Below are positions 1-47,536 of a DNA stretch of 47,536 nucleotides, in pieces. Made by a program: the position numbers and the translations under genes. The stretch lies in the IMG/VR virus record IMGVR_UViG_3300036900_000144, positions 1 to 47,536 of that record, one strand, 5' to 3'. A model generated the notes under the pieces. It did no database searches and was not told where the DNA came from. It saw nothing but the letters and a program-made list of their open reading frames with translations. Origin of the DNA: a virus. Within the stretch, counting starts at the first letter, position 1. Each line of letters starts with the position of its first letter.

Positions 1-56
1 TGCTGCGCGAAGCGCTCGAGCGCTGGCTACAATCGCGTAAAGAGGCGGGCGAATGA
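1..56 (+). CDS. RHH-like small protein, C-terminal part (5' truncated)
   Basis: The reading frame from base 3 encodes the last 17 residues (LREALERWLQSRKEAGE) of the protein found complete at 46956-47111. Its start lies outside the window on the left. It overlaps the next small gene (ATGA at 53-56). Confidence 0.6.
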   Translation, partial: LREALERWLQSRKEAGE

Positions 57-130
57 TGCAGATTGTGGCAGGTGCGGTGACGGTGTGCTGGCTGGTGGCT
101 CTGGTGATGCTGCATCGGAGCGTGCGCTAA
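53..130 (+). CDS. 25-residue single-span membrane peptide
   Basis: ATG at 53 overlaps the upstream stop and the frame closes with TAA at 128-130. After a short start (MMQIVAGAVTVCW) the peptide is one hydrophobic stretch of about 16 residues ending in HRSVR, so it should span the membrane once with a basic tail inside. The same gene with one stop-codon change (TGA) is at 47108-47185, and conservation of the frame in both copies argues that it is translated. Function is unknown. Small phage membrane peptides of this shape include lysis and exclusion proteins, but nothing here decides. Confidence 0.45.
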   Translation: MMQIVAGAVTVCWLVALVMLHRSVR

Positions 131-195
131 TGTGGATTCTCGTCCGGCGGCTGCTGGCCCTGCTGATCCTGCAGCGCGTGCGGGGGCGGCGATGA
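130..195 (+). CDS. 21-residue basic membrane peptide
   Basis: The start codon overlaps the previous stop (TAATG at 128-132) and the TGA at 193-195 overlaps the ATG of the glycosyltransferase. The peptide is MWILVRRLLALLILQ followed by an arginine-rich tail. The second copy, 47185-47250, carries several silent or conservative changes, including two in consecutive arginine codons that keep arginine, which supports selection on the protein. It may act only in translational coupling of the downstream gene, because in both copies the next gene starts inside its stop codon. Confidence 0.4.
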   Translation: MWILVRRLLALLILQRVRGRR

Positions 196-896
196 CGCAG
201 CCGCGCGTGTGCGCCGTGATGCTCGTGGACGGCCGCCCGGAAATGGTAGCGCGGGCTATCCGCAGCTTCGAGGCGCAGACTTACCCGGTCGCGGACAGGC
301 TGCTGTTCCTCTACAACAGCGGCAGCCCGTTCCCCGAACCGGCATCCGATTCGCTGATTGCGATTCTGCGGCGGCCAAAGGACACCATCGGCGCAATGCG
401 AAACGCGGCTATCCGCGAAATCCCCAAGGGGTACGCCGATATCATCGTGCACTGGGACAGCGACGATTGGTCGGCGCCCGAGCGCATCGCCGAACAGGTG
501 GCGCTGCTGACGAATCCGACGAGGTGGCACACGGCACTGGAAGCGGTTGGCTATTCCGACATGTTGTTCTGGGACACGCGCACGAACGAAGCGTGGTTGT
601 ACACCGGCTCCCCGGCTTACATGTGCGGCACATCGCTCTGCTATTGGCGCGATACCTGGAAGCGCAAGCCGTTCCCGGCGGTGAACCAGGGGGAGGATAC
701 CGCCTGGCAGATGGGGCTGCAATCGCTCAGCGTGCGCAGTTTCAACGGCACGCAGGCGGTCGGCCATAATCTGCCACGTCCGCGCATGGTCTGCTCGATC
801 CACGGCGGCAATATCAGCAGCCATGTCGACCAGCGGTCACAGCAGTGGCGGCGCGTGCCCAAGTGGGATGAGTGGTGCCGGGGGGTGATGGCGTGA
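192..896 (+). CDS. Glycosyltransferase, GT-A / family 2 type
   Basis: The protein has 234 residues. It begins with the beta-strand and loop typical of GT-A enzymes (CAVMLVDGRPEMVARAIRSF, residues 7-26) and has a metal- and nucleotide-sugar-binding acidic motif HWDSDDW at residues 87-93. The later segment NQGEDTAW resembles the ED motif of family 2 transferases. I chose ATG 192, which overlaps the previous TGA, over the upstream in-frame ATG at 132 because the extra 20 residues are only the shadow of the membrane-peptide gene. It probably transfers a sugar to host surface glycan or to a phage product; acceptor unknown. It is the first of three glycosyltransferase-like genes in this block. The family is clear, the specificity is not. 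Confidence 0.8.
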   Translation: MTQPRVCAVMLVDGRPEMVARAIRSFEAQTYPVADRLLFLYNSGSPFPEPASDSLIAILRRPKDTIGAMRNAAIREIPKGYADIIVHWDSDDWSAPERIAEQVALLTNPTRWHTALEAVGYSDMLFWDTRTNEAWLYTGSPAYMCGTSLCYWRDTWKRKPFPAVNQGEDTAWQMGLQSLSVRSFNGTQAVGHNLPRPRMVCSIHGGNISSHVDQRSQQWRRVPKWDEWCRGVMA

Positions 897-979
897 CCCT
901 CGTCAATATCATGTGGCTCGTTATCGGTCTCTCCGTAGGTTGGATCATCGGCACGAAGATCAAGGCGAGGAAGCCGTGA
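893..979 (+). CDS. 28-residue single-span membrane peptide
   Basis: GTG at 893 overlaps the glycosyltransferase stop codon (GTGA), and TGA at 977-979 overlaps the GTG of the next gene. The peptide is one hydrophobic helix (VNIMWLVIGLSVGWIIG) followed by a basic tail KIKARKP. Placement between two glycosyltransferase-like genes with coupled starts argues that it is translated. Function unknown; anchoring or a phage membrane function are both possible. Confidence 0.45.
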   Translation: MTLVNIMWLVIGLSVGWIIGTKIKARKP

Positions 980-1647
980 GCGCCATCTGGTTCGCGATAC
1001 CAAGTGCCCGTCCCGCCGCCGAGGCCGATCCCGTCCTCGAGCGCTGGCAAGCGCAAGGCTACCGCGTGGCCGTGCTGCGCCAGGGCGAAGCCGTCAAGCA
1101 TACAGATGTGCATATCTCTACGCCAACGTACAAGGGCTGGGCCGCCTCGATCAATTACCTGTGCCGCTTCATCCTGGAGCGCGACGCGGAGACGCAGTTC
1201 ATAGTCTCGGGTGGGGACGATACGTTGCCCGATCCGGACCATACGGCGGAAGAGATCGCGCACGAAATTACGGAGCACTTCGGCGATACATTTTCAGTTA
1301 CTCAGCCGACCGGCGATCTCCGCGCCTGGCCGAATTCCCGCATCGACCACTTCGCCGGAAGCCCCTGGCTGGGCCGCGAATGGTGCCGGCGCATGTACGG
1401 CGGCGCCGGTCCCATGTTCGCCGGTTATCCGCATTGTTGGGCCGACGAAGAGCTCATGCAGGTGGCGATCAAGCTGGGCGTCTTCTGGCAGCGCCCGGAT
1501 CTGGTACACCGGCATGAGCACTTCCTGCGGGACAAGCGGCCGAAGCCCACCTACGCCGATATGATCGGGCGCGACTACGGCGACTCGCGGGCATTGTTCG
1601 AGCAGCGCCGGGCGGCCGGATGGCCGGGACATGAGCCGATAGCATGA
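976..1647 (+). CDS. Glycosyltransferase-like protein
   Basis: The protein has 223 residues from GTG 976, which overlaps the preceding stop codon. The N-terminus (AIWFAIPSARPAAEADPVLE) resembles phage proteins of the GT-A-like group. Residues 79-82 (GGDD), in the context FIVSGGDDTLPDP, are the likely nucleotide-sugar/metal motif. A later WADEELMQ segment, followed by HRHEHF, resembles the acidic and histidine positions of family 2 enzymes. There is no signal peptide or membrane span. It lies in an operon with the other glycosyltransferases and probably acts in the cytoplasm on a sugar-linked substrate; activity is inferred from motif pattern only. Confidence 0.65.
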   Translation: MSAIWFAIPSARPAAEADPVLERWQAQGYRVAVLRQGEAVKHTDVHISTPTYKGWAASINYLCRFILERDAETQFIVSGGDDTLPDPDHTAEEIAHEITEHFGDTFSVTQPTGDLRAWPNSRIDHFAGSPWLGREWCRRMYGGAGPMFAGYPHCWADEELMQVAIKLGVFWQRPDLVHRHEHFLRDKRPKPTYADMIGRDYGDSRALFEQRRAAGWPGHEPIA

Positions 1648-1657
1648 GGAGAAAATA

Positions 1658-1912
1658 ATGACGGATACGCAGATGATGACGCTGGCACTGAGCCTGATAA
1701 TCCCGCTGAGTATGTTGCTGTATTCCAATAACAGAATAAGCGAGGCAAAGGAAACCCTGCGTGCCGAAACGAGGGCATTAGGATCAGATCTGCGAACTGA
1801 GATGGCAGGACTCCGGGCCGAAATGGCCGCTGGATTTGCCCGCATCGAAACGTCCATCGAACGACTCGAAGCCAAGCTCGTGATTCATGAGCTGGAGCAT
1901 CACCGAAAATGA
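1658..1912 (+). CDS. Small membrane-anchored coiled-coil protein
   Basis: The protein has 84 residues and follows a clear ribosome-binding site (GAGGAG before ATG 1658). Residues 5-23 form one hydrophobic span. The rest is a highly charged helix with heptad spacing (about residues 30-75: RAETRALGSDLRTEMAGLRA and so on). A protein of the same architecture is at 46352-46588, on the other side of the circular junction, so the two may be paralogues. Such proteins are common in phages and uncharacterised; roles in lysis (holin or spanin-like) or exclusion are only possibilities. Confidence 0.65.
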   Translation: MTDTQMMTLALSLIIPLSMLLYSNNRISEAKETLRAETRALGSDLRTEMAGLRAEMAAGFARIETSIERLEAKLVIHELEHHRK

Positions 1913-2027
1913 TCGCCCGGTCGGATAACAGCACTTATCATGCATTCGATTGTGGCTATTTTGCACAACTGTGCACTATCCGGCATGGGCATAGGAGGCT
2001 TCGGATGGGAGGCGTAAGTACTATCTT

Positions 2028-2432
2028 ATGAATAGTATACCTGATCCGGTACAATCCAAGCCGTGGGAATTTACGTGCCCGGACGGCTGGCAAGTCATAC
2101 CGTACCCAGGTGCGGTGGTTGGCAGTTTTGCCTTGCGGGAAAAAGGCGGCGGGTTGCGCGTAATCGTCGATTGTGAGGCTAAATCTGACGGCCACCACTG
2201 GCTGCATGTAAGCGTTTCGAGAAAGAACTGGACTCCCAGCCATGCTGATATGGCGCGCGTGAAGGCGGATTTTATCGGCAACCGATATGCTTATGCGGTG
2301 TGGCCACCGGCCGAGAAATACGTCAACCTGCACCCGTACTGCCTGCACCTGTGGGCGCGCTGGGACGATACCGATGGCCGCGTGCTGCCCGAGTTCAGCG
2401 CCGTGCTGCCGGGGATCGGGAAATCAATATGA
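2028..2432 (+). CDS. Conserved phage-type protein resembling DUF7694
   Basis: The protein has 134 residues and is soluble, with no signal peptide. The central and C-terminal part carries the pattern I associate with DUF7694: a WLHVSVSRKN strand, an ADMARVKADFIGNRYAYAV helix, then a PPAEKYVNLHPYCLHLWAR segment. No ribosome-binding site sits at normal distance: GGGAGG is 16 bases upstream of ATG 2028, so the start is uncertain. Its stop overlaps the start of the FkbM fusion gene. Function is unknown. Confidence 0.6.
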   Translation: MNSIPDPVQSKPWEFTCPDGWQVIPYPGAVVGSFALREKGGGLRVIVDCEAKSDGHHWLHVSVSRKNWTPSHADMARVKADFIGNRYAYAVWPPAEKYVNLHPYCLHLWARWDDTDGRVLPEFSAVLPGIGKSI

Positions 2433-3307
2433 ACTGTAGTTATTGCGACGAACCGCTCACGCTTGGCGAAGAGTCCGGCCCGGTGCCCGGCGTCCATCGC
2501 GAGTGCGCGATCCGCATGGTGATCGGTTCAGTGGCCCATCAGGAAAAGCGGTGCTCGTGTTATTGCAGCGAATCGGACGAAGGCGATCCGCCAGGCGTAA
2601 CAACGCGCGAAGCCGCTCGCCTCGCCGCCGCGGCGTTCCAGCAGCGCAGCATCAGTTCCGGCTTGCTCATCGCGAACAGCTCGCAAAGGATTGGCCGAAC
2701 TGTGGCAAATGAGCCCGTTCGCAACTACTCCCAAGGCAACGAGCAGCGGGCCATCCTGGCCGCCGTGGCGCACATCGAGCACGGCCGCTTCCTCGATATC
2801 GGCGCCGCCCATCCGACCGACATGAGCAACACGCGCGCCCTGTTCGAGGCAGGCTGGTCCGGGGTGCTGATCGAGCCTTCGCCTTACGGCATGGCCGCCC
2901 TGATTGCGGAGTACGCCGATTGGCCGAACATCACCCTGGTGTCGGCGGCCGTGGGCACCGAAGATATCTTCGCCACATTGCACGTTACGCCCGATATGGT
3001 GTCCACCATTGACGCCGAGAGCCGCGAGAAGTGGGCTACCGCCGGGTGGCTCGGTAAAGTCCAGGTGCGGCTGATCACCCTGGAGCAGATTACGTGCGCC
3101 TTCGGGCACTTCGATGTGGTCTCGATCGATGCGGAAGGCGTCAGCGCGGAGCTTTGCCGGCGGATGCTGGAGGCGGGCTGGGAGCCGCGCGTGTTCTGCG
3201 TCGAGGCTGACGGGAGAACCCACGAACTGGCTATGGTGGCCACCGGGCGCGGGTATGTGGTGACTTACGCGAGCGCGGAGAATGTTGTGTTTGTGAGGGG
3301 GAAATGA
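2429..3307 (+). CDS. Zinc-ribbon / FkbM-type methyltransferase fusion
   Basis: The protein has 292 residues from ATG 2429, overlapping the previous stop. Residues 3-46 hold paired cysteines and a histidine (CSYC, VHREC, CSCYC) forming a probable zinc site. The next stretch (EGDPPGVTTREAARLAAAAF) resembles small stand-alone phage zinc proteins. From about residue 105 there is an FkbM-type SAM-dependent methyltransferase: motif I FLDIGA at 121-126, acidic IEPSPYG at 148-154, and SIDAEG at 232-237. FkbM enzymes O-methylate sugars or small molecules, which fits the neighbouring glycosyltransferases. The fusion with a zinc module is unusual. Methyltransferase fold is confident; substrate unknown. 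Confidence 0.75.
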   Translation: MNCSYCDEPLTLGEESGPVPGVHRECAIRMVIGSVAHQEKRCSCYCSESDEGDPPGVTTREAARLAAAAFQQRSISSGLLIANSSQRIGRTVANEPVRNYSQGNEQRAILAAVAHIEHGRFLDIGAAHPTDMSNTRALFEAGWSGVLIEPSPYGMAALIAEYADWPNITLVSAAVGTEDIFATLHVTPDMVSTIDAESREKWATAGWLGKVQVRLITLEQITCAFGHFDVVSIDAEGVSAELCRRMLEAGWEPRVFCVEADGRTHELAMVATGRGYVVTYASAENVVFVRGK

Positions 3308-3918
3308 CTCCGATTAAAAACATAATCGGCCACAGGTTTGGAAGGCTCATTGTCGTTCGCCAGACTGACGAAAGAATGGATCGGGCCGTGGTTTGGGAAT
3401 GCCGCTGTGACTGCGGTCGATCCTGCTATCGGTCCCGCCGCAATCTCCGAAACGGTGGAACGACAAGCTGCGGATGCAAAAGAGCCGAAGTTTTGTACTC
3501 CGGGACGCCCACGCATGGGTTAAGTAACTCTCGCACCTATCGCTGCTGGCGTAGCATGAAAAGCCGGTGCATTAATCCTAGCCTCAAGCAATATCCGGAT
3601 TACGGGGGCAGGGGCATTGCGGTGCATCCCCGGTGGCTTTCCTTTATTGAATTTCTTGCAGACATGGGGGAGTGCCCGCCCGGCATGGAACTCGACCGTA
3701 TCGATGTCAACGGTAATTATGAGCCGGGCAATGTCAGGTGGGCGTCCGAAAGTACTCAGCAAAATAATCGCAGAGATAATATCGTCATTACGATAGATGG
3801 AATCGCGCAAACGCTATCGCAATGGGCAAGGCAAAACGGGATCAAGCCACGAACCGCCAATGAACGAGTAAGGCGAGGCTGGGACCCTCGTAAGGCTGTC
3901 ACTGAGGCGATCAAGTGA
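3304..3918 (+). CDS. HNH-type endonuclease (probable homing nuclease)
   Basis: The protein has 204 residues and starts in an ATGA overlap. The N-terminal part has a cysteine-rich zinc module (WECRCDCGRS, then TSCGC). The middle carries the conserved signature of phage HNH/AP2-like nucleases: TYRCWRSMKSRCINP, YPDYGGRGIAVHPRW, then ELDRIDVNGNYEPGNVRWA, where the DRID and N residues would form the active-site region. The C-terminal 50 residues (TLSQWARQNGIKPRTANERV) look like a DNA-binding helix-turn-helix. Its position between an FkbM gene and a glycosyltransferase gene, keeping both overlaps intact, suggests a mobile nuclease settled in the cargo operon. Confidence 0.8.
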   Translation: MTPIKNIIGHRFGRLIVVRQTDERMDRAVVWECRCDCGRSCYRSRRNLRNGGTTSCGCKRAEVLYSGTPTHGLSNSRTYRCWRSMKSRCINPSLKQYPDYGGRGIAVHPRWLSFIEFLADMGECPPGMELDRIDVNGNYEPGNVRWASESTQQNNRRDNIVITIDGIAQTLSQWARQNGIKPRTANERVRRGWDPRKAVTEAIK

Positions 3919-4853
3919 CTATTGTGGGGTTGATGCCTTGTCGCAATGAAGACTGGGTAATTGGGTTGACTGCCAGAGCCGCGCTGCTCTGGCTGGACAA
4001 GTTAGTAATTCTGAATCACGCGAGCACCGACGGCACCGCCATGTTGATCGGCGAACTAATGCAGGAATATCCGGGGCGCATCGCGGAGCTATTCAGCCAC
4101 GATCGCACCTGGGACGAAATGACGCACCGCACCTGGATGCTGACCGAGGCGCGGCAGCTCGGGGCCACGCATGTGGCGATTCTGGACGCCGATGAACTGC
4201 TGACCGGCAACTTGCCCGATTGGTTTAACGCGTACGCGCAATACTGCGGACGCTTCGGCATCCGCGAGCATCCTGACATGCCGCCTCACTCTATGCTCGA
4301 ATTACCGCAGATCTGCCTCCGCGGCGACATCGACCGGATGCACGCGAACGGCGTATGGGCCGAGCAGCACACGCCCGTAGTCTTCGCCGACGATCCGCTG
4401 CTGAAGTGGGCCAACGCGCCGGACGGCTACGCGCATCACCACCGCACGCCGAGCGGACGGCCGCTGCAGCCGTTCCGGCCGGTGCGCCGCAGCGAGGGCG
4501 GGCTGATGCACCTGCAATTCCTCGATGACCGGCGATTGCGGGCGAAGCAAGCACTCTACAAGCTCCAGGAGGTGCTGCGATGGCCGGGGCGGAACACGGC
4601 TGCCGAAATCAACCGCCAGTACGGGTATGCGGTCTACGGCTACGATGTCAGCAAGATACTCGGCGCGGCGGCGCTGGCAGCGCAGCACAGGTACGCCGAG
4701 GTGCCCGCTGCATGGTGGGAGCCGTACCGCGCCCTGCTGCGGCACTTACACCCGGAGGCCGAACCGTGGCAGTTGGCCGAATGCCGGAAGCTATGGGCCG
4801 AGCACGGGGCGGGGAAGTTTGCGGGCCTGGATTTATTTGGAGTCGTGGGATGA
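3915..4853 (+). CDS. Glycosyltransferase family 2-like protein
   Basis: The protein has 312 residues from GTG 3915 (GTGA overlap). The N-terminus IVGLMPCRNEDWVIG is the classical start of family 2 enzymes, followed by a DKLVILNHASTDGT strand and the metal-binding DAD motif at residues 91-93 (VAILDADEL). Histidine-rich YAHHHRTP near residue 180 and MHLQF further on are typical of the PF13704-like subgroup. The C-terminal 90 residues are helical and unassigned. It is the third glycosyltransferase-like gene of the cargo operon and likely glycosylates surface polysaccharide or a phage component. Confidence 0.8.
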   Translation: MTIVGLMPCRNEDWVIGLTARAALLWLDKLVILNHASTDGTAMLIGELMQEYPGRIAELFSHDRTWDEMTHRTWMLTEARQLGATHVAILDADELLTGNLPDWFNAYAQYCGRFGIREHPDMPPHSMLELPQICLRGDIDRMHANGVWAEQHTPVVFADDPLLKWANAPDGYAHHHRTPSGRPLQPFRPVRRSEGGLMHLQFLDDRRLRAKQALYKLQEVLRWPGRNTAAEINRQYGYAVYGYDVSKILGAAALAAQHRYAEVPAAWWEPYRALLRHLHPEAEPWQLAECRKLWAEHGAGKFAGLDLFGVVG

Positions 4854-4877
4854 AAAATAACATTACAATTGATTTGC

Positions 4878-5087
4878 ATGATTTATAAACTCGTGCGCGG
4901 CCCGAACCTTCGCACCCTGGAGTACAACGTACAGGAAACCTGCGGCCAGGGGTGGCAGCCGACCGGCGGGCCCACTTATTCCGCTGCCTCGAACGAATGG
5001 ACGCAGGCGGTATGGCGGGCGGGCGCGCCGCCGGAGCCGGATAAACTCAAACTCAAGGAGAAGCATGAGCCTGACAGACGAAGATAA
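4878..5087 (+). CDS. DUF1737-type small protein
   Basis: The protein has 69 residues. The start MIYKLVRGPNLRTLEYNV and the following GWQPTGGPTY segment match the DUF1737 pattern, a short fold that aligns a YKLV strand with a GWQP-GGP turn. The TACAAT at 4864-4869 is 8 bases before ATG 4878, so translation could be leaderless; no good ribosome-binding site is seen. The gene overlaps the following coiled-coil gene by 23 bases. Function is unknown. Confidence 0.65.
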   Translation: MIYKLVRGPNLRTLEYNVQETCGQGWQPTGGPTYSAASNEWTQAVWRAGAPPEPDKLKLKEKHEPDRRR

Positions 5088-5334
5088 GAAGTGGATTACC
5101 GAGACTCTCGCAGCGATGGAAGCCACGCTTAACAAGAACTTGGAAGCGATGGAAACCACGTTTAACGAGAATTTGGAGGCGATGGAAACGAAGCTGCTGA
5201 CCGCCTTCCAGAAGTGGGCATCGCCTGCCGAGGCGCGCGCGAATGCAATCAAGAGCGCGCTCAAAGCCATCGACGCGGAAATCGAGTACCACGAAGACCG
5301 CATCAAGAAATTGGAGAATCCCCCGGCAGCATAG
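5065..5334 (+). CDS. Small coiled-coil protein
   Basis: The protein has 89 residues and follows an AAGGAGAAGC ribosome-binding site. After MSLTDEDKKWITETLAAM it contains two near-identical heptad blocks (LNKNLEAMETT and FNENLEAMET), then a helical charged C-terminus (IEYHEDRIKKLENPP). It has no membrane span. The internal duplication suggests a parallel coiled coil. Its role is not known. Confidence 0.6.
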   Translation: MSLTDEDKKWITETLAAMEATLNKNLEAMETTFNENLEAMETKLLTAFQKWASPAEARANAIKSALKAIDAEIEYHEDRIKKLENPPAA

Positions 5335-5345
5335 AAAGGACCCAC

Positions 5346-5549
5346 ATGACTTGGAGAGTTGGCCACAAGGTGCCCATCAACGTGTACGAGGGAGACCGGC
5401 CGGTGTGCCAGTGCCAGACTGCGGAACACGCGCGGCGAATCGTCGAGGCAATGAACGCCTGGAATGCAAGCCATGAACCGCCGGAGCCGGATAAGACAAA
5501 AGGGCCGCCTGTACACAGAGGGGATTTAGACACTTGGGTGAAGGGATAG
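5346..5549 (+). CDS. Small conserved phage protein, unknown
   Basis: The protein has 67 residues from ATG 5346, preceded by GAAAGGA at suitable distance. The pattern WRVGHKVPINVYEGDRPVCQ, followed by C-TAEHARRIVEAMN, is a short beta hairpin and helix that I have seen in many phage proteins without assigned function. The tail is acidic and probably disordered. The longer upstream in-frame extension overlaps the previous gene and is rejected. Confidence 0.6.
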   Translation: MTWRVGHKVPINVYEGDRPVCQCQTAEHARRIVEAMNAWNASHEPPEPDKTKGPPVHRGDLDTWVKG

Positions 5550-5576
5550 GCTGAAATTGAAGGAGGGAAAGCGAAC

Positions 5577-5933
5577 ATGATCGTCGAAACGCTGGATTGC
5601 AAGCAATCCTCAAACCTGCGCTGGGCCCGCTATGACCCGGCCACCAAGATCCTGGAAATAGATTTCAAAAACAAATCGGGCGAGCACACGAGCACCTACG
5701 CATACGACAATTTCCCGCCTGACGGCTGGACCGCCCTGCAGGCTTCCCCGAATCCCGGGCGCTTCTTCGCCTTCCACATTCGCAACGCCTTCAAAGGTCG
5801 CAGGCTGGACGCGCCGCCCGCCGTCCGTGCGGTCTTCGCTTCCGGTAATTCTCCCTCAAAACCGGGAGTAAAACAGGAAGCGCCGGAACATTTACAGGAC
5901 TCATTGTTTGCTATCGCATCGCCTAAGGCGTAG
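5577..5933 (+). CDS. KTSC-domain protein
   Basis: The protein has 118 residues after a strong GAAGGAGG ribosome-binding site. Residues 9-70 match the KTSC domain: SSNLRWARYDPATKILEIDF, then YAYDNFPPDGWTALQAS, and FFAFHIRNAF. The signature is usually K-T-S-C-like at the start but is CKQSSNL here. The last 45 residues are proline- and charge-rich and likely disordered. KTSC domains are found next to RNA- or nucleic-acid-linked proteins, and their role is unproven. The stop codon overlaps the -10 of the probable head-operon promoter. Confidence 0.75.
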   Translation: MIVETLDCKQSSNLRWARYDPATKILEIDFKNKSGEHTSTYAYDNFPPDGWTALQASPNPGRFFAFHIRNAFKGRRLDAPPAVRAVFASGNSPSKPGVKQEAPEHLQDSLFAIASPKA

Positions 5934-5936
5934 CAT
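5908..5936 (+). promoter_or_regulatory. Putative promoter of head operon (TTGCTA-17-TAGCAT)
   Basis: A -35 hexamer TTGCTA (5908-5913) lies 17 bases from TAGCAT (5931-5936). The -35 and next five bases (TTGCTATCGCA) are the same as in the promoter at 35678. A short leader with GGGGGAAG gives a ribosome-binding site for ATG 5954. The spacer contains an inverted CGCCTAAGGCG element. Confidence 0.4.
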
Positions 5937-5953
5937 TACCGCAGGGGGAAGCA

Positions 5954-6322
5954 ATGCCCACACCCAAAGTACTTGACCCGAAATCGCTGCTCGGCAATCC
6001 GCTGCGCACCGCGCCCGCGCCCGGTAAATCGAGCGCCGTGCCGTTGAATCTCGACGAAGCCATGAACCGTTCGCCGCTGCCCGGCGGGATTCCGTATCCG
6101 TACGACCAGAGCGCCCACCTGATTGACCCGTCGAAGATCCTGGCCAACGAGCAGGCTAATCTCGACTACCGCGGCGTGGTGCTGCCGTTCATGAATTACA
6201 TGAGCTGCAATAACCTGCGGCGCCCGGATACCGATAAGCTGCAGACCTATGCCACGACCTCGGAAGTCACCTTCGAGTACGATGGCGTGGTCTACAAGCA
6301 CGGCGGCTACGTTCCCGGATAG
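5954..6322 (+). CDS. Unknown protein preceding portal
   Basis: The protein has 122 residues. The proline-rich N-terminus (KVLDPKSLLGNPLRTAPAPG) is probably disordered. The second half (NEQANLDYRGVVLPFMNYM ... TTSEVTFEYDGVVYKHGGY) looks like a small beta fold. It sits 6 bases before the portal gene behind a likely promoter, so a head-assembly role is plausible, but I recognise no family. Confidence 0.6.
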   Translation: MPTPKVLDPKSLLGNPLRTAPAPGKSSAVPLNLDEAMNRSPLPGGIPYPYDQSAHLIDPSKILANEQANLDYRGVVLPFMNYMSCNNLRRPDTDKLQTYATTSEVTFEYDGVVYKHGGYVPG

Positions 6323-6328
6323 GCGCCC

Positions 6329-8314
6329 ATGAACAGCCTGCAGCGCTTCGCTGTTCGCCTGGCCGCCCGCCTGGCGCCGCCGCTGGGCCGTGTGCTGCGT
6401 GGCGCCGGATCGGTAGAGCGACTCGAGGAACAGAACCAGCTATACCGGGAGGCGCTGCGCGACCGCGAGACGGAGATCCGCGGGTGGATCAACGATTACC
6501 GGGAAGCGATCGCCATGGCGGGCGGCGGGTGGAAGCCGCGCGGCGCGAACCAGCCGGGCGGTGCGGCGGTTGCGGTCAGCGAGAGTGACTCGACCGCCGT
6601 ACTCCAATGCAAGGAAGCTATCGCGGAGTTGGAGTTGGCCCTCGAGGACCGCGGCTGGCAGCGCACCCTGGCCATGTCGGAGTTCGAATTCTCCCGCTGG
6701 GGCATTCAGCAAATCATGCTGATCTGCCGGCTCTACCGCATCAAGAACCCGGTGGTACAGCGCGGCATCCTGGTTTCGGCGTACTACGTATTCGGCCGCG
6801 GCGTCGAGATCACCAGCAAGGACCAGGCGGCCAACGATGTCATTCAAGCGTTCCTCTCCGACCCGCGCAACAAGTCGGAGCTCGGGCACACCGGCCTGAT
6901 GCACTCCGAGGCAAAGAAGTACACCGACGGAAATATCTTCTGGGCGCTGTTTACTTCGGTCGACGATGGGCAGGTGATTATCCGCAGTATCGACGCTATC
7001 GAGATCGAGGAAATCATCACCGACCCGCAGGATAGCTCGGTGCCGTGGTTCTACCACCGGCGCTGGTTCGATCAGGGCTTCAACCCGCAGACCGGCATCA
7101 CGCAGCCGGAATCGAAAGATGCCTATTACGTGGCGCTCGACTACGAGCCGAAGGCCGGCATCCCGGCGCAGATCAACGGAAAGCCGGTCATGAAGGACGC
7201 CGCGGGCCAGTACGTGCGCGTGCTTCACCGTAAGGAGGGCGGGCTCGACAAATGGAAATTCGGCTGTCCACGGGCATACGCAGCGGTAGCATGGGCGCGC
7301 GCCTACAAAGAGCGGCTAGAGGACGATGCCACGCTGGTGCGGGCTTTGTCCCGCTTCAGCATGACGGTAGAGACGCAGGGCGGCGCGCCGGCCATCGCCA
7401 ATTGGAAGCAGGCGCTCAACACCACGCTGGGAAACAATCTCGCGTCATCGGAGACCAACCCGGCGCCCGTTACGGGTTCCGCGATCGTTACTGGGCCTGG
7501 TAACAAAATCACGCCATTCCGATCTGCCGGCATGACCGCGGACCCGGAAGGCGGCCGCCGCTGCGCGCACATGGCGTATATGGTCTTCGGTCTGCCGGAA
7601 ACGTTCTTCTCCGACGTATCCGTAGGCACGCTGGCGACCGCCACCTCGCTCGACCGGCCCACGGAGTTGAAGTTTTTGAACGATCAGGAAATCTGGAAGG
7701 AAGACTTGGAGCGCATCGCGCGCTACGTGCTTGATTCGAGCGCGAAGGCGCCCAAGGGCAAGCTGCGCGAGGGCGTCATCAGGCAGCTCGCTGCGGCATC
7801 CAACGTTCACATGGACCCGCAGGCCATTGCCGAGGCGGTTCAGAAGACGGCGCAGCAGGTCACCATCGAGGTAAAATTCCCGGCCATCCTCGAAGGCGAT
7901 ATCGTGGCGCGCGTCGGCGCGGTCGTCCAGGCGCTCACCCTCGGCGGCTTCGAAGCTACCGGCATTGACGAGAAGACCGGCATCTTCCTGCTGATGGTGC
8001 TGCTCGGCGTAGAAGACCCCGAGGCCGTGCTCGAGGAGATGTACCCGGACAAGGACTACGAGCCGAACCGGAAATTGCAGCAGGCCGAAAAGATGCAGCA
8101 GGCGCAGGACATGGCCGCTGCTACGGCTCCCGCTGCCGGGCCGAAGCCGCCCGCATTCAGCAATGGCGGCGCGCCGGGGGTGAAGCGCGTGCCATCGCGG
8201 ATCAACCCGGACACCGGGGCGAAGCAGGAGGCGCTGACGCACGTTACCGCCGCGCTGCGCGATGCGCTGGTGGTGCTGCGGGAACGCAACAATGTGGGAT
8301 CAAACCGCCAATAG
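6329..8314 (+). CDS. Portal protein
   Basis: The protein has 661 residues, within the usual range for siphovirus portals. An N-terminal helical coil (about 30-70) precedes the clip/stem region. The motif FSRWGIQQIMLICRLYRIKNP with VQRGILVSAYYVFGRG (about residues 115-155) is the conserved start of the portal core. An SIDAIEIEEIITDPQD segment and a downstream MAYMVFGLPETFFSDVSVG-TLATATSLDRPTELKFLNDQ region match the wing and crown parts of SPP1/HK97-like portals. The C-terminal 60 residues are alanine/proline-rich. It forms the dodecameric ring through which terminase packages DNA and to which connectors bind. Confidence 0.9.
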   Translation: MNSLQRFAVRLAARLAPPLGRVLRGAGSVERLEEQNQLYREALRDRETEIRGWINDYREAIAMAGGGWKPRGANQPGGAAVAVSESDSTAVLQCKEAIAELELALEDRGWQRTLAMSEFEFSRWGIQQIMLICRLYRIKNPVVQRGILVSAYYVFGRGVEITSKDQAANDVIQAFLSDPRNKSELGHTGLMHSEAKKYTDGNIFWALFTSVDDGQVIIRSIDAIEIEEIITDPQDSSVPWFYHRRWFDQGFNPQTGITQPESKDAYYVALDYEPKAGIPAQINGKPVMKDAAGQYVRVLHRKEGGLDKWKFGCPRAYAAVAWARAYKERLEDDATLVRALSRFSMTVETQGGAPAIANWKQALNTTLGNNLASSETNPAPVTGSAIVTGPGNKITPFRSAGMTADPEGGRRCAHMAYMVFGLPETFFSDVSVGTLATATSLDRPTELKFLNDQEIWKEDLERIARYVLDSSAKAPKGKLREGVIRQLAAASNVHMDPQAIAEAVQKTAQQVTIEVKFPAILEGDIVARVGAVVQALTLGGFEATGIDEKTGIFLLMVLLGVEDPEAVLEEMYPDKDYEPNRKLQQAEKMQQAQDMAAATAPAAGPKPPAFSNGGAPGVKRVPSRINPDTGAKQEALTHVTAALRDALVVLRERNNVGSNRQ

Positions 8315-8510
8315 GGCGCGCCGCACCGACCGCAATCGCGCGTATGACGGCTCCTTCAGCGGACGCACGCTATCCTTCGCCGGGCGAACGGATGCCGAGC
8401 GCGCCGTCATCCACGATGCCATCCTGGCGGGCGACATCCGCATTCTCGTAAAGGACGGTGTAGCGCAATGCCCGGAGGGCCGCAGGCTGCTACAGATCAA
8501 GCAGAAGTAA
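8292..8510 (+). CDS. Small basic protein between portal and MuF-like protein
   Basis: The protein has 72 residues from ATG 8292, overlapping the portal C-terminus by 23 bases and the next gene by 43. It is arginine-rich at the start (WDQTANRARRTDRNRAYDGS), then a helix FAGRTDAERAVIHDAILAGD and a strand. I do not recognise a family. Position suggests a minor head protein. Confidence 0.5.
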   Translation: MWDQTANRARRTDRNRAYDGSFSGRTLSFAGRTDAERAVIHDAILAGDIRILVKDGVAQCPEGRRLLQIKQK

Positions 8511-8779
8511 TCGACGCAGCCATCACCCTGGTCGACGAACTCCTCGGCGTGCGCACCGACGAAGCCGGGAAATCGTATTACTACGAAGAGACATTGCAGA
8601 AGCGCGTGCTGCCGGGCGAATCGAAGACCGGCACCTGCGACTGCTGCGATGAGAATATCGCCGCCGGTTGGATCGATAGCGAGGAGCTATACCCGGACGG
8701 CTCGGACGGGCCGCCATTCCATCCGAACTGCGTTTGTAGCGAGGATTATCGGACTTCGCGCGTGCGGGTTTACGTATAA
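8468..8779 (+). CDS. MuF C-terminus-like minor head protein
   Basis: The protein has 103 residues. It carries CDCCDENI near residue 56 and PPFHPNCVCSEDYR near residue 87. Two cysteine pairs with the HPNC-C signature are the usual zinc-binding end of Mu gpF / SPP1 gp7-type head morphogenesis proteins, and here they follow the portal as in those phages. The roughly 200-residue N-terminal part of such proteins is missing, and the first half here is a helix VIDAAITLVDELLGV. It may be a reduced minor capsid protein. Confidence 0.6.
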   Translation: MPGGPQAATDQAEVIDAAITLVDELLGVRTDEAGKSYYYEETLQKRVLPGESKTGTCDCCDENIAAGWIDSEELYPDGSDGPPFHPNCVCSEDYRTSRVRVYV

Positions 8780-8780
8780 T
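8775..8780 (+). promoter_or_regulatory. Consensus -10 element TATAAT, promoter possible
   Basis: A perfect TATAAT overlaps the stop of the MuF-like gene, but no good -35 lies 16-18 bases upstream. It precedes the 11-bp inverted repeat at 8789-8821, so it may start a transcript with a 5' hairpin that covers the coiled-coil gene. Confidence 0.3.
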
Positions 8781-8788
8781 GGACAAGT

Positions 8789-8821
8789 GGTCCACCGAGG
8801 AGGTCCAAATCTCGGTGGACC
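8789..8821. promoter_or_regulatory. 11-bp perfect inverted repeat (operator or 5' hairpin)
   Basis: GGTCCACCGAG (8789-8799) and CTCGGTGGACC (8811-8821) are perfect inverted copies with an 11-base loop, which itself contains GGTCC. No T-run follows, so it is not a standard terminator. It lies between TATAAT and the ribosome-binding site (GTAGGAGGG) of the coiled-coil gene at 8847, and could be an operator or a translational control hairpin. Confidence 0.65.
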
Positions 8822-8846
8822 GTGAAATCCGCCTGTAGGAGGGCGA

Positions 8847-9173
8847 ATGTCAGATACCAGCCTACCACCCGAAGATGACGCTGTCCTGCACGATCACGAG
8901 CGGCGCATGAAGCGGCTCGAAGAGATGAAAAGGAATTTGGAAGAGTCCCTGCTCGTATCCAACCGTATTACCAACAATCTCGAACGGGATGTCCAGAATA
9001 TGGATGCGCTCCTCAATGCCCACACGCAATGGCTGCTCGACAACGAGACTGCCATGATCCAGCACCGGGTAATGGTGGCGCAGCACGATCTTCGCATGGC
9101 GGAACTGGACCTCAAGCTCGACCGTATCGCCGACCTGATCTTCAAAGGCAAGGGCGGTAACGGTAATTCCTAA
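8847..9173 (+). CDS. Coiled-coil protein in head module
   Basis: The protein has 108 residues after a strong TAGGAGGG site. It is almost entirely charged amphipathic helix: residues 15-60 (DHERRMKRLEEMKRNLEESL, then ITNNLERDVQNMDALLNAH) and 70-98 with heptad spacing. It has no membrane span. A scaffold accessory or oligomeric minor protein is possible, with no assigned family. Confidence 0.6.
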   Translation: MSDTSLPPEDDAVLHDHERRMKRLEEMKRNLEESLLVSNRITNNLERDVQNMDALLNAHTQWLLDNETAMIQHRVMVAQHDLRMAELDLKLDRIADLIFKGKGGNGNS

Positions 9174-9190
9174 AAGCCCGCTTTTTGTTT
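9172..9190 (+). terminator. Weak terminator-like hairpin
   Basis: AAAAG (9172-9176) and CTTTT (9181-9185), or a 6-bp stem with a 2-base loop, are followed by TGTTT just after the coiled-coil stop codon. The stem is short and AT-rich, so termination is uncertain. It directly precedes the promoter at 9214. Confidence 0.3.
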
Positions 9191-9213
9191 AAAACACTAA
9201 ACCTTCTTCACGT

Positions 9214-9242
9214 TTGACGGATGCGCTCCCCGGGCGCATACT
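9214..9242 (+). promoter_or_regulatory. Putative promoter TTGACG-17-CATACT with internal dyad
   Basis: TTGACG (9214-9219) is separated by 17 bases from CATACT (9237-9242). ATGCGC (9221-9226) and GCGCAT (9234-9239) form an inverted repeat across the spacer and -10, an arrangement that would suit a repressor. The next ATG is at 9249, so the message would be leaderless. Confidence 0.5.
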
Positions 9243-9248
9243 GCACGC

Positions 9249-9356
9249 ATGAAGAAACTTATTCTCGCGCTGCTTGTTGCAATTTCGTTCGCGTCCGTGG
9301 CTATCGAAGCAAATCAACCACCGCCCGAATGCCACCCGTGCCCGTATGTGAATTAA
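9249..9356 (+). CDS. 35-residue exported peptide with CxxC-like end
   Basis: ATG 9249 lies 6 bases after a -10 hexamer. The product starts MKKLILALLVAISFASVAIE, a textbook signal peptide, and ends with a short tail NQPPPECHPCPYVN that contains C-H-P-C. After cleavage only about 15 residues would remain, so it is either a tiny secreted or disulfide-linked peptide or a membrane-anchored one. The 3' end overlaps the stop of the reverse-strand zinc-ribbon gene by 4 bases. Gene reality is supported by the promoter and the signal peptide. Confidence 0.5.
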   Translation: MKKLILALLVAISFASVAIEANQPPPECHPCPYVN

Positions 9357-9580
9357 GCGGACAGTAGCCGTAATATCTTAGCTGCCTGAAACCCGCTGAT
9401 GAGAGCCTCGCCGATGGACTCGAACTCCTGAATCGAGGCGCGGCGGAACTCCTCGCGCCCGCGCAGTAGAACGCGCGTTTCGCGGGTTTCGTAGCGATAG
9501 CGGTCATAGGTTTTCTTGCACTCCTGACAATATCCAGGAACCTCAACCGCGGCCACATGACAGCGCGAGCAGTGGATCAC
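9353..9580 (-). CDS. Reverse-strand zinc-ribbon protein
   Basis: The protein has 75 residues and starts with GTG at 9580. Two cysteine pairs (HCSRC at residues 3-6 and YCQEC at 17-21) form a likely zinc ribbon. The rest is charged helix (DRYRYETRETRVLLRGREEF, then RRASIQEFESIGEALISGF). The overlap with the exported peptide is tail to tail. It is the only reverse-strand gene within the head module, so it probably has its own control. Start-site signals are weak. A small DNA- or RNA-binding regulator is a guess. Confidence 0.5.
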   Translation of the reverse strand: MIHCSRCHVAAVEVPGYCQECKKTYDRYRYETRETRVLLRGREEFRRASIQEFESIGEALISGFQAAKILRLLSA

Positions 9581-9630
9581 CTTAAAAAAAGTGTACTAAA
9601 AATTTGGCACCCATCGGATATTCATGTCCC

Positions 9631-9636
9631 TAATAG
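9631..9636 (+). promoter_or_regulatory. -10-like TAATAG six bases before ATG 9643
   Basis: TAATAG is followed by six bases and then the ATG of the protease/scaffold gene. No -35 at standard spacing is seen, so support is mainly the spacing shared with other leaderless candidates. A weak AGG lies 5 bases from the ATG, so ordinary initiation is also possible. Confidence 0.25.
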
Positions 9637-9642
9637 GCTTGT

Positions 9643-11025
9643 ATGCCGATCTCCGAGGGGTATCTCGCACTCGCTCAAATACTTGAAGAGTCGATGTCCT
9701 CGCTATCGCACAACGACGTGCGGTCGCGGCTCTCCGCGGCGGTCGCGGCGGCCCACCAGGGTACGGGGAAAAGCGCGCAGTTCGTCGATCATAACGGCGA
9801 CGGCACCTCGGGCGAAGCCATGTATACCGTGGACGGGGAAACGCACGCTGCGCCGTACACGACCGACAAGTCCTCCGCCACCGTCGATATCAAGAAGGCG
9901 AAGAAGGTACAGCCGATCGTGAAGTACCGGCCCATCGATGCTCCCAAGGAATCCGCAGCCGCGCCGCGAGAAGGCTCGCTGCAACTCGTGGAATCGGGCG
10001 CCGTCCTGGAGCAGATCCCGCTGTGCGAGGCCTTCAAGGGCGCGTATCCGATCAAGCTCATCGCACCCGGCAAAGGTTCCAGCGCGTTTTATCCCGCCGA
10101 AGTGCTGAAACGCGATGGACCGAAAGTGTTTCCCGCCGGAACGCATGTCTACATCAACCATCCGACCGCTGCCGAAGAAGCCGCGCGACCGGAGGGTGAT
10201 GTCCGGAACCTTGCGGGCGTGCTCGGCAAAGACGCCTATTGGCTAGACTCCCACAAGGAAGGCCCGGGCCTCTACAGCGAAGTGAAGCCGTTCGCCGACC
10301 ATGTGCAGTCCTTCGACGAGAAGGGGCCGTACTGCGGCATGAGCATCCGCGCATCCGGCATTGCTGAGAGCGGCAAATCGCATGGCGGCTTGCCGGTTCT
10401 CAAGGAATTGATCGCCGCCGATAGCGTGGACATGGTAACCCGTGCGGGCGCCGGCGGAATGATCTTGCAGGAGGCGGCCGGGCGAACTACAGACACGGCC
10501 AAACCGGCCGCCGAAATTCTCAACCAAGGAGGCGCGGACGATATGGACGCAGCCCTAGTACAACGATTACAGGTTGCGGAAGCCCAGGTCCGCAAGCTCA
10601 CCGAGCGTGCCTCGGTAGCCGAAGCCGCAGGCGTGATTGCCGATTACTTCAAAACCGTGCGCGTCGGCGAGGCTATCGAGCAGCGCGTCGCTCGCCGGGT
10701 GCTGGCCGGACCCTTGCCAACCCTGGCCGCATCCGGCGAGCTTGACCGCGCGGCTATCACCAGTCTGGCCGAAGCCGAAACCAAGGACGAGGTAACCTAC
10801 ATCGCCCAACTGACCGGGCGGCCCGTTACCGGCATGGGCGTCATTCAGGAAGCCGCCCTCACCGAGGCGCAGCGGGCCGAGCAGGCAAAAGACCAGGAGC
10901 GCGAGCTCGCCAACTCTGCCGCAGCCTTCGGCGTGCGCGGCAAGATGGGCCTGAAGATCTGGAGCGAAGGCAGGTCGGCATTTGACCCGAACTATAACGC
11001 CGGCGATAAGGAGGCGGCTGCTTAA
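9643..11025 (+). CDS. Prohead protease with scaffold-like C-terminus
   Basis: The protein has 460 residues. Residues 115-290 contain the pattern of capsid maturation proteases found in mycobacteriophage-like siphoviruses: AFKGAYPIKLIAPGKGSSAF, a THVYINHPTAAEEA strand and histidine, then PYCGMSIRASGIAES and DSVDMVTRAGAGG. From residue about 305 the chain becomes a charged helix (LVQRLQVAEAQVRKLTERAS), the usual shape of a fused scaffold. An internal ATG at 10543 follows AAGGAGG, so a separate scaffold product may be made from within the gene. It lies just before cement and capsid genes, as expected. Confidence 0.75.
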   Translation: MPISEGYLALAQILEESMSSLSHNDVRSRLSAAVAAAHQGTGKSAQFVDHNGDGTSGEAMYTVDGETHAAPYTTDKSSATVDIKKAKKVQPIVKYRPIDAPKESAAAPREGSLQLVESGAVLEQIPLCEAFKGAYPIKLIAPGKGSSAFYPAEVLKRDGPKVFPAGTHVYINHPTAAEEAARPEGDVRNLAGVLGKDAYWLDSHKEGPGLYSEVKPFADHVQSFDEKGPYCGMSIRASGIAESGKSHGGLPVLKELIAADSVDMVTRAGAGGMILQEAAGRTTDTAKPAAEILNQGGADDMDAALVQRLQVAEAQVRKLTERASVAEAAGVIADYFKTVRVGEAIEQRVARRVLAGPLPTLAASGELDRAAITSLAEAETKDEVTYIAQLTGRPVTGMGVIQEAALTEAQRAEQAKDQERELANSAAAFGVRGKMGLKIWSEGRSAFDPNYNAGDKEAAA

Positions 11026-11027
11026 CC

Positions 11028-11504
11028 ATGGCAACCAATCAAGTCAATGAGCGCGGTGTCCGGCTTACCATGCCGGTGCCCATCGCGGCCAACGCGGGCG
11101 TAGGCCCGATCTCCGGCGATCCGCTGATGTTCGGCAACCCGTCGGCGCCCTTCGGCGGCGGCGTATCCAGCCGCATGATGGCCGGCGTGGCGCAAACCTC
11201 GTACACGCCTCCGGCCGGCATGGGCATCGCCAACCCGGACGGGATCTCAGTGCACTTCGAGGGCGTCTTCCTGCTCTCGGTTGCCGCAGCCCATAGCCTG
11301 TCGCCGGCTACCTCGACAGCTATCGGAATCGGTGATCCGGTCTACGCCGGCGGCAACGGCACGTATGATGCGACCACCGGCTGCTATTACGGATTCACAC
11401 TGAATGCCGACAGCGCCAATGGCCACTATTTCGGCAACTCGCTTGATGCCGTGGCCGCGGGATTAACGGCCACCATTCGGGTGCGCCTAAAGGTGTCGGG
11501 GTAA
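11028..11504 (+). CDS. Capsid cement / decoration protein (DUF2190-like)
   Basis: The protein has 158 residues, with ATG two bases after the protease stop. It is glycine- and alanine-rich, with the pattern HFEGVFLLSVAAAHSLSP and GDPVYAGGNGTYD, then TIRVRLKVSG. This matches the small beta-sandwich proteins of the DUF2190 group that decorate HK97-type capsids. Its position immediately before the major capsid gene is the normal one. Confidence 0.7.
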   Translation: MATNQVNERGVRLTMPVPIAANAGVGPISGDPLMFGNPSAPFGGGVSSRMMAGVAQTSYTPPAGMGIANPDGISVHFEGVFLLSVAAAHSLSPATSTAIGIGDPVYAGGNGTYDATTGCYYGFTLNADSANGHYFGNSLDAVAAGLTATIRVRLKVSG

Positions 11505-11509
11505 CGACC

Positions 11510-12850
11510 ATGCGAAACTTCATCGAATATTTGAGATCGAGCGAGACCGAAAACGGCCGGCTCGGCGCTATCCTCGGCGGCGATCCCACCTCCGCTCCCA
11601 CCGGGCTTGCGGAGCCGGGCTTCGGCAGCGTGAACCGGATTCAGCAGCGCAACCCGCAGCGCGAGCGCGGCTTCACCGAGGCCCGGCGCCTCGTCGATCG
11701 CGTCCTGCGCGGCGACCGCTGGGCCGCCTTACGCTTCTCCGAGGCCATGACCACCTCGGACTTCGGCGTCTACTTCGGCGACATCCTCGACCGGTCGGTG
11801 CTGCAAAATTACGCCGAGACACCGTACTCATGGTCGAAATACGCGAAGCGCGCTACCATTCGCGATTTCCGGCAAGCCAAGATTTTCCGTTTCGACCGCG
11901 GCGCGGGCGTCCTCGACGGACCCATCGTTCCGGCAGTCGCCGGGCGCTCGGCGGCCTCCGGCCCGACCGGCATTGCGCAGGTGACCGAATACCCGATGGC
12001 CGGGCGCGTAGCCAGCCAGTACGTCGACCAGCTATACAAGTTTGGCCGGTTGATGGATTACTCCTGGGAAGTCATGGTCAACGACGACCTGGACATGCTG
12101 CGCGATACGCCGGCATTGTTCGGGCGCGCGGCCAGGCGCACCGAAGAAAGCCGCGCCACCAAACTGTTCGCTACCGCGACCGGCCCGAATGCGACGTTCT
12201 TCTCGAACGCCAATATGAACCGGATGAATACCACGGTTCTGACCAATCTGCTGTCGTTCTACGGGCTGCCGAATAACCCGCCGTTCTCGCTGACCGCCTT
12301 GCAAGCGGCCATGAATATCGTGGCGAATCAGGTGGACCTGGACGGCGAGCCGATCTCGATTGAGATGTTCATCCTGGTGTATCCGCCGAGCCTGGATATC
12401 CCGGTAAAGAACGTCCTCAATGGCACCCAGGTCTGGTACAACGACATGGGCGGCTCGAACGCCACGAGCGGCAACACCTCGCTCGAGCGCATCATTGCCG
12501 ACAATTGGGCCAAGCAGGTTGTGCAGCCGGCGAAGAACTACTATCTGCCGATCGTGGACACCACCAGCGGCAAGTCGGCCTGGTATCTGTTCGGGCAGCC
12601 GAGCGGTGGCCGGCCGGCGATGCAGCTTTCCTTCCTCTCCGGGCACGAGTCGCCCGAACTATTCATGAAGGCGCCCAATCAGATCGCCATCGGGGAAAGC
12701 GCAACCGGGGGCGGTGGCGGACAAGGCAATCCGATGGACGGCGACTTCGACAGCGATTCGATTCTGTATAAAGTCCGCCATGTGATTGGGGGCACGCTGC
12801 TCGATCCGATTTGCGGTGTGGCCTCAACCGGCACCGGGACCGGCACGTAG
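11510..12850 (+). CDS. Major capsid protein, HK97 fold
   Basis: The protein has 446 residues. Features of the HK97-like capsid family are a long helix near 60-75, an E-loop/P-domain region around SSWKYAKRATI-like residues 105-125, RLMDYSWEVMVNDDLDMLRD (about 180-200, the spine-helix entry), and an A-domain end LYKVRHVIGGTLLDP near residue 430. The C-terminal STGTGTGT tail and a GGGGGQG loop are flexible. The product forms the icosahedral shell. A rho-independent terminator follows at 12875. Confidence 0.85.
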   Translation: MRNFIEYLRSSETENGRLGAILGGDPTSAPTGLAEPGFGSVNRIQQRNPQRERGFTEARRLVDRVLRGDRWAALRFSEAMTTSDFGVYFGDILDRSVLQNYAETPYSWSKYAKRATIRDFRQAKIFRFDRGAGVLDGPIVPAVAGRSAASGPTGIAQVTEYPMAGRVASQYVDQLYKFGRLMDYSWEVMVNDDLDMLRDTPALFGRAARRTEESRATKLFATATGPNATFFSNANMNRMNTTVLTNLLSFYGLPNNPPFSLTALQAAMNIVANQVDLDGEPISIEMFILVYPPSLDIPVKNVLNGTQVWYNDMGGSNATSGNTSLERIIADNWAKQVVQPAKNYYLPIVDTTSGKSAWYLFGQPSGGRPAMQLSFLSGHESPELFMKAPNQIAIGESATGGGGGQGNPMDGDFDSDSILYKVRHVIGGTLLDPICGVASTGTGTGT

Positions 12851-12874
12851 GTTAGTAACAAGTTTGTAGTCAGG

Positions 12875-12929
12875 TGGCGCTGTCTCTGCTGTCGAAAATG
12901 GCAGCGTTGTACAGCGCCATTTGCTTTTT
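12875..12929 (+). terminator. Rho-independent terminator after capsid gene
   Basis: TGGCGCTGT (12875-12883) and ACAGCGCCA (12911-12919) pair perfectly. Between them GCTGT and GGCAGC form a second stem, so the RNA folds as a stacked hairpin. TTTGCTTTTTA follows. It is well placed to end or attenuate the capsid transcript before the exported-protein genes. Confidence 0.7.
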
Positions 12930-12941
12930 ATGAGGGACCTG

Positions 12942-13364
12942 ATGACGAAAAAATGGAACGATCCCGAATTTGCTCTGGCGTTCATCGGCGTGCTTTGGCT
13001 GGCATTGATACTTTGTTCGTCATTAGCGGCACCGCCCCGCGTTGAAGCACAGGGCGGGTCCATCAGCGTAGCCACCGCGGCCGATATCACCGGCACCGGT
13101 GCGCAGGTGCAAGTCTATCCCTCGGGCGGCCTCGCGCGGTGGGTCCAGATCATCGCACCCGGCGCGAATGCGGCGGTCGTGCGCGTGGGCGATGCGTCGA
13201 CCAGCGCCACGGTGGGTTTGCCGATCGCTGCGGGCGGCGGCTTCATGCTGCCACCGCTACCGATTGACGGGCGCGAATCTTCCTCCGCGCACTTCTACAA
13301 TCTGGCGAATATTTACGTGTACGTGGCCAATGGCGACAAGGTGAGCATCATCTATGCCCGGTAA
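12942..13364 (+). CDS. Exported or membrane-anchored protein, unknown
   Basis: The protein has 140 residues from ATG 12942, six bases after GAGGG. Residues 14-38 form a hydrophobic segment ending in APPRVEAQ, usable as a signal peptide. The rest is a compact beta-rich domain (ISVATAADITGTGAQVQVYP, then WVQIIAPGANAAVVRVGDAS, and YNLANIYVYVANGDKVSII) like small phage decoration or head-fibre folds. It overlaps the next gene by 11 bases. Function is unknown; the beta domain would fit a surface or virion-associated protein. Confidence 0.6.
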   Translation: MTKKWNDPEFALAFIGVLWLALILCSSLAAPPRVEAQGGSISVATAADITGTGAQVQVYPSGGLARWVQIIAPGANAAVVRVGDASTSATVGLPIAAGGGFMLPPLPIDGRESSSAHFYNLANIYVYVANGDKVSIIYAR

Positions 13365-13800
13365 ACTCATTGCCGCGCTGCTGCTGGCGGCCGTCCTCGC
13401 GCTGGCGCAGTATACGCCTCCAGCGGGCACCGGAGCCACCGGGCCAGCGGGGCCGGCGGTCACCTATCCGCCGTACACGGCCGTAACGGATGGTGCGCCG
13501 ATTACCTGGGCTATTGCCAGCGCCAGCCTGGCCAACGGCACTATTACGCTGGGGCACCTGACGGCCACGCGGGCGTTGAATATCACCAATCCGCTCACCG
13601 GGGGATTTTACACGCTGATTATCAAGCAGGATTCGACCGGCGGCGCGGCGCTTACTCTCGGCACCGGTTGTGTCTGGAAAGTCGCCGGCGGCGGCCTGGG
13701 CGCATTTACTTTGACCACGGCAGCCAGCGCCATCGATATTTTGACCTTCACTTACGACGGGACCAATTGCTATGCGAGCGTGCAGCCTAATTTCAATTAG
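13354..13800 (+). CDS. Exported protein with short collagen-like segment
   Basis: The protein has 148 residues. Its signal peptide is MPGKLIAALLLAAVLALAQ. It is followed by a proline/glycine segment YTPPAGTGATGPAGPA resembling collagen-type GXY repeats, then a beta-rich domain (ITLGHLTATRALNITNPLTG, TLIIKQDSTGGAALTLG). GXY stalks are common in phage and bacterial fibres. The start overlaps the previous gene and the end overlaps the next by 29 bases, so the group is one operon. Confidence 0.6.
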   Translation: MPGKLIAALLLAAVLALAQYTPPAGTGATGPAGPAVTYPPYTAVTDGAPITWAIASASLANGTITLGHLTATRALNITNPLTGGFYTLIIKQDSTGGAALTLGTGCVWKVAGGGLGAFTLTTAASAIDILTFTYDGTNCYASVQPNFN

Positions 13801-15874
13801 TCTCGCTCTGTGCGCTATCGCTGCCGGCCAGCAGATGTACCGGCCACGCGTCGGCTGCACATATTACGTGGACAATGCCGGTTCGGACAGCAACAGCGGG
13901 AGAACGCCCGCGCTTGCCTGGCAGACCGTCGCCAAGGTGAATGCGGCTACACCGGCGCCGGGCCAGGGGATCTGTTTCAAACGCGCCGGACTGTGGCGCG
14001 AGGAGATTACCGCCACGGCCTCGGGCGCCTCCGGCAGTCCGGTGCTGTACGACGCTTACGGCGCGGGCACTAATCCCATCATCAGCGGCGCGAACCTGAT
14101 CGGCGGGACGTGGCTGCAGTACGTCTCGGCGGATGCCTGGAATACGGCAACTAATCTAACCTCGGACGGCCAGTTCACCGACAACGCGCAGCGGAATTTC
14201 CGCTCGGTATTGCCGGCCAGCGTGTCGGCGGTGGATGGCACCAAGATCCGCATTACGCTGGTGGGCGCGACGACCGGCACGTCCTCCGTTGTCAGCGCAG
14301 CCACCATCGGGCCGATGACCACCAACGATGTGTTCGATTCGGCGCCTACGGTCATTACCTTCAACGGCGGCGCCACGACTGCCACGATTGCAAATAGCGC
14401 AGTCCAGGTTTCGGACGATATCACTTTCACGTTCTCGAAGACGCAGCGATACGGCATCCACCTGTGGTTCCTGCGCGATCTGAAGTTCTTCAGCGTCTCC
14501 AACAGCCAGCATTTGTATTCTTACACCACCACGGCATCGAGCGTCGCCACGACCCTTGCTCCGACCGGCCCGACCATATTCAACGAGACCATGGTCGGTA
14601 AGTTTGAAGTGTTCGCCACGGGTGCGAGCCAGCCGGGCGTCTGGTATCAGGCCACGACCGATCCCGTCTACATCTACGAGAACGGCCTGTACCTGTCCGC
14701 GCAGACCACCATTCCCGCCGTCATCGCGGCGGCCGGATCGAAATATTGGGACGCGACGAATCTCTACATCCACACGCTGGCCGGCGGCAACCCCAACAGC
14801 AACGGCCTCGTGTACGAAAAGCCCGTGCGAACCGAGACCTTCGACGACATGGGGAAGAACTGGATCAAGTATCAGAACGTCGATTCGGTTTTCACCAACG
14901 GGTCCGGCAGCACTATCGGCGGGGTGAAGTTCTCCGGCAGCAACAGCGTCATGCAGAACTTCACTACCCACGATCACGGGCGCCACTGCTGGGGATTTGC
15001 GGCCATCACCTCGCCCGGCCCGTCGAACGATCTGGCGTATAACATCACCGGGTACAACAGCCACACGACCACCGTAGCAGCGGTCTTCGGCAATCAGCTC
15101 ACCGGCGCGACGCATGACAACACCGTACGGAACTGCTGGTTCCGTAACGATCAGTCGATCAACGGCAATGCCGGAATCGTGATGCACGGCAAGGCGGCGA
15201 ATACGCTCATTACCGGCTGCGAGTTTGCCGGCGCCAGGGCCAATTCCGGCCAGGTCATCGCGTATGACACGGGGACGACCGGAGTGCGCGTAACGAATTC
15301 GTATTTCCATGGGCCGGCGGGCGCCGCGGCGGGCGCGGCCATCTTCTGGACCAATGCCGGCACAGGCGGCATGGATCATGGATCGTCGGATCACAACACA
15401 ATCGACATGACCGGCGACACCATCAACCAGACCGCGAACGGTGCGATCCGCGTGATGGGTGTGGCGAACTGCTCCAGCTACCACGACACGGTTTACGGCT
15501 ACACCACCAATGCGCTTACCTCCGGAATCCGGCTGAACGCCGCGGCGGCCAGCTTCACCGCGGAAGACGATATTTTCTACAACGTGGCGCAGTTCATCAA
15601 CGCGGACGCGGATTCCATTTCCGGCCTGGTGTTCGATTACAACTCCTATTTCGCCAATACCGGCGTGTTCGGGACCTGGGCGGGCGTGACCAAATCCACA
15701 TTCGCACTATGGAAGACGGCCAGCAGCACTGACGCGCACAGCCTCAACAGCAATCCGCTGATGGTCAATCCGCCGACGGATGTGACTCTGCAAGCCGGTT
15801 CGCCGGCCATCGGTGCGGGCCTCTTCGTCGCGGGCGTCAGCACGGCCAATCCGCCCAACATCGGAGCCAAGTAA
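13772..15874 (+). CDS. Exported right-handed beta-helix protein
   Basis: The protein has 700 residues. Residues 1-20 form a signal peptide ending AAGQ. The start of the mature part, YYVDNAGSDSNSGRTPALAW-QTVAKVN, is the signature of parallel beta-helix (pectate-lyase-like) proteins. From about residue 370 to 620 there are short N- and V-rich rungs typical of beta-helix repeats (VMQNFTTHDHGRH, NLAYNITGYNSHT, NTLITGCEFAGA, DHNTIDMTGD). A beta-galactose-binding-like insert may lie at 100-330. Such folds cleave or bind polysaccharide. A signal peptide is unusual for a virion tail spike, so it may be exported to act on host or neighbour capsule. Activity is inferred. Confidence 0.7.
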   Translation: MRACSLISISLALCAIAAGQQMYRPRVGCTYYVDNAGSDSNSGRTPALAWQTVAKVNAATPAPGQGICFKRAGLWREEITATASGASGSPVLYDAYGAGTNPIISGANLIGGTWLQYVSADAWNTATNLTSDGQFTDNAQRNFRSVLPASVSAVDGTKIRITLVGATTGTSSVVSAATIGPMTTNDVFDSAPTVITFNGGATTATIANSAVQVSDDITFTFSKTQRYGIHLWFLRDLKFFSVSNSQHLYSYTTTASSVATTLAPTGPTIFNETMVGKFEVFATGASQPGVWYQATTDPVYIYENGLYLSAQTTIPAVIAAAGSKYWDATNLYIHTLAGGNPNSNGLVYEKPVRTETFDDMGKNWIKYQNVDSVFTNGSGSTIGGVKFSGSNSVMQNFTTHDHGRHCWGFAAITSPGPSNDLAYNITGYNSHTTTVAAVFGNQLTGATHDNTVRNCWFRNDQSINGNAGIVMHGKAANTLITGCEFAGARANSGQVIAYDTGTTGVRVTNSYFHGPAGAAAGAAIFWTNAGTGGMDHGSSDHNTIDMTGDTINQTANGAIRVMGVANCSSYHDTVYGYTTNALTSGIRLNAAAASFTAEDDIFYNVAQFINADADSISGLVFDYNSYFANTGVFGTWAGVTKSTFALWKTASSTDAHSLNSNPLMVNPPTDVTLQAGSPAIGAGLFVAGVSTANPPNIGAK

Positions 15875-17460
15875 TGCGGATCGCCTGCCTCCTATTTTCG
15901 ATCATGCTCCCGGCGACGGCGCTGCACGCGCAGAAGAACGTTCGCACGACCGCGCCGCCGTTCCACGCGCTCACGCTGACTACCAGCAACACCTTCGCGC
16001 CGGATGCCACGCTGTTGCCCGGCTTCCCGATGCTCAACGGCACGCCGCTGGTCGGCTACCAGGGCGGCGCCTGGATCGTGAACGCCGCCTATCCCAAGGG
16101 CCTCGCCATGTTCGAGCCGTGGCAGCAGAACGTCAGCATCCCGCACGGCATCGTGCTGGCCTACAAGGGCGGCGCAACGGGCACGTTCCATTGCACGACC
16201 GCGGCATCGTGCGCGCAGAACTGGGAATGGTTCGACCTGGGGAAAGTTCCGGTGAAAGTGGCCGCCGGAAAGACGGCGCCCGCTGGAGCCAAGGCCGCGG
16301 GCTATACCTGCGGCATCGTCCCGGATGACAAGGGCAACTGGTATCTGATCCCGGGCATGGCGGCCCTCACGAATGGCGCGGTCATGATGCGCTACCGCGG
16401 CGGCATCATCACCGATCCGGCCTCCTGGGAGGGCTTCATTCTGCCGGTGAACGGCACCGCGGTCGCCAACTCCGGGCAAGGCTACGGCTGGTGCGGCGCC
16501 TTCTTCGACGGGAAGTTTATTAACTTCGCGCCAACCTCGGGCGGCGGCAACTCCATCACCAACCTGCTGCGCTACGACACCACGCAGCCCTTTCAACTGT
16601 CGAGCCTGTCCTCATTCGATCTCAGCCAGGTGGGCGGCGGCACCGGGCCGGGCACCGGAACAGCCTGTTGCTATGAGTCCGCCGCTTACGACGGCAAGCA
16701 GAACGGCTACCTGATCCCGTGTACGTCGGACCTCGTGGTCATCAATACCAAACAGACCTTTAACGTGAAGGGCACCTACAAGCGGCTGAGCATGTCGAAT
16801 CTGGGGAAGCCCGGCTATCCGCAGGTAACCGGCTCGGGCGATCTAAAAGCGGTGCAGACGATAGGCGCCTATATCGGCGCGGAGAAGGTATGGACCCCGG
16901 ACGGTAAGACGCTCTGGTTATATTTCGCACCATTTGGTCCTAATCCGGGCGGGACGCATGAGAGCACGATTGTGCTCACTACGGTACTGCGCGCGCAGAT
17001 CGGCAAGTGCAGCCCGGGCATTCCGGGAACGCAGACATGCGCCGGCGCATTCACGCCGCTCGATATCACGGCTCCCACCGCAATCTGGGAGATGTTCGAC
17101 CTAAAGAATCTCACGCTTAATTCGGCCTGGTCCGCGGCCAGGTTCCTGCTGCCGGCGCTATTCACTACCGGATCGCTGGTGGGGCAGTCGACCGTGGGCG
17201 GCTATCAGTTGACCTGGCTGAATGTACACACGCCCTCCGATCCCGTCGTGGGCTTCGTGGCGGATTATTCGAATTTCTACATGCGGCACCACGCCGGCAA
17301 ATCGCTGTCGGATACCTCGGCGTGGGACGTGGCGCAGCGGCCGAAGACGCAATACAACGGCATCATGGGCGGGCCTTACGACCCGATAAGCCAAACGCTG
17401 TATCCCTCCGGGCCCATCGCCTGGCCGAATCCAGCCGTGATTCAGATAGGACCCTTATGA
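15874..17460 (+). CDS. Exported DUF4185-like / propeller-type protein
   Basis: The protein has 528 residues. ATG 15874 overlaps the previous stop (TAATG). The signal peptide is MRIACLLFSIMLPATALHAQ. The mature region shows repeated aromatic-glycine strands (GTPLVGYQGGAWIVNAAYPKG, LIPGMAALTNGAVMMRYRGG, GYGWCGAFFDGKFINFAPTS) consistent with a beta-propeller; the fold assignment is by eye. Cysteines occur in pairs (CGIVP, CGAFF, CCYES), fitting oxidising conditions outside the cytoplasm. Function is unknown; it may bind or process surface polymers together with the neighbour. Confidence 0.55.
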   Translation: MRIACLLFSIMLPATALHAQKNVRTTAPPFHALTLTTSNTFAPDATLLPGFPMLNGTPLVGYQGGAWIVNAAYPKGLAMFEPWQQNVSIPHGIVLAYKGGATGTFHCTTAASCAQNWEWFDLGKVPVKVAAGKTAPAGAKAAGYTCGIVPDDKGNWYLIPGMAALTNGAVMMRYRGGIITDPASWEGFILPVNGTAVANSGQGYGWCGAFFDGKFINFAPTSGGGNSITNLLRYDTTQPFQLSSLSSFDLSQVGGGTGPGTGTACCYESAAYDGKQNGYLIPCTSDLVVINTKQTFNVKGTYKRLSMSNLGKPGYPQVTGSGDLKAVQTIGAYIGAEKVWTPDGKTLWLYFAPFGPNPGGTHESTIVLTTVLRAQIGKCSPGIPGTQTCAGAFTPLDITAPTAIWEMFDLKNLTLNSAWSAARFLLPALFTTGSLVGQSTVGGYQLTWLNVHTPSDPVVGFVADYSNFYMRHHAGKSLSDTSAWDVAQRPKTQYNGIMGGPYDPISQTLYPSGPIAWPNPAVIQIGPL

Positions 17461-17948
17461 GCGGCGCTTATCCGATCAACGCGCCAGATTTTACCTACGA
17501 CTTCGACAGCAACCCGGCTGTCTCGTCGGTGCGCCTGCTCGTTTCCGATACCACCAATTTCCCGTCGCCGCCGTTTCCGCTGTTCCTTGATGCGGAGATT
17601 ACCGCGGCGCTGCAGATGTCGAGCTCGCAGGGAATCTACGTATCGGCCATGGCGATCTCGGGCGGATACGCCATGCAGCCGCCCGTGCTGGTGCTCTCGT
17701 ATTACCGCGCGGCGGCGCTGCTGCTGAACGCGCTGGCGGCCAACAAGGCGCTGCTGTCGAGCGTCACCAAGCTACTCGATGTATCGCTCTCGCCGGATAA
17801 GGCGGCGCTGCAACTGCGCACCACGGCGGATGATTACCGGACCATCGCGGCGAATGACGGATCGTTCGCGATAGCGGAGATGGTCGTCAACAACTTCTCA
17901 GCGCGCGAGCGGCTGTTCAAACAGCTACTCCGAATTGAGGGAGGTTAA
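17457..17948 (+). CDS. Head-tail connector (adaptor) protein
   Basis: The protein has 163 residues from ATG 17457 (ATGA overlap). The opening DSNPAVSSVRLLVSDTTNFP, then FLDAEITAALQ, is the helical pattern of HK97 gp6 / SPP1 gp15-like adaptors, which bind the portal. A long helix LVLSYYRAAALLLNALAANK follows. Position between head and neck genes agrees. Confidence 0.7.
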   Translation: MSGAYPINAPDFTYDFDSNPAVSSVRLLVSDTTNFPSPPFPLFLDAEITAALQMSSSQGIYVSAMAISGGYAMQPPVLVLSYYRAAALLLNALAANKALLSSVTKLLDVSLSPDKAALQLRTTADDYRTIAANDGSFAIAEMVVNNFSARERLFKQLLRIEGG

Positions 17949-17955
17949 GACGATT

Positions 17956-18495
17956 ATGGGCTGGGTGGGATTTGTACTACAGAACATACTGAGCGAGCAG
18001 CGTAAGCAAAGCGCCAAGCTCGATAAGATTCTGAACATTTTGCGGGCTCCCGAAGTTGTGGGATTTACCGTCACCGAGGAAGTAATTCAAACAGGAGAAC
18101 ATCTTATGGCAAAAGTAAAAGCGACCGTAGCACTGCAGATCACGCCCGGCGGACAGACCGTCGAGTTCGTGGCAACACCCGTCGATGCGGCGGGCAATCC
18201 GGATGCGTTGCCGGCGGGAACGCCCGCGCTCACGTATACGTCAAGCGACCCGGCTATGACCGTGGCCGTCGATCCGGCCGATACCAGCGGCTTCGGCCTG
18301 AGCTTTATCGGCACACCAACGGGCACGCCGGCGACGGGCATCGTCGTAAGCTGCTCGACCACGCTATCCAACGGTACGGTCATCAGCGCCTCGGCTGATC
18401 CTCTCGACGTGGTGGCCGCGCCTAATCTGCCGACCGGTTTCACCATCGTTGAGTCGGTGAACAATCCGGCGTCCGTGCAATCGAAGCGCAGATAA
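17956..18495 (+). CDS. Helix plus Ig-like domain protein, possible two-start gene
   Basis: The protein has 179 residues from ATG 17956. The first 50 residues are a short helix (FVLQNILSEQRKQSAKLDKI). An internal in-frame ATG at 18106 follows ACAGGAGAAC at suitable spacing and begins MAKVKATVALQITPGGQ, the first strand of an Ig-like (BIG-type) domain. A 129-residue short product is therefore likely as well. Ig-like domains on phage neck or capsid proteins bind carbohydrate or neighbours weakly. The role here is unknown. Confidence 0.6.
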   Translation: MGWVGFVLQNILSEQRKQSAKLDKILNILRAPEVVGFTVTEEVIQTGEHLMAKVKATVALQITPGGQTVEFVATPVDAAGNPDALPAGTPALTYTSSDPAMTVAVDPADTSGFGLSFIGTPTGTPATGIVVSCSTTLSNGTVISASADPLDVVAAPNLPTGFTIVESVNNPASVQSKRR

Positions 18496-18510
18496 CACAA
18501 GGGGGCGGGC

Positions 18511-19161
18511 GTGTCAGGTGAGGCGCGCCCGCTTTACCCCGAATTGGAACATGTGTCCCTTGAAACTACGCCAACGTCGGAGCCGGCAGGGTGGAACATC
18601 AACTCCCTGCGCGAGTACATGTCACACATGATCGCGGAGCTAGAAAAGCGGCTGGACGAACAGAGCGACCAGCATGAGACGTCCGCTTTGCGGATGATAT
18701 CCGATCTGGAGGGGAGGCTTAGCGATCGGATTCACAACAATCGGGACGCCACACTGTCCGCGATCAATGAGCTTAAAGAAACCGTCAAGACCAATAGAAT
18801 AGCGGACAAGGAAGCGGTGATGGCGGCATTGGTGAGTGCCAAGGAGGCGGTCACGAAAGCGGAATCCGCGAACGAATCGCGCTTTGCGTCGATGAATGAG
18901 TTCCGCGGATCGCTGGCGGACCAGGCACGGCTACAGATGCCACGCCTGGAGGCGGAAGCGCTCTTGAAGGCACTGACGGAGAAGATGGATACCTATGCCA
19001 GAGGCGTTACGAATCGCATGGATACACTCACCCAGCAGATGACCGCCAGTGCTGGCAAGAAAGCCGGAATGACTGAGGGCTGGGGATATGCGGTCGGAGC
19101 CGTGGGTCTGGTGCTGGCGATACTGTCGATCGTCGCGCTGTTCTGGAAGATGAAGGGATAG
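18511..19161 (+). CDS. Coiled-coil protein with C-terminal membrane span
   Basis: The protein has 216 residues from GTG 18511. Residues 30-175 are a long charged coiled coil (EYMSHMIAELEKRLDEQSDQ, then DKEAVMAALVSAKEAVTKAE). The segment ANESRFASMNEFRGSLADQA is conserved in small phage and viral coiled-coil proteins I have seen. Residues about 190-210 (WGYAVGAVGLVLAILSIVALF) form one membrane span, so the coil would stay cytoplasmic. Its place with two tiny membrane-protein genes could indicate a lysis or membrane function hidden in the neck module. Confidence 0.65.
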   Translation: MSGEARPLYPELEHVSLETTPTSEPAGWNINSLREYMSHMIAELEKRLDEQSDQHETSALRMISDLEGRLSDRIHNNRDATLSAINELKETVKTNRIADKEAVMAALVSAKEAVTKAESANESRFASMNEFRGSLADQARLQMPRLEAEALLKALTEKMDTYARGVTNRMDTLTQQMTASAGKKAGMTEGWGYAVGAVGLVLAILSIVALFWKMKG

Positions 19162-19171
19162 GAGGCGGTAA

Positions 19172-19336
19172 ATGTTGGGACTGATTTTACTGATTTTCGC
19201 GCTGGTGTTGTTCGTGGTGGCCGCGGTGATTAATCCCGCGGAGCCGTGGCGCGGCAAGCTCGCGCTGCTGGGCCTGGCGTGCTGGGTGGCCGCCGAGATC
19301 TTCGCGCGCGCCGCGCCGCTGCTGGGAGGACGGTAA
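19172..19336 (+). CDS. 54-residue protein with two hydrophobic segments
   Basis: A GGAGGCGG site precedes ATG 19172. Two hydrophobic stretches (LGLILLIFALVLFVVAAVI and LALLGLACWVAAEIFA) are joined by a short polar loop NPAEPWRGK, a class II holin-like layout. The charged ends are short. No family recognised; holin is only a candidate assignment. Confidence 0.5.
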   Translation: MLGLILLIFALVLFVVAAVINPAEPWRGKLALLGLACWVAAEIFARAAPLLGGR

Positions 19337-19489
19337 ATGCTGCTGCTGATTATCGTGCTGCTGCTGATATTCGGCCTCGGCGGCGGATATTACGGATACC
19401 ACCAATGGGGCTCGGGCGGTGGAATCGGCATAGTCGGCGTAGTGCTGCTGGTGCTGCTTCTGTTCTGGCTACTCCGCGGGAGGTTTTAG
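19337..19489 (+). CDS. DUF3309-like small hydrophobic protein
   Basis: The protein has 50 residues. Its start follows the previous stop directly. Two hydrophobic spans (LLLIIVLLLIFG and IGIVGVVLLVLLLFWLL) flank an aromatic-glycine turn (GGGYYGYHQWGSGGG), the pattern of DUF3309 proteins. They are abundant in environmental bacteria, with no assigned role. Its occurrence in a neck module, paired with another small membrane protein, is noteworthy. Confidence 0.55.
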   Translation: MLLLIIVLLLIFGLGGGYYGYHQWGSGGGIGIVGVVLLVLLLFWLLRGRF

Positions 19490-19495
19490 CCGTAG

Positions 19496-19900
19496 ATGTA
19501 TCAGGGATTGGCTCTTGAGATCGCCGCAGTGATGCCGCAAGCGCTGGCTACCGGGCTGTTCGTGTCGCTGGCTACCTTCCAGGCACCGGACGGCTTGAGC
19601 GGGCCCAGCGGCGCGCCGAGCAATACCTTCGCCGACGTCGCCGACCTCGTGGATATTCCCTGCATGAACGCGCCGGTATCTGAGATCCGCATTCAGGCGC
19701 TCGAGTTGAAGGCATTGCAGGAAATCGATTCCGTCTCGCTGCGGCACGTGCTCTTAAATGCTTGGTATCCGCAGATTGAAGATGGCGCTGCGAACGGCTG
19801 GCGCTGCATCGTGGATGGTGTGACCTACGATTTAATGGGCGCAGAGTCGGATAGTCAGGGCACGCAGACGCGCCTCGAACTGCGGTTGGCATCGATATGA
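19496..19900 (+). CDS. Head closure-like neck protein
   Basis: The protein has 134 residues. It follows the connector genes and precedes an HK97 gp10-like gene, where head-closure (stopper) proteins normally lie. The C-terminal part WRCIVDGVTYDLMGAESDSQ-GTQTRLELR is a compact beta fold as in that family. The N-terminal half is alanine- and proline-rich. Identification rests mostly on order. Confidence 0.5.
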   Translation: MYQGLALEIAAVMPQALATGLFVSLATFQAPDGLSGPSGAPSNTFADVADLVDIPCMNAPVSEIRIQALELKALQEIDSVSLRHVLLNAWYPQIEDGAANGWRCIVDGVTYDLMGAESDSQGTQTRLELRLASI

Positions 19901-20334
19901 AGATCTCAGCCACAGCCCGGTATATCCCTCGCATGTCGAGTGGCCAGTTCATCGCCGCCAAGGTAACGCCCGCGGTGACGGCCAGCGTAACGGCTGCGTG
20001 CCAGCTTGTCGAGCAGGAGGCGAAGTCGCTCTGCCCTGTGGACACCGGCACGCTGGCGCAATCGATCAGCTTTCGCGTGGATGAGGTCGGCGCATCCATT
20101 CAGGGCACCATCTACGCCGCGGCCGATTACGCCGGCTACGTCGAGTTTGGGACCGGGCAGCGCGGCGCGGGCTCGGCGGGTGCGGGGCCGTATCCGTACT
20201 CAGCGACGTGGATCGGCCATCCCGCGCAACCCTTCCTCCGGCCAGCGCTCGATACGGCGCGCGAGGCTGTGCTGGCCATCTTCCGCGGGCAGATTGCCTT
20301 CAGCCAGCCGCTGCTCACCGGAGGCCGCGAATGA
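19897..20334 (+). CDS. HK97 gp10-like tail completion protein
   Basis: The protein has 145 residues, in ATGA overlap with its neighbour. The conserved stretch EQEAKSLCPVDTGTLAQSI (about 40-58), followed by YAGYVEFGTGQRGAG and HPAQPFLRPALD, is the diagnostic pattern of the HK97 gp10 family, which joins neck and tail. Confidence 0.85.
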   Translation: MKISATARYIPRMSSGQFIAAKVTPAVTASVTAACQLVEQEAKSLCPVDTGTLAQSISFRVDEVGASIQGTIYAAADYAGYVEFGTGQRGAGSAGAGPYPYSATWIGHPAQPFLRPALDTAREAVLAIFRGQIAFSQPLLTGGRE

Positions 20335-20534
20335 CATCCATTCACGAGGATGCCGTGCTCCGCGAACAGCTTGATCAGTTGATCCATGCACGCACCGATT
20401 CCCGCGATAGCAAGGAGGAACGCAACCGGCTCGACCGCGTGGCGAACATCCTGCTGGAGCCGTTCGGCGAACCGACTACGGTATGGCCATGGAAAGCCGC
20501 GCGCCGGGCGATTCCCAGAAAGAGGGCGGCATGA
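20331..20534 (+). CDS. Small neck-module protein, unknown
   Basis: The protein has 67 residues. ATG 20331 overlaps the previous stop, and the TGA overlaps the ATG of the tail-terminator-like gene. It is a charged helix (EDAVLREQLDQLIHARTDSR, then DSKEERNRLDRVANILLEP) with a basic end. No family is recognised. Confidence 0.55.
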   Translation: MTSIHEDAVLREQLDQLIHARTDSRDSKEERNRLDRVANILLEPFGEPTTVWPWKAARRAIPRKRAA

Positions 20535-21076
20535 CGGCCGAGGTCAAGCTCCGCACGCTGGCCATGGCCGATGCCACGCTACAGGCCGACCTGGGCGCGC
20601 CGCCGCGGTTCCGCTGGTACGATACTGCTATCCCGCAAGGCGTGATCCAGCAGGGCGCCTGCGTGCGCGTGCTGCGCGTGTCTACCGTGCTGCTCTATGC
20701 GCATTCGCTGCCTCCGGGCGGTTCGCCCGTAACAACGCCGCCGGGGGGGCTTTTGAATGTGACCCAGCCGCGGTTTCAGATTGACGTGATGGCCCTCGAC
20801 CCGGAAATCGCGCGCCTGGTAGCGGCCGACGTCATCGCGTTTATGGCTACCGCGGATTTAGCGAGTTTTGCGCAGTTCAGCTCGCCGGCGCTCACGCCGC
20901 GGCAGTTCCCGAATTTTCTCTTGAATCAGCGACACGGCGCCGACTACCAGGAGCAGCCGCCGATCAGCATTGAGACCCTGGATTTCAGAGTATTCCATCT
21001 CGAAGGCGACCCGCCTCCGGTATCACCGCCTGCGCTCGCTCCGTTCATAGCAATCCGGGGGTTCGGCAATGGCTAA
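20531..21076 (+). CDS. Tail terminator-like protein
   Basis: The protein has 181 residues from ATG 20531. The core FRWYDTAIPQGVIQQGACVR, RVSTVLLYAHSLPPGG, then PRFQIDVMALDPEIARLVAA and a closing strand FRVFHLEGD, fit the small alpha/beta tail-completion (DUF3168-like) family, which caps the tail tube. Location between gp10-like and tube genes supports it. Confidence 0.6.
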   Translation: MTAEVKLRTLAMADATLQADLGAPPRFRWYDTAIPQGVIQQGACVRVLRVSTVLLYAHSLPPGGSPVTTPPGGLLNVTQPRFQIDVMALDPEIARLVAADVIAFMATADLASFAQFSSPALTPRQFPNFLLNQRHGADYQEQPPISIETLDFRVFHLEGDPPPVSPPALAPFIAIRGFGNG

Positions 21077-22187
21077 TGTGAATAGCTTTACTCTGGCCTG
21101 GCCGACGGGCACGCTCCTCGGAGATTTGGCAATCATCTTTGTGGCCGCCGGGTACGGACCCTCCGCGCTTCCAACCGGCTGGACCTCGCTTTATGAGCAG
21201 ACGGCCGCAGCCAACATTAACGGCCTAGTCGCCTGGAAGATACTGAACTCGGCGGATATCACCGCCGGTAGCGTCACGGTGAATCTGCTCGGCACTTCGC
21301 CTGGTGGCGCGGAAATCATTACGTTAGTCCGCACGCCTGCCATCTTGGAATGCGATGGCGATCAGCGAGTCTCGGTAATTACCGATGCCATCTCTACATC
21401 GGGCATCGTTCCGGCCGGATCGCTTGCTTTGTACTTTGGAGCGGGCCGGGCGAACGGCTTTAATCCGCATGTGACCGTGAATCGCGGCACTCTTTTACAG
21501 AGCCACTCCGATACGGATTTTTGCACTTGTCTCTACAGCGAATCTCTGGCGGCCGGACTTACGGCTTCCTTTAACTTTTCCGTGGCGGCGAGCGTTCTGG
21601 ATGCCGTTGTGATTATCGGATCGCCGCCGTTCATCGGCCCGCAGGGTTCTCTAGATACGCTGATGACCAGCGACACGGCTCCCGCTCCCTATGCCGCATC
21701 CTCGAATGCGGAAATCGGACTTCCAGAGCTGACCGCGCCTGGAGAAACTACGGCCGGAAATGCTTTCAATGCTTTTTCCAATCTATATGCCACCGATTCG
21801 ACGGTTTCCTGGCTCGGTGAATTTGACGATACCCATGCCCCCACATGGCTGGCCATCGACCTGGGCCGAGCCGAGATACTCGACGGGTATGCGATCAAGA
21901 TTGCAACGGGTTTTCCTGCCATCATGACGCCGCGCGATTGGATGTTACAGGGCAGTGCGGATCAGACTCTTTGGATTACCGTCGATACCCAGAGCAGCCA
22001 GACGGCATGGACCTCCGGAACAGCCGGCTTACGCAAATATTCCATCAGCGCACCTCCTGTTGGCTTCCGTTACTGGCGGCTCAACGTAACCGCCAACAAC
22101 AGCGGCGACGACTCTCCGGTGCCGAACTCAAGAGCTACCAATGTCGGCGTAGGCAGTTTGCTGCTGTACGAATGGAGGCAGCCATGA
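21069..22187 (+). CDS. Tail-associated protein with F5/8 type C domain
   Basis: The protein has 372 residues. Residues about 1-190 are a beta-rich domain (TLAWPTGTLLGDLAIIFVAA, SALPTGWTSLYEQT) like those in phage surface and bacterial cell-surface proteins. Residues 210-370 carry a discoidin-type (F5/8 C) sugar-binding domain: NAFNAFSNLYATDSTVSWLG, PTWLAIDLGRAEILDGYAIK, DWMLQGSADQTLWITVD, FRYWRLNVT. The same domain type recurs at 29418-30110. A role in binding surface glycan from the tail is likely but unproven. Confidence 0.7.
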   Translation: MANVNSFTLAWPTGTLLGDLAIIFVAAGYGPSALPTGWTSLYEQTAAANINGLVAWKILNSADITAGSVTVNLLGTSPGGAEIITLVRTPAILECDGDQRVSVITDAISTSGIVPAGSLALYFGAGRANGFNPHVTVNRGTLLQSHSDTDFCTCLYSESLAAGLTASFNFSVAASVLDAVVIIGSPPFIGPQGSLDTLMTSDTAPAPYAASSNAEIGLPELTAPGETTAGNAFNAFSNLYATDSTVSWLGEFDDTHAPTWLAIDLGRAEILDGYAIKIATGFPAIMTPRDWMLQGSADQTLWITVDTQSSQTAWTSGTAGLRKYSISAPPVGFRYWRLNVTANNSGDDSPVPNSRATNVGVGSLLLYEWRQP

Positions 22188-22246
22188 AAGTACGACCTAT
22201 GTTTCAGCAGTCTACCAGTAAAGAACGATCTCTCGAAGGAGTGTAA
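22184..22246 (+). CDS. Possible 20-residue peptide before tail tube gene
   Basis: ATG 22184 overlaps the preceding stop and ends just inside a strong GAAGGAG site for the tail-tube gene. It may be a translational-coupling leader instead of a functional peptide. Nothing recognisable in the sequence. Confidence 0.2.
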   Translation: MKVRPMFQQSTSKERSLEGV

Positions 22247-22252
22247 ATAGAA

Positions 22253-22750
22253 ATGCCAGTACCAACCGTCTATCTCCCGTATGCGCAACCGGCCTTCGGG
22301 ACTTTACTCCAACTCGGACAGCTCAACACCTCGCCCGAGACCTATACCTCGATCGCCAATATCGGGGATTTGAGCGGCCCGGACCTGACCATCGAAGACG
22401 CCGACGTCACCAGTCACACGCAGGGCTTCCCATGGCATGTCTTCGTGCCGTGCCTCATCATGCCGGGCCAGATCACGTTCCCGCTGTTCTTCATCCCGTA
22501 TAACATCGTGGGCGACTCCGGCGGCGGCTCGCCGGGCGGCCTGATCGATGTCGCAGTCGGGCGGCAGATGCGCAACTGGCGCGTGCAGTTCCCGGACCAG
22601 GATTTGAGCGCGTGGTATTTTACTGCGTTCATTTCCAAGTACTCCATGAAGGCGCCGGTCAAAGGCGTGCTCACCATGGAAACCACGCTGAAGCTCAGCG
22701 GGCAGGTATATTTCACCGGCGATGCGAACGTGCCTCCGGGGCTGCTGTAA
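22253..22750 (+). CDS. Major tail tube protein
   Basis: The protein has 165 residues and comes before the chaperone and tape-measure genes. The pattern SIANIGDLSGPDLTIEDADV with TSHTQGFPWHVFVP, then PGQITFPLFFIPYN, and a final KGVLTMETTLKLSGQVYF, is the beta-sandwich tube fold of lambda gpV-like proteins. Hundreds of copies would polymerise into the tail tube. Confidence 0.8.
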   Translation: MPVPTVYLPYAQPAFGTLLQLGQLNTSPETYTSIANIGDLSGPDLTIEDADVTSHTQGFPWHVFVPCLIMPGQITFPLFFIPYNIVGDSGGGSPGGLIDVAVGRQMRNWRVQFPDQDLSAWYFTAFISKYSMKAPVKGVLTMETTLKLSGQVYFTGDANVPPGLL

Positions 22751-22759
22751 TATCGGCTT

Positions 22760-23155
22760 ATGATGCCGAATGGGATGCCGCTGCCGATCGCTTATCCGAA
22801 AATAGTGATCGGCGGCCTGACGCTTGAACTTAAAAAGAGCTTTCTAGCCGAATTCATGCTCGACAAAGCGGGCGTGGATGTGAAGCAGGCCGCCGAGGCG
22901 TTCCAGTCGAGCGGCCCGGGGCGCGTGGCGTTTGTCACGCAGATGCTGGCGGCGTGCTGCGCGCATCAGTACGTGGCGCGGCACGAGACGCCGCCGACCG
23001 CCGAGCAGTGGGCCGCGCGCATCAGCGAGGAGCCGGACCCCAGCGAGACGTTCCGGCAAGTGGCCAAGGCCGTATTCGAGGCGATATCAAAAGCGCAGCC
23101 GGCGGCGGTTCCGACCCAGGCGCCGGCGGCGGTAGGGACGGGCCAGCCAAACTAA
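22760..23155 (+). CDS. Tail assembly chaperone, G-type product
   Basis: The protein has 131 residues. It starts MPLPIAYPKIVIGGLTLELK, then a helical body (SFLAEFMLDKAGVDVKQAAE, TAEQWAARISEEPDPSETFR), and ends in a proline/alanine-rich tail. The reading frame overlaps the frame at 22954-23535 in the -1 register, the arrangement seen in tail chaperones between tube and tape measure. The G form folds the tape measure with the frameshifted GT form. Confidence 0.7.
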   Translation: MMPNGMPLPIAYPKIVIGGLTLELKKSFLAEFMLDKAGVDVKQAAEAFQSSGPGRVAFVTQMLAACCAHQYVARHETPPTAEQWAARISEEPDPSETFRQVAKAVFEAISKAQPAAVPTQAPAAVGTGQPN

Positions 23156-23535
23156 GCGGCGAGGCATACTGGCTCGAGCTCTGGGCCTTCGGTGTCTCGC
23201 CGCATGGGCTGGGATTGACAGCGGAGGCACTGTGGCAATTGACGCCGAGGGAATACGGGGCACTCAAGCGGACCTGGGAAGCCTCGCGCCAGTATCTCAA
23301 TCTGCGCTTCGCCGAGCTTCAAACGACGCTCCACAACGCATGGTTCCGCAGCAAGGACCATCACCCGGCGGCGTTTCTCGTCGAGGAATTCCTGCCCGAA
23401 TCCCAGAAGAAGCCGCCCACCGCGGAAGAGGAACGGCAGAATGCGGCAGCCAAGAAATTCCAAATGGCAATGATGATGCGCGCGGCGGGCGTGAAGTTCG
23501 CGCCGCTATCGGAGAGGCCAGCTAATGGCGGATAA
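22954..23535 (+). CDS. Frameshift (-1) extension of tail chaperone, T part
   Basis: The frame lies one base back from the G frame and has no proper start near the conserved part. Its coherent protein begins around 23152 (LSGEAYWLELWAFGVSPHGL) and continues to 23535, overlapping the tape-measure start. This is the usual T domain, made by ribosomal slippage from the G frame. I found no textbook heptamer near the G stop. Candidates are C-CCG-GGG at 22915-22921 and AAAAG near 23090. Confidence 0.6.
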   Translation: MLRASVRGAARDAADRRAVGRAHQRGAGPQRDVPASGQGRIRGDIKSAAGGGSDPGAGGGRDGPAKLSGEAYWLELWAFGVSPHGLGLTAEALWQLTPREYGALKRTWEASRQYLNLRFAELQTTLHNAWFRSKDHHPAAFLVEEFLPESQKKPPTAEEERQNAAAKKFQMAMMMRAAGVKFAPLSERPANGG

Positions 23536-26431
23536 CAACGAAATCATCGGCGGTATCGGAGTAAATGTTTCTGCCGATTTCTCCGACCTTGGGGCGGACT
23601 TCGATGCTGCGGTAGCGCTGGCGGTATCGCAGGGCCAGACGCTCGCCGAGGCCATCCAGTCGGCGATGGCCACGCCCGATGTCACGCCCGTTACCGATGC
23701 CCTGGAGAGCATCGCACCCGCGGCGCAGTCGGCGGCCGAGCAGTTATCGCTATTCGGCGCGGCGGCCGACAACATCCCCTTCGCCGATGCAGCCGGGCAA
23801 TTGAACCTGTTCACTACTGAGATCGAGCCGTTTACTGCCGGGGTGCAGGCGGCGGGCGAAGCGGCGCAAGCTGCCGGTGCTCCTATCCATGATCTCGGGG
23901 AACACGCCAAGGAGGCGCACGAAGGGGCGCATTCGCTACTCGAAACGCTGCTCGAATTCACCGGCATTGAAATCGGGATCGAGGCGCTGAAAGAGTTCGC
24001 CTCCGAATGCGTCGAGGTTTACGCCAACGTACAGATGGTGACCCGCGCCCTTACCGTATTAGGCGGAAGCGCGGAGGACGCCGACAGGACCATCGAACGG
24101 CTCAAGGCCATGGCGACGGCGGATGCGCTGTCATTCCCGCAATTACTCACTGCCCGGGTGCGGATGCAGGCCGCGGGCATCGAGCTAGAACGCATCCCGG
24201 CGCTCCTCGAAGCGGCGGCGGGGCCGTCCAAGGCATTCGGCACGGATATCGACACGGTGGCATTCAAGCTGACCACCATGATCACCAACGGTACGATGGC
24301 CTCGCGCAGCTTGAACAGCATCGGCCTATCCGCTCAGCAGATGGCCGACGTGATGGGCGTGGCTCTCGGCGAAGTGACCAAGCAGTTCAAGGCCATGGAC
24401 CAGGCGAGCCGCCAAGAAGTGATTATCGAGGCACTGCACAAGTTCGCGGGCGTCGTGGCGACTGACTCCGGGAACATCAAGGATCAGTGGCAGAATCTCA
24501 AGAATCAGGCTGATTTTCTCTTCGACGCTATCGGCAAATCCATCGCACCGGCGGCGCTGGAGTTCATCAAGTTCGCCACCGATGCGATTCGCAATATCGA
24601 ATACCTGGCGAACGGGCTCAGAGCGCTTACGCCTGATTTCCTCGGGGCGCGCGATGCCGTGATGCTGTTTTCCATCGCTGTAACGGCCCTCAGCACGAAG
24701 GGCCTGGTGGTAGCGGCCTTCGAGATTATCGAGCTGGCGAACGCTGCGGTCACGCTGGCGCGATCGCTGCAGCAGGCCGACAGCGCAATCCTGGCCGCGG
24801 AAAAGAGCTTCGAAGCATTTGCTGCCCGCGCCAATCAGATCATTCCGGCTACCGGAGAGTTTCGGGACAAACTCCGCGAATTGAACCAACAGCTTGCCAA
24901 CTCCGGGGATCAGGTAGCCTACCGTCATGCAGTCGAGGCACTGGTCGATTCGTTCCATAAGGCCACCGGCTTCGTTGCGGATACGGCTACCGGCATTCAC
25001 ACCTTTACGCTTGCAGTAAAGGAATCGACCGAGGCGGCCGACAAATTCAAGCCCTTCAATTTCGGAGACGTTTCCGGCGGCGCATCCGGCGCCCAGATCG
25101 CCAGCGCGATCATCCTGCAAACCTTCAAGGACCAGGAATCGGCCATCCAGAAGACCATCGCCGAGTTCGCCAAGTATCACGAGGAGCTGGCCGCCAATGC
25201 CGACGCCTTCAAGATGGACACGGCCGTACCGCAACTCAACGCGGTCCAGCTCGGCATCGGCAACGTCAGCAAGATGCTGAACGATTCGGGGCAGGATGCC
25301 AAGCAGTGGAGTGCCACGCTAAGCACCGGGGCGCAGGCCGCACTGGGGCCAATAGCGGCACTCGACCGCGTGATGAAAAGCCTCGGCCAGCGGGATGAAT
25401 TATCCGCCCTGCAGCAATACGCCAGGAACGTCGACGACATCAACACGGCGCTCGCGGGCACGGCCATTACCGCTTCTCGCGCCGGCGACATGATGAAGGA
25501 AGCCTGGCTGAAGGCGCATCCCGATATCACCAAAGCAGACGACGAAATCCAGCGCATCACGCAGCACATGGCCGATCTGCGGGAAGCGCAGCAGATGGGC
25601 ATTATCAGCTCGGCGCAGATGTCCACCGACATGGTGAAGGACCTCGAAAAGCTGAGCCCGGTGGTGAGGCAGGTATCCCAGGAAATGAACCAGATGTTCA
25701 ACAGCATCAACAGCGGGATTGCTTCGGACATCGTTCATTGGAAGGGTATGGCATCTACCGTCACCTCCATTTTCCAAACCCTCGGCGAAGGCATTCTGAA
25801 GATCATGATTACGGCGCTGTTCGGGCCGATAGAAAAGCAAATCGCTGCGGAGGTCACGGCTTGGGTAGCCGCGCACCTGCACATAGGGACCGCCGCAGCC
25901 GCGGCATCCGCCACCGAGGCTACCGCTGCAACTACGGCATCCACCGCTTCCACTACCGCTGCGGCTGCATCCACGGCAGCGGTAAAGCTGGCAGCAGCGG
26001 CGCAGATTGCGTCATGGGCAGGCGTAGCGGCGGCAGCGGCATTCGCAGCGACGGCCGCTATTCCAATTATTGGACTCGGCCTGGCGCCCGCCGCTGCGGC
26101 GACAGCCTTCGGGGAGGTGATGTCATTTGAAGGATTGGCTGCATTCCAGGAGGGCGGAACGGTCGGAGGCGCACTGGGAAGTCCGCAAATGATCCTGGCG
26201 CACGGCGGCGAGCATGTATTCACCGCGGATCAGATGAACAACCGCGTAGCGCTGCCCTCGATCGGCGGATCGTCTTCGTCGTTCTCGGCAAGCACGGTGA
26301 ACAATAGCGGCGGCGACATACACCTTAATTTTGATGGCGCACATTTCTACGGCACCCCGGGCAAGCCTTTCGTGGATAAGATCATGAACTCGGCCGTGAA
26401 GCAGGCGCGGCGCATCAACGCCAAGTGGTAG
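23525..26431 (+). CDS. Tape measure protein
   Basis: The protein has 968 residues. It starts with a small alpha/beta segment and long alanine-rich helices. The middle resembles tape-measure proteins of siphoviruses (QMVTRALTVLGGSAEDADR-TIERLKAMATAD, SKAFGTDIDTVAFKLTT, LNSIGLSAQQMADVMGV). Residues about 790-860 hold a hydrophobic glycine/alanine-rich segment suited to membrane insertion during DNA entry. Length of the helical part predicts a tail of roughly 145 nm (about 0.15 nm per residue), an estimate only. It follows the chaperone genes directly. Confidence 0.85.
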   Translation: MADNNEIIGGIGVNVSADFSDLGADFDAAVALAVSQGQTLAEAIQSAMATPDVTPVTDALESIAPAAQSAAEQLSLFGAAADNIPFADAAGQLNLFTTEIEPFTAGVQAAGEAAQAAGAPIHDLGEHAKEAHEGAHSLLETLLEFTGIEIGIEALKEFASECVEVYANVQMVTRALTVLGGSAEDADRTIERLKAMATADALSFPQLLTARVRMQAAGIELERIPALLEAAAGPSKAFGTDIDTVAFKLTTMITNGTMASRSLNSIGLSAQQMADVMGVALGEVTKQFKAMDQASRQEVIIEALHKFAGVVATDSGNIKDQWQNLKNQADFLFDAIGKSIAPAALEFIKFATDAIRNIEYLANGLRALTPDFLGARDAVMLFSIAVTALSTKGLVVAAFEIIELANAAVTLARSLQQADSAILAAEKSFEAFAARANQIIPATGEFRDKLRELNQQLANSGDQVAYRHAVEALVDSFHKATGFVADTATGIHTFTLAVKESTEAADKFKPFNFGDVSGGASGAQIASAIILQTFKDQESAIQKTIAEFAKYHEELAANADAFKMDTAVPQLNAVQLGIGNVSKMLNDSGQDAKQWSATLSTGAQAALGPIAALDRVMKSLGQRDELSALQQYARNVDDINTALAGTAITASRAGDMMKEAWLKAHPDITKADDEIQRITQHMADLREAQQMGIISSAQMSTDMVKDLEKLSPVVRQVSQEMNQMFNSINSGIASDIVHWKGMASTVTSIFQTLGEGILKIMITALFGPIEKQIAAEVTAWVAAHLHIGTAAAAASATEATAATTASTASTTAAAASTAAVKLAAAAQIASWAGVAAAAAFAATAAIPIIGLGLAPAAAATAFGEVMSFEGLAAFQEGGTVGGALGSPQMILAHGGEHVFTADQMNNRVALPSIGGSSSSFSASTVNNSGGDIHLNFDGAHFYGTPGKPFVDKIMNSAVKQARRINAKW

Positions 26432-26434
26432 GGC

Positions 26435-29416
26435 ATGGGCACGAATCCCACTTATCTCCCGCCACGAGATAGCGCCAGCACCCTCACCATATCGCTCGGA
26501 TACGTGAACGTAAGCGCATCCACCAGCGGCACGGCTCTTACGATTGCCGCATCGGGCGCCACGCTGGCCGCCTCCGATGTCGGCAACGTAATTCAGGTGA
26601 GCGGCAGCGACGGCGGATCGCCGGAGTTATGGACATCGCTCTGGACGACGATCGCCGCCGTTACGGATTCGACCCACGCCACGCTGGGCGCTGCGCCGGA
26701 TTTCGACATCGCCATAGGACAGGCGATTATCTACCGTCCCATTCAGGGTGACCCGGATTACCACATAACGGAAGGGTCCATCGATTTCGAGGCTTCATTA
26801 TCCACCGCGCCGACGCTCAACTTCGATGTCTTCACGCAATCGGAGTTATCGCCGCTCGTAACATTCGTTCCGCAGGTTGGGCAACCCGTCCTGATGACGG
26901 ATAGCAATATCGTTTCCTCGCCTACATCATCCCACATAGCCAGCGCCACGCTTTCGGTGGTCTCCGCATTCAACCAGTGTGCCGGCTATCAGGCGTATGC
27001 GGCGTTTTACGTTGGCACGATAGCGCTGATCGGCGGCGTATCTCCCTGGATCTTTGACAACGGCCCGGGATGGGTCAAGCGGACAGACACAACCACGCTG
27101 AGCTCCGATGCCCTGGCCGGCCTCCAGGCGGGCGCGCTACATGCGCAGTTCGATATCGAGGGCTCAATATTCGGAGATGCTTCGGGCACGCCCGCCCAAC
27201 TCCTGATCTACGAGACCTGGATCGATGTCACCTTCGCCGACGGCTCCACCGCGCGGCTGCGGCCTTCCTTCGTGCGCGTGGTCCCAGGATCGAGCGGCGA
27301 CGTGCTGGATGCAGGCAATGCGAACGATGGCGATCCCGCCACATACGCGACGATTGAGCGCGGGCACTTCTCAGCGCTTGGCAGCGGCTTCGTCCTGCAG
27401 CTTGGAACATATATCGGCGGCGCCGGTGCTGGGTTCTTTGGCAGCCAGCCTGGCGATATCTTCGGCGGCTCGATTGAGCAGGTCGAGGTGAGCAACATTC
27501 CGGGAACGACGGCATATATCTGCAAAGTGGAATGTCGCTCCTGGAATTCGATTCTGTCGCACCGCGTTCTGGGCCTTGCCAATGCCTTCCCGGACGTAAT
27601 CACTTCGGTAGATTATAACGGCGGCACCGAGGTAACAGGGAGTAATCCAGGCGGCATCCTGTTTGATGCCAAGGGGTATTTCAATCTCGGCACCCCACCA
27701 CCGCTTACCATCACAACCATCACCCTGAACGGTGTAGCGCAAACATTCGGGCCAACCAATCAACTCCCCTATAAGTCCGGCATGGGTCCCGTTCCCAATC
27801 ATCCGGGCCTCGGCGGATTCGACTGGTATTACACTTTCGGCAGTCTGCTGTTCCAGGACCCCGGCGGTCCCACGTTAACCGGCGCGGACGTGCTCACCGT
27901 AACGTCTACCGCAATTGCTCCGCAGACCCCGAGCGTCACGTATTCCGATACTACGGCGGACGTGATTGCCGAGGATCTGCTGGCCTTCATCATGGGACCG
28001 GAGGGAATCCATATCGAGAATGTGGTGCCGGGGCCAGTAGTCGGCGGAATCACCTTCACGGCGGACACTACCTTCGACGATGCACTATCGAGCCTGCTTT
28101 CTTACATCAATGACGGGCCATCGGCTTATTGGTTTTACATCGATCCGCGCAAGGGCTTCCACTTCGAGATCCAGGGGAGCGCACCGGCGCCCTGGAATAT
28201 CAGCCAGTCCGATCTGAGCGACGCCAATGTACTGGTGGAGGTGAGCAATGCCACCACGCGCGAGAAGTATGCCAACTCGGCCTATATCAGCTTTAATAAG
28301 CTGCTTCCCGTAAAGACGCAGCGGTTTACCGGCGACAGTTCCATAAAATCATTTACGCTCGGGCTTCCCTGCGGGGCGGCGCCGACCATTCTCTACTATC
28401 CCGGCAATTCCGGGCACCCGCCTATGATCTGCCCGCCGGTCGGCACGCCTGTACCGCCCGCGAACCATGTGCAATCGCAGACGGTCGGCGTGGTCGGGCA
28501 GACGGGCTTCGAGTGGTACTGGTCGCCTGGTTCGAACCAGATCACGCAAGATGCATCGCAACCGGCCATCACGATTACCGCGGCGATTTACGTGACATAC
28601 GCTCCGCAGGTAGGCGTGCTGCAACCGTTCAACGAAGATTCGGCCATCGCGGAGCGCCAGGCGGTCGAGGGCGGCAGCGGCGAGTACGACGTTACGCTCG
28701 ATGTCACGAGCGGCCTGCCCTTAGTCCAAGGCACGCCCGCGCAGGCACCCGGCTCGGATATCGCGGAATCGATTACCAAGTATTTCAGCTACATGGCCCA
28801 GGCGGTAAACATCAAGACTTTCCGGGATGGCCTCGTGCCGGCGCAGGCCATCACCATCGATCTCGGGGCCGTGGCGAATCAAGATTACGTGGTGCAGTCG
28901 GTCAAGCTGGGAACCTCCGGGCAATTGAAGTTCTGGGAAGTAACCGCGATTGCCGGCGCGTTGATCGGCGATTGGAAAACGGCCATCAAGTACATGACCG
29001 GCGGCGGTTCGGGCAGTGGCAGCGTGGGTGCCGCCGCGCCGCCTCCCACGGGCGCGCTACTGCTCGAAACCGATGGGGTCAAGAACGCTGTTCAGACGCA
29101 GTTAAATCTGGTGCCGGGCACGGGCGTTACGGTAGTCGATGACGGCTTCGGCAATACTACTATCAGCTCGACCGCGGCGATTGCCTTTGCGCGCGAGGCG
29201 CCAGCCGGCACGCTCGACGGCGCGAACGTTACGTTTACCCTGACCGATGCGCCCGCGCCGCCGGAGTCGCTGCTGCTCACGCTGAACGGAGTGGAGCAGT
29301 CGCCCGGCTTCGGCTCGCCCGCTACCGGCGCGGATTATTCGATCAGCGGGGCGGCCATCACGTTCACCGTGGCGCCGCGGGCCGACGATTGGGTAATGGC
29401 GGAATATACGCACTAA
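26435..29416 (+). CDS. Tail tip / baseplate hub protein
   Basis: The protein has 993 residues and lies directly after the tape measure. It is beta-rich throughout. One part (VLDAGNANDGDPATYATIER) resembles a discoidin-like sugar-binding domain around 285-365. Another (EDSAIAERQAVEGGSGEYDVTLDV, SITKYFSYMAQAVNIKTFRD) resembles the central hub region of lambda J-like tail-tip proteins. The C-terminal segment VTFTLTDAPAPPESLLLTLNG-VEQSP is an Ig-like strand pair common at the ends of phage tip proteins. It likely closes the tail tube and carries receptor-binding modules. Confidence 0.65.
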   Translation: MGTNPTYLPPRDSASTLTISLGYVNVSASTSGTALTIAASGATLAASDVGNVIQVSGSDGGSPELWTSLWTTIAAVTDSTHATLGAAPDFDIAIGQAIIYRPIQGDPDYHITEGSIDFEASLSTAPTLNFDVFTQSELSPLVTFVPQVGQPVLMTDSNIVSSPTSSHIASATLSVVSAFNQCAGYQAYAAFYVGTIALIGGVSPWIFDNGPGWVKRTDTTTLSSDALAGLQAGALHAQFDIEGSIFGDASGTPAQLLIYETWIDVTFADGSTARLRPSFVRVVPGSSGDVLDAGNANDGDPATYATIERGHFSALGSGFVLQLGTYIGGAGAGFFGSQPGDIFGGSIEQVEVSNIPGTTAYICKVECRSWNSILSHRVLGLANAFPDVITSVDYNGGTEVTGSNPGGILFDAKGYFNLGTPPPLTITTITLNGVAQTFGPTNQLPYKSGMGPVPNHPGLGGFDWYYTFGSLLFQDPGGPTLTGADVLTVTSTAIAPQTPSVTYSDTTADVIAEDLLAFIMGPEGIHIENVVPGPVVGGITFTADTTFDDALSSLLSYINDGPSAYWFYIDPRKGFHFEIQGSAPAPWNISQSDLSDANVLVEVSNATTREKYANSAYISFNKLLPVKTQRFTGDSSIKSFTLGLPCGAAPTILYYPGNSGHPPMICPPVGTPVPPANHVQSQTVGVVGQTGFEWYWSPGSNQITQDASQPAITITAAIYVTYAPQVGVLQPFNEDSAIAERQAVEGGSGEYDVTLDVTSGLPLVQGTPAQAPGSDIAESITKYFSYMAQAVNIKTFRDGLVPAQAITIDLGAVANQDYVVQSVKLGTSGQLKFWEVTAIAGALIGDWKTAIKYMTGGGSGSGSVGAAAPPPTGALLLETDGVKNAVQTQLNLVPGTGVTVVDDGFGNTTISSTAAIAFAREAPAGTLDGANVTFTLTDAPAPPESLLLTLNGVEQSPGFGSPATGADYSISGAAITFTVAPRADDWVMAEYTH

Positions 29417-29417
29417 T

Positions 29418-30110
29418 ATGCCTACCGAGCTTGGACCTCACGATTTAACTTCAGACACTAGCCACTCGCCATTTGTCGTCTCGGCGTCAACCGCTTACGG
29501 CTTCGGCGGCTTCGCTCCATGGAATGCCTTCGACGGAACCGTGACAGGTACGCCTGGATGGACTGGGACCAACAGTCCAGGCCTAACCGGCAATGTCGAT
29601 TGGCTGATGATCGATCTGGGCAGCGCCCAGGTGCTCGGGTCCTACGCCATCGGGATCAACGATGCCTCCCGGGGACCGCTGGATTTTGAGATGCAGGGCA
29701 GCAACGATGCAACCACCTGGACCACCGTGGATTCGCGCACCGGCATCACATCGTGGACCTCCGGCGCACTGAATACCTACACCTGCGCCACGGCGACCAC
29801 CGCCTACAGGTATTTCCGGCTGTACATCACCCAAAGCAACGGCGGCCAATATACGAACGTTGGCGAGTTGTACCTGTACCAGGGAGTGGCGCCCGTGCCT
29901 CCGAACTCGCAGCGGGGGAACATCGCGTATGACCAGATCAAGGCGACTGACCGCACCGGGAACGGGAATCAACTCTTGACCTGGAACAACACGGTTCCCG
30001 CCACGGCTGGAGCTGCGGGAAACGCGGGGCAGGTCGCTTACGATGGCACGCATTTGTACGTATGCGTGGCGGCACATACGTGGGTGCGGGCAACGCTGGC
30101 GACGTGGTAG
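29418..30110 (+). CDS. Discoidin-domain receptor-binding candidate
   Basis: The protein has 230 residues, one base after the tail-tip stop. Residues 20-155 form an F5/8 type C domain (FGGFAPWNAFDGTVTGTPGW, WLMIDLGSAQVLGSYAIGIN, MQGSNDATTWTTVDSRTG, YRYFRLYITQ). The C-terminal module (GQVAYDGTHLYVCVAAHTWV) is a common tail-fibre end module. Position after the hub makes it a good candidate for host-sugar recognition. It is homologous to the end of the 21069 gene. Confidence 0.75.
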   Translation: MPTELGPHDLTSDTSHSPFVVSASTAYGFGGFAPWNAFDGTVTGTPGWTGTNSPGLTGNVDWLMIDLGSAQVLGSYAIGINDASRGPLDFEMQGSNDATTWTTVDSRTGITSWTSGALNTYTCATATTAYRYFRLYITQSNGGQYTNVGELYLYQGVAPVPPNSQRGNIAYDQIKATDRTGNGNQLLTWNNTVPATAGAAGNAGQVAYDGTHLYVCVAAHTWVRATLATW

Positions 30111-30221
30111 CTACGAGGGGACATTCCAGATTAAGAATCCCGACAGAAGGGCATAGGCCAACATAAGCGCGGCAAGAATGCCGAGGATGATGGCTGGCGC
30201 GTGATACAGCAACTTATGCAA
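30111..30221 (-). CDS. 36-residue reverse-strand membrane peptide
   Basis: The frame starts with TTG at 30221, as no ATG is available, and ends at 30111, directly beside the stop of the + strand gene. The peptide MHKLLYHAP has a basic/histidine start, then 24 hydrophobic residues (AIILGILAALMLAYALLSGF) and LIWNVPS. A TACTAT lies 8 bases upstream. It is transcribed away from the exported beta-helix gene at 30270, with a palindrome between. Start choice is uncertain, but the hydrophobic pattern is coherent. Confidence 0.4.
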   Translation of the reverse strand: MHKLLYHAPAIILGILAALMLAYALLSGFLIWNVPS

Positions 30222-30235
30222 TCCCTCATATAGTA

Positions 30236-30245
30236 CCGATATCGG
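30236..30245. promoter_or_regulatory. Palindrome CCGATATCGG between divergent genes
   Basis: A perfect 10-bp palindrome lies where the -35 of the rightward promoter would be and just upstream of the leftward membrane peptide. An operator controlling both is the simplest reading. Confidence 0.4.
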
Positions 30246-30257
30246 ACAAACCTCTCC

Positions 30258-30263
30258 TATAAT
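30258..30263 (+). promoter_or_regulatory. -10 TATAAT six bases before ATG 30270
   Basis: A perfect consensus -10 is followed by six bases and then the start codon of the exported beta-helix gene. Transcription from it would begin at or next to the ATG. No good -35 is visible and the palindrome occupies that place, so an activator may be needed. Confidence 0.45.
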
Positions 30264-30269
30264 TCAACC

Positions 30270-32078
30270 ATGAGGTACTTGATCGCCCTGCTATTCTGCG
30301 CGTGCGCTTATGGCCAGATCTGCCAGACCGCTACGGTAACCACCTCGCCCTCCACCGTGTCGTTCGTCTGCAATCTCCTGCCATTGCCCACACTGCCCGC
30401 CGTCACCACCGGCCCGGCGCCTACCGGACTACCGCCGCTGCCCTCGGGCGTGACCGTGCCCGCGCTACCCAAGGCATTCGTCGATACCACCTATCCGGTT
30501 ACCACGCGCACCGTGGCAGTTCATGCGGGCGATAACCTGCAAGCCGCCCTCACCGCAGCCAAGTGCGGCGATAACCTGGTGCTCGATGCGGGCGCCTCGT
30601 GGACCGGCAACTTCACCGCGGCGGCCGTCTGCACTGCGGCGACGAAGATCCTGGTGTCGAGCTCCGCGATCGCCTCGCTGCCGGCGGGCATCGAAGTCCA
30701 GCAGTCGCAGGTGGCGTTGACGCCGACGCTCATCACCCCGAATACGACGCAGGCGCTCGGCTTCGCGCCCGGCGCCGCCTTCTGGTACTTCGCCGGCATC
30801 GGCGTGACTATCGCGCCCGGCGTATCCGGCAACTACAACGCCGTGGTGCTGAGCGCGGGCGCTACGTCGATCGCTGCGTTACCGAAGAACATCGTGTTCG
30901 ACCGCTGCCTGGTGCGCGGCAACGGCCTGCCATCGACGCGCGGGTTCTTCGCCGACTCGGCCGGCTTCGCGCTCATCAACTCGCAGGTGTGGGGATTCAT
31001 CAACAGCTACCAGGACACGCAGGCGGTCATTGCGTGCGCGGGCGGCCCGTTCCTGATCCAGAACAATTACCTGGAGGCCACCGGCGAGAACATCATGTTC
31101 GGCGGCTGCGGCGCGGCACCTCCGGCCGGCATGGTGCCGTCGGACATCATCACCTACCGGAATAATCTGGCGAAGCTGCCGGCCTGGTATCACGGGCCGC
31201 CTGGCTGCGGCGCTTCCCCGTTGCCGCAGTGCTACGACGTCAAGGATAACTTCGAGTGCAAAAGCTGCCAGCGTCTATTGGTCGATTCCAACCTGATGAG
31301 CTATGCGGTTCCGCAGGGTCAGGGCGAGTGCGCCATCATCAATATCTTTAGCGGGCAGACGGCGCTCGACGTGACGTTCTCGAATAACCGTTGCGAGCAC
31401 GGAGCCGGCGGCTTTTCGCTCAACGGATTCTCGACTACGGCCACGCAGCGCATCCTCTGGCGCAATAACCTGCTGTGGGATTTATCGCCGAAGTGGGGCA
31501 ACACCAAGGGCGCATGTCTGCTGGTGGATGGGCCGTCCGCGAACGTCACCATCGATCACAATACCTGTATCAACACCGGCACCAACGGCGCGGCCCAGGC
31601 GGCCTGGATCGGCGACCAGCCGCCCTCGACCAATACCGGATTTACCTACACCAACAATATTGCGGGCGGCCCGCTCGGCGCGAACTCGTCCAATCCGCTG
31701 ATGGTGCTGCAGAACTTCATCCTGGGCTCGGTGGTGACCAACGATGTTTTTGTGGGGGATACGTGGCCCAAGTCCTGCGTAGGTTGCGCCGCCGGCGTAG
31801 CTTATCCGATTGCCAATAAGCTATGGTCGGTCGTCTCGACCACCACGCCATCGTCGCAGACCATTCCCTGCAATTACGCGAACAGCTACTCGACGGCGTG
31901 CTCGGCGCTCGACTGGGGCCTCGTGGGATTTGTCGATTATGCGGGCGCGGTGGCGGGCACGAACCTTGCCGGATATGCGCTGGCACCCACCAGCCCGTAT
32001 CACGCGGCTGGTTCGGACGGTAGCGATATCGGGGCGAACATCGCGGCAGTGCTGGCGGCTACCGCGGGCGTTCAGTAA
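30270..32078 (+). CDS. Exported pectate-lyase-like beta-helix protein
   Basis: The protein has 602 residues. The signal peptide MRYLIALLFCACAYG would be cut before Q. A proline-rich linker (PLPTLPAVTTGPAPTGLPPL) follows, then VAVHAGDNLQAALTAAKCGD-NLVLDAGASW, the classic start of secreted beta-helix/pectate-lyase-like proteins. Rungs such as FDRCLVRGN, IQNNYLEATGENIM, FSNNRCEHG and IDHNTCINTGTN run through residues 200-500. Cysteines are frequent, fitting disulfides outside the cytoplasm. It likely acts on polysaccharide; no catalytic triad can be named. It has its own promoter and converges with the toxin-antitoxin operon, overlapping it by 7 bases. Confidence 0.7.
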   Translation: MRYLIALLFCACAYGQICQTATVTTSPSTVSFVCNLLPLPTLPAVTTGPAPTGLPPLPSGVTVPALPKAFVDTTYPVTTRTVAVHAGDNLQAALTAAKCGDNLVLDAGASWTGNFTAAAVCTAATKILVSSSAIASLPAGIEVQQSQVALTPTLITPNTTQALGFAPGAAFWYFAGIGVTIAPGVSGNYNAVVLSAGATSIAALPKNIVFDRCLVRGNGLPSTRGFFADSAGFALINSQVWGFINSYQDTQAVIACAGGPFLIQNNYLEATGENIMFGGCGAAPPAGMVPSDIITYRNNLAKLPAWYHGPPGCGASPLPQCYDVKDNFECKSCQRLLVDSNLMSYAVPQGQGECAIINIFSGQTALDVTFSNNRCEHGAGGFSLNGFSTTATQRILWRNNLLWDLSPKWGNTKGACLLVDGPSANVTIDHNTCINTGTNGAAQAAWIGDQPPSTNTGFTYTNNIAGGPLGANSSNPLMVLQNFILGSVVTNDVFVGDTWPKSCVGCAAGVAYPIANKLWSVVSTTTPSSQTIPCNYANSYSTACSALDWGLVGFVDYAGAVAGTNLAGYALAPTSPYHAAGSDGSDIGANIAAVLAATAGVQ

Positions 32079-32395
32079 GGTATCTCTACCTCGGTATAGC
32101 TTCCGGGCGTAGCAGCGTTCACGGCAGCGGCGACCCTATCGAGATGCAGCCGCACGCTCGGCCACTGCTGATTGCCAAGAACCACCAGTGCGATTTTCCG
32201 ATGAAAAAGATTCTGCTGGTAGCGAATACGCTTGTCGGTGCTGAGGAGCAGGTCGTATCCGGCTTCCTCGGCCCGCCGGATTAACTCGCCATTCTCTAGT
32301 TCATGCCAGCCAATCCGTCGCGCATGGATTACTTCGTGTCCGATCAGACAACGGGCAATCGGCCTCGGCGTGCCGTTGTCGAATAGGATTTTCAT
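32072..32395 (-). CDS. DUF5615 PIN-like toxin
   Basis: The protein has 107 residues, with ATG overlapping the antitoxin stop (TAATG). MKILFDNGTPRPIARCLIGH with EVIHARRIGW, then ELIRRAEEAGYDLLLSTDKRI, is the DUF5615 (Mut7-C/PIN-like) pattern. The acidic residues D6, E34 and D54-like positions fit a PIN-type RNase active site. It is paired with a DUF433 antitoxin, the known partner of this family. Likely an mRNA- or tRNA-cleaving toxin; target unknown. Confidence 0.85.
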   Translation of the reverse strand: MKILFDNGTPRPIARCLIGHEVIHARRIGWHELENGELIRRAEEAGYDLLLSTDKRIRYQQNLFHRKIALVVLGNQQWPSVRLHLDRVAAAVNAATPGSYTEVEIPY

Positions 32396-32631
32396 TAGGC
32401 GTAGGTGGGTTCTTTCTCCAGGCTTTCTACGACGAAGTGAACAGCGGAAATGATTTCGCCTGCCGTTACATCGTATGTTTCGGTGATCTCCTGAAGCGAC
32501 ATGCCGGCCTCAAGATTTGCGAAGACCGTTTGTACCGGCATTCGCGTACCCTTGAACACCCACGCGCCGCTGACTTTGCCAGGGATGCTTTCTACCGCCG
32601 GGCATTGCGACCAATCAATGGGGGATGGCAT
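32395..32631 (-). CDS. DUF433 antitoxin
   Basis: The protein has 78 residues. PAVESIPGKVSGAWVFKGTR-MPVQTVFANLEAG, then SLQEITETYDVTAGEIISAV, is the winged-helix DUF433 signature. It follows an AAGGAGAAT site on the reverse strand. Members bind DNA and neutralise adjacent DUF5615 toxins. It is probably autoregulatory, as usual for such pairs. Confidence 0.85.
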   Translation of the reverse strand: MPSPIDWSQCPAVESIPGKVSGAWVFKGTRMPVQTVFANLEAGMSLQEITETYDVTAGEIISAVHFVVESLEKEPTYA

Positions 32632-32647
32632 ATTCGTGATTCTCCTT

Positions 32648-33397
32648 TTATGACGACACCGCCAGCAGATCCGCCTCGAGCGTGGCCTTGTCGATCAAAT
32701 GCGGATTGACGAGGCTGGAGTCCAGCCAGTCATACGAAAACAGCGTGTGGCTCTCGTCGCAGTACTTATCCCAGAATGCCCACGTCATTAACTGCAGGCC
32801 GCCCCAGGTGATGCACGTTGGCCCGGTCGGCGTATACGCCGGGCAGAATACCGCATGGCCGCCCCACGAGCCAGGGGCCGAGCCGTCGCCGGATACCACG
32901 TCCCAAACCTCCTGGCGCTGGGCCGTCAGCGGCAGCGACACGCCGATGTACACGCCGCCGAACATCCAGATGGATTGCTCGACGTGCAACCGGTCTGAAG
33001 GCTTCGGATCGGCATAGGCGAACAGGTTATGGTCGGCGAAGCCCTTCTGGCGCCAGATATTCAGCACCTCGACCTCGACGCCGCCCTGGTCGGTGGCCGG
33101 CTGGGCCGGATCGTATCCGCACTCCGACTGATAGGCGGCAAGGATAGCGGAATCCGGCACCGTAACCTCACAGCCGAGATTCATGGTCCAGGTCTGGATG
33201 GCGTGCGCTTTGGCGGCTATGGTGCAGCAGCCGAGGCGATCGTTCAGCATCATTCCCCAGTCCGTGATGCCGCAGGTCCAGTCGCACTCGGCCGGCGGCT
33301 GCGGCACCACGCGAAGATACTTCTCCAGGAGCAGGCGGCGCTTGGGTTCCACCTTCGGAGCCAGCTTGCCCAGCTTTACCCGTCGCGGATCGATCAT
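32648..33397 (-). CDS. Papain-like cysteine peptidase-type protein
   Basis: The protein has 249 residues. ATG 33397 follows AGAGGAC and overlaps the RHH gene stop; the upstream in-frame extension is a shadow of that gene. NDRLGCCTIAAKAHAIQTWT (about 50-70) supplies a possible catalytic cysteine, and SWGGHAVFCPAYTPTGPTCI (near 175-195) a histidine, the order of papain-like and C39-like folds. WGGLQLMTWAFWDKYCDE follows. There is no signal peptide. It could be a phage peptidase, a lysis-related or a defence-linked enzyme; function is not established. Confidence 0.5.
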   Translation of the reverse strand: MIDPRRVKLGKLAPKVEPKRRLLLEKYLRVVPQPPAECDWTCGITDWGMMLNDRLGCCTIAAKAHAIQTWTMNLGCEVTVPDSAILAAYQSECGYDPAQPATDQGGVEVEVLNIWRQKGFADHNLFAYADPKPSDRLHVEQSIWMFGGVYIGVSLPLTAQRQEVWDVVSGDGSAPGSWGGHAVFCPAYTPTGPTCITWGGLQLMTWAFWDKYCDESHTLFSYDWLDSSLVNPHLIDKATLEADLLAVSS

Positions 33398-33585
33398 AAG
33401 TCCTCTTTCTTTGGCTTCACCGGCGGCCGTCCGAGCCGCGGCGGCTCCCACTCCACGCCGAGCTCCCGCGCGATCAGCGCACTTATCCACGAGGATAGCG
33501 AAAGGCGCGCCCGCTTCGCTGCGGCCTGCGCCCGTTTGCGCAATTTAGGGTCCAGGGCTACGGCTACATTGGGCGGCATGGGCAT
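33394..33585 (-). CDS. RHH-type regulatory protein (antitoxin-like)
   Basis: The protein has 63 residues. NVAVALDPKLRKRAQAAAKR-ARLSLSSWISALIARELG has the beta-strand and two-helix shape of ribbon-helix-helix proteins. The tail (WEPPRLGRPPVKPKKEDL) is basic and proline-rich. It is the first gene of the reverse-strand operon RHH, papain-like protein, DUF433, DUF5615, so it may repress the operon. It faces the divergent 33720 gene across 134 bp. Confidence 0.65.
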   Translation of the reverse strand: MPMPPNVAVALDPKLRKRAQAAAKRARLSLSSWISALIARELGVEWEPPRLGRPPVKPKKEDL

Positions 33586-33642
33586 CCGTTCCCAAGCCTA
33601 GCAACTTCAAAAGAATATTGCAATTTATTTTATGCAGAACGC

Positions 33643-33671
33643 TTGCTATGGCACTGAAAGAATAGTAATAT
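33643..33671 (+). promoter_or_regulatory. Putative promoter TTGCTA-17-TAATAT, copy of 35678
   Basis: TTGCTA (33643-33648), a 17-base spacer and TAATAT (33666-33671) match the promoter at 35678 nearly base for base, including the spacer end AATAG and the following ATTA/TTAT. It lies in the divergent region upstream of 33720. An ATG five bases after the -10 starts a frame that overlaps 33720 and is not convincing. Confidence 0.55.
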
Positions 33672-33719
33672 TAATTATGCCGGAAGCGGCTTACCGAGCG
33701 CCCAAGGAAGCGCATATAA

Positions 33720-34079
33720 ATGAAGGCTATCATCATCGAGATTCGAGACGCTGGGACATTCATTCCCGCGCTCGCTGTGCAGTTGGGATCGAGCGAGGAG
33801 CAGGAGCGCTGGCTACTCGCCATGGCCGGGTATGGCCGCACTTACGAGGACCAGAGCGAATACGTGGTGCTCTGTAAGATCAACGGCGGATCGCCCTGCA
33901 AGTGTGCCATTGATCCGGTTGAGTGGGGCCAGAACCCACGCACGTACTACGTCGCGCATAGATACGTGCAAAAGCACTTCAGCGAATTGGAGGCCGGCGC
34001 GGTTGTCGATGTCCAGTTTATCCTAGGAGAGACGGCGACACCCAAGACGACGGATCGCCACAATGAGGTGACAGCATGA
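33720..34079 (+). CDS. Conserved phage protein, unknown
   Basis: The protein has 119 residues, with AAGGAAG about 10 bases before ATG 33720. MKAIIIEIRDAGTFIPALAV-QLGSSEEQERWLL and YYVAHRYVQKHFSELEAGAV-VDVQFILGE match a family found upstream of recT-like genes in diverse phages, with no known function. It is the first gene of the recombination operon and overlaps recT by 4 bases. Confidence 0.7.
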   Translation: MKAIIIEIRDAGTFIPALAVQLGSSEEQERWLLAMAGYGRTYEDQSEYVVLCKINGGSPCKCAIDPVEWGQNPRTYYVAHRYVQKHFSELEAGAVVDVQFILGETATPKTTDRHNEVTA

Positions 34080-34978
34080 GCACGGACATCGTTCGCATCG
34101 ATACGGTTGGCCTGATTCCCCGCTCCGAGGCCATCACCAACGTGCAACAACTGGGTGAGCTTCTGGCGAAGTCGGGATACTTCTCCGATGCCCGGGAGTA
34201 TGGCCAGGCCGCCGTCAAGGTGATGGCTGGCGCCGAGCTCGGCATCCCGCCGATCGCCTCAATGATGGGAATTTCCATAATCAAAGGGAAAGTGGCCATG
34301 GGCGCTAATCTGATGGCTTCGCGGGTGCGCGCGCACGGCTACGATTTCAAGGTCGTGCGCCTGGAATCGGACGGTTGCACGCTCGATTTCCTCAGCAAGC
34401 CGGATGCTACCGGGAAGCGCTCGAAGCTGGGCACGTCGTCCTTCACCGAGGCCGATGCCAAGCAGGCGGGCGTGTACTCGGATATGTACAAGAAGTTCCC
34501 GCGCAATATGTTGTTTGCCCGCGCGGTAAGCAACGGTACTAAGTGGTTTACTCCCGAGGTTACCAGCGGAATGCCGGTGTATCTGCCCGAGGAGCTCGGC
34601 GCCACGGTGGACGAGGACGGCGAAGTTATCGCCATGCCGCAGGCGCAAAACGACGTGGCGCAGCGGCGCATCAAAGAGGAGCAGGCGAAGCTGGATAAGC
34701 AGCGCGAGGAGGCCAGCCCGATCAACGGCGGGCCACTCGACATCGGAAAGATGGTGAAGGGCTTCGAGGCACTGAAAGAACGGCTCGGCCCGCATACCTC
34801 GCTTTACTATGATTTGCTGCGTAACTTCGGCGTAAAACACAGCAACGAGTTTCGCGATAAGGACCGCGCGAAAGCCTGCTACCGCGAGATGGAAGCGCTG
34901 GTGAAGAAGTATGAGGCGCAGCGCGAAACGGACATGGCCGGCGAGGGCCAGCCGGTCGATGCGGAGGTGGTCGCATGA
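34076..34978 (+). CDS. recT: RecT-type single-strand annealing protein
   Basis: The protein has 300 residues. It shows the RecT core: AAVKVMAGAELGIPPIASMM-GISIIKGKVAMGANLMASRV, then CTLDFLSK, SFTEADAKQAGVYSDMYKKF-PRNMLFARAVSNGTKWFTPEV. The C-terminal third is charged and helical. RecT proteins anneal complementary strands during recombination-dependent replication. A RecE-like exonuclease was not found, but a VRR-NUC nuclease lies 3 kb downstream and a Gp157-like protein follows immediately. Confidence 0.8.
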   Translation: MSTDIVRIDTVGLIPRSEAITNVQQLGELLAKSGYFSDAREYGQAAVKVMAGAELGIPPIASMMGISIIKGKVAMGANLMASRVRAHGYDFKVVRLESDGCTLDFLSKPDATGKRSKLGTSSFTEADAKQAGVYSDMYKKFPRNMLFARAVSNGTKWFTPEVTSGMPVYLPEELGATVDEDGEVIAMPQAQNDVAQRRIKEEQAKLDKQREEASPINGGPLDIGKMVKGFEALKERLGPHTSLYYDLLRNFGVKHSNEFRDKDRAKACYREMEALVKKYEAQRETDMAGEGQPVDAEVVA

Positions 34979-35658
34979 GCGCGGCACCCAATACCTCGCT
35001 GTCGCTCTGGCACATCGAAGACGCCATCACCCAACTGATGGACATGCGCGAGGAGGCCACCGAGCCGGAAGACATCGCGGTCATCGAAGGCGAGCTGGTC
35101 AAATACGCGCAGCAGGAGGTGCGCAAGGTAGACAACATCCTGGGGTACTTGAAACACTGCGCCATGATGGAAGCCGCCGCGAAGGAGGAAGCCGCGGCGC
35201 AGGCCGAGCGCGCCCGGCTCTGGAAGGAGCGCAGCGCCCGGCTGAAGCGGGCCTGCCAGTCGGTGATGGAGACGTTCACCGGCGGCGATCGCAAGAAGAT
35301 CGAGGGCCGCACCGGAGCGCTGCTGCTCAAGGGCAACGGCGGCCGCCAGGCGGTTACCATCAGCGATCCGCTGCTCGTGCCCGAGGAGTATTGCGATTAC
35401 GTGGGGAGTATTCCGGGCGAAATCTGGCGCGAGATGCTGAGCCGGTTCGAGCCGCTGGCCGGAGTGCCATTGATCCGCACGCCGCGGGCGGCGCGAATCT
35501 ATGAGGCGCTGCAGGCGAAGTGCGAAGCGTGCGGCGGCGACGGGCTGCAGCCGTTCTCATCCGATGGCGAGAAGTGCTCAAGCTGCGGCGGTTCCGGCCA
35601 GGCGGGCGTGCCCGGCGCGCAGTTGGAACCGCGCGGCGCACACATAGAAATAAAGTGA
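34975..35658 (+). CDS. Gp157-like protein with DnaJ-type zinc tail
   Basis: The protein has 227 residues. Residues 1-110 resemble siphovirus Gp157 proteins (LWHIEDAITQLMDMREEATE-PEDIAVIEGELVKYAQQEVRKVDNI, then WKERSARLKRACQSVMETFT). The C-terminal end has CEACGGDGLQPF and CSSCGGSGQAG, two CxxCGxG units as in the DnaJ zinc domain, rare in this family. Gp157 proteins are linked to phage recombination. The zinc addition might bind RecT or DNA. Confidence 0.65.
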   Translation: MSAAPNTSLSLWHIEDAITQLMDMREEATEPEDIAVIEGELVKYAQQEVRKVDNILGYLKHCAMMEAAAKEEAAAQAERARLWKERSARLKRACQSVMETFTGGDRKKIEGRTGALLLKGNGGRQAVTISDPLLVPEEYCDYVGSIPGEIWREMLSRFEPLAGVPLIRTPRAARIYEALQAKCEACGGDGLQPFSSDGEKCSSCGGSGQAGVPGAQLEPRGAHIEIK

Positions 35659-35677
35659 TCCGCATGTCCGAATATAC

Positions 35678-35706
35678 TTGCTATCGCACATAAATAATAG
35701 TAACAT
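35678..35706 (+). promoter_or_regulatory. Putative promoter TTGCTA-17-TAACAT, leaderless start
   Basis: TTGCTA (35678-35683), 17 bases, TAACAT (35701-35706), then seven bases to ATG 35714. The box extends to a run of identity with 33643 (TTGCTAT-GCAC, AATAGTAA-ATTA). Confidence 0.55.
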
Positions 35707-35713
35707 TATTTAT

Positions 35714-36001
35714 ATGCCACTCTTACATAAACTCCTCATAGCCGCGGGGATTGCATTCTTCGGGGCTGTCGTGATGGCCAATAGGCCGACCGAAGAAGAT
35801 AACCGCATTGAAGCGCGCATTGCCGAGGACGCAGCCAGCCACGCGGGCGAGCGGGCTCTGGCCAAGCGGCAGGAGCATTCCATGACGATGGATGAGGCGC
35901 TCTGCCAGCGCCTGCAACGCAAGGCCATCGGGGAATTCAGCGTAAATGATTTGCGCCAGGTCAGGAAATGCCGGACTCTGGGCCTCTGGAGCGCACAATG
36001 A
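35714..36001 (+). CDS. Small membrane-anchored protein
   Basis: The protein has 95 residues. MPLLHKLLIAAGIAFFGAVV forms one hydrophobic span, followed by a charged helical region (NRPTEEDNRIEARIAEDAAS, then GERALAKRQEHSMTMDEALC). ATG 35714 lies seven bases after a -10, fitting leaderless translation. The longer in-frame upstream version is not needed. Unknown function. Confidence 0.6.
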   Translation: MPLLHKLLIAAGIAFFGAVVMANRPTEEDNRIEARIAEDAASHAGERALAKRQEHSMTMDEALCQRLQRKAIGEFSVNDLRQVRKCRTLGLWSAQ

Positions 36002-36210
36002 GCAGCCCACAGCAGCCCGCCTTCGCCGCCGTAACCCACGCGCAAGCCGAGAACCAGTTCGTCATTGCCGCGCGCCAGGCGCTTTCCGAAGGCGTGAACT
36101 ACCTCGATCTCCACGCGCTCATCGACGATGCCGAGGCGGCCGAGGAACAGGACGCGCTGGCCGAAGCCGGCGACCGCGCCTTCTCCGCGGCTTACGAGGA
36201 GCAGGCATGA
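35998..36210 (+). CDS. Small acidic protein, unknown
   Basis: The protein has 70 residues from ATG 35998 (ATGA overlap). It is helical and acidic (AENQFVIAARQALSEGVNYL, DLHALIDDAEAAEEQDALAE). No family recognised. It belongs to the same coupled operon as its neighbours. Confidence 0.55.
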   Translation: MSSPQQPAFAAVTHAQAENQFVIAARQALSEGVNYLDLHALIDDAEAAEEQDALAEAGDRAFSAAYEEQA

Positions 36211-36554
36211 GGCCCTGCCACTGCCTTTATTGCGGCATCCTGACCGGCCACGGCTCGGGCAATCCGACAGTATGCGGCAGGTGCGTGTGGAGCGGTGAGC
36301 GCGACGAGCGGCGCGAGGTAGAAGCAGGCGTGAGCTCCGGGCGGCCCTGGATGCGCCCGTTATCGTTCTGGACGGGGTTCTTCGGCATGACTCCGATGCC
36401 CGATGCAGAAGCCGCCGTGGCCCAGGCGAAATGGGATGCCGAGCAGGAACGTATCAAGCAATTCAATGCGGCGCATTCCGGGCAGCACGGCACGCCGGAG
36501 CCGCCCGCGCGCCCGGTCGAAAGCACCAAGCCGCCGAAGATTGTAGCGGCATAG
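36207..36554 (+). CDS. Small zinc-finger-like protein
   Basis: The protein has 115 residues from ATG 36207 (ATGA overlap). The start (CHCLYCGILTGHGSGNPTVC, then GRCVWSG) contains three CxxC-type pairs likely to bind zinc. A helical central part (AEAAVAQAKWDAEQERIKQF) and a proline-rich tail follow. Unknown; could be a small DNA- or RNA-binding protein. Confidence 0.6.
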   Translation: MRPCHCLYCGILTGHGSGNPTVCGRCVWSGERDERREVEAGVSSGRPWMRPLSFWTGFFGMTPMPDAEAAVAQAKWDAEQERIKQFNAAHSGQHGTPEPPARPVESTKPPKIVAA

Positions 36555-36564
36555 AAAGGGATTT

Positions 36565-36783
36565 ATGAGCAGACGCAGAACAGAATCAGAAGAAGACCGA
36601 ATTATCGGATATTTCATGGACCGCGCCGCGGGCGATATCACCACCATGCAGGCCACCATCAACTCAATTGTGCGGCGGCGGTTTGCGATCGATGCCGAGG
36701 CGCCCAAGCGGGGCCGTCCGCCGGGTGCGCGCAACAAGGCGAAAACTGCCGTTGCCGAGATGCCCACGCCCGCGGCCGGCTGA
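36565..36783 (+). CDS. Small basic protein with AT-hook-like tail
   Basis: The protein has 72 residues, with AAAGGG before ATG 36565. Helical first half (RTESEEDRIIGYFMDRAAGD). Near the end, KRGRPPGARNK resembles an AT-hook (GRP core). A DNA-binding role is plausible, not proven. Confidence 0.55.
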   Translation: MSRRRTESEEDRIIGYFMDRAAGDITTMQATINSIVRRRFAIDAEAPKRGRPPGARNKAKTAVAEMPTPAAG

Positions 36784-36787
36784 TGCG

Positions 36788-36864
36788 ACTACTGCCGCTT
36801 GCCATAACTGAGCGGGTTTTCCATGGGGGAGGGCCCGCGGTTCGGAGAGGGGAGCGGCAGTAGT
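36788..36864. other. Long inverted repeat, structured intergenic element
   Basis: ACTACTGCCGCT (36788-36799) and AGCGGCAGTAGT (36853-36864) are perfect inverted repeats with a roughly 53-base interval that holds a second pair GCGGG/CCCGC. The 187-bp gap 36784-36970 has no convincing gene; a frame at 36823 is short and unsupported. It could be a structured leader RNA, small RNA or protein-binding site. Confidence 0.6.
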
Positions 36865-36970
36865 GGCATGTGCCGGTTATTTCTGTTGATCCGCGACCTG
36901 TTCGGCAGCAGCCGCACGGGCTCGCAAACGTGGCGTAATGCTTTCCATCTACTGAAGCAGGAGCAAGACG

Positions 36971-37450
36971 ATGCGCTTGACCTTCAGCGGCGTAACACTT
37001 CTCGGGTTCTGCCGCACCCAAACCAGAAGCAAGGCTGATTTCTCCAGCAGCCTTTCCCAAGCCGTCATGAAAACCATGGGATGGTCCGACGTCCCGGAAT
37101 GGCTTACCGGCGCGCAGCCCGAGGGCGACTTATCGGCTACAGCTCTCGAGCTCGTGCCGAAGGAGCAGGAGCTGCGCAAGCACGCCATGGAGTTGGATAT
37201 CTCCCGGCTGTTCAAGTTCGAAATCGTGCGCCTGGAGCTCGAGGGCAAACAGGGCAAAGGGCACCGGCTGGAGTTGCGGTTTACGGCGGTGTTCAACGAT
37301 CCGGCCGGCGCGCGGAAGCTCGAGGAATTCATGGCCGTGATCGGCGAAGGAAAATGTTCGCTCACCGTCAGCTACACCAAACAAGAGGTGCTGCCGGGCG
37401 TCGAGGCAACGCAGGAGCAGATGGAAGCAGTCGGGGCGGCCAACGATTGA
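36971..37450 (+). CDS. Conserved phage protein, unknown
   Basis: The protein has 159 residues, with AGGAG eight bases before ATG 36971. The family pattern is MRLTFSGVTLLGFCRTQTRS, then MKTMGWSDVPEWL, ELRKHAMELDISRLFKFEIV-RLELEGKQGKGHRLELRF. It is a beta-rich cytoplasmic protein widely found in phage recombination regions, without known function. Alternative internal start at the second methionine (37067). Confidence 0.65.
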   Translation: MRLTFSGVTLLGFCRTQTRSKADFSSSLSQAVMKTMGWSDVPEWLTGAQPEGDLSATALELVPKEQELRKHAMELDISRLFKFEIVRLELEGKQGKGHRLELRFTAVFNDPAGARKLEEFMAVIGEGKCSLTVSYTKQEVLPGVEATQEQMEAVGAAND

Positions 37451-37453
37451 GGT

Positions 37454-37771
37454 ATGCGGCAGACCGGACAACGCGGGCGCACCGACGGCAACCACGCCGA
37501 GATCGTGAAAGCCCTGGAAGGCATCGGGGCTTCCGTGCGATCGCTGGCGGCGGTCGGCGACGGAGTGCCGGATCTGGCGGTAGGTTTTCGTGGCGTCAAT
37601 CTATTTCTGGAATGCAAGGACGGTAGCCTGTCACCCTCCAGACGCACGCTCACCGCTGCGCAGGAGCGGTTCTTCGATACCTGGGCCGGCCAGGCATGTG
37701 TCGCGTACAGCCCGGCGATGGCCGTTGAGCAGGTAATGCAGGCCGCGCGCAAGCTGGGCGCACTCGACTGA
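37454..37771 (+). CDS. VRR-NUC type nuclease
   Basis: The protein has 105 residues. The conserved catalytic order GDGVPDLAVGFRGVNLFLEC-KDG (D-x-E-x-K) is that of the VRR-NUC/PD-(D/E)XK fold, followed by LTAAQERFFDTWAGQACVAY. Such small phage nucleases cleave branched DNA (Holliday-junction-like). It fits the RecT/Gp157 recombination operon. Confidence 0.75.
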   Translation: MRQTGQRGRTDGNHAEIVKALEGIGASVRSLAAVGDGVPDLAVGFRGVNLFLECKDGSLSPSRRTLTAAQERFFDTWAGQACVAYSPAMAVEQVMQAARKLGALD

Positions 37772-37963
37772 ATGCCGCAGCTTTCCACCTTCGAGCAAGC
37801 CCAGAACTATGCGGCACTCACCCGCTGGCGCCGCGAGTTCACGGTAGCCGAAAGCGAGAATGCCGGCCGGTGGGAGCGCGCGGCGGTCCAGCGCGCGGAA
37901 ACGGCTGCATTAGCCGATGCGCTGGCGCGGATAGCGGCGGATGAAGAGGCTACGCTTCCCTGA
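37772..37963 (+). CDS. Small helical protein, unknown
   Basis: The protein has 63 residues, with ATG directly after the nuclease stop. Single helical charged chain (EQAQNYAALTRWRREFTVAE, then SENAGRWERAAVQRAETAAL). No family recognised. Confidence 0.5.
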   Translation: MPQLSTFEQAQNYAALTRWRREFTVAESENAGRWERAAVQRAETAALADALARIAADEEATLP

Positions 37964-37964
37964 C

Positions 37965-37993
37965 TTGCTGGCAAATGGCGTTTGCTGGCAAAT
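37965..37993. repeat. Twin 12-bp repeats TTGCTGGCAAAT upstream of ATPase promoter
   Basis: TTGCTGGCAAAT occurs at 37965-37976 and 37982-37993, 17 bases apart. Each has a dyad TTGC-TG-GCAA. They lie 34-62 bases upstream of the -35 at 38027. A protein-binding operator for the replication operon is likely. Confidence 0.6.
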
Positions 37994-38026
37994 CCGTTAC
38001 CCTTTTTAGATCGTGCTAAAGAAACC

Positions 38027-38055
38027 TTGATTTACGTTCAATTCGGGGTTATGCT
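38027..38055 (+). promoter_or_regulatory. Promoter TTGATT-17-TATGCT, leaderless ATPase start
   Basis: TTGATT (38027-38032), 17 bases, TATGCT (38050-38055), then six bases to ATG 38062. This supports start 38062 instead of the upstream in-frame ATG 38056. Confidence 0.6.
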
Positions 38056-38061
38056 ATGCCA

Positions 38062-38862
38062 ATGCAATCACCGTTCGGCATTTCCCCAAACCCAAACTTG
38101 CTGTACGTGACCCAAGCCATATTCGGCCACCTCGAGAAGATCCGCTTCACTATCGCGGAGCGGCAAGGCCTCGCTCTCCTCCTCGGCGATAACGGCGTGG
38201 GCAAGAGCTCGGTGCTGCGTTTCCTTCTGGCGGAGTACGACGCGGCGGGCTGCACGACCGGATTGCTGGTACAGACCGAGTATCCGTCGAAGTACGCCTT
38301 CCTGAAGGCCATCTGCGCGCAGTTCCGGCTGGAGCCCAGGCGCTCGCAGGTGGCCCAGCACGCGGCCTTCGAGGAGTGGCTGGTGGAGGAATACAAGGCC
38401 GGCCGCAACGTGGTTCTGTTCATCGATGAGGCACAACGCCTGAACGCCGAGCTCCTGGAAATCATCCGGGCGCTGCTGAACTTCGAGACCTATACCGACA
38501 AGCTACTGCAGATCGTCATGGGAGGCACGCTGGAGTTGCGCGACCGCATCCTCGCCAAGCGCAACAAAGCCCTGCGCAGCCGCATCTTTGCGCCGTGTAT
38601 GCTCAATCCCCTTTCGTCGGAGGAAACCGCCCGCATGATCGCCTTCCGCTGCCAGCGCGCCGGCATTAAGAATCCCTTCGACGCCGAGGGCTGCGCCCGG
38701 ATATTCGAGTTCAGCCGCGGCGTACCGCGCCATGCGCTCACGATCGCAGCCCATGCCTGGAATATGTCCAAGAGGCTAAAGTACACGACCGTGCCGCCGG
38801 ACCTCGTGGAAGCCGCAGCCCACGAATGCGAGGTGCCGGAGGAAGAGGCGGCGACCGCATGA
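38062..38862 (+). CDS. AAA ATPase, ExeA/TniB/MuB-like
   Basis: The protein has 266 residues from ATG 38062. Walker A GDNGVGKS at residues 42-49, Walker B LFIDEAQ at 119-125, and sensor-like TYTDKLLQIVMGG follow the ExeA-type AAA+ pattern, in which MuB, TniB and replication helicase loaders are found. A region EETARMIAFRCQRAGIKNPF, then RGVPRHALTIAAHAWN, is the usual ATPase C-domain. No transposase was seen. With its iteron-bearing neighbour and the initiator at 40124, a replication loader or partition ATPase is the better guess. A leaderless promoter and tandem repeats precede it. Confidence 0.75.
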   Translation: MQSPFGISPNPNLLYVTQAIFGHLEKIRFTIAERQGLALLLGDNGVGKSSVLRFLLAEYDAAGCTTGLLVQTEYPSKYAFLKAICAQFRLEPRRSQVAQHAAFEEWLVEEYKAGRNVVLFIDEAQRLNAELLEIIRALLNFETYTDKLLQIVMGGTLELRDRILAKRNKALRSRIFAPCMLNPLSSEETARMIAFRCQRAGIKNPFDAEGCARIFEFSRGVPRHALTIAAHAWNMSKRLKYTTVPPDLVEAAAHECEVPEEEAATA

Positions 38863-39587
38863 GCAGCAAGCCGCTATCGAAGTTCAGTTACTCGGACATG
38901 GTGAACCTGAGCGTTACGCCAGAAGCCGTACCCAAGCCAGTTAAAAACTGGGTACCCAGTCTACCCAAACTGGGTACCCAGTCTACCCAATCGCCGGGTA
39001 CCTTGGGTACCCAGTCTACCCAAGCTACCCAGTCTATTCTGGGTACCCAGGCTGGATTCGAACTTTCTGAGAATTTACCGGATTTGGAGCCTAAAAAGCC
39101 AAAATGGAAGGATAATCGGGAGCAACTGAACCTCAAGCTGCCACAACAGTTACTGGAGAATCTGAGGCGGTATGCGTTCGACAACCGACTGACCGTAACG
39201 GAGGCCGTCATGCGCGGCGTCGAAACGCTACTGGGTACCCAGTCTACCCAAGCTACCTTGGGTACCTTGGGTAGAAATCTACCCAGTCTTGATCTGATGA
39301 TTGATGATGATGATCGGACAATTTCTGAACTTTACGAAAAAGCCACCGGCAACACCTTCACCGATCGAGACCGTGAGTTCCTCGCCAAGTATCGCGAGTT
39401 CGGCGTCGATTGTCTGACGCTGGCGATCCTCACCGGCCGTAACAGGACGCGCGCCAAAATCAATTCCTTGAAATTCTTCGAGAACAACATCCGGGAAGAA
39501 GCCGCCAAGCAGCCAGATAAGATCAAGGCGGATTTACCGTTCCAGTGGGCCCGGTTCAATCGCCGGTACGGCAGGGAAGGGAAATAG
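38859..39587 (+). CDS. RHH-like DNA-binding protein whose gene carries iterons
   Basis: The protein has 242 residues from ATG 38859 (ATGA overlap). The N-terminal 30-70 region is encoded by a repeat array (LGTQSTQ and similar runs). An RHH-like core (LNLKLPQQLLENLRRYAFDN-RLTVTEAVMRGVETLL) lies at about 88-125, followed by another repeat block. The C-terminal half is alpha-helical (SELYEKATGNTFTDRDREFL, then YREFGVDCLTLAILTGRNRT). It probably binds its own gene's repeats. A replication or partition protein is likely; no exact family is known to me. Confidence 0.6.
   Translation: MSSKPLSKFSYSDMVNLSVTPEAVPKPVKNWVPSLPKLGTQSTQSPGTLGTQSTQATQSILGTQAGFELSENLPDLEPKKPKWKDNREQLNLKLPQQLLENLRRYAFDNRLTVTEAVMRGVETLLGTQSTQATLGTLGRNLPSLDLMIDDDDRTISELYEKATGNTFTDRDREFLAKYREFGVDCLTLAILTGRNRTRAKINSLKFFENNIREEAAKQPDKIKADLPFQWARFNRRYGREGK
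38948..39050. repeat. In-gene iteron array, cluster 1
   Basis: A 12-bp palindrome CTGGGTACCCAG plus TCTACCCAA forms the unit. Units lie at 38948-38969, 38970-38990 and 39003-39023 (first base changed), with extra half units and a fourth palindrome at 39039-39050. The first two units are 22 bp apart, so the second is read in a different frame, yet both are exact. Confidence 0.85.
39231..39289. repeat. In-gene iteron array, cluster 2
   Basis: One full unit (39231-39251) is followed by inverted and partial units (TTGGGTACC, TTGGGTAG, ACCCAGTCT) to 39289. It is the same sequence family as cluster 1, on the other side of the RHH-coding part. Confidence 0.75.
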
Positions 39588-39598
39588 GAGAATCGAAA

Positions 39599-39841
39599 AT
39601 GAAAGACAAGCGTGAGCCAGTCATGCTCACCTATCGCGAGGCATCGTCTGCGATCAGACTATTAGCCGAGCTACAGAAGCATCTCGAAGGCTTCATCCAG
39701 AGCGTGCTCCTGCCCGGCGAGACCGTGCCGGCCAACGAAACCGATACTCTGAACCTTCGCCGGGACCAGCGCAACTGGTCGGCGGCCGAGGAACTCATCC
39801 GCCGTCTTTCTGGGCACCCGTCTACCAGGGAAATCCCGTAA
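39599..39841 (+). CDS. Small protein, unknown
   Basis: The protein has 80 residues from ATG 39599 with AGGAG 8 bases upstream. Helical (YREASSAIRLLAELQKHLEG, then LRRDQRNWSAAEELIRRLSG). It may be a small partner of replication genes. The longer upstream start overlaps the previous gene and is rejected. Confidence 0.5.
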   Translation: MKDKREPVMLTYREASSAIRLLAELQKHLEGFIQSVLLPGETVPANETDTLNLRRDQRNWSAAEELIRRLSGHPSTREIP

Positions 39842-39893
39842 GGGGAATACCCGCATAATACCTTCATGGAATCCCCCCTGGTACGGGGAATAC
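39842..39893. repeat. Repeats GGGGAATAC (two copies, 43 bp apart)
   Basis: GGGGAATAC occurs at 39842-39850 and 39885-39893, each followed by similar CCGNATAAT/CCGTAAT sequence. They lie upstream of the promoter at 39919 in a 282-bp gene-free region. Confidence 0.45.
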
Positions 39894-39907
39894 TACCGTA
39901 ATCGCTA

Positions 39908-39938
39908 GTACTTTTCTCTTGACATGTGGTACTTTTCT
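39908..39938. repeat. Direct repeats GTACTTTTCT flanking the -35
   Basis: Copies at 39908-39917 and 39929-39938 are exactly 21 bp apart (two helix turns) and surround the TTGACA at 39919. An operator for a dimeric or tetrameric regulator is likely. Confidence 0.55.
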
Positions 39939-39947
39939 GCACATAAT
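39919..39947 (+). promoter_or_regulatory. Strong consensus promoter TTGACA-17-CATAAT
   Basis: TTGACA (39919-39924) is perfect, spacing 17, CATAAT (39942-39947) has one mismatch. It would start RNA near 39954 with a leader of about 170 bases before ATG 40124. It is the best promoter in the window. Confidence 0.75.
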
Positions 39948-39972
39948 AAGTTGCAATTTGATTAATTTCGCG

Positions 39973-40075
39973 CCCGGTTGATGCCGGGTACATACTGTAA
40001 ACTGGTTGGCTCTTTTAAGCAACCGTCAGCCGGTCCACCGGACAGCCTCCACTGTCCGGCCCGGCTGAAGCCATT
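39973..40075 (+). promoter_or_regulatory. Structured 5' leader of replication-initiator-like gene
   Basis: The 170-base leader has at least three hairpins: CCCGG/CCGGG, GGTTG/CAACC, and a two-step stem with CAGCCGG/CCGGCTG outside and GGACAG/CTGTCC inside. It matches no riboswitch class I know. It could control translation or act as a small RNA. Confidence 0.55.
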
Positions 40076-40123
40076 GGAGGATGGCTTTACCATCAGATCT
40101 AGTACCGGAGGAGAATTGTATCC

Positions 40124-41032
40124 ATGAAGCGTGGAGGACCCGATCATCCGAAAACGTTGATGCTCGCCGATATCCTGGGTGTCCCGAAATATGCGGCGGT
40201 CGGCCTGCTCGAAATGCTGTTTCACTTCACCGCGCAGTATGCACCCGAGGGCGATATCGGACGCTATTCCGATAAGCGAATTGCCACCGGGATGGCTTGG
40301 CGCGGCAAACCGGCGAAACTCCTCGCCGCACTGGCTTCATCCGGGTGGATCGACCGGATGCCAACCACTTCGCCCGAGTTCGCTACCACTTCACTCGAGT
40401 TCGCTACCACTTCGTCTGGGCAGAGGTGGGTGGTACACGGGTGGTCGGAGCACTGTGACCGGTCCGTACTCCAGCGTCTGCACCGGGAAGGCAAAAGTCC
40501 GCTCCAATCGAATCATGCAGTTGGCTGGAAAGTGTGTACAATTTCGGAAGCTGAGCTTCCCGTTTCGGAAGCCGAGCTCGCACCTGCCTTAGCCAGAGCC
40601 AGTGCCTTGCCAGTGCCAGATCCTGAGCCAAACGGCGTTGCGAGCGGCGGCGTAGGTAAGACTCGCGCGGCATCCCGCGCGCGGCATCCATCGGAAGAAC
40701 CACCGCCGCACGCCGCCGCAGTGGGTAATGGTAATACCGATAAGTGCTGTTATCCGGCATTGGATTTGTGGCCGGAAACGGACGCGAAAATCACCAATAA
40801 GTTCCCGACTACCGAACCTGCCCTGCGCCAGCAGGTGATCGAGAGCGGCATCCAGGCACACCGGGATACGGCCACCAACGGCTTGGTTCTTACCGACAAG
40901 ATCCTGGCCAAACTCATCGTCACCGCGACGAAAGACAAGCAGCACAGCGCGAAGCTCTACTTGACTACCCTTCCGATCGTAGTGGCAAACGAAGTGCGCA
41001 AGCACGAAAGGGAGAAGCATGAGCGCCTATGA
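40124..41032 (+). CDS. Replication-initiator-like protein (winged-helix type)
   Basis: The protein has 302 residues, following AGGAG at ATG 40124. The N-terminus MKRGGPDHPKTLMLADILGV-PKYAAVGLLEMLFHFTAQYA and IDRMP segment resemble the phage O/DnaD-like winged-helix proteins. It includes 7-residue repeats (TTSPEFATTSLEFATT, SEAELPVSEAELAP). A long disordered region leads to a short C-terminal domain LTDKILAKLIVTATKDKQHS. It is likely a replication protein that could bind its own repeats, as O does in lambda. Confidence 0.6.
   Translation: MKRGGPDHPKTLMLADILGVPKYAAVGLLEMLFHFTAQYAPEGDIGRYSDKRIATGMAWRGKPAKLLAALASSGWIDRMPTTSPEFATTSLEFATTSSGQRWVVHGWSEHCDRSVLQRLHREGKSPLQSNHAVGWKVCTISEAELPVSEAELAPALARASALPVPDPEPNGVASGGVGKTRAASRARHPSEEPPPHAAAVGNGNTDKCCYPALDLWPETDAKITNKFPTTEPALRQQVIESGIQAHRDTATNGLVLTDKILAKLIVTATKDKQHSAKLYLTTLPIVVANEVRKHEREKHERL
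40364..40421. repeat. 21-bp in-gene repeat in initiator-like gene
   Basis: Two full units of 21 bp (40364-40384 and 40385-40405, sharing ACCACTTC and CGAGTTCGCT) plus a partial third are in phase with the codons. Confidence 0.7.
40542..40580. repeat. Second 21-bp in-gene repeat (TTTCGGAAGC unit)
   Basis: TTTCGGAAGC-GAGCT units at 40542 and 40563 are 21 bp apart and encode SEAEL twice. The unit is itself partly palindromic (GAAGCTGAGCTTC). Confidence 0.55.
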
Positions 41033-41240
41033 CGAGAACCCGTCTATCTCCATCGGCCCTGCCAAGCCGAATACGAAAATCTATTGCATGATCTGCGGCG
41101 AGGGCGATCGCGTGCCCGGCATGCTGGTCTGCAATGCCCACCTCGAGGAAGCCAAGGCCAGGTACATCGGCTTTGACCGGCCGGCGAACCGCGGGCTGTT
41201 CGTAGTCAACGTGAAGCCTTCGCACGGGCGGCCCGCATGA
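41019..41240 (+). CDS. Small zinc-binding protein
   Basis: The protein has 73 residues. CMICGEGDRVPGMLVCNAHL (residues 23-42) has CxxC...C..H as in small zinc ribbons. It overlaps the initiator gene end by 14 bases. No known role. Confidence 0.55.
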   Translation: MSAYDENPSISIGPAKPNTKIYCMICGEGDRVPGMLVCNAHLEEAKARYIGFDRPANRGLFVVNVKPSHGRPA

Positions 41241-41482
41241 GGCAAGTGCTGAAGCACGTCTGCCGCAGCGGCAACGATTTCGAGGCGCGGCTGCCCGAAC
41301 CGGATACGGTGCGCGGCGGTAGCCTGGCAGACTGCGCCGTCCGGTGGGACCGCCAGCCCTCGGCGGCGGATACCGATGAATGCGAGCAGGTGGTCTACAC
41401 GGCTGTACTGCGTATGGCGGACGATAGCGTGCAGCTTCTGGCGGTTTATACGCTACCGTATGAGCGGGGACCGGTCAACTGA
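41237..41482 (+). CDS. Small protein, unknown
   Basis: The protein has 81 residues, in ATGA overlap. The chain is beta-like (VLKHVCRSGNDFEARLPEPD, then QVVYTAVLRMADDSVQLLAV). No family recognised. Confidence 0.5.
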   Translation: MRQVLKHVCRSGNDFEARLPEPDTVRGGSLADCAVRWDRQPSAADTDECEQVVYTAVLRMADDSVQLLAVYTLPYERGPVN

Positions 41483-41688
41483 TGCGCCAGCTACGCCTGA
41501 ATATCAACCCGCGGGAGAAGAAGCCGCTATCCAAGCAGCGGTCCGGCTACGATGCCCATAACCTGGAATGCGCCCGGCTGATTCTCGCGGACCCCGAGCA
41601 TTACCCCGGAATTCAACTCGAATGGGCAAGGGCGATTTTGGCCCAGGACGCGCCGCAAGGGCCGAGGACGGGCAATTCCTTGTCCTAG
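41482..41688 (+). CDS. Small basic protein, unknown
   Basis: The protein has 68 residues. ATG 41482 overlaps the previous stop. LRLNINPREKKPLSKQRSGY is basic, followed by a helix ECARLILADPEHYPGIQLEW. Function unknown. Confidence 0.5.
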   Translation: MRQLRLNINPREKKPLSKQRSGYDAHNLECARLILADPEHYPGIQLEWARAILAQDAPQGPRTGNSLS

Positions 41689-41863
41689 GGCCGATTGATC
41701 GATCCTTGGGCATCCTGGCGCGAAATTCGGCCATTCTGGCAATCGACAGCCATGCCATTAGCGGGTGGTTTTCGGTCCACCCTACCGCCTGCAGCGTTCT
41801 GGGCGACACGGGCTTTGGCCCGAAATATTAGCTCGGCTTATAACCGCCGGCGCATAACTGGCG
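41689..41863. other. Gene-free region before methyltransferase operon
   Basis: No supported gene; frames at 41568 and 41695 lack ribosome-binding sites and overlap real genes. It ends in the -10 element at 41864. Confidence 0.5.
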
Positions 41864-41869
41864 TATTAT
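41864..41869 (+). promoter_or_regulatory. -10 TATTAT six bases before ATG 41876
   Basis: TATTAT is followed by six bases and the start of the first methyltransferase gene. No convincing -35. The TTATAACCGCCGGCGCATAA stretch upstream is imperfectly symmetric. Confidence 0.4.
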
Positions 41870-41875
41870 CAATAC

Positions 41876-43147
41876 ATGACTGGCGACCAGGCGTTACATC
41901 AAAAGCTGGTCGTCGAATATCGCCCGCTTTCCGAGATCCGCCCCTACGAGAAGAACGCCCGGAAGATCCCGCAGGCCGCCGTCGATGCGGTAGCCAAATC
42001 GCTGCGCGAGTTCGGGTGGCAGCAGCCCATCGTGGTCGATGCCGCGGGCGTGATCATCGTGGGCCATGTGCGCCGGCTGGCCGCTATCCAGGAAGGCATG
42101 ACCGAGGCGCCCGTGGTGGTGGCCGCGCACCTGACACCGGCCCAGGTGCGGCAGTATCGCCTGATGGATAATCGCTCGCACGACGAGGCGAAGTGGGATG
42201 CGGATATCCTGACCGCCGAACTGCTCGACATGCGGGCGCTCGATCTGGACCTGTCGCTTACCGGCTTCTCCTCGGGCGAGCTCGACCGGCTGTTGCTGCA
42301 GCCGAACGCGGGCGAGGACGACGTACCGCCGGTGCCGGATGCGCCGGTATCGCGGCTCGGGGATCTGTGGCTGTGCGGGGAACATCGGGTCTGCTGTGGT
42401 GACGCGACGAATGCCGAGAATACCGCGACCGTCATTCGCGACGCCACGCCGTTTCTGATGGTGACTGATCCGCCCTACGGCGTCAGCTATGATCCATCGT
42501 GGCGCGTTAAGGCAGCAGAAGAAGGCCACCTCGACTATGCGCCTACCAGAGTAGGTGAGGTATCAAACGACGACCGTACCGATTGGGCCGAGGCGTGGAA
42601 TCTATTTCCTGGAGATGTGATTTACTGTTGGAGCCCGCCGGGCTCCAACAGTATCGTAAGTGGCTCGGCATTGCTCGGCAGCGGTTTCGATATTCGCAAT
42701 ATGATTATCTGGTCGAAGCCCCATTTTCCCATCGGGCGCGGCAATTACCACTATCGGCACGAGCCCTGCTGGTATGCGGTGCGTCACGGTAAACCATCGC
42801 ACTGGTGCGGCGACCGGACGCAAACGACCGTCTGGGAAGTGGCTCTGGATAAAAACGTGGAAGGCGGCCACAGCACCCAGAAACCCGTGGAGTTAATGCG
42901 TCGGCCTATCAAGAATCACACTCTGCCGGGCGATTCCGTATACGATCCATTCCTCGGTTCCGGCACTACCCTCATCGCCGCCGAGCTCACTGGCCGCATT
43001 TGCTACGGCCTCGAGATCTCGCCCGCCTATTGCGATGTGATTGTCGCGCGTTGGGAAAAGCTCACTGGCAAGCAGGCCACGCTCGACGGCAACGGCTCCA
43101 CATTCGAGCACGTCCGCCATAGCCGCAGCATGGAAGCCGTCGCATGA
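41876..43147 (+). CDS. ParB-like domain / DNA methyltransferase (DPPY type)
   Basis: The protein has 423 residues. Residues 10-100 form a ParB/Srx-like N-terminal domain (PLSEIRPYEKNARKIPQAAV, then WQQPIVVDAAGVIIVGHVRR). The catalytic domain has DPPY at 198-201 and a SAM-binding DPFLGSGT at 357-364. The order (DPPY first, target region between, FxGxG last) is the beta class. DPPY usually gives N6-methyladenine. It is fused and adjacent to the SPPY enzyme, with which it overlaps in ATGA. No restriction enzyme lies nearby, so it is an orphan, perhaps protecting phage DNA. Confidence 0.85.
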   Translation: MTGDQALHQKLVVEYRPLSEIRPYEKNARKIPQAAVDAVAKSLREFGWQQPIVVDAAGVIIVGHVRRLAAIQEGMTEAPVVVAAHLTPAQVRQYRLMDNRSHDEAKWDADILTAELLDMRALDLDLSLTGFSSGELDRLLLQPNAGEDDVPPVPDAPVSRLGDLWLCGEHRVCCGDATNAENTATVIRDATPFLMVTDPPYGVSYDPSWRVKAAEEGHLDYAPTRVGEVSNDDRTDWAEAWNLFPGDVIYCWSPPGSNSIVSGSALLGSGFDIRNMIIWSKPHFPIGRGNYHYRHEPCWYAVRHGKPSHWCGDRTQTTVWEVALDKNVEGGHSTQKPVELMRRPIKNHTLPGDSVYDPFLGSGTTLIAAELTGRICYGLEISPAYCDVIVARWEKLTGKQATLDGNGSTFEHVRHSRSMEAVA

Positions 43148-44058
43148 CGCACCGTATCCTGTGCGGCGACTGCCGGAAGCCGGAGGACGTGCAGCGCCTG
43201 TTCGCCGGCAAGAAGGCGAACGTGGTCATGACATCGCCGCCGTATGCATCACAGCGGAAGTATGACGAGTCCAGCGGCTTTCGTCCGATCCCGCCAGACG
43301 CATACGTGGAGTGGTACCGCGCGGTGGCGGAAGGGATCGAGTCAGTCCTCGCGCCGGATGGCTCCTATTTTCTGAACATCAAGGAGCGCGCGGAGGACGG
43401 CGAACGACATCTGTACGTGAAGGACCTCACCATCGCGCACCGGCGGCAGTGGGGCTGGCGTTTCGTGGATGAGTTCTGCTGGAGGCATGAAGGGACACCG
43501 GGCCAATGGTCTAACCGGTTTAAAAACCAATGGGAACCGGTGTTCCATTTTTCCAGGAATCAAGTCAAGCTCAACCATGCAGCCGTCATGCACAAAAGTC
43601 CCAGGGCTGGTAAATCTCTGGGTCTCGATGGGACAACTTTGCAGGGAAATGTTGGCTTCAAGGGGGAAATATCGAAGGGCTATGCGATGCCAGGAAATGT
43701 GATTGAGGCATACCACAACGAAGGTCGGGACATTTCGGCCATCCACCCGGCTAAGTTCCCAGTTTCTCTCCCGGAATTCTTCATCAAGGCATTCTCGAAC
43801 CCGGGCGACATCATCTTCGACCCGTTCATGGGCAGCGGCACCACGCTCATCGCAGCAGCCAAGCTGGGCCGCATCGGTTACGGAATGGAAGTCAGCCCGG
43901 CATACTGCGATGTCATTGTGAAGCGGCTGATGCAGTTCGATAACTCGCAATGGCACCTCGAGGGCTGTGGCGCGTCCTTCGAGCACGTCAGATTCGGCCG
44001 CCGCCTCGAAGCGGAAGACGCGCTGAAGGAGGAAGCACTTGCTCAACCGGCGGAATAA
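43144..44058 (+). CDS. DNA methyltransferase (SPPY type, probable N4-cytosine)
   Basis: The protein has 304 residues. SPPY at 31-34 is the N4-cytosine-type active-site motif, and DPFMGSGT (226-233) the SAM motif; order is beta-like. The C-terminal ends of both enzymes share a GCGASFEHVRFGRR / GSTFEHVRHSR segment, so they may descend from a common ancestor. It lies directly before terminase, and DNA modification may mark genomes for packaging or against host restriction. The stop overlaps the terminase small-subunit start. Confidence 0.8.
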   Translation: MTHRILCGDCRKPEDVQRLFAGKKANVVMTSPPYASQRKYDESSGFRPIPPDAYVEWYRAVAEGIESVLAPDGSYFLNIKERAEDGERHLYVKDLTIAHRRQWGWRFVDEFCWRHEGTPGQWSNRFKNQWEPVFHFSRNQVKLNHAAVMHKSPRAGKSLGLDGTTLQGNVGFKGEISKGYAMPGNVIEAYHNEGRDISAIHPAKFPVSLPEFFIKAFSNPGDIIFDPFMGSGTTLIAAAKLGRIGYGMEVSPAYCDVIVKRLMQFDNSQWHLEGCGASFEHVRFGRRLEAEDALKEEALAQPAE

Positions 44059-44455
44059 GCGGCTCTCGATCGATATCGAGCAGGTCAAGCAGTGGGCCCG
44101 CGCCGGCGCCACGCAGCCGGAAATCGCGCAGCGCCTCAAGATCGGCCTGCGCACGTTTCAGCGCTGGCTGGAGCACTCCGAATACCGGGACGAGTACGAC
44201 GGCGCCACGGCGGAGCTCAAGATCAGCCTGCGGAGCAAGCAGGTAGCGTTAGCGATGGCTGGCAATGCCACGATGCTGATCTGGCTGGGTAAGCAACTCC
44301 TCGGGCAGCGGGATAATCTAGATCATGCGCTTACCGGAGCCGCTGGCGGTCCCATCGAGGTCGCAGATCTAAGTGGTACCGAGTTACTCACCAGCCGAAT
44401 TGCTAGCGTCGCTGCCAGACAAAGAGCGGGAACTGGCCCTACGCGGGTTAACTGA
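44039..44455 (+). CDS. Terminase small subunit
   Basis: The protein has 138 residues, starting with TTG 44039 after an AAGGAGG site. The N-terminal helix-turn-helix (VKQWARAGATQPEIAQRLKI-GLRTFQRWLEH) is typical of small terminases that recognise the packaging site. A coiled helical region follows. It overlaps the large subunit by 83 bases, a tight coupling seen in phages. Confidence 0.75.
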   Translation: MLNRRNKRLSIDIEQVKQWARAGATQPEIAQRLKIGLRTFQRWLEHSEYRDEYDGATAELKISLRSKQVALAMAGNATMLIWLGKQLLGQRDNLDHALTGAAGGPIEVADLSGTELLTSRIASVAARQRAGTGPTRVN

Positions 44456-45698
44456 AGCACAGTCCGCGCACGTTCTGTACGACTGGGATGGCTTCTGGGC
44501 CCGCCCGAATCAACTGGCGCCGCCGGGTGACTGGCGATACTGGCTGGTGCTGGCCGGCCGCGGCTTCGGCAAAACGCGCGTGGGTGCCGAACAGGTGCGC
44601 AAGTGGTCGAAAGTGCACAGCCGCATCCACCTCGTCGCGCCAACCGCGGCCGATGCGCGCGACGTGATGGTGGAAGGCGAAAGCGGCTTGCTTTCGTGCT
44701 TCCCGCCCATCGAGCGCCCGCTATATGAGCCGTCCAAGCGGCGCGTGCTTTTCCAGTCTGGCGCGTTAGCGTATACGTTCTCAGCCGACGAACCGGAGCG
44801 ACTTCGCGGACCGCAGTGCGAATGTTCGTGGCTGGATGAAGCCGCTTCCTGGAGGTTCCCCGAGGCCTTCGATAATTTGCTCTTTGGCCTGCGCCTGGGC
44901 GACAATCCGCGCTGCGTCATCACCACCACGCCGAAGCCCATCAAGCTCATCAAAGATCTGATCGCAAACCCGCATACGGTAGTAACACGCGCCAGTAGTT
45001 ACGAGAATCGCGCCAACTTAGCGCCAGCCTTCTTCGACAGCATCATCCGCAAGTACGAAGGCACGCGCCTCGGCCGGCAGGAGCTGCTGGCGGAAGTGCT
45101 CGAAGACGTGCCCGGCGCGCTCTGGAACATGGCCATGATCGATGCCACGCGCGTGCGCCTCGACCAGATTCCGCCGCTCTATCGCATCGTGGTAGCCATC
45201 GACCCCGCCGTAACCGCCGAGGAAGACTCCGACGAGACGGGCATCGTCTGCGCCGGCGTATCGCATGACCAGCAGGTATACGTATTGGGCGATGAATCGC
45301 AGCGCGCCAGCCCGAATACCTGGGCGCGCGCGGCGCTGCGGCTGCTGCTGAAGTGGAACGGCGACCGCATCATTGCGGAAACCAACAACGGCGGCGACCT
45401 GGTGGAAATGAATATCCGGGCCGTACATCCGGCGGTGCCGTATCGTGCAGTGCGCGCCTCGCGCGGCAAGATGGTGCGCGCCGAACCCGTAGCGGCGCTT
45501 TATGAGCAGCGGCGCGTGCATCATGCCGGCGCATTCCCCGATATGGAAGACCAGATGTGCGGGTATGTTCCGGGCGGTGAATTACGGCACGACGATCGCA
45601 TGGATGCGCTCGTGTGGGCGATTACGGATTTACTGATCGACCCCGAGGAGGGGCAGATCATCGTGGCGAACGAGCGGGTGAATATCAGCCGGTATTGA
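44373..45698 (+). CDS. Terminase large subunit
   Basis: The protein has 441 residues from GTG 44373. It shows Walker A GRGFGKT at 62-68, Walker B CSWLDEA near 151-157, the coupling motif TTTPKP, and a nuclease domain with VVAIDPAV near 273-280 and HDDRMDALVW near the end. It cuts and translocates DNA into the head. The downstream portal is about 8 kb on across the circular junction. Its 3' end overlaps the reverse LuxR-type gene by 69 bases. Confidence 0.92.
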   Translation: MVPSYSPAELLASLPDKERELALRGLTEAQSAHVLYDWDGFWARPNQLAPPGDWRYWLVLAGRGFGKTRVGAEQVRKWSKVHSRIHLVAPTAADARDVMVEGESGLLSCFPPIERPLYEPSKRRVLFQSGALAYTFSADEPERLRGPQCECSWLDEAASWRFPEAFDNLLFGLRLGDNPRCVITTTPKPIKLIKDLIANPHTVVTRASSYENRANLAPAFFDSIIRKYEGTRLGRQELLAEVLEDVPGALWNMAMIDATRVRLDQIPPLYRIVVAIDPAVTAEEDSDETGIVCAGVSHDQQVYVLGDESQRASPNTWARAALRLLLKWNGDRIIAETNNGGDLVEMNIRAVHPAVPYRAVRASRGKMVRAEPVAALYEQRRVHHAGAFPDMEDQMCGYVPGGELRHDDRMDALVWAITDLLIDPEEGQIIVANERVNISRY

Positions 45699-46022
45699 AG
45701 CCGCTGGCCGTAGCGCAAGCTCGGTGCGGTTACTCACGCGCAGCTTACGGAAAATATGGTGCAGATATTCCTTGATTGTTCCCTCGGTCAGGTGTAGTTC
45801 AAAGGCAATCAGCTTATTCGGCAGCGCCCGTTTGACCAGCGCTACGATCTGCAGCTCCCGCACCGATAGTTCGGTGGTGTGCGCCTTCCGCTTCTGCCGC
45901 GGGTGCGGCTTGCGGCATACCGGGCAGAAGTATTCGCGCCCGGCCGCACCGAACACGGACCCGCAGCGCGCGCACGACCGCGGCAGCAGGATTGCCGCAG
46001 GCGCCAATGGATTGTACGACAT
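45630..46022 (-). CDS. Zinc-ribbon LuxR-type transcription regulator
   Basis: The protein has 130 residues from ATG 46022. A zinc ribbon (SCARCGSVFGAAGREYFCPV-C) fills about residues 16-36. A GerE/LuxR helix-turn-helix follows (TELSVRELQIVALVKRALPN-KLIAFELHLTEGTIKEYLHH, then IFRKLRVSNRTELAL). There is no receiver or ligand domain, so it may sense zinc or bind other proteins. It is antisense to the end of terminase and divergent from the 46128 gene, hence a candidate regulator of late genes. The longer upstream start is a shadow of other genes. Confidence 0.75.
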   Translation of the reverse strand: MSYNPLAPAAILLPRSCARCGSVFGAAGREYFCPVCRKPHPRQKRKAHTTELSVRELQIVALVKRALPNKLIAFELHLTEGTIKEYLHHIFRKLRVSNRTELALRPAASIPADIHPLVRHDDLPLLGVDQ

Positions 46023-46084
46023 GGCATGGCCCGCGCACGCGCATGGCCAATAGCGGGGCAAAGATACCGGAAAAGAATAGCAAG

Positions 46085-46106
46085 ATTTAGCTTGCTTACC
46101 GTATCT
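46085..46106. promoter_or_regulatory. Inverted repeat AGCAAG/CTTGCT in divergent region
   Basis: TAGCAAG and CTTGCTT flank a 6-base centre (ATTTAG) between the LuxR gene and 46128. Each arm matches the TTGCT -35 core used by other promoters here, giving a divergent pair. Confidence 0.4.
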
Positions 46107-46121
46107 ACCCCACGGTAAAAT
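46092..46121 (+). promoter_or_regulatory. Promoter TTGCTT-18-TAAAAT, leaderless start
   Basis: TTGCTT (46092-46097), 18 bases, TAAAAT (46116-46121), then six bases to ATG 46128. Confidence 0.5.
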
Positions 46122-46127
46122 ACAGAC

Positions 46128-46355
46128 ATGGAAAACAGCAGCGCCACAGAGAAACAGATCGCCGCCGGCCTCGCCCGCGTCCGCGCCATCGCCGATTGTA
46201 TCCGCGATATCGGCGCGGTCCCTTCCGGCCACTTATACGCCCAGGTAATGAGCCGCCTGACCATCGGCGAGTACGACAAGATCATCGGCATTCTGAAGAA
46301 CGCCGGCCTGGTACGCGAATCAGCCGACCACATGCTGACCTGGGTGGCCGCATGA
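46128..46355 (+). CDS. Small winged-helix-like protein
   Basis: The protein has 75 residues. The pattern RVRAIADCIRDIGAVPSGHL-YAQVMSRLTIGEYDKIIGILKNAGLV resembles a short winged helix seen in phage early proteins. A leaderless promoter precedes it. It overlaps the next gene by 4 bases. Confidence 0.55.
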   Translation: MENSSATEKQIAAGLARVRAIADCIRDIGAVPSGHLYAQVMSRLTIGEYDKIIGILKNAGLVRESADHMLTWVAA

Positions 46356-46588
46356 CGGATGCCCAGCTTTATTTCGCCGTCGGGCTGCCGATCCTGGCCG
46401 TGCTGGTCAGCTTGGTCGTCAGCCTGGTGCAGATCAGCGGTATCCGCGAGGACATGCGCGGTCTGCGCGGGGAGGTGCGCGATGGCTTGCGGGACATGCG
46501 TACCGACATGCACGTGGAAGTGAGTGGCATCCGCGAGGACATCAAGGTCCTCACCGGCAAGGTCCATGAAATGATGGGCCACAAATGA
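46352..46588 (+). CDS. Membrane-anchored coiled-coil protein (paralogue of 1658)
   Basis: The protein has 78 residues from ATG 46352. Hydrophobic residues 5-29 (LYFAVGLPILAVLVSLVVSL) are followed by a heptad chain (SGIREDMRGLRGEVRDGLRD-MRTDMHVEVSGIREDIKVL). It has the same plan as the 1658-1912 protein. Confidence 0.6.
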   Translation: MTDAQLYFAVGLPILAVLVSLVVSLVQISGIREDMRGLRGEVRDGLRDMRTDMHVEVSGIREDIKVLTGKVHEMMGHK

Positions 46589-46950
46589 GCAGATACGAAA
46601 CCATTCGCCTCCCGCTCCGTGATCCGGACGGCGCCACGGTCCACCACACGCTGAAAGGCGAATGGTTGGTGGGCATGGGCATGCGTAATGGCACGCCTGG
46701 GCTAGGAAAGCGCCCGAGCGGGGACGAAGAGCAGCAGTGGGGAAGTCCCCTTTGGTATGTCGTCCTCACTGCCTCCGGAAAGCTCGTTGTCTACAAATTG
46801 CCGATCCAGGCGCCGCCCAGCGTAGCGATCTATAGCTCGTTCGAGGAGATGCAAGCAAATATACCTCCCAGTATTTACGACGAAGCCGCGGTGAACGCCG
46901 GGCTAAAGCAACCCCCGCAGTTCCGCGAAGTTCCGCTGGAGGGCGTGTAA
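46585..46950 (+). CDS. Small protein, unknown
   Basis: The protein has 121 residues in ATGA overlap. Beta-rich (ETIRLPLRDPDGATVHHTLK, LWYVVLTASGKLVVYKLPIQ). No family recognised. Confidence 0.5.
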   Translation: MSRYETIRLPLRDPDGATVHHTLKGEWLVGMGMRNGTPGLGKRPSGDEEQQWGSPLWYVVLTASGKLVVYKLPIQAPPSVAIYSSFEEMQANIPPSIYDEAAVNAGLKQPPQFREVPLEGV

Positions 46951-46955
46951 AACCA

Positions 46956-47111
46956 ATGCACGAAAAAATGATTACCGCGCGCATCAACGTGCCCGATGAG
47001 CTCTGGCGCCGGGTGCGCGCGGCGGCGCTGACCGACGACCGCAAGAACGAAGACGTGCTGCGCGAAGCGCTCGAGCGCTGGCTACAATCGCGTAAAGAGG
47101 CGGGCGAATGA
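46956..47111 (+). CDS. RHH-like small protein
   Basis: The protein has 51 residues. MITARINVPDELWRRVRAAA-LTDDRKNEDVLREALERWL has a beta strand and two helices of ribbon-helix-helix proteins. The second half is the piece repeated at the window start. It may be a small regulator. Confidence 0.65.
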   Translation: MHEKMITARINVPDELWRRVRAAALTDDRKNEDVLREALERWLQSRKEAGE

Positions 47112-47245
47112 TGCAGATTGTGGCAGGTGCGGTGACGGTGTGCTGGCTGGTGGCTCTGGTGATGCTGCATCGGAGCGTGCGGTGATGTGGATTCTCGTTA
47201 GACGGCTGCTGGCCCTGCTGATCCTGCAGCGTGTGCGGGGGCGGC
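47056..47245. repeat. Right copy of imperfect terminal repeat
   Basis: Matches 1-190; see the left copy. Downstream sequence is different (YkgJ-like gene instead of glycosyltransferase). Confidence 0.9.
47108..47185 (+). CDS. 25-residue membrane peptide (second copy)
   Basis: Same peptide as 53-130, ending with TGA instead of TAA. Overlaps neighbours on both sides. Confidence 0.45.
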   Translation: MMQIVAGAVTVCWLVALVMLHRSVR

Positions 47246-47250
47246 GGTGA
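47185..47250 (+). CDS. 21-residue basic membrane peptide (second copy)
   Basis: Same as 130-195. Changes at the CGT-TAGA-CGG stretch and elsewhere keep the residues. It overlaps the GTG of the YkgJ-like gene. Confidence 0.4.
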   Translation: MWILVRRLLALLILQRVRGRR

Positions 47251-47536
47251 GCCAGGCCCAGCTTCAGCGGATCTGGAATCGCATCCCGAACGTGCATTGC
47301 CAGCAGAAGTGCCAAGAGTGCTGCGGACCCATCATGATGTCGCCCGCCGAGTATCGCCTCGCATTCGGAGAGAAGCCGCCCATGGATATGCTGCACGGTC
47401 TTCCGCTGGCTTTCGACCCGCTGACCGCCAACTGTCCCAAACTCCTGCGCAGTGGTGATTGCGCCGTCTACGATGTGCGCCCAACGATCTGCCGACTGTA
47501 CGGTGCCACCAAGGCGCTGGCGTGTCCGTTCGGCTG
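47247..47536 (+). CDS. YkgJ-type CxxxCxxCC protein (3' truncated by window)
   Basis: The GTG at 47247 overlaps the previous stop. In about 96 residues visible, HCQQKCQECCGP gives the cluster of YkgJ zinc/iron-binding proteins, followed by FDPLTANCPKL and DCAVYDVRPTICRLYG, a cysteine pair in the known second half. The end lies outside the window. Such proteins bind metal with unknown role. Confidence 0.75.
   Translation, partial: MSQAQLQRIWNRIPNVHCQQKCQECCGPIMMSPAEYRLAFGEKPPMDMLHGLPLAFDPLTANCPKLLRSGDCAVYDVRPTICRLYGATKALACPFG

Follow-up and report, generated by a model that had tools for sequence, protein, structure and literature searches.

A gene of the viral contig analysed here (hereafter the window, 47,536 bases) carries exact repeats within its coding sequence, which raises the question of whether the repeats serve the encoded protein or the DNA itself and, in the latter case, which process the DNA serves. 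The original prediction regarded the repeats as a likely origin, centromere, or operator, perhaps bound by the RHH-like product of the gene and served by the AAA ATPase encoded next door. We examined the array, its counterpart in a second phage contig (L206), and the surrounding genes.

Repeat array and AT-rich tract in the gene 38859–39587

The features of the gene pair are as follows.
38056..38862 (+): first of the two genes, encoding an AAA+ ATPase of the AAA_22, MuB/ExeA/XrtA-ATPase type with the classical Walker A GDNGVGKS
38859..39587 (+): array-bearing gene, an ORF of 242 aa with N-terminal linker, Arc-like RHH, second linker, and helical C-terminal domain
38929..39051 (+): array cluster 1, with 13 TACCCA half-sites (9 forward, 4 reversed), palindromes at 38948, 38970, 39003, and 39039, and 9-bp direct steps
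39093..39245 (+): RHH-coding segment between the two clusters (residues 79–129; phrog_876; weak Arc match in the PDB)
39230..39290 (+): array cluster 2, with 6 half-sites (3 forward, 3 reversed) and a palindrome at 39231
39270..39335 (+): AT-rich tract directly after cluster 2, a candidate unwinding element
39306..39503 (+): C-terminal domain, weakly aligned with the L206 protein

The word CTGGGTACCCAG occurs exactly four times (38948, 38970, 39039, and 39231), a further copy at 39003 differs from it by one mismatch, and TCTACCCAA is present at 38960, 38982, 39015, and 39243 with a reversed copy at 39267. All seven GGGTACC copies lie within the gene 38859–39587, and none occurs elsewhere in the 47.5 kb; a host-type dispersed repeat was ruled out by this confinement to one gene. 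These positions and counts confirm the two clusters of exact repeats that had been described in the gene. The smallest word of the array is TACCCA. Its copies in either orientation (TACCCA/TGGGTA) number 29 in the entire window, where about 10 are expected, and 19 of them fall inside 38929–39285. Each unit consists of a reversed TACCCA, a forward copy 4 bp on (together TGGGTACCCA), and then more forward copies at 9-bp steps. The clusters flank the RHH-coding segment, with cluster 1 before it and cluster 2 right after it. The exact repeat word was absent from the viral and genome collections searched. The array words coincide with restriction sites, namely KpnI (GGTACC) in the window and HpaI (GTTAAC) in L206.

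The most repetitive 400-bp stretch of the window starts at 38901 and contains 91 repeated 10-mers, where the median stretch has 0. Synonymous-codon resampling of the gene gave a mean of 0.5 and a maximum of 4 GGTACC copies among 5000 resamplings, against the 7 seen, and a maximum of 50 repeated 10-mers, against the 94 seen. These results indicate that the repetition resides in the DNA and is not merely a repetitive peptide written in normal codons. The array codons GGT and TCT are rare in the window genome. The repeats had also been claimed to be conserved across reading frames, on the grounds that adjacent units have a 22-bp period. The 22-bp step is real, and the units are read as WVPSLPK and then LGTQSTQ, but the first unit is the sole one in a deviating frame: six of the seven GGGTACC copies share one frame, and TACCCA falls into two, with 4 and 8 copies. 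As a general statement the claim is therefore weak in the window, whereas it is strong in L206, in which AACCAG is read in all three frames.

The AT-rich tract is the weakest 40–60 bp duplex in the gene, ranks in the top 0.2–0.3% of the window (z 3.0–3.3), and has the lowest GC3 per 20 codons among the 27 genes checked. In regards to L206, the tract after cluster 2 is the single weakest duplex in 51.8 kb, with z values of 5.9 and 5.3 when 40-bp and 60-bp windows were used, respectively. Both tracts were weaker than synonymous resampling gave (P < 5e-5, 0/20,000, for L206 and P 0.002 for the window). An AT-rich tract beside the repeats is thus a strong feature in L206 and a moderate one in the window.

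The isolated segment of residues 79–129 matched the Arc-like repressor families phrog_876 (E 1.2e-5), phrog_582 (E 9e-4), and phrog_2639 (E 3e-3), and its top PDB match was Arc, weakly (E 0.14); the family matches support the description of the gene as RHH-like. No known initiator family was matched in Pfam, PHROGs, or NCBIfam, in which the protein matched Arc-like RHH families only, and no close relatives of it were found in viral contigs, phages, or plasmids. The AlphaFold models were poor (pLDDT 39 and 50), so that fold searches give leads at most. One such lead is a possible DnaD/replisome-organizer-like fold of the C-terminal domain, for which the Foldseek result was not significant and the underlying model was of low confidence.

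A second array in the phage contig L206

L206 was found among the viral contigs with a 48-residue stretch of the window ATPase as the query. A search with a 48-mer from L206 gave L206 itself again and no other contig, and the array is known in just these two genomes. Short exact peptides served as queries in the viral and genome scans, which reach close relatives only. L206 is a 51.8-kb contig with overlapping ends and looks like a circular phage contig. Its ATPase is 45% identical to the window ATPase over its length, and the gene 3′ of it overlaps the ATPase stop. The window has the same arrangement, its array gene sharing the start codon region with the stop of the ATPase gene (ATGA). The ATPase next door, which had been proposed as a partner, is thus a conserved one.

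The L206 array is written in other words, CTGGTTAACCAG and TCAACCAG, and its two clusters (4550–4680 and 4822–4885) occupy the same relative places in the gene as those of the window. As in the window, one reversed copy leads into forward copies (< > > >), here with 6- and 8-bp steps, and the most repetitive 400 bp of the contig fall in the array gene. BLASTP detected no similarity between the window and L206 array proteins, either in the middle part or in the C-terminal part, and a forced alignment gave about 25% identity. No RHH profile matched the L206 array protein; its position and a short motif suggest that it is also an RHH protein. The check that had been proposed was to align homologous phages, in which the repeat bases should persist while the encoded residues vary. 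L206 provides a stronger form of this test, since the layout of the DNA was kept and the protein drifted. The retention of array geometry and position beside a protein that has diverged beyond BLASTP recognition indicates that the array is a DNA-level element.

A generic scan for three GGGTACC copies turned up numerous arrays, most of which sit in unrelated genes for replication or tail proteins. The ATPase was absent from 50 records with GGGTACC arrays and, save for one marginal 37-residue match, from 41 methyltransferase-related phage records. GGGTACC-type iterons, often at 22–24 bp steps, lie inside the linker of apparent winged-helix replication genes of otherwise unrelated phages, in the following contigs.
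L092, L099, L107, L109, L117, L126, L127, L131, L132, L137, L141, L146, L157, L159: iterons within apparent winged-helix replication genes

Two further arrays lie elsewhere. An apparent head morphogenesis gene (L094:477-1520, −) contains nine GGGTACCC palindromes spaced by 26, 27, and 33 bp, so that GGGTACCC is read in more than one frame, and nine GGGTACCC copies occur in and around a helicase-like gene (L119:2559-2881), where the peptide is KGTQGTPSTKGTKP.

The ATPase and the neighbouring genes

The gene pair 38056–38862 and 38859–39587 sits in the early region of the window. On its 3′ side lie an O-like replication gene and two DNA methyltransferase genes, followed by the small and large terminase genes. 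The neighbouring features are as follows.
34076–34978: gene for a RecT-like annealing protein, upstream of the pair
34975–35658: Sipho_Gp157/Gam-like gene, upstream of the pair
40124..41032 (+): O-like replication initiation gene, N-terminal winged-helix part (phrog_9474, E 1.7e-13; tblastn match to a Microcystis phage replication protein)
40364..40410 (+): 21-bp repeats within the O-like gene, a candidate second (lambda-O-type) iteron site
44039–44455: small terminase gene (phrog_309, E 6.5e-11)

A pac site in the small terminase gene was ruled out for the array, as the small terminase is this separate gene. A strong sigma-70-like promoter (TTGACA-17-CATAAT) precedes the O-like gene at 39903–39947; two copies of GTACTTTTCT, one 5′ of the −35 box and one between the boxes, are likely an operator. 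The two methyltransferase genes lie side by side at 41876–44058, and a ParB-like N-terminal part is fused to the first. An exact 126-bp repeat occurs at 1–126 and 47056–47181, the latter stopping 355 bp short of the contig end, and may hint at circularity or at an assembly branch.

The ATPase matched AAA_22 in Pfam (E 1.8e-19), phrog_296 'DNA transposition protein' in PHROGs (E 1.3e-21), TIGR03015 with an E value of 7e-42 that is nevertheless far below the family cut-off, and orc1/cdc6 (E 2e-5). It was assigned to AAA_22 with a classical Walker A and not to ParA (deviant Walker), ParM, or TubZ. No close relatives by protein were found in phages or genome contigs, and a profile scan built on the alignment of the two ATPases gave no relatives among the matches listed. 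Most of the plasmid relatives are ATPases of secretion, PEP-CTERM, or transposon systems. Plasmid relatives lie after IS481/DDE transposases, and no arrays were seen beside those inspected. The family likeness extends to the MuB, IstB, and TniB-type ATPases through phrog_296. The elements that carry these ATPases nevertheless differ from both phages, in which no rve transposase was found, and a Mu/Tn7-like transposition module was ruled out on this basis.

A Leptolinea plasmid (L209:2935-5045) carries an ATPase relative, then a 108-aa ORF that looks RHH-like by eye, and then a DnaA_N protein gene; the inverted repeat TTTCTACCA/TGGTAGAAA lies between the ORF and the DnaA_N gene. By analogy, this order may be a precedent for pairing the ATPase with a replication gene on a plasmid, and we counted it for an origin. 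No helicase of the DnaB_C family was found in the window or the L206 genome, which makes a loader for the host helicase plausible.

Candidate functions of the array

We tentatively favour the reading in which the gene 38859–39587 holds an origin-type cis site, composed of the half-site array and an unwinding element, at which the RHH product would bind and the ATPase would act, although we put its chance slightly short of even. Dimers of the RHH product would bind the TACCCA half-sites on both sides of the RHH-coding segment, the half-sites being arranged as back-to-back pairs (TGGGTACCCA) and then 9-bp direct steps. The complex of protein and array would melt the AT-rich tract that directly follows cluster 2; at the melted tract, the AAA+ ATPase from the overlapping upstream gene would act, most simply as the loader of the host replicative helicase. 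The array site would thereby serve one replicon of the phage, and the O-like gene 40124–41032 the other.

The evidence on an origin is divided. In both genes, cluster 2 is followed by an easily melted AT-rich tract, which tips the balance toward an origin only moderately. The predicted switch in GC skew is absent: neither genome turns at the array, and in each the minimum of the circular cumulative curve is about 5 kb distant. No DnaA box was found in or near the array. Such switches and boxes are common at in-gene phage origins but not obligatory. Also counting against an origin are the restriction of the array to two genomes so far and the lack of an RHH profile match for the L206 protein. 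Furthermore, both phages carry, besides the array gene, an O-like replication gene that has in-gene repeats too; in L206 this lambda-O-like gene lies at 37464–38369 of the contig (L215:7464-8369, −) with iterons GGTGCA...TGCACC. The array site is therefore not needed as the only origin, which leaves two readings, a second replicon or a partition site.

The favoured origin has partial parallels in known systems. The lambda origin, with its iterons and an AT tract, lies midway along gene O (PMC7466680). O is the initiator, and P is the helicase loader. The window gene resembles this origin in having short repeats inside the gene itself, here putative protein-binding sites, an AT-rich tract alongside, and an adjacent candidate loader gene. 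Lambda O has an O-type winged helix and iterons, whereas the window gene has an RHH, and the half-sites of the two phages stand at 8–9 bp steps; P lies downstream in lambda, whereas in the window the AAA+ ATPase gene lies upstream, the two clusters flank the domain, and there is an O-like gene elsewhere. The P1 oriL lies inside repL and is likewise an origin embedded in a replication gene with an integral coding AT-rich tract, in which synonymous changes inhibit RepL-mediated amplification, and the abstract mentions no comparable array (PMC9948254). P1 differs also in having no ATPase partner. Two replicons are present in P1, of which oriL is one.

The main rival is a centromere or partition site, since both phages have the separate O-like gene with its own repeats. 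The RHH protein would be the centromere-binding protein (cf. omega/ParB of pSM19035 and ParG), the ATPase an unusual motor or nucleoid tether, and the phage would persist in the form of a plasmid prophage. We consider this unlikely but well worth weighing. RHH-type partition loci have this very layout, in which an ATPase gene is followed by an RHH gene and the short half-sites form one contiguous array, and the RHH partition system of pSM19035, omega (ParB)/parS, shares with the window an RHH protein, matched by profile in the window but not in L206, contiguous short repeats, of which four or more are needed, and an ATPase partner (PMC9499535). The partner in pSM19035 is a deviant-Walker ParA, whereas that in the window is a classical-Walker AAA+ protein of the AAA_22 family and not ParA, ParM, or TubZ. 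To our knowledge, parS of pSM19035 is not located inside the RHH gene, and we know of no AT tract described there. A centromere is also consistent with the separate replication genes, with the HicB-like gene that L206 encodes, with the series of ATPase, small ORF, and replication gene on the Leptolinea plasmid, and with the failure to find a tyrosine integrase, a resolvase-family integrase, or an rve transposase in either genome. However, the model does not require the AT tract, evidence for a plasmid prophage is absent for both phages, and no HTH_3 repressor was found.

It is improbable that the array is an operator at which the RHH protein, bound inside its own gene, would repress transcription of that gene or act as a roadblock to it. 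Repression is a classic role of RHH proteins, Arc among them, and the Arc-like family matches of the segment fit this; however, nineteen sites are many for one operator, the AT tract is left unexplained, and the promoter region 5′ of the ATPase holds no half-site, which speaks against the plain operator among the functions initially proposed. We give little credence to neutral expansion by slippage, or by insertion of a mobile palindromic repeat into tolerant linkers of the gene. The clusters do fall in predicted linkers, and GGGTACC arrays occur in other phage genes unrelated to the pair (e.g., L094 and L119), but in the window the word stays within one gene, and L206 repeats the geometry and place with another word and has the AT tract as well. 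Regulation of translation or stability by paired repeats in the mRNA is scarcely credible: folding of the array region is far stronger than that of shuffled sequences (z −5.7), but such folding is unavoidable for self-complementary repeats, no Rfam match was found, and stems need equal numbers, whereas forward and reversed half-sites stand at 12 to 7 in the window and 13 to 2 in L206, which argues that RNA pairing is a by-product.

Returning to the origin-type site, we raise, as a possibility that we hold more doubtfully, that the gene pair is a phage maintenance module of an undescribed type, in which an RHH protein and a MuB/ExeA-type AAA+ ATPase act on an array and an unwinding element inside the RHH gene. 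The recognition word would have been rewritten wholesale between the phages while the geometry, the place, and the AT tract persisted, and the protein and its site would co-evolve inside one gene. Synonymous recoding can separate DNA function from protein function for the array gene. If the proposal is true, an RHH-class protein and a transposition/secretion-type AAA+ ATPase would join the small set of in-gene phage origins or centromeres, and the two phages would present a clean case of a DNA-binding protein and its binding word changing together in a single gene.
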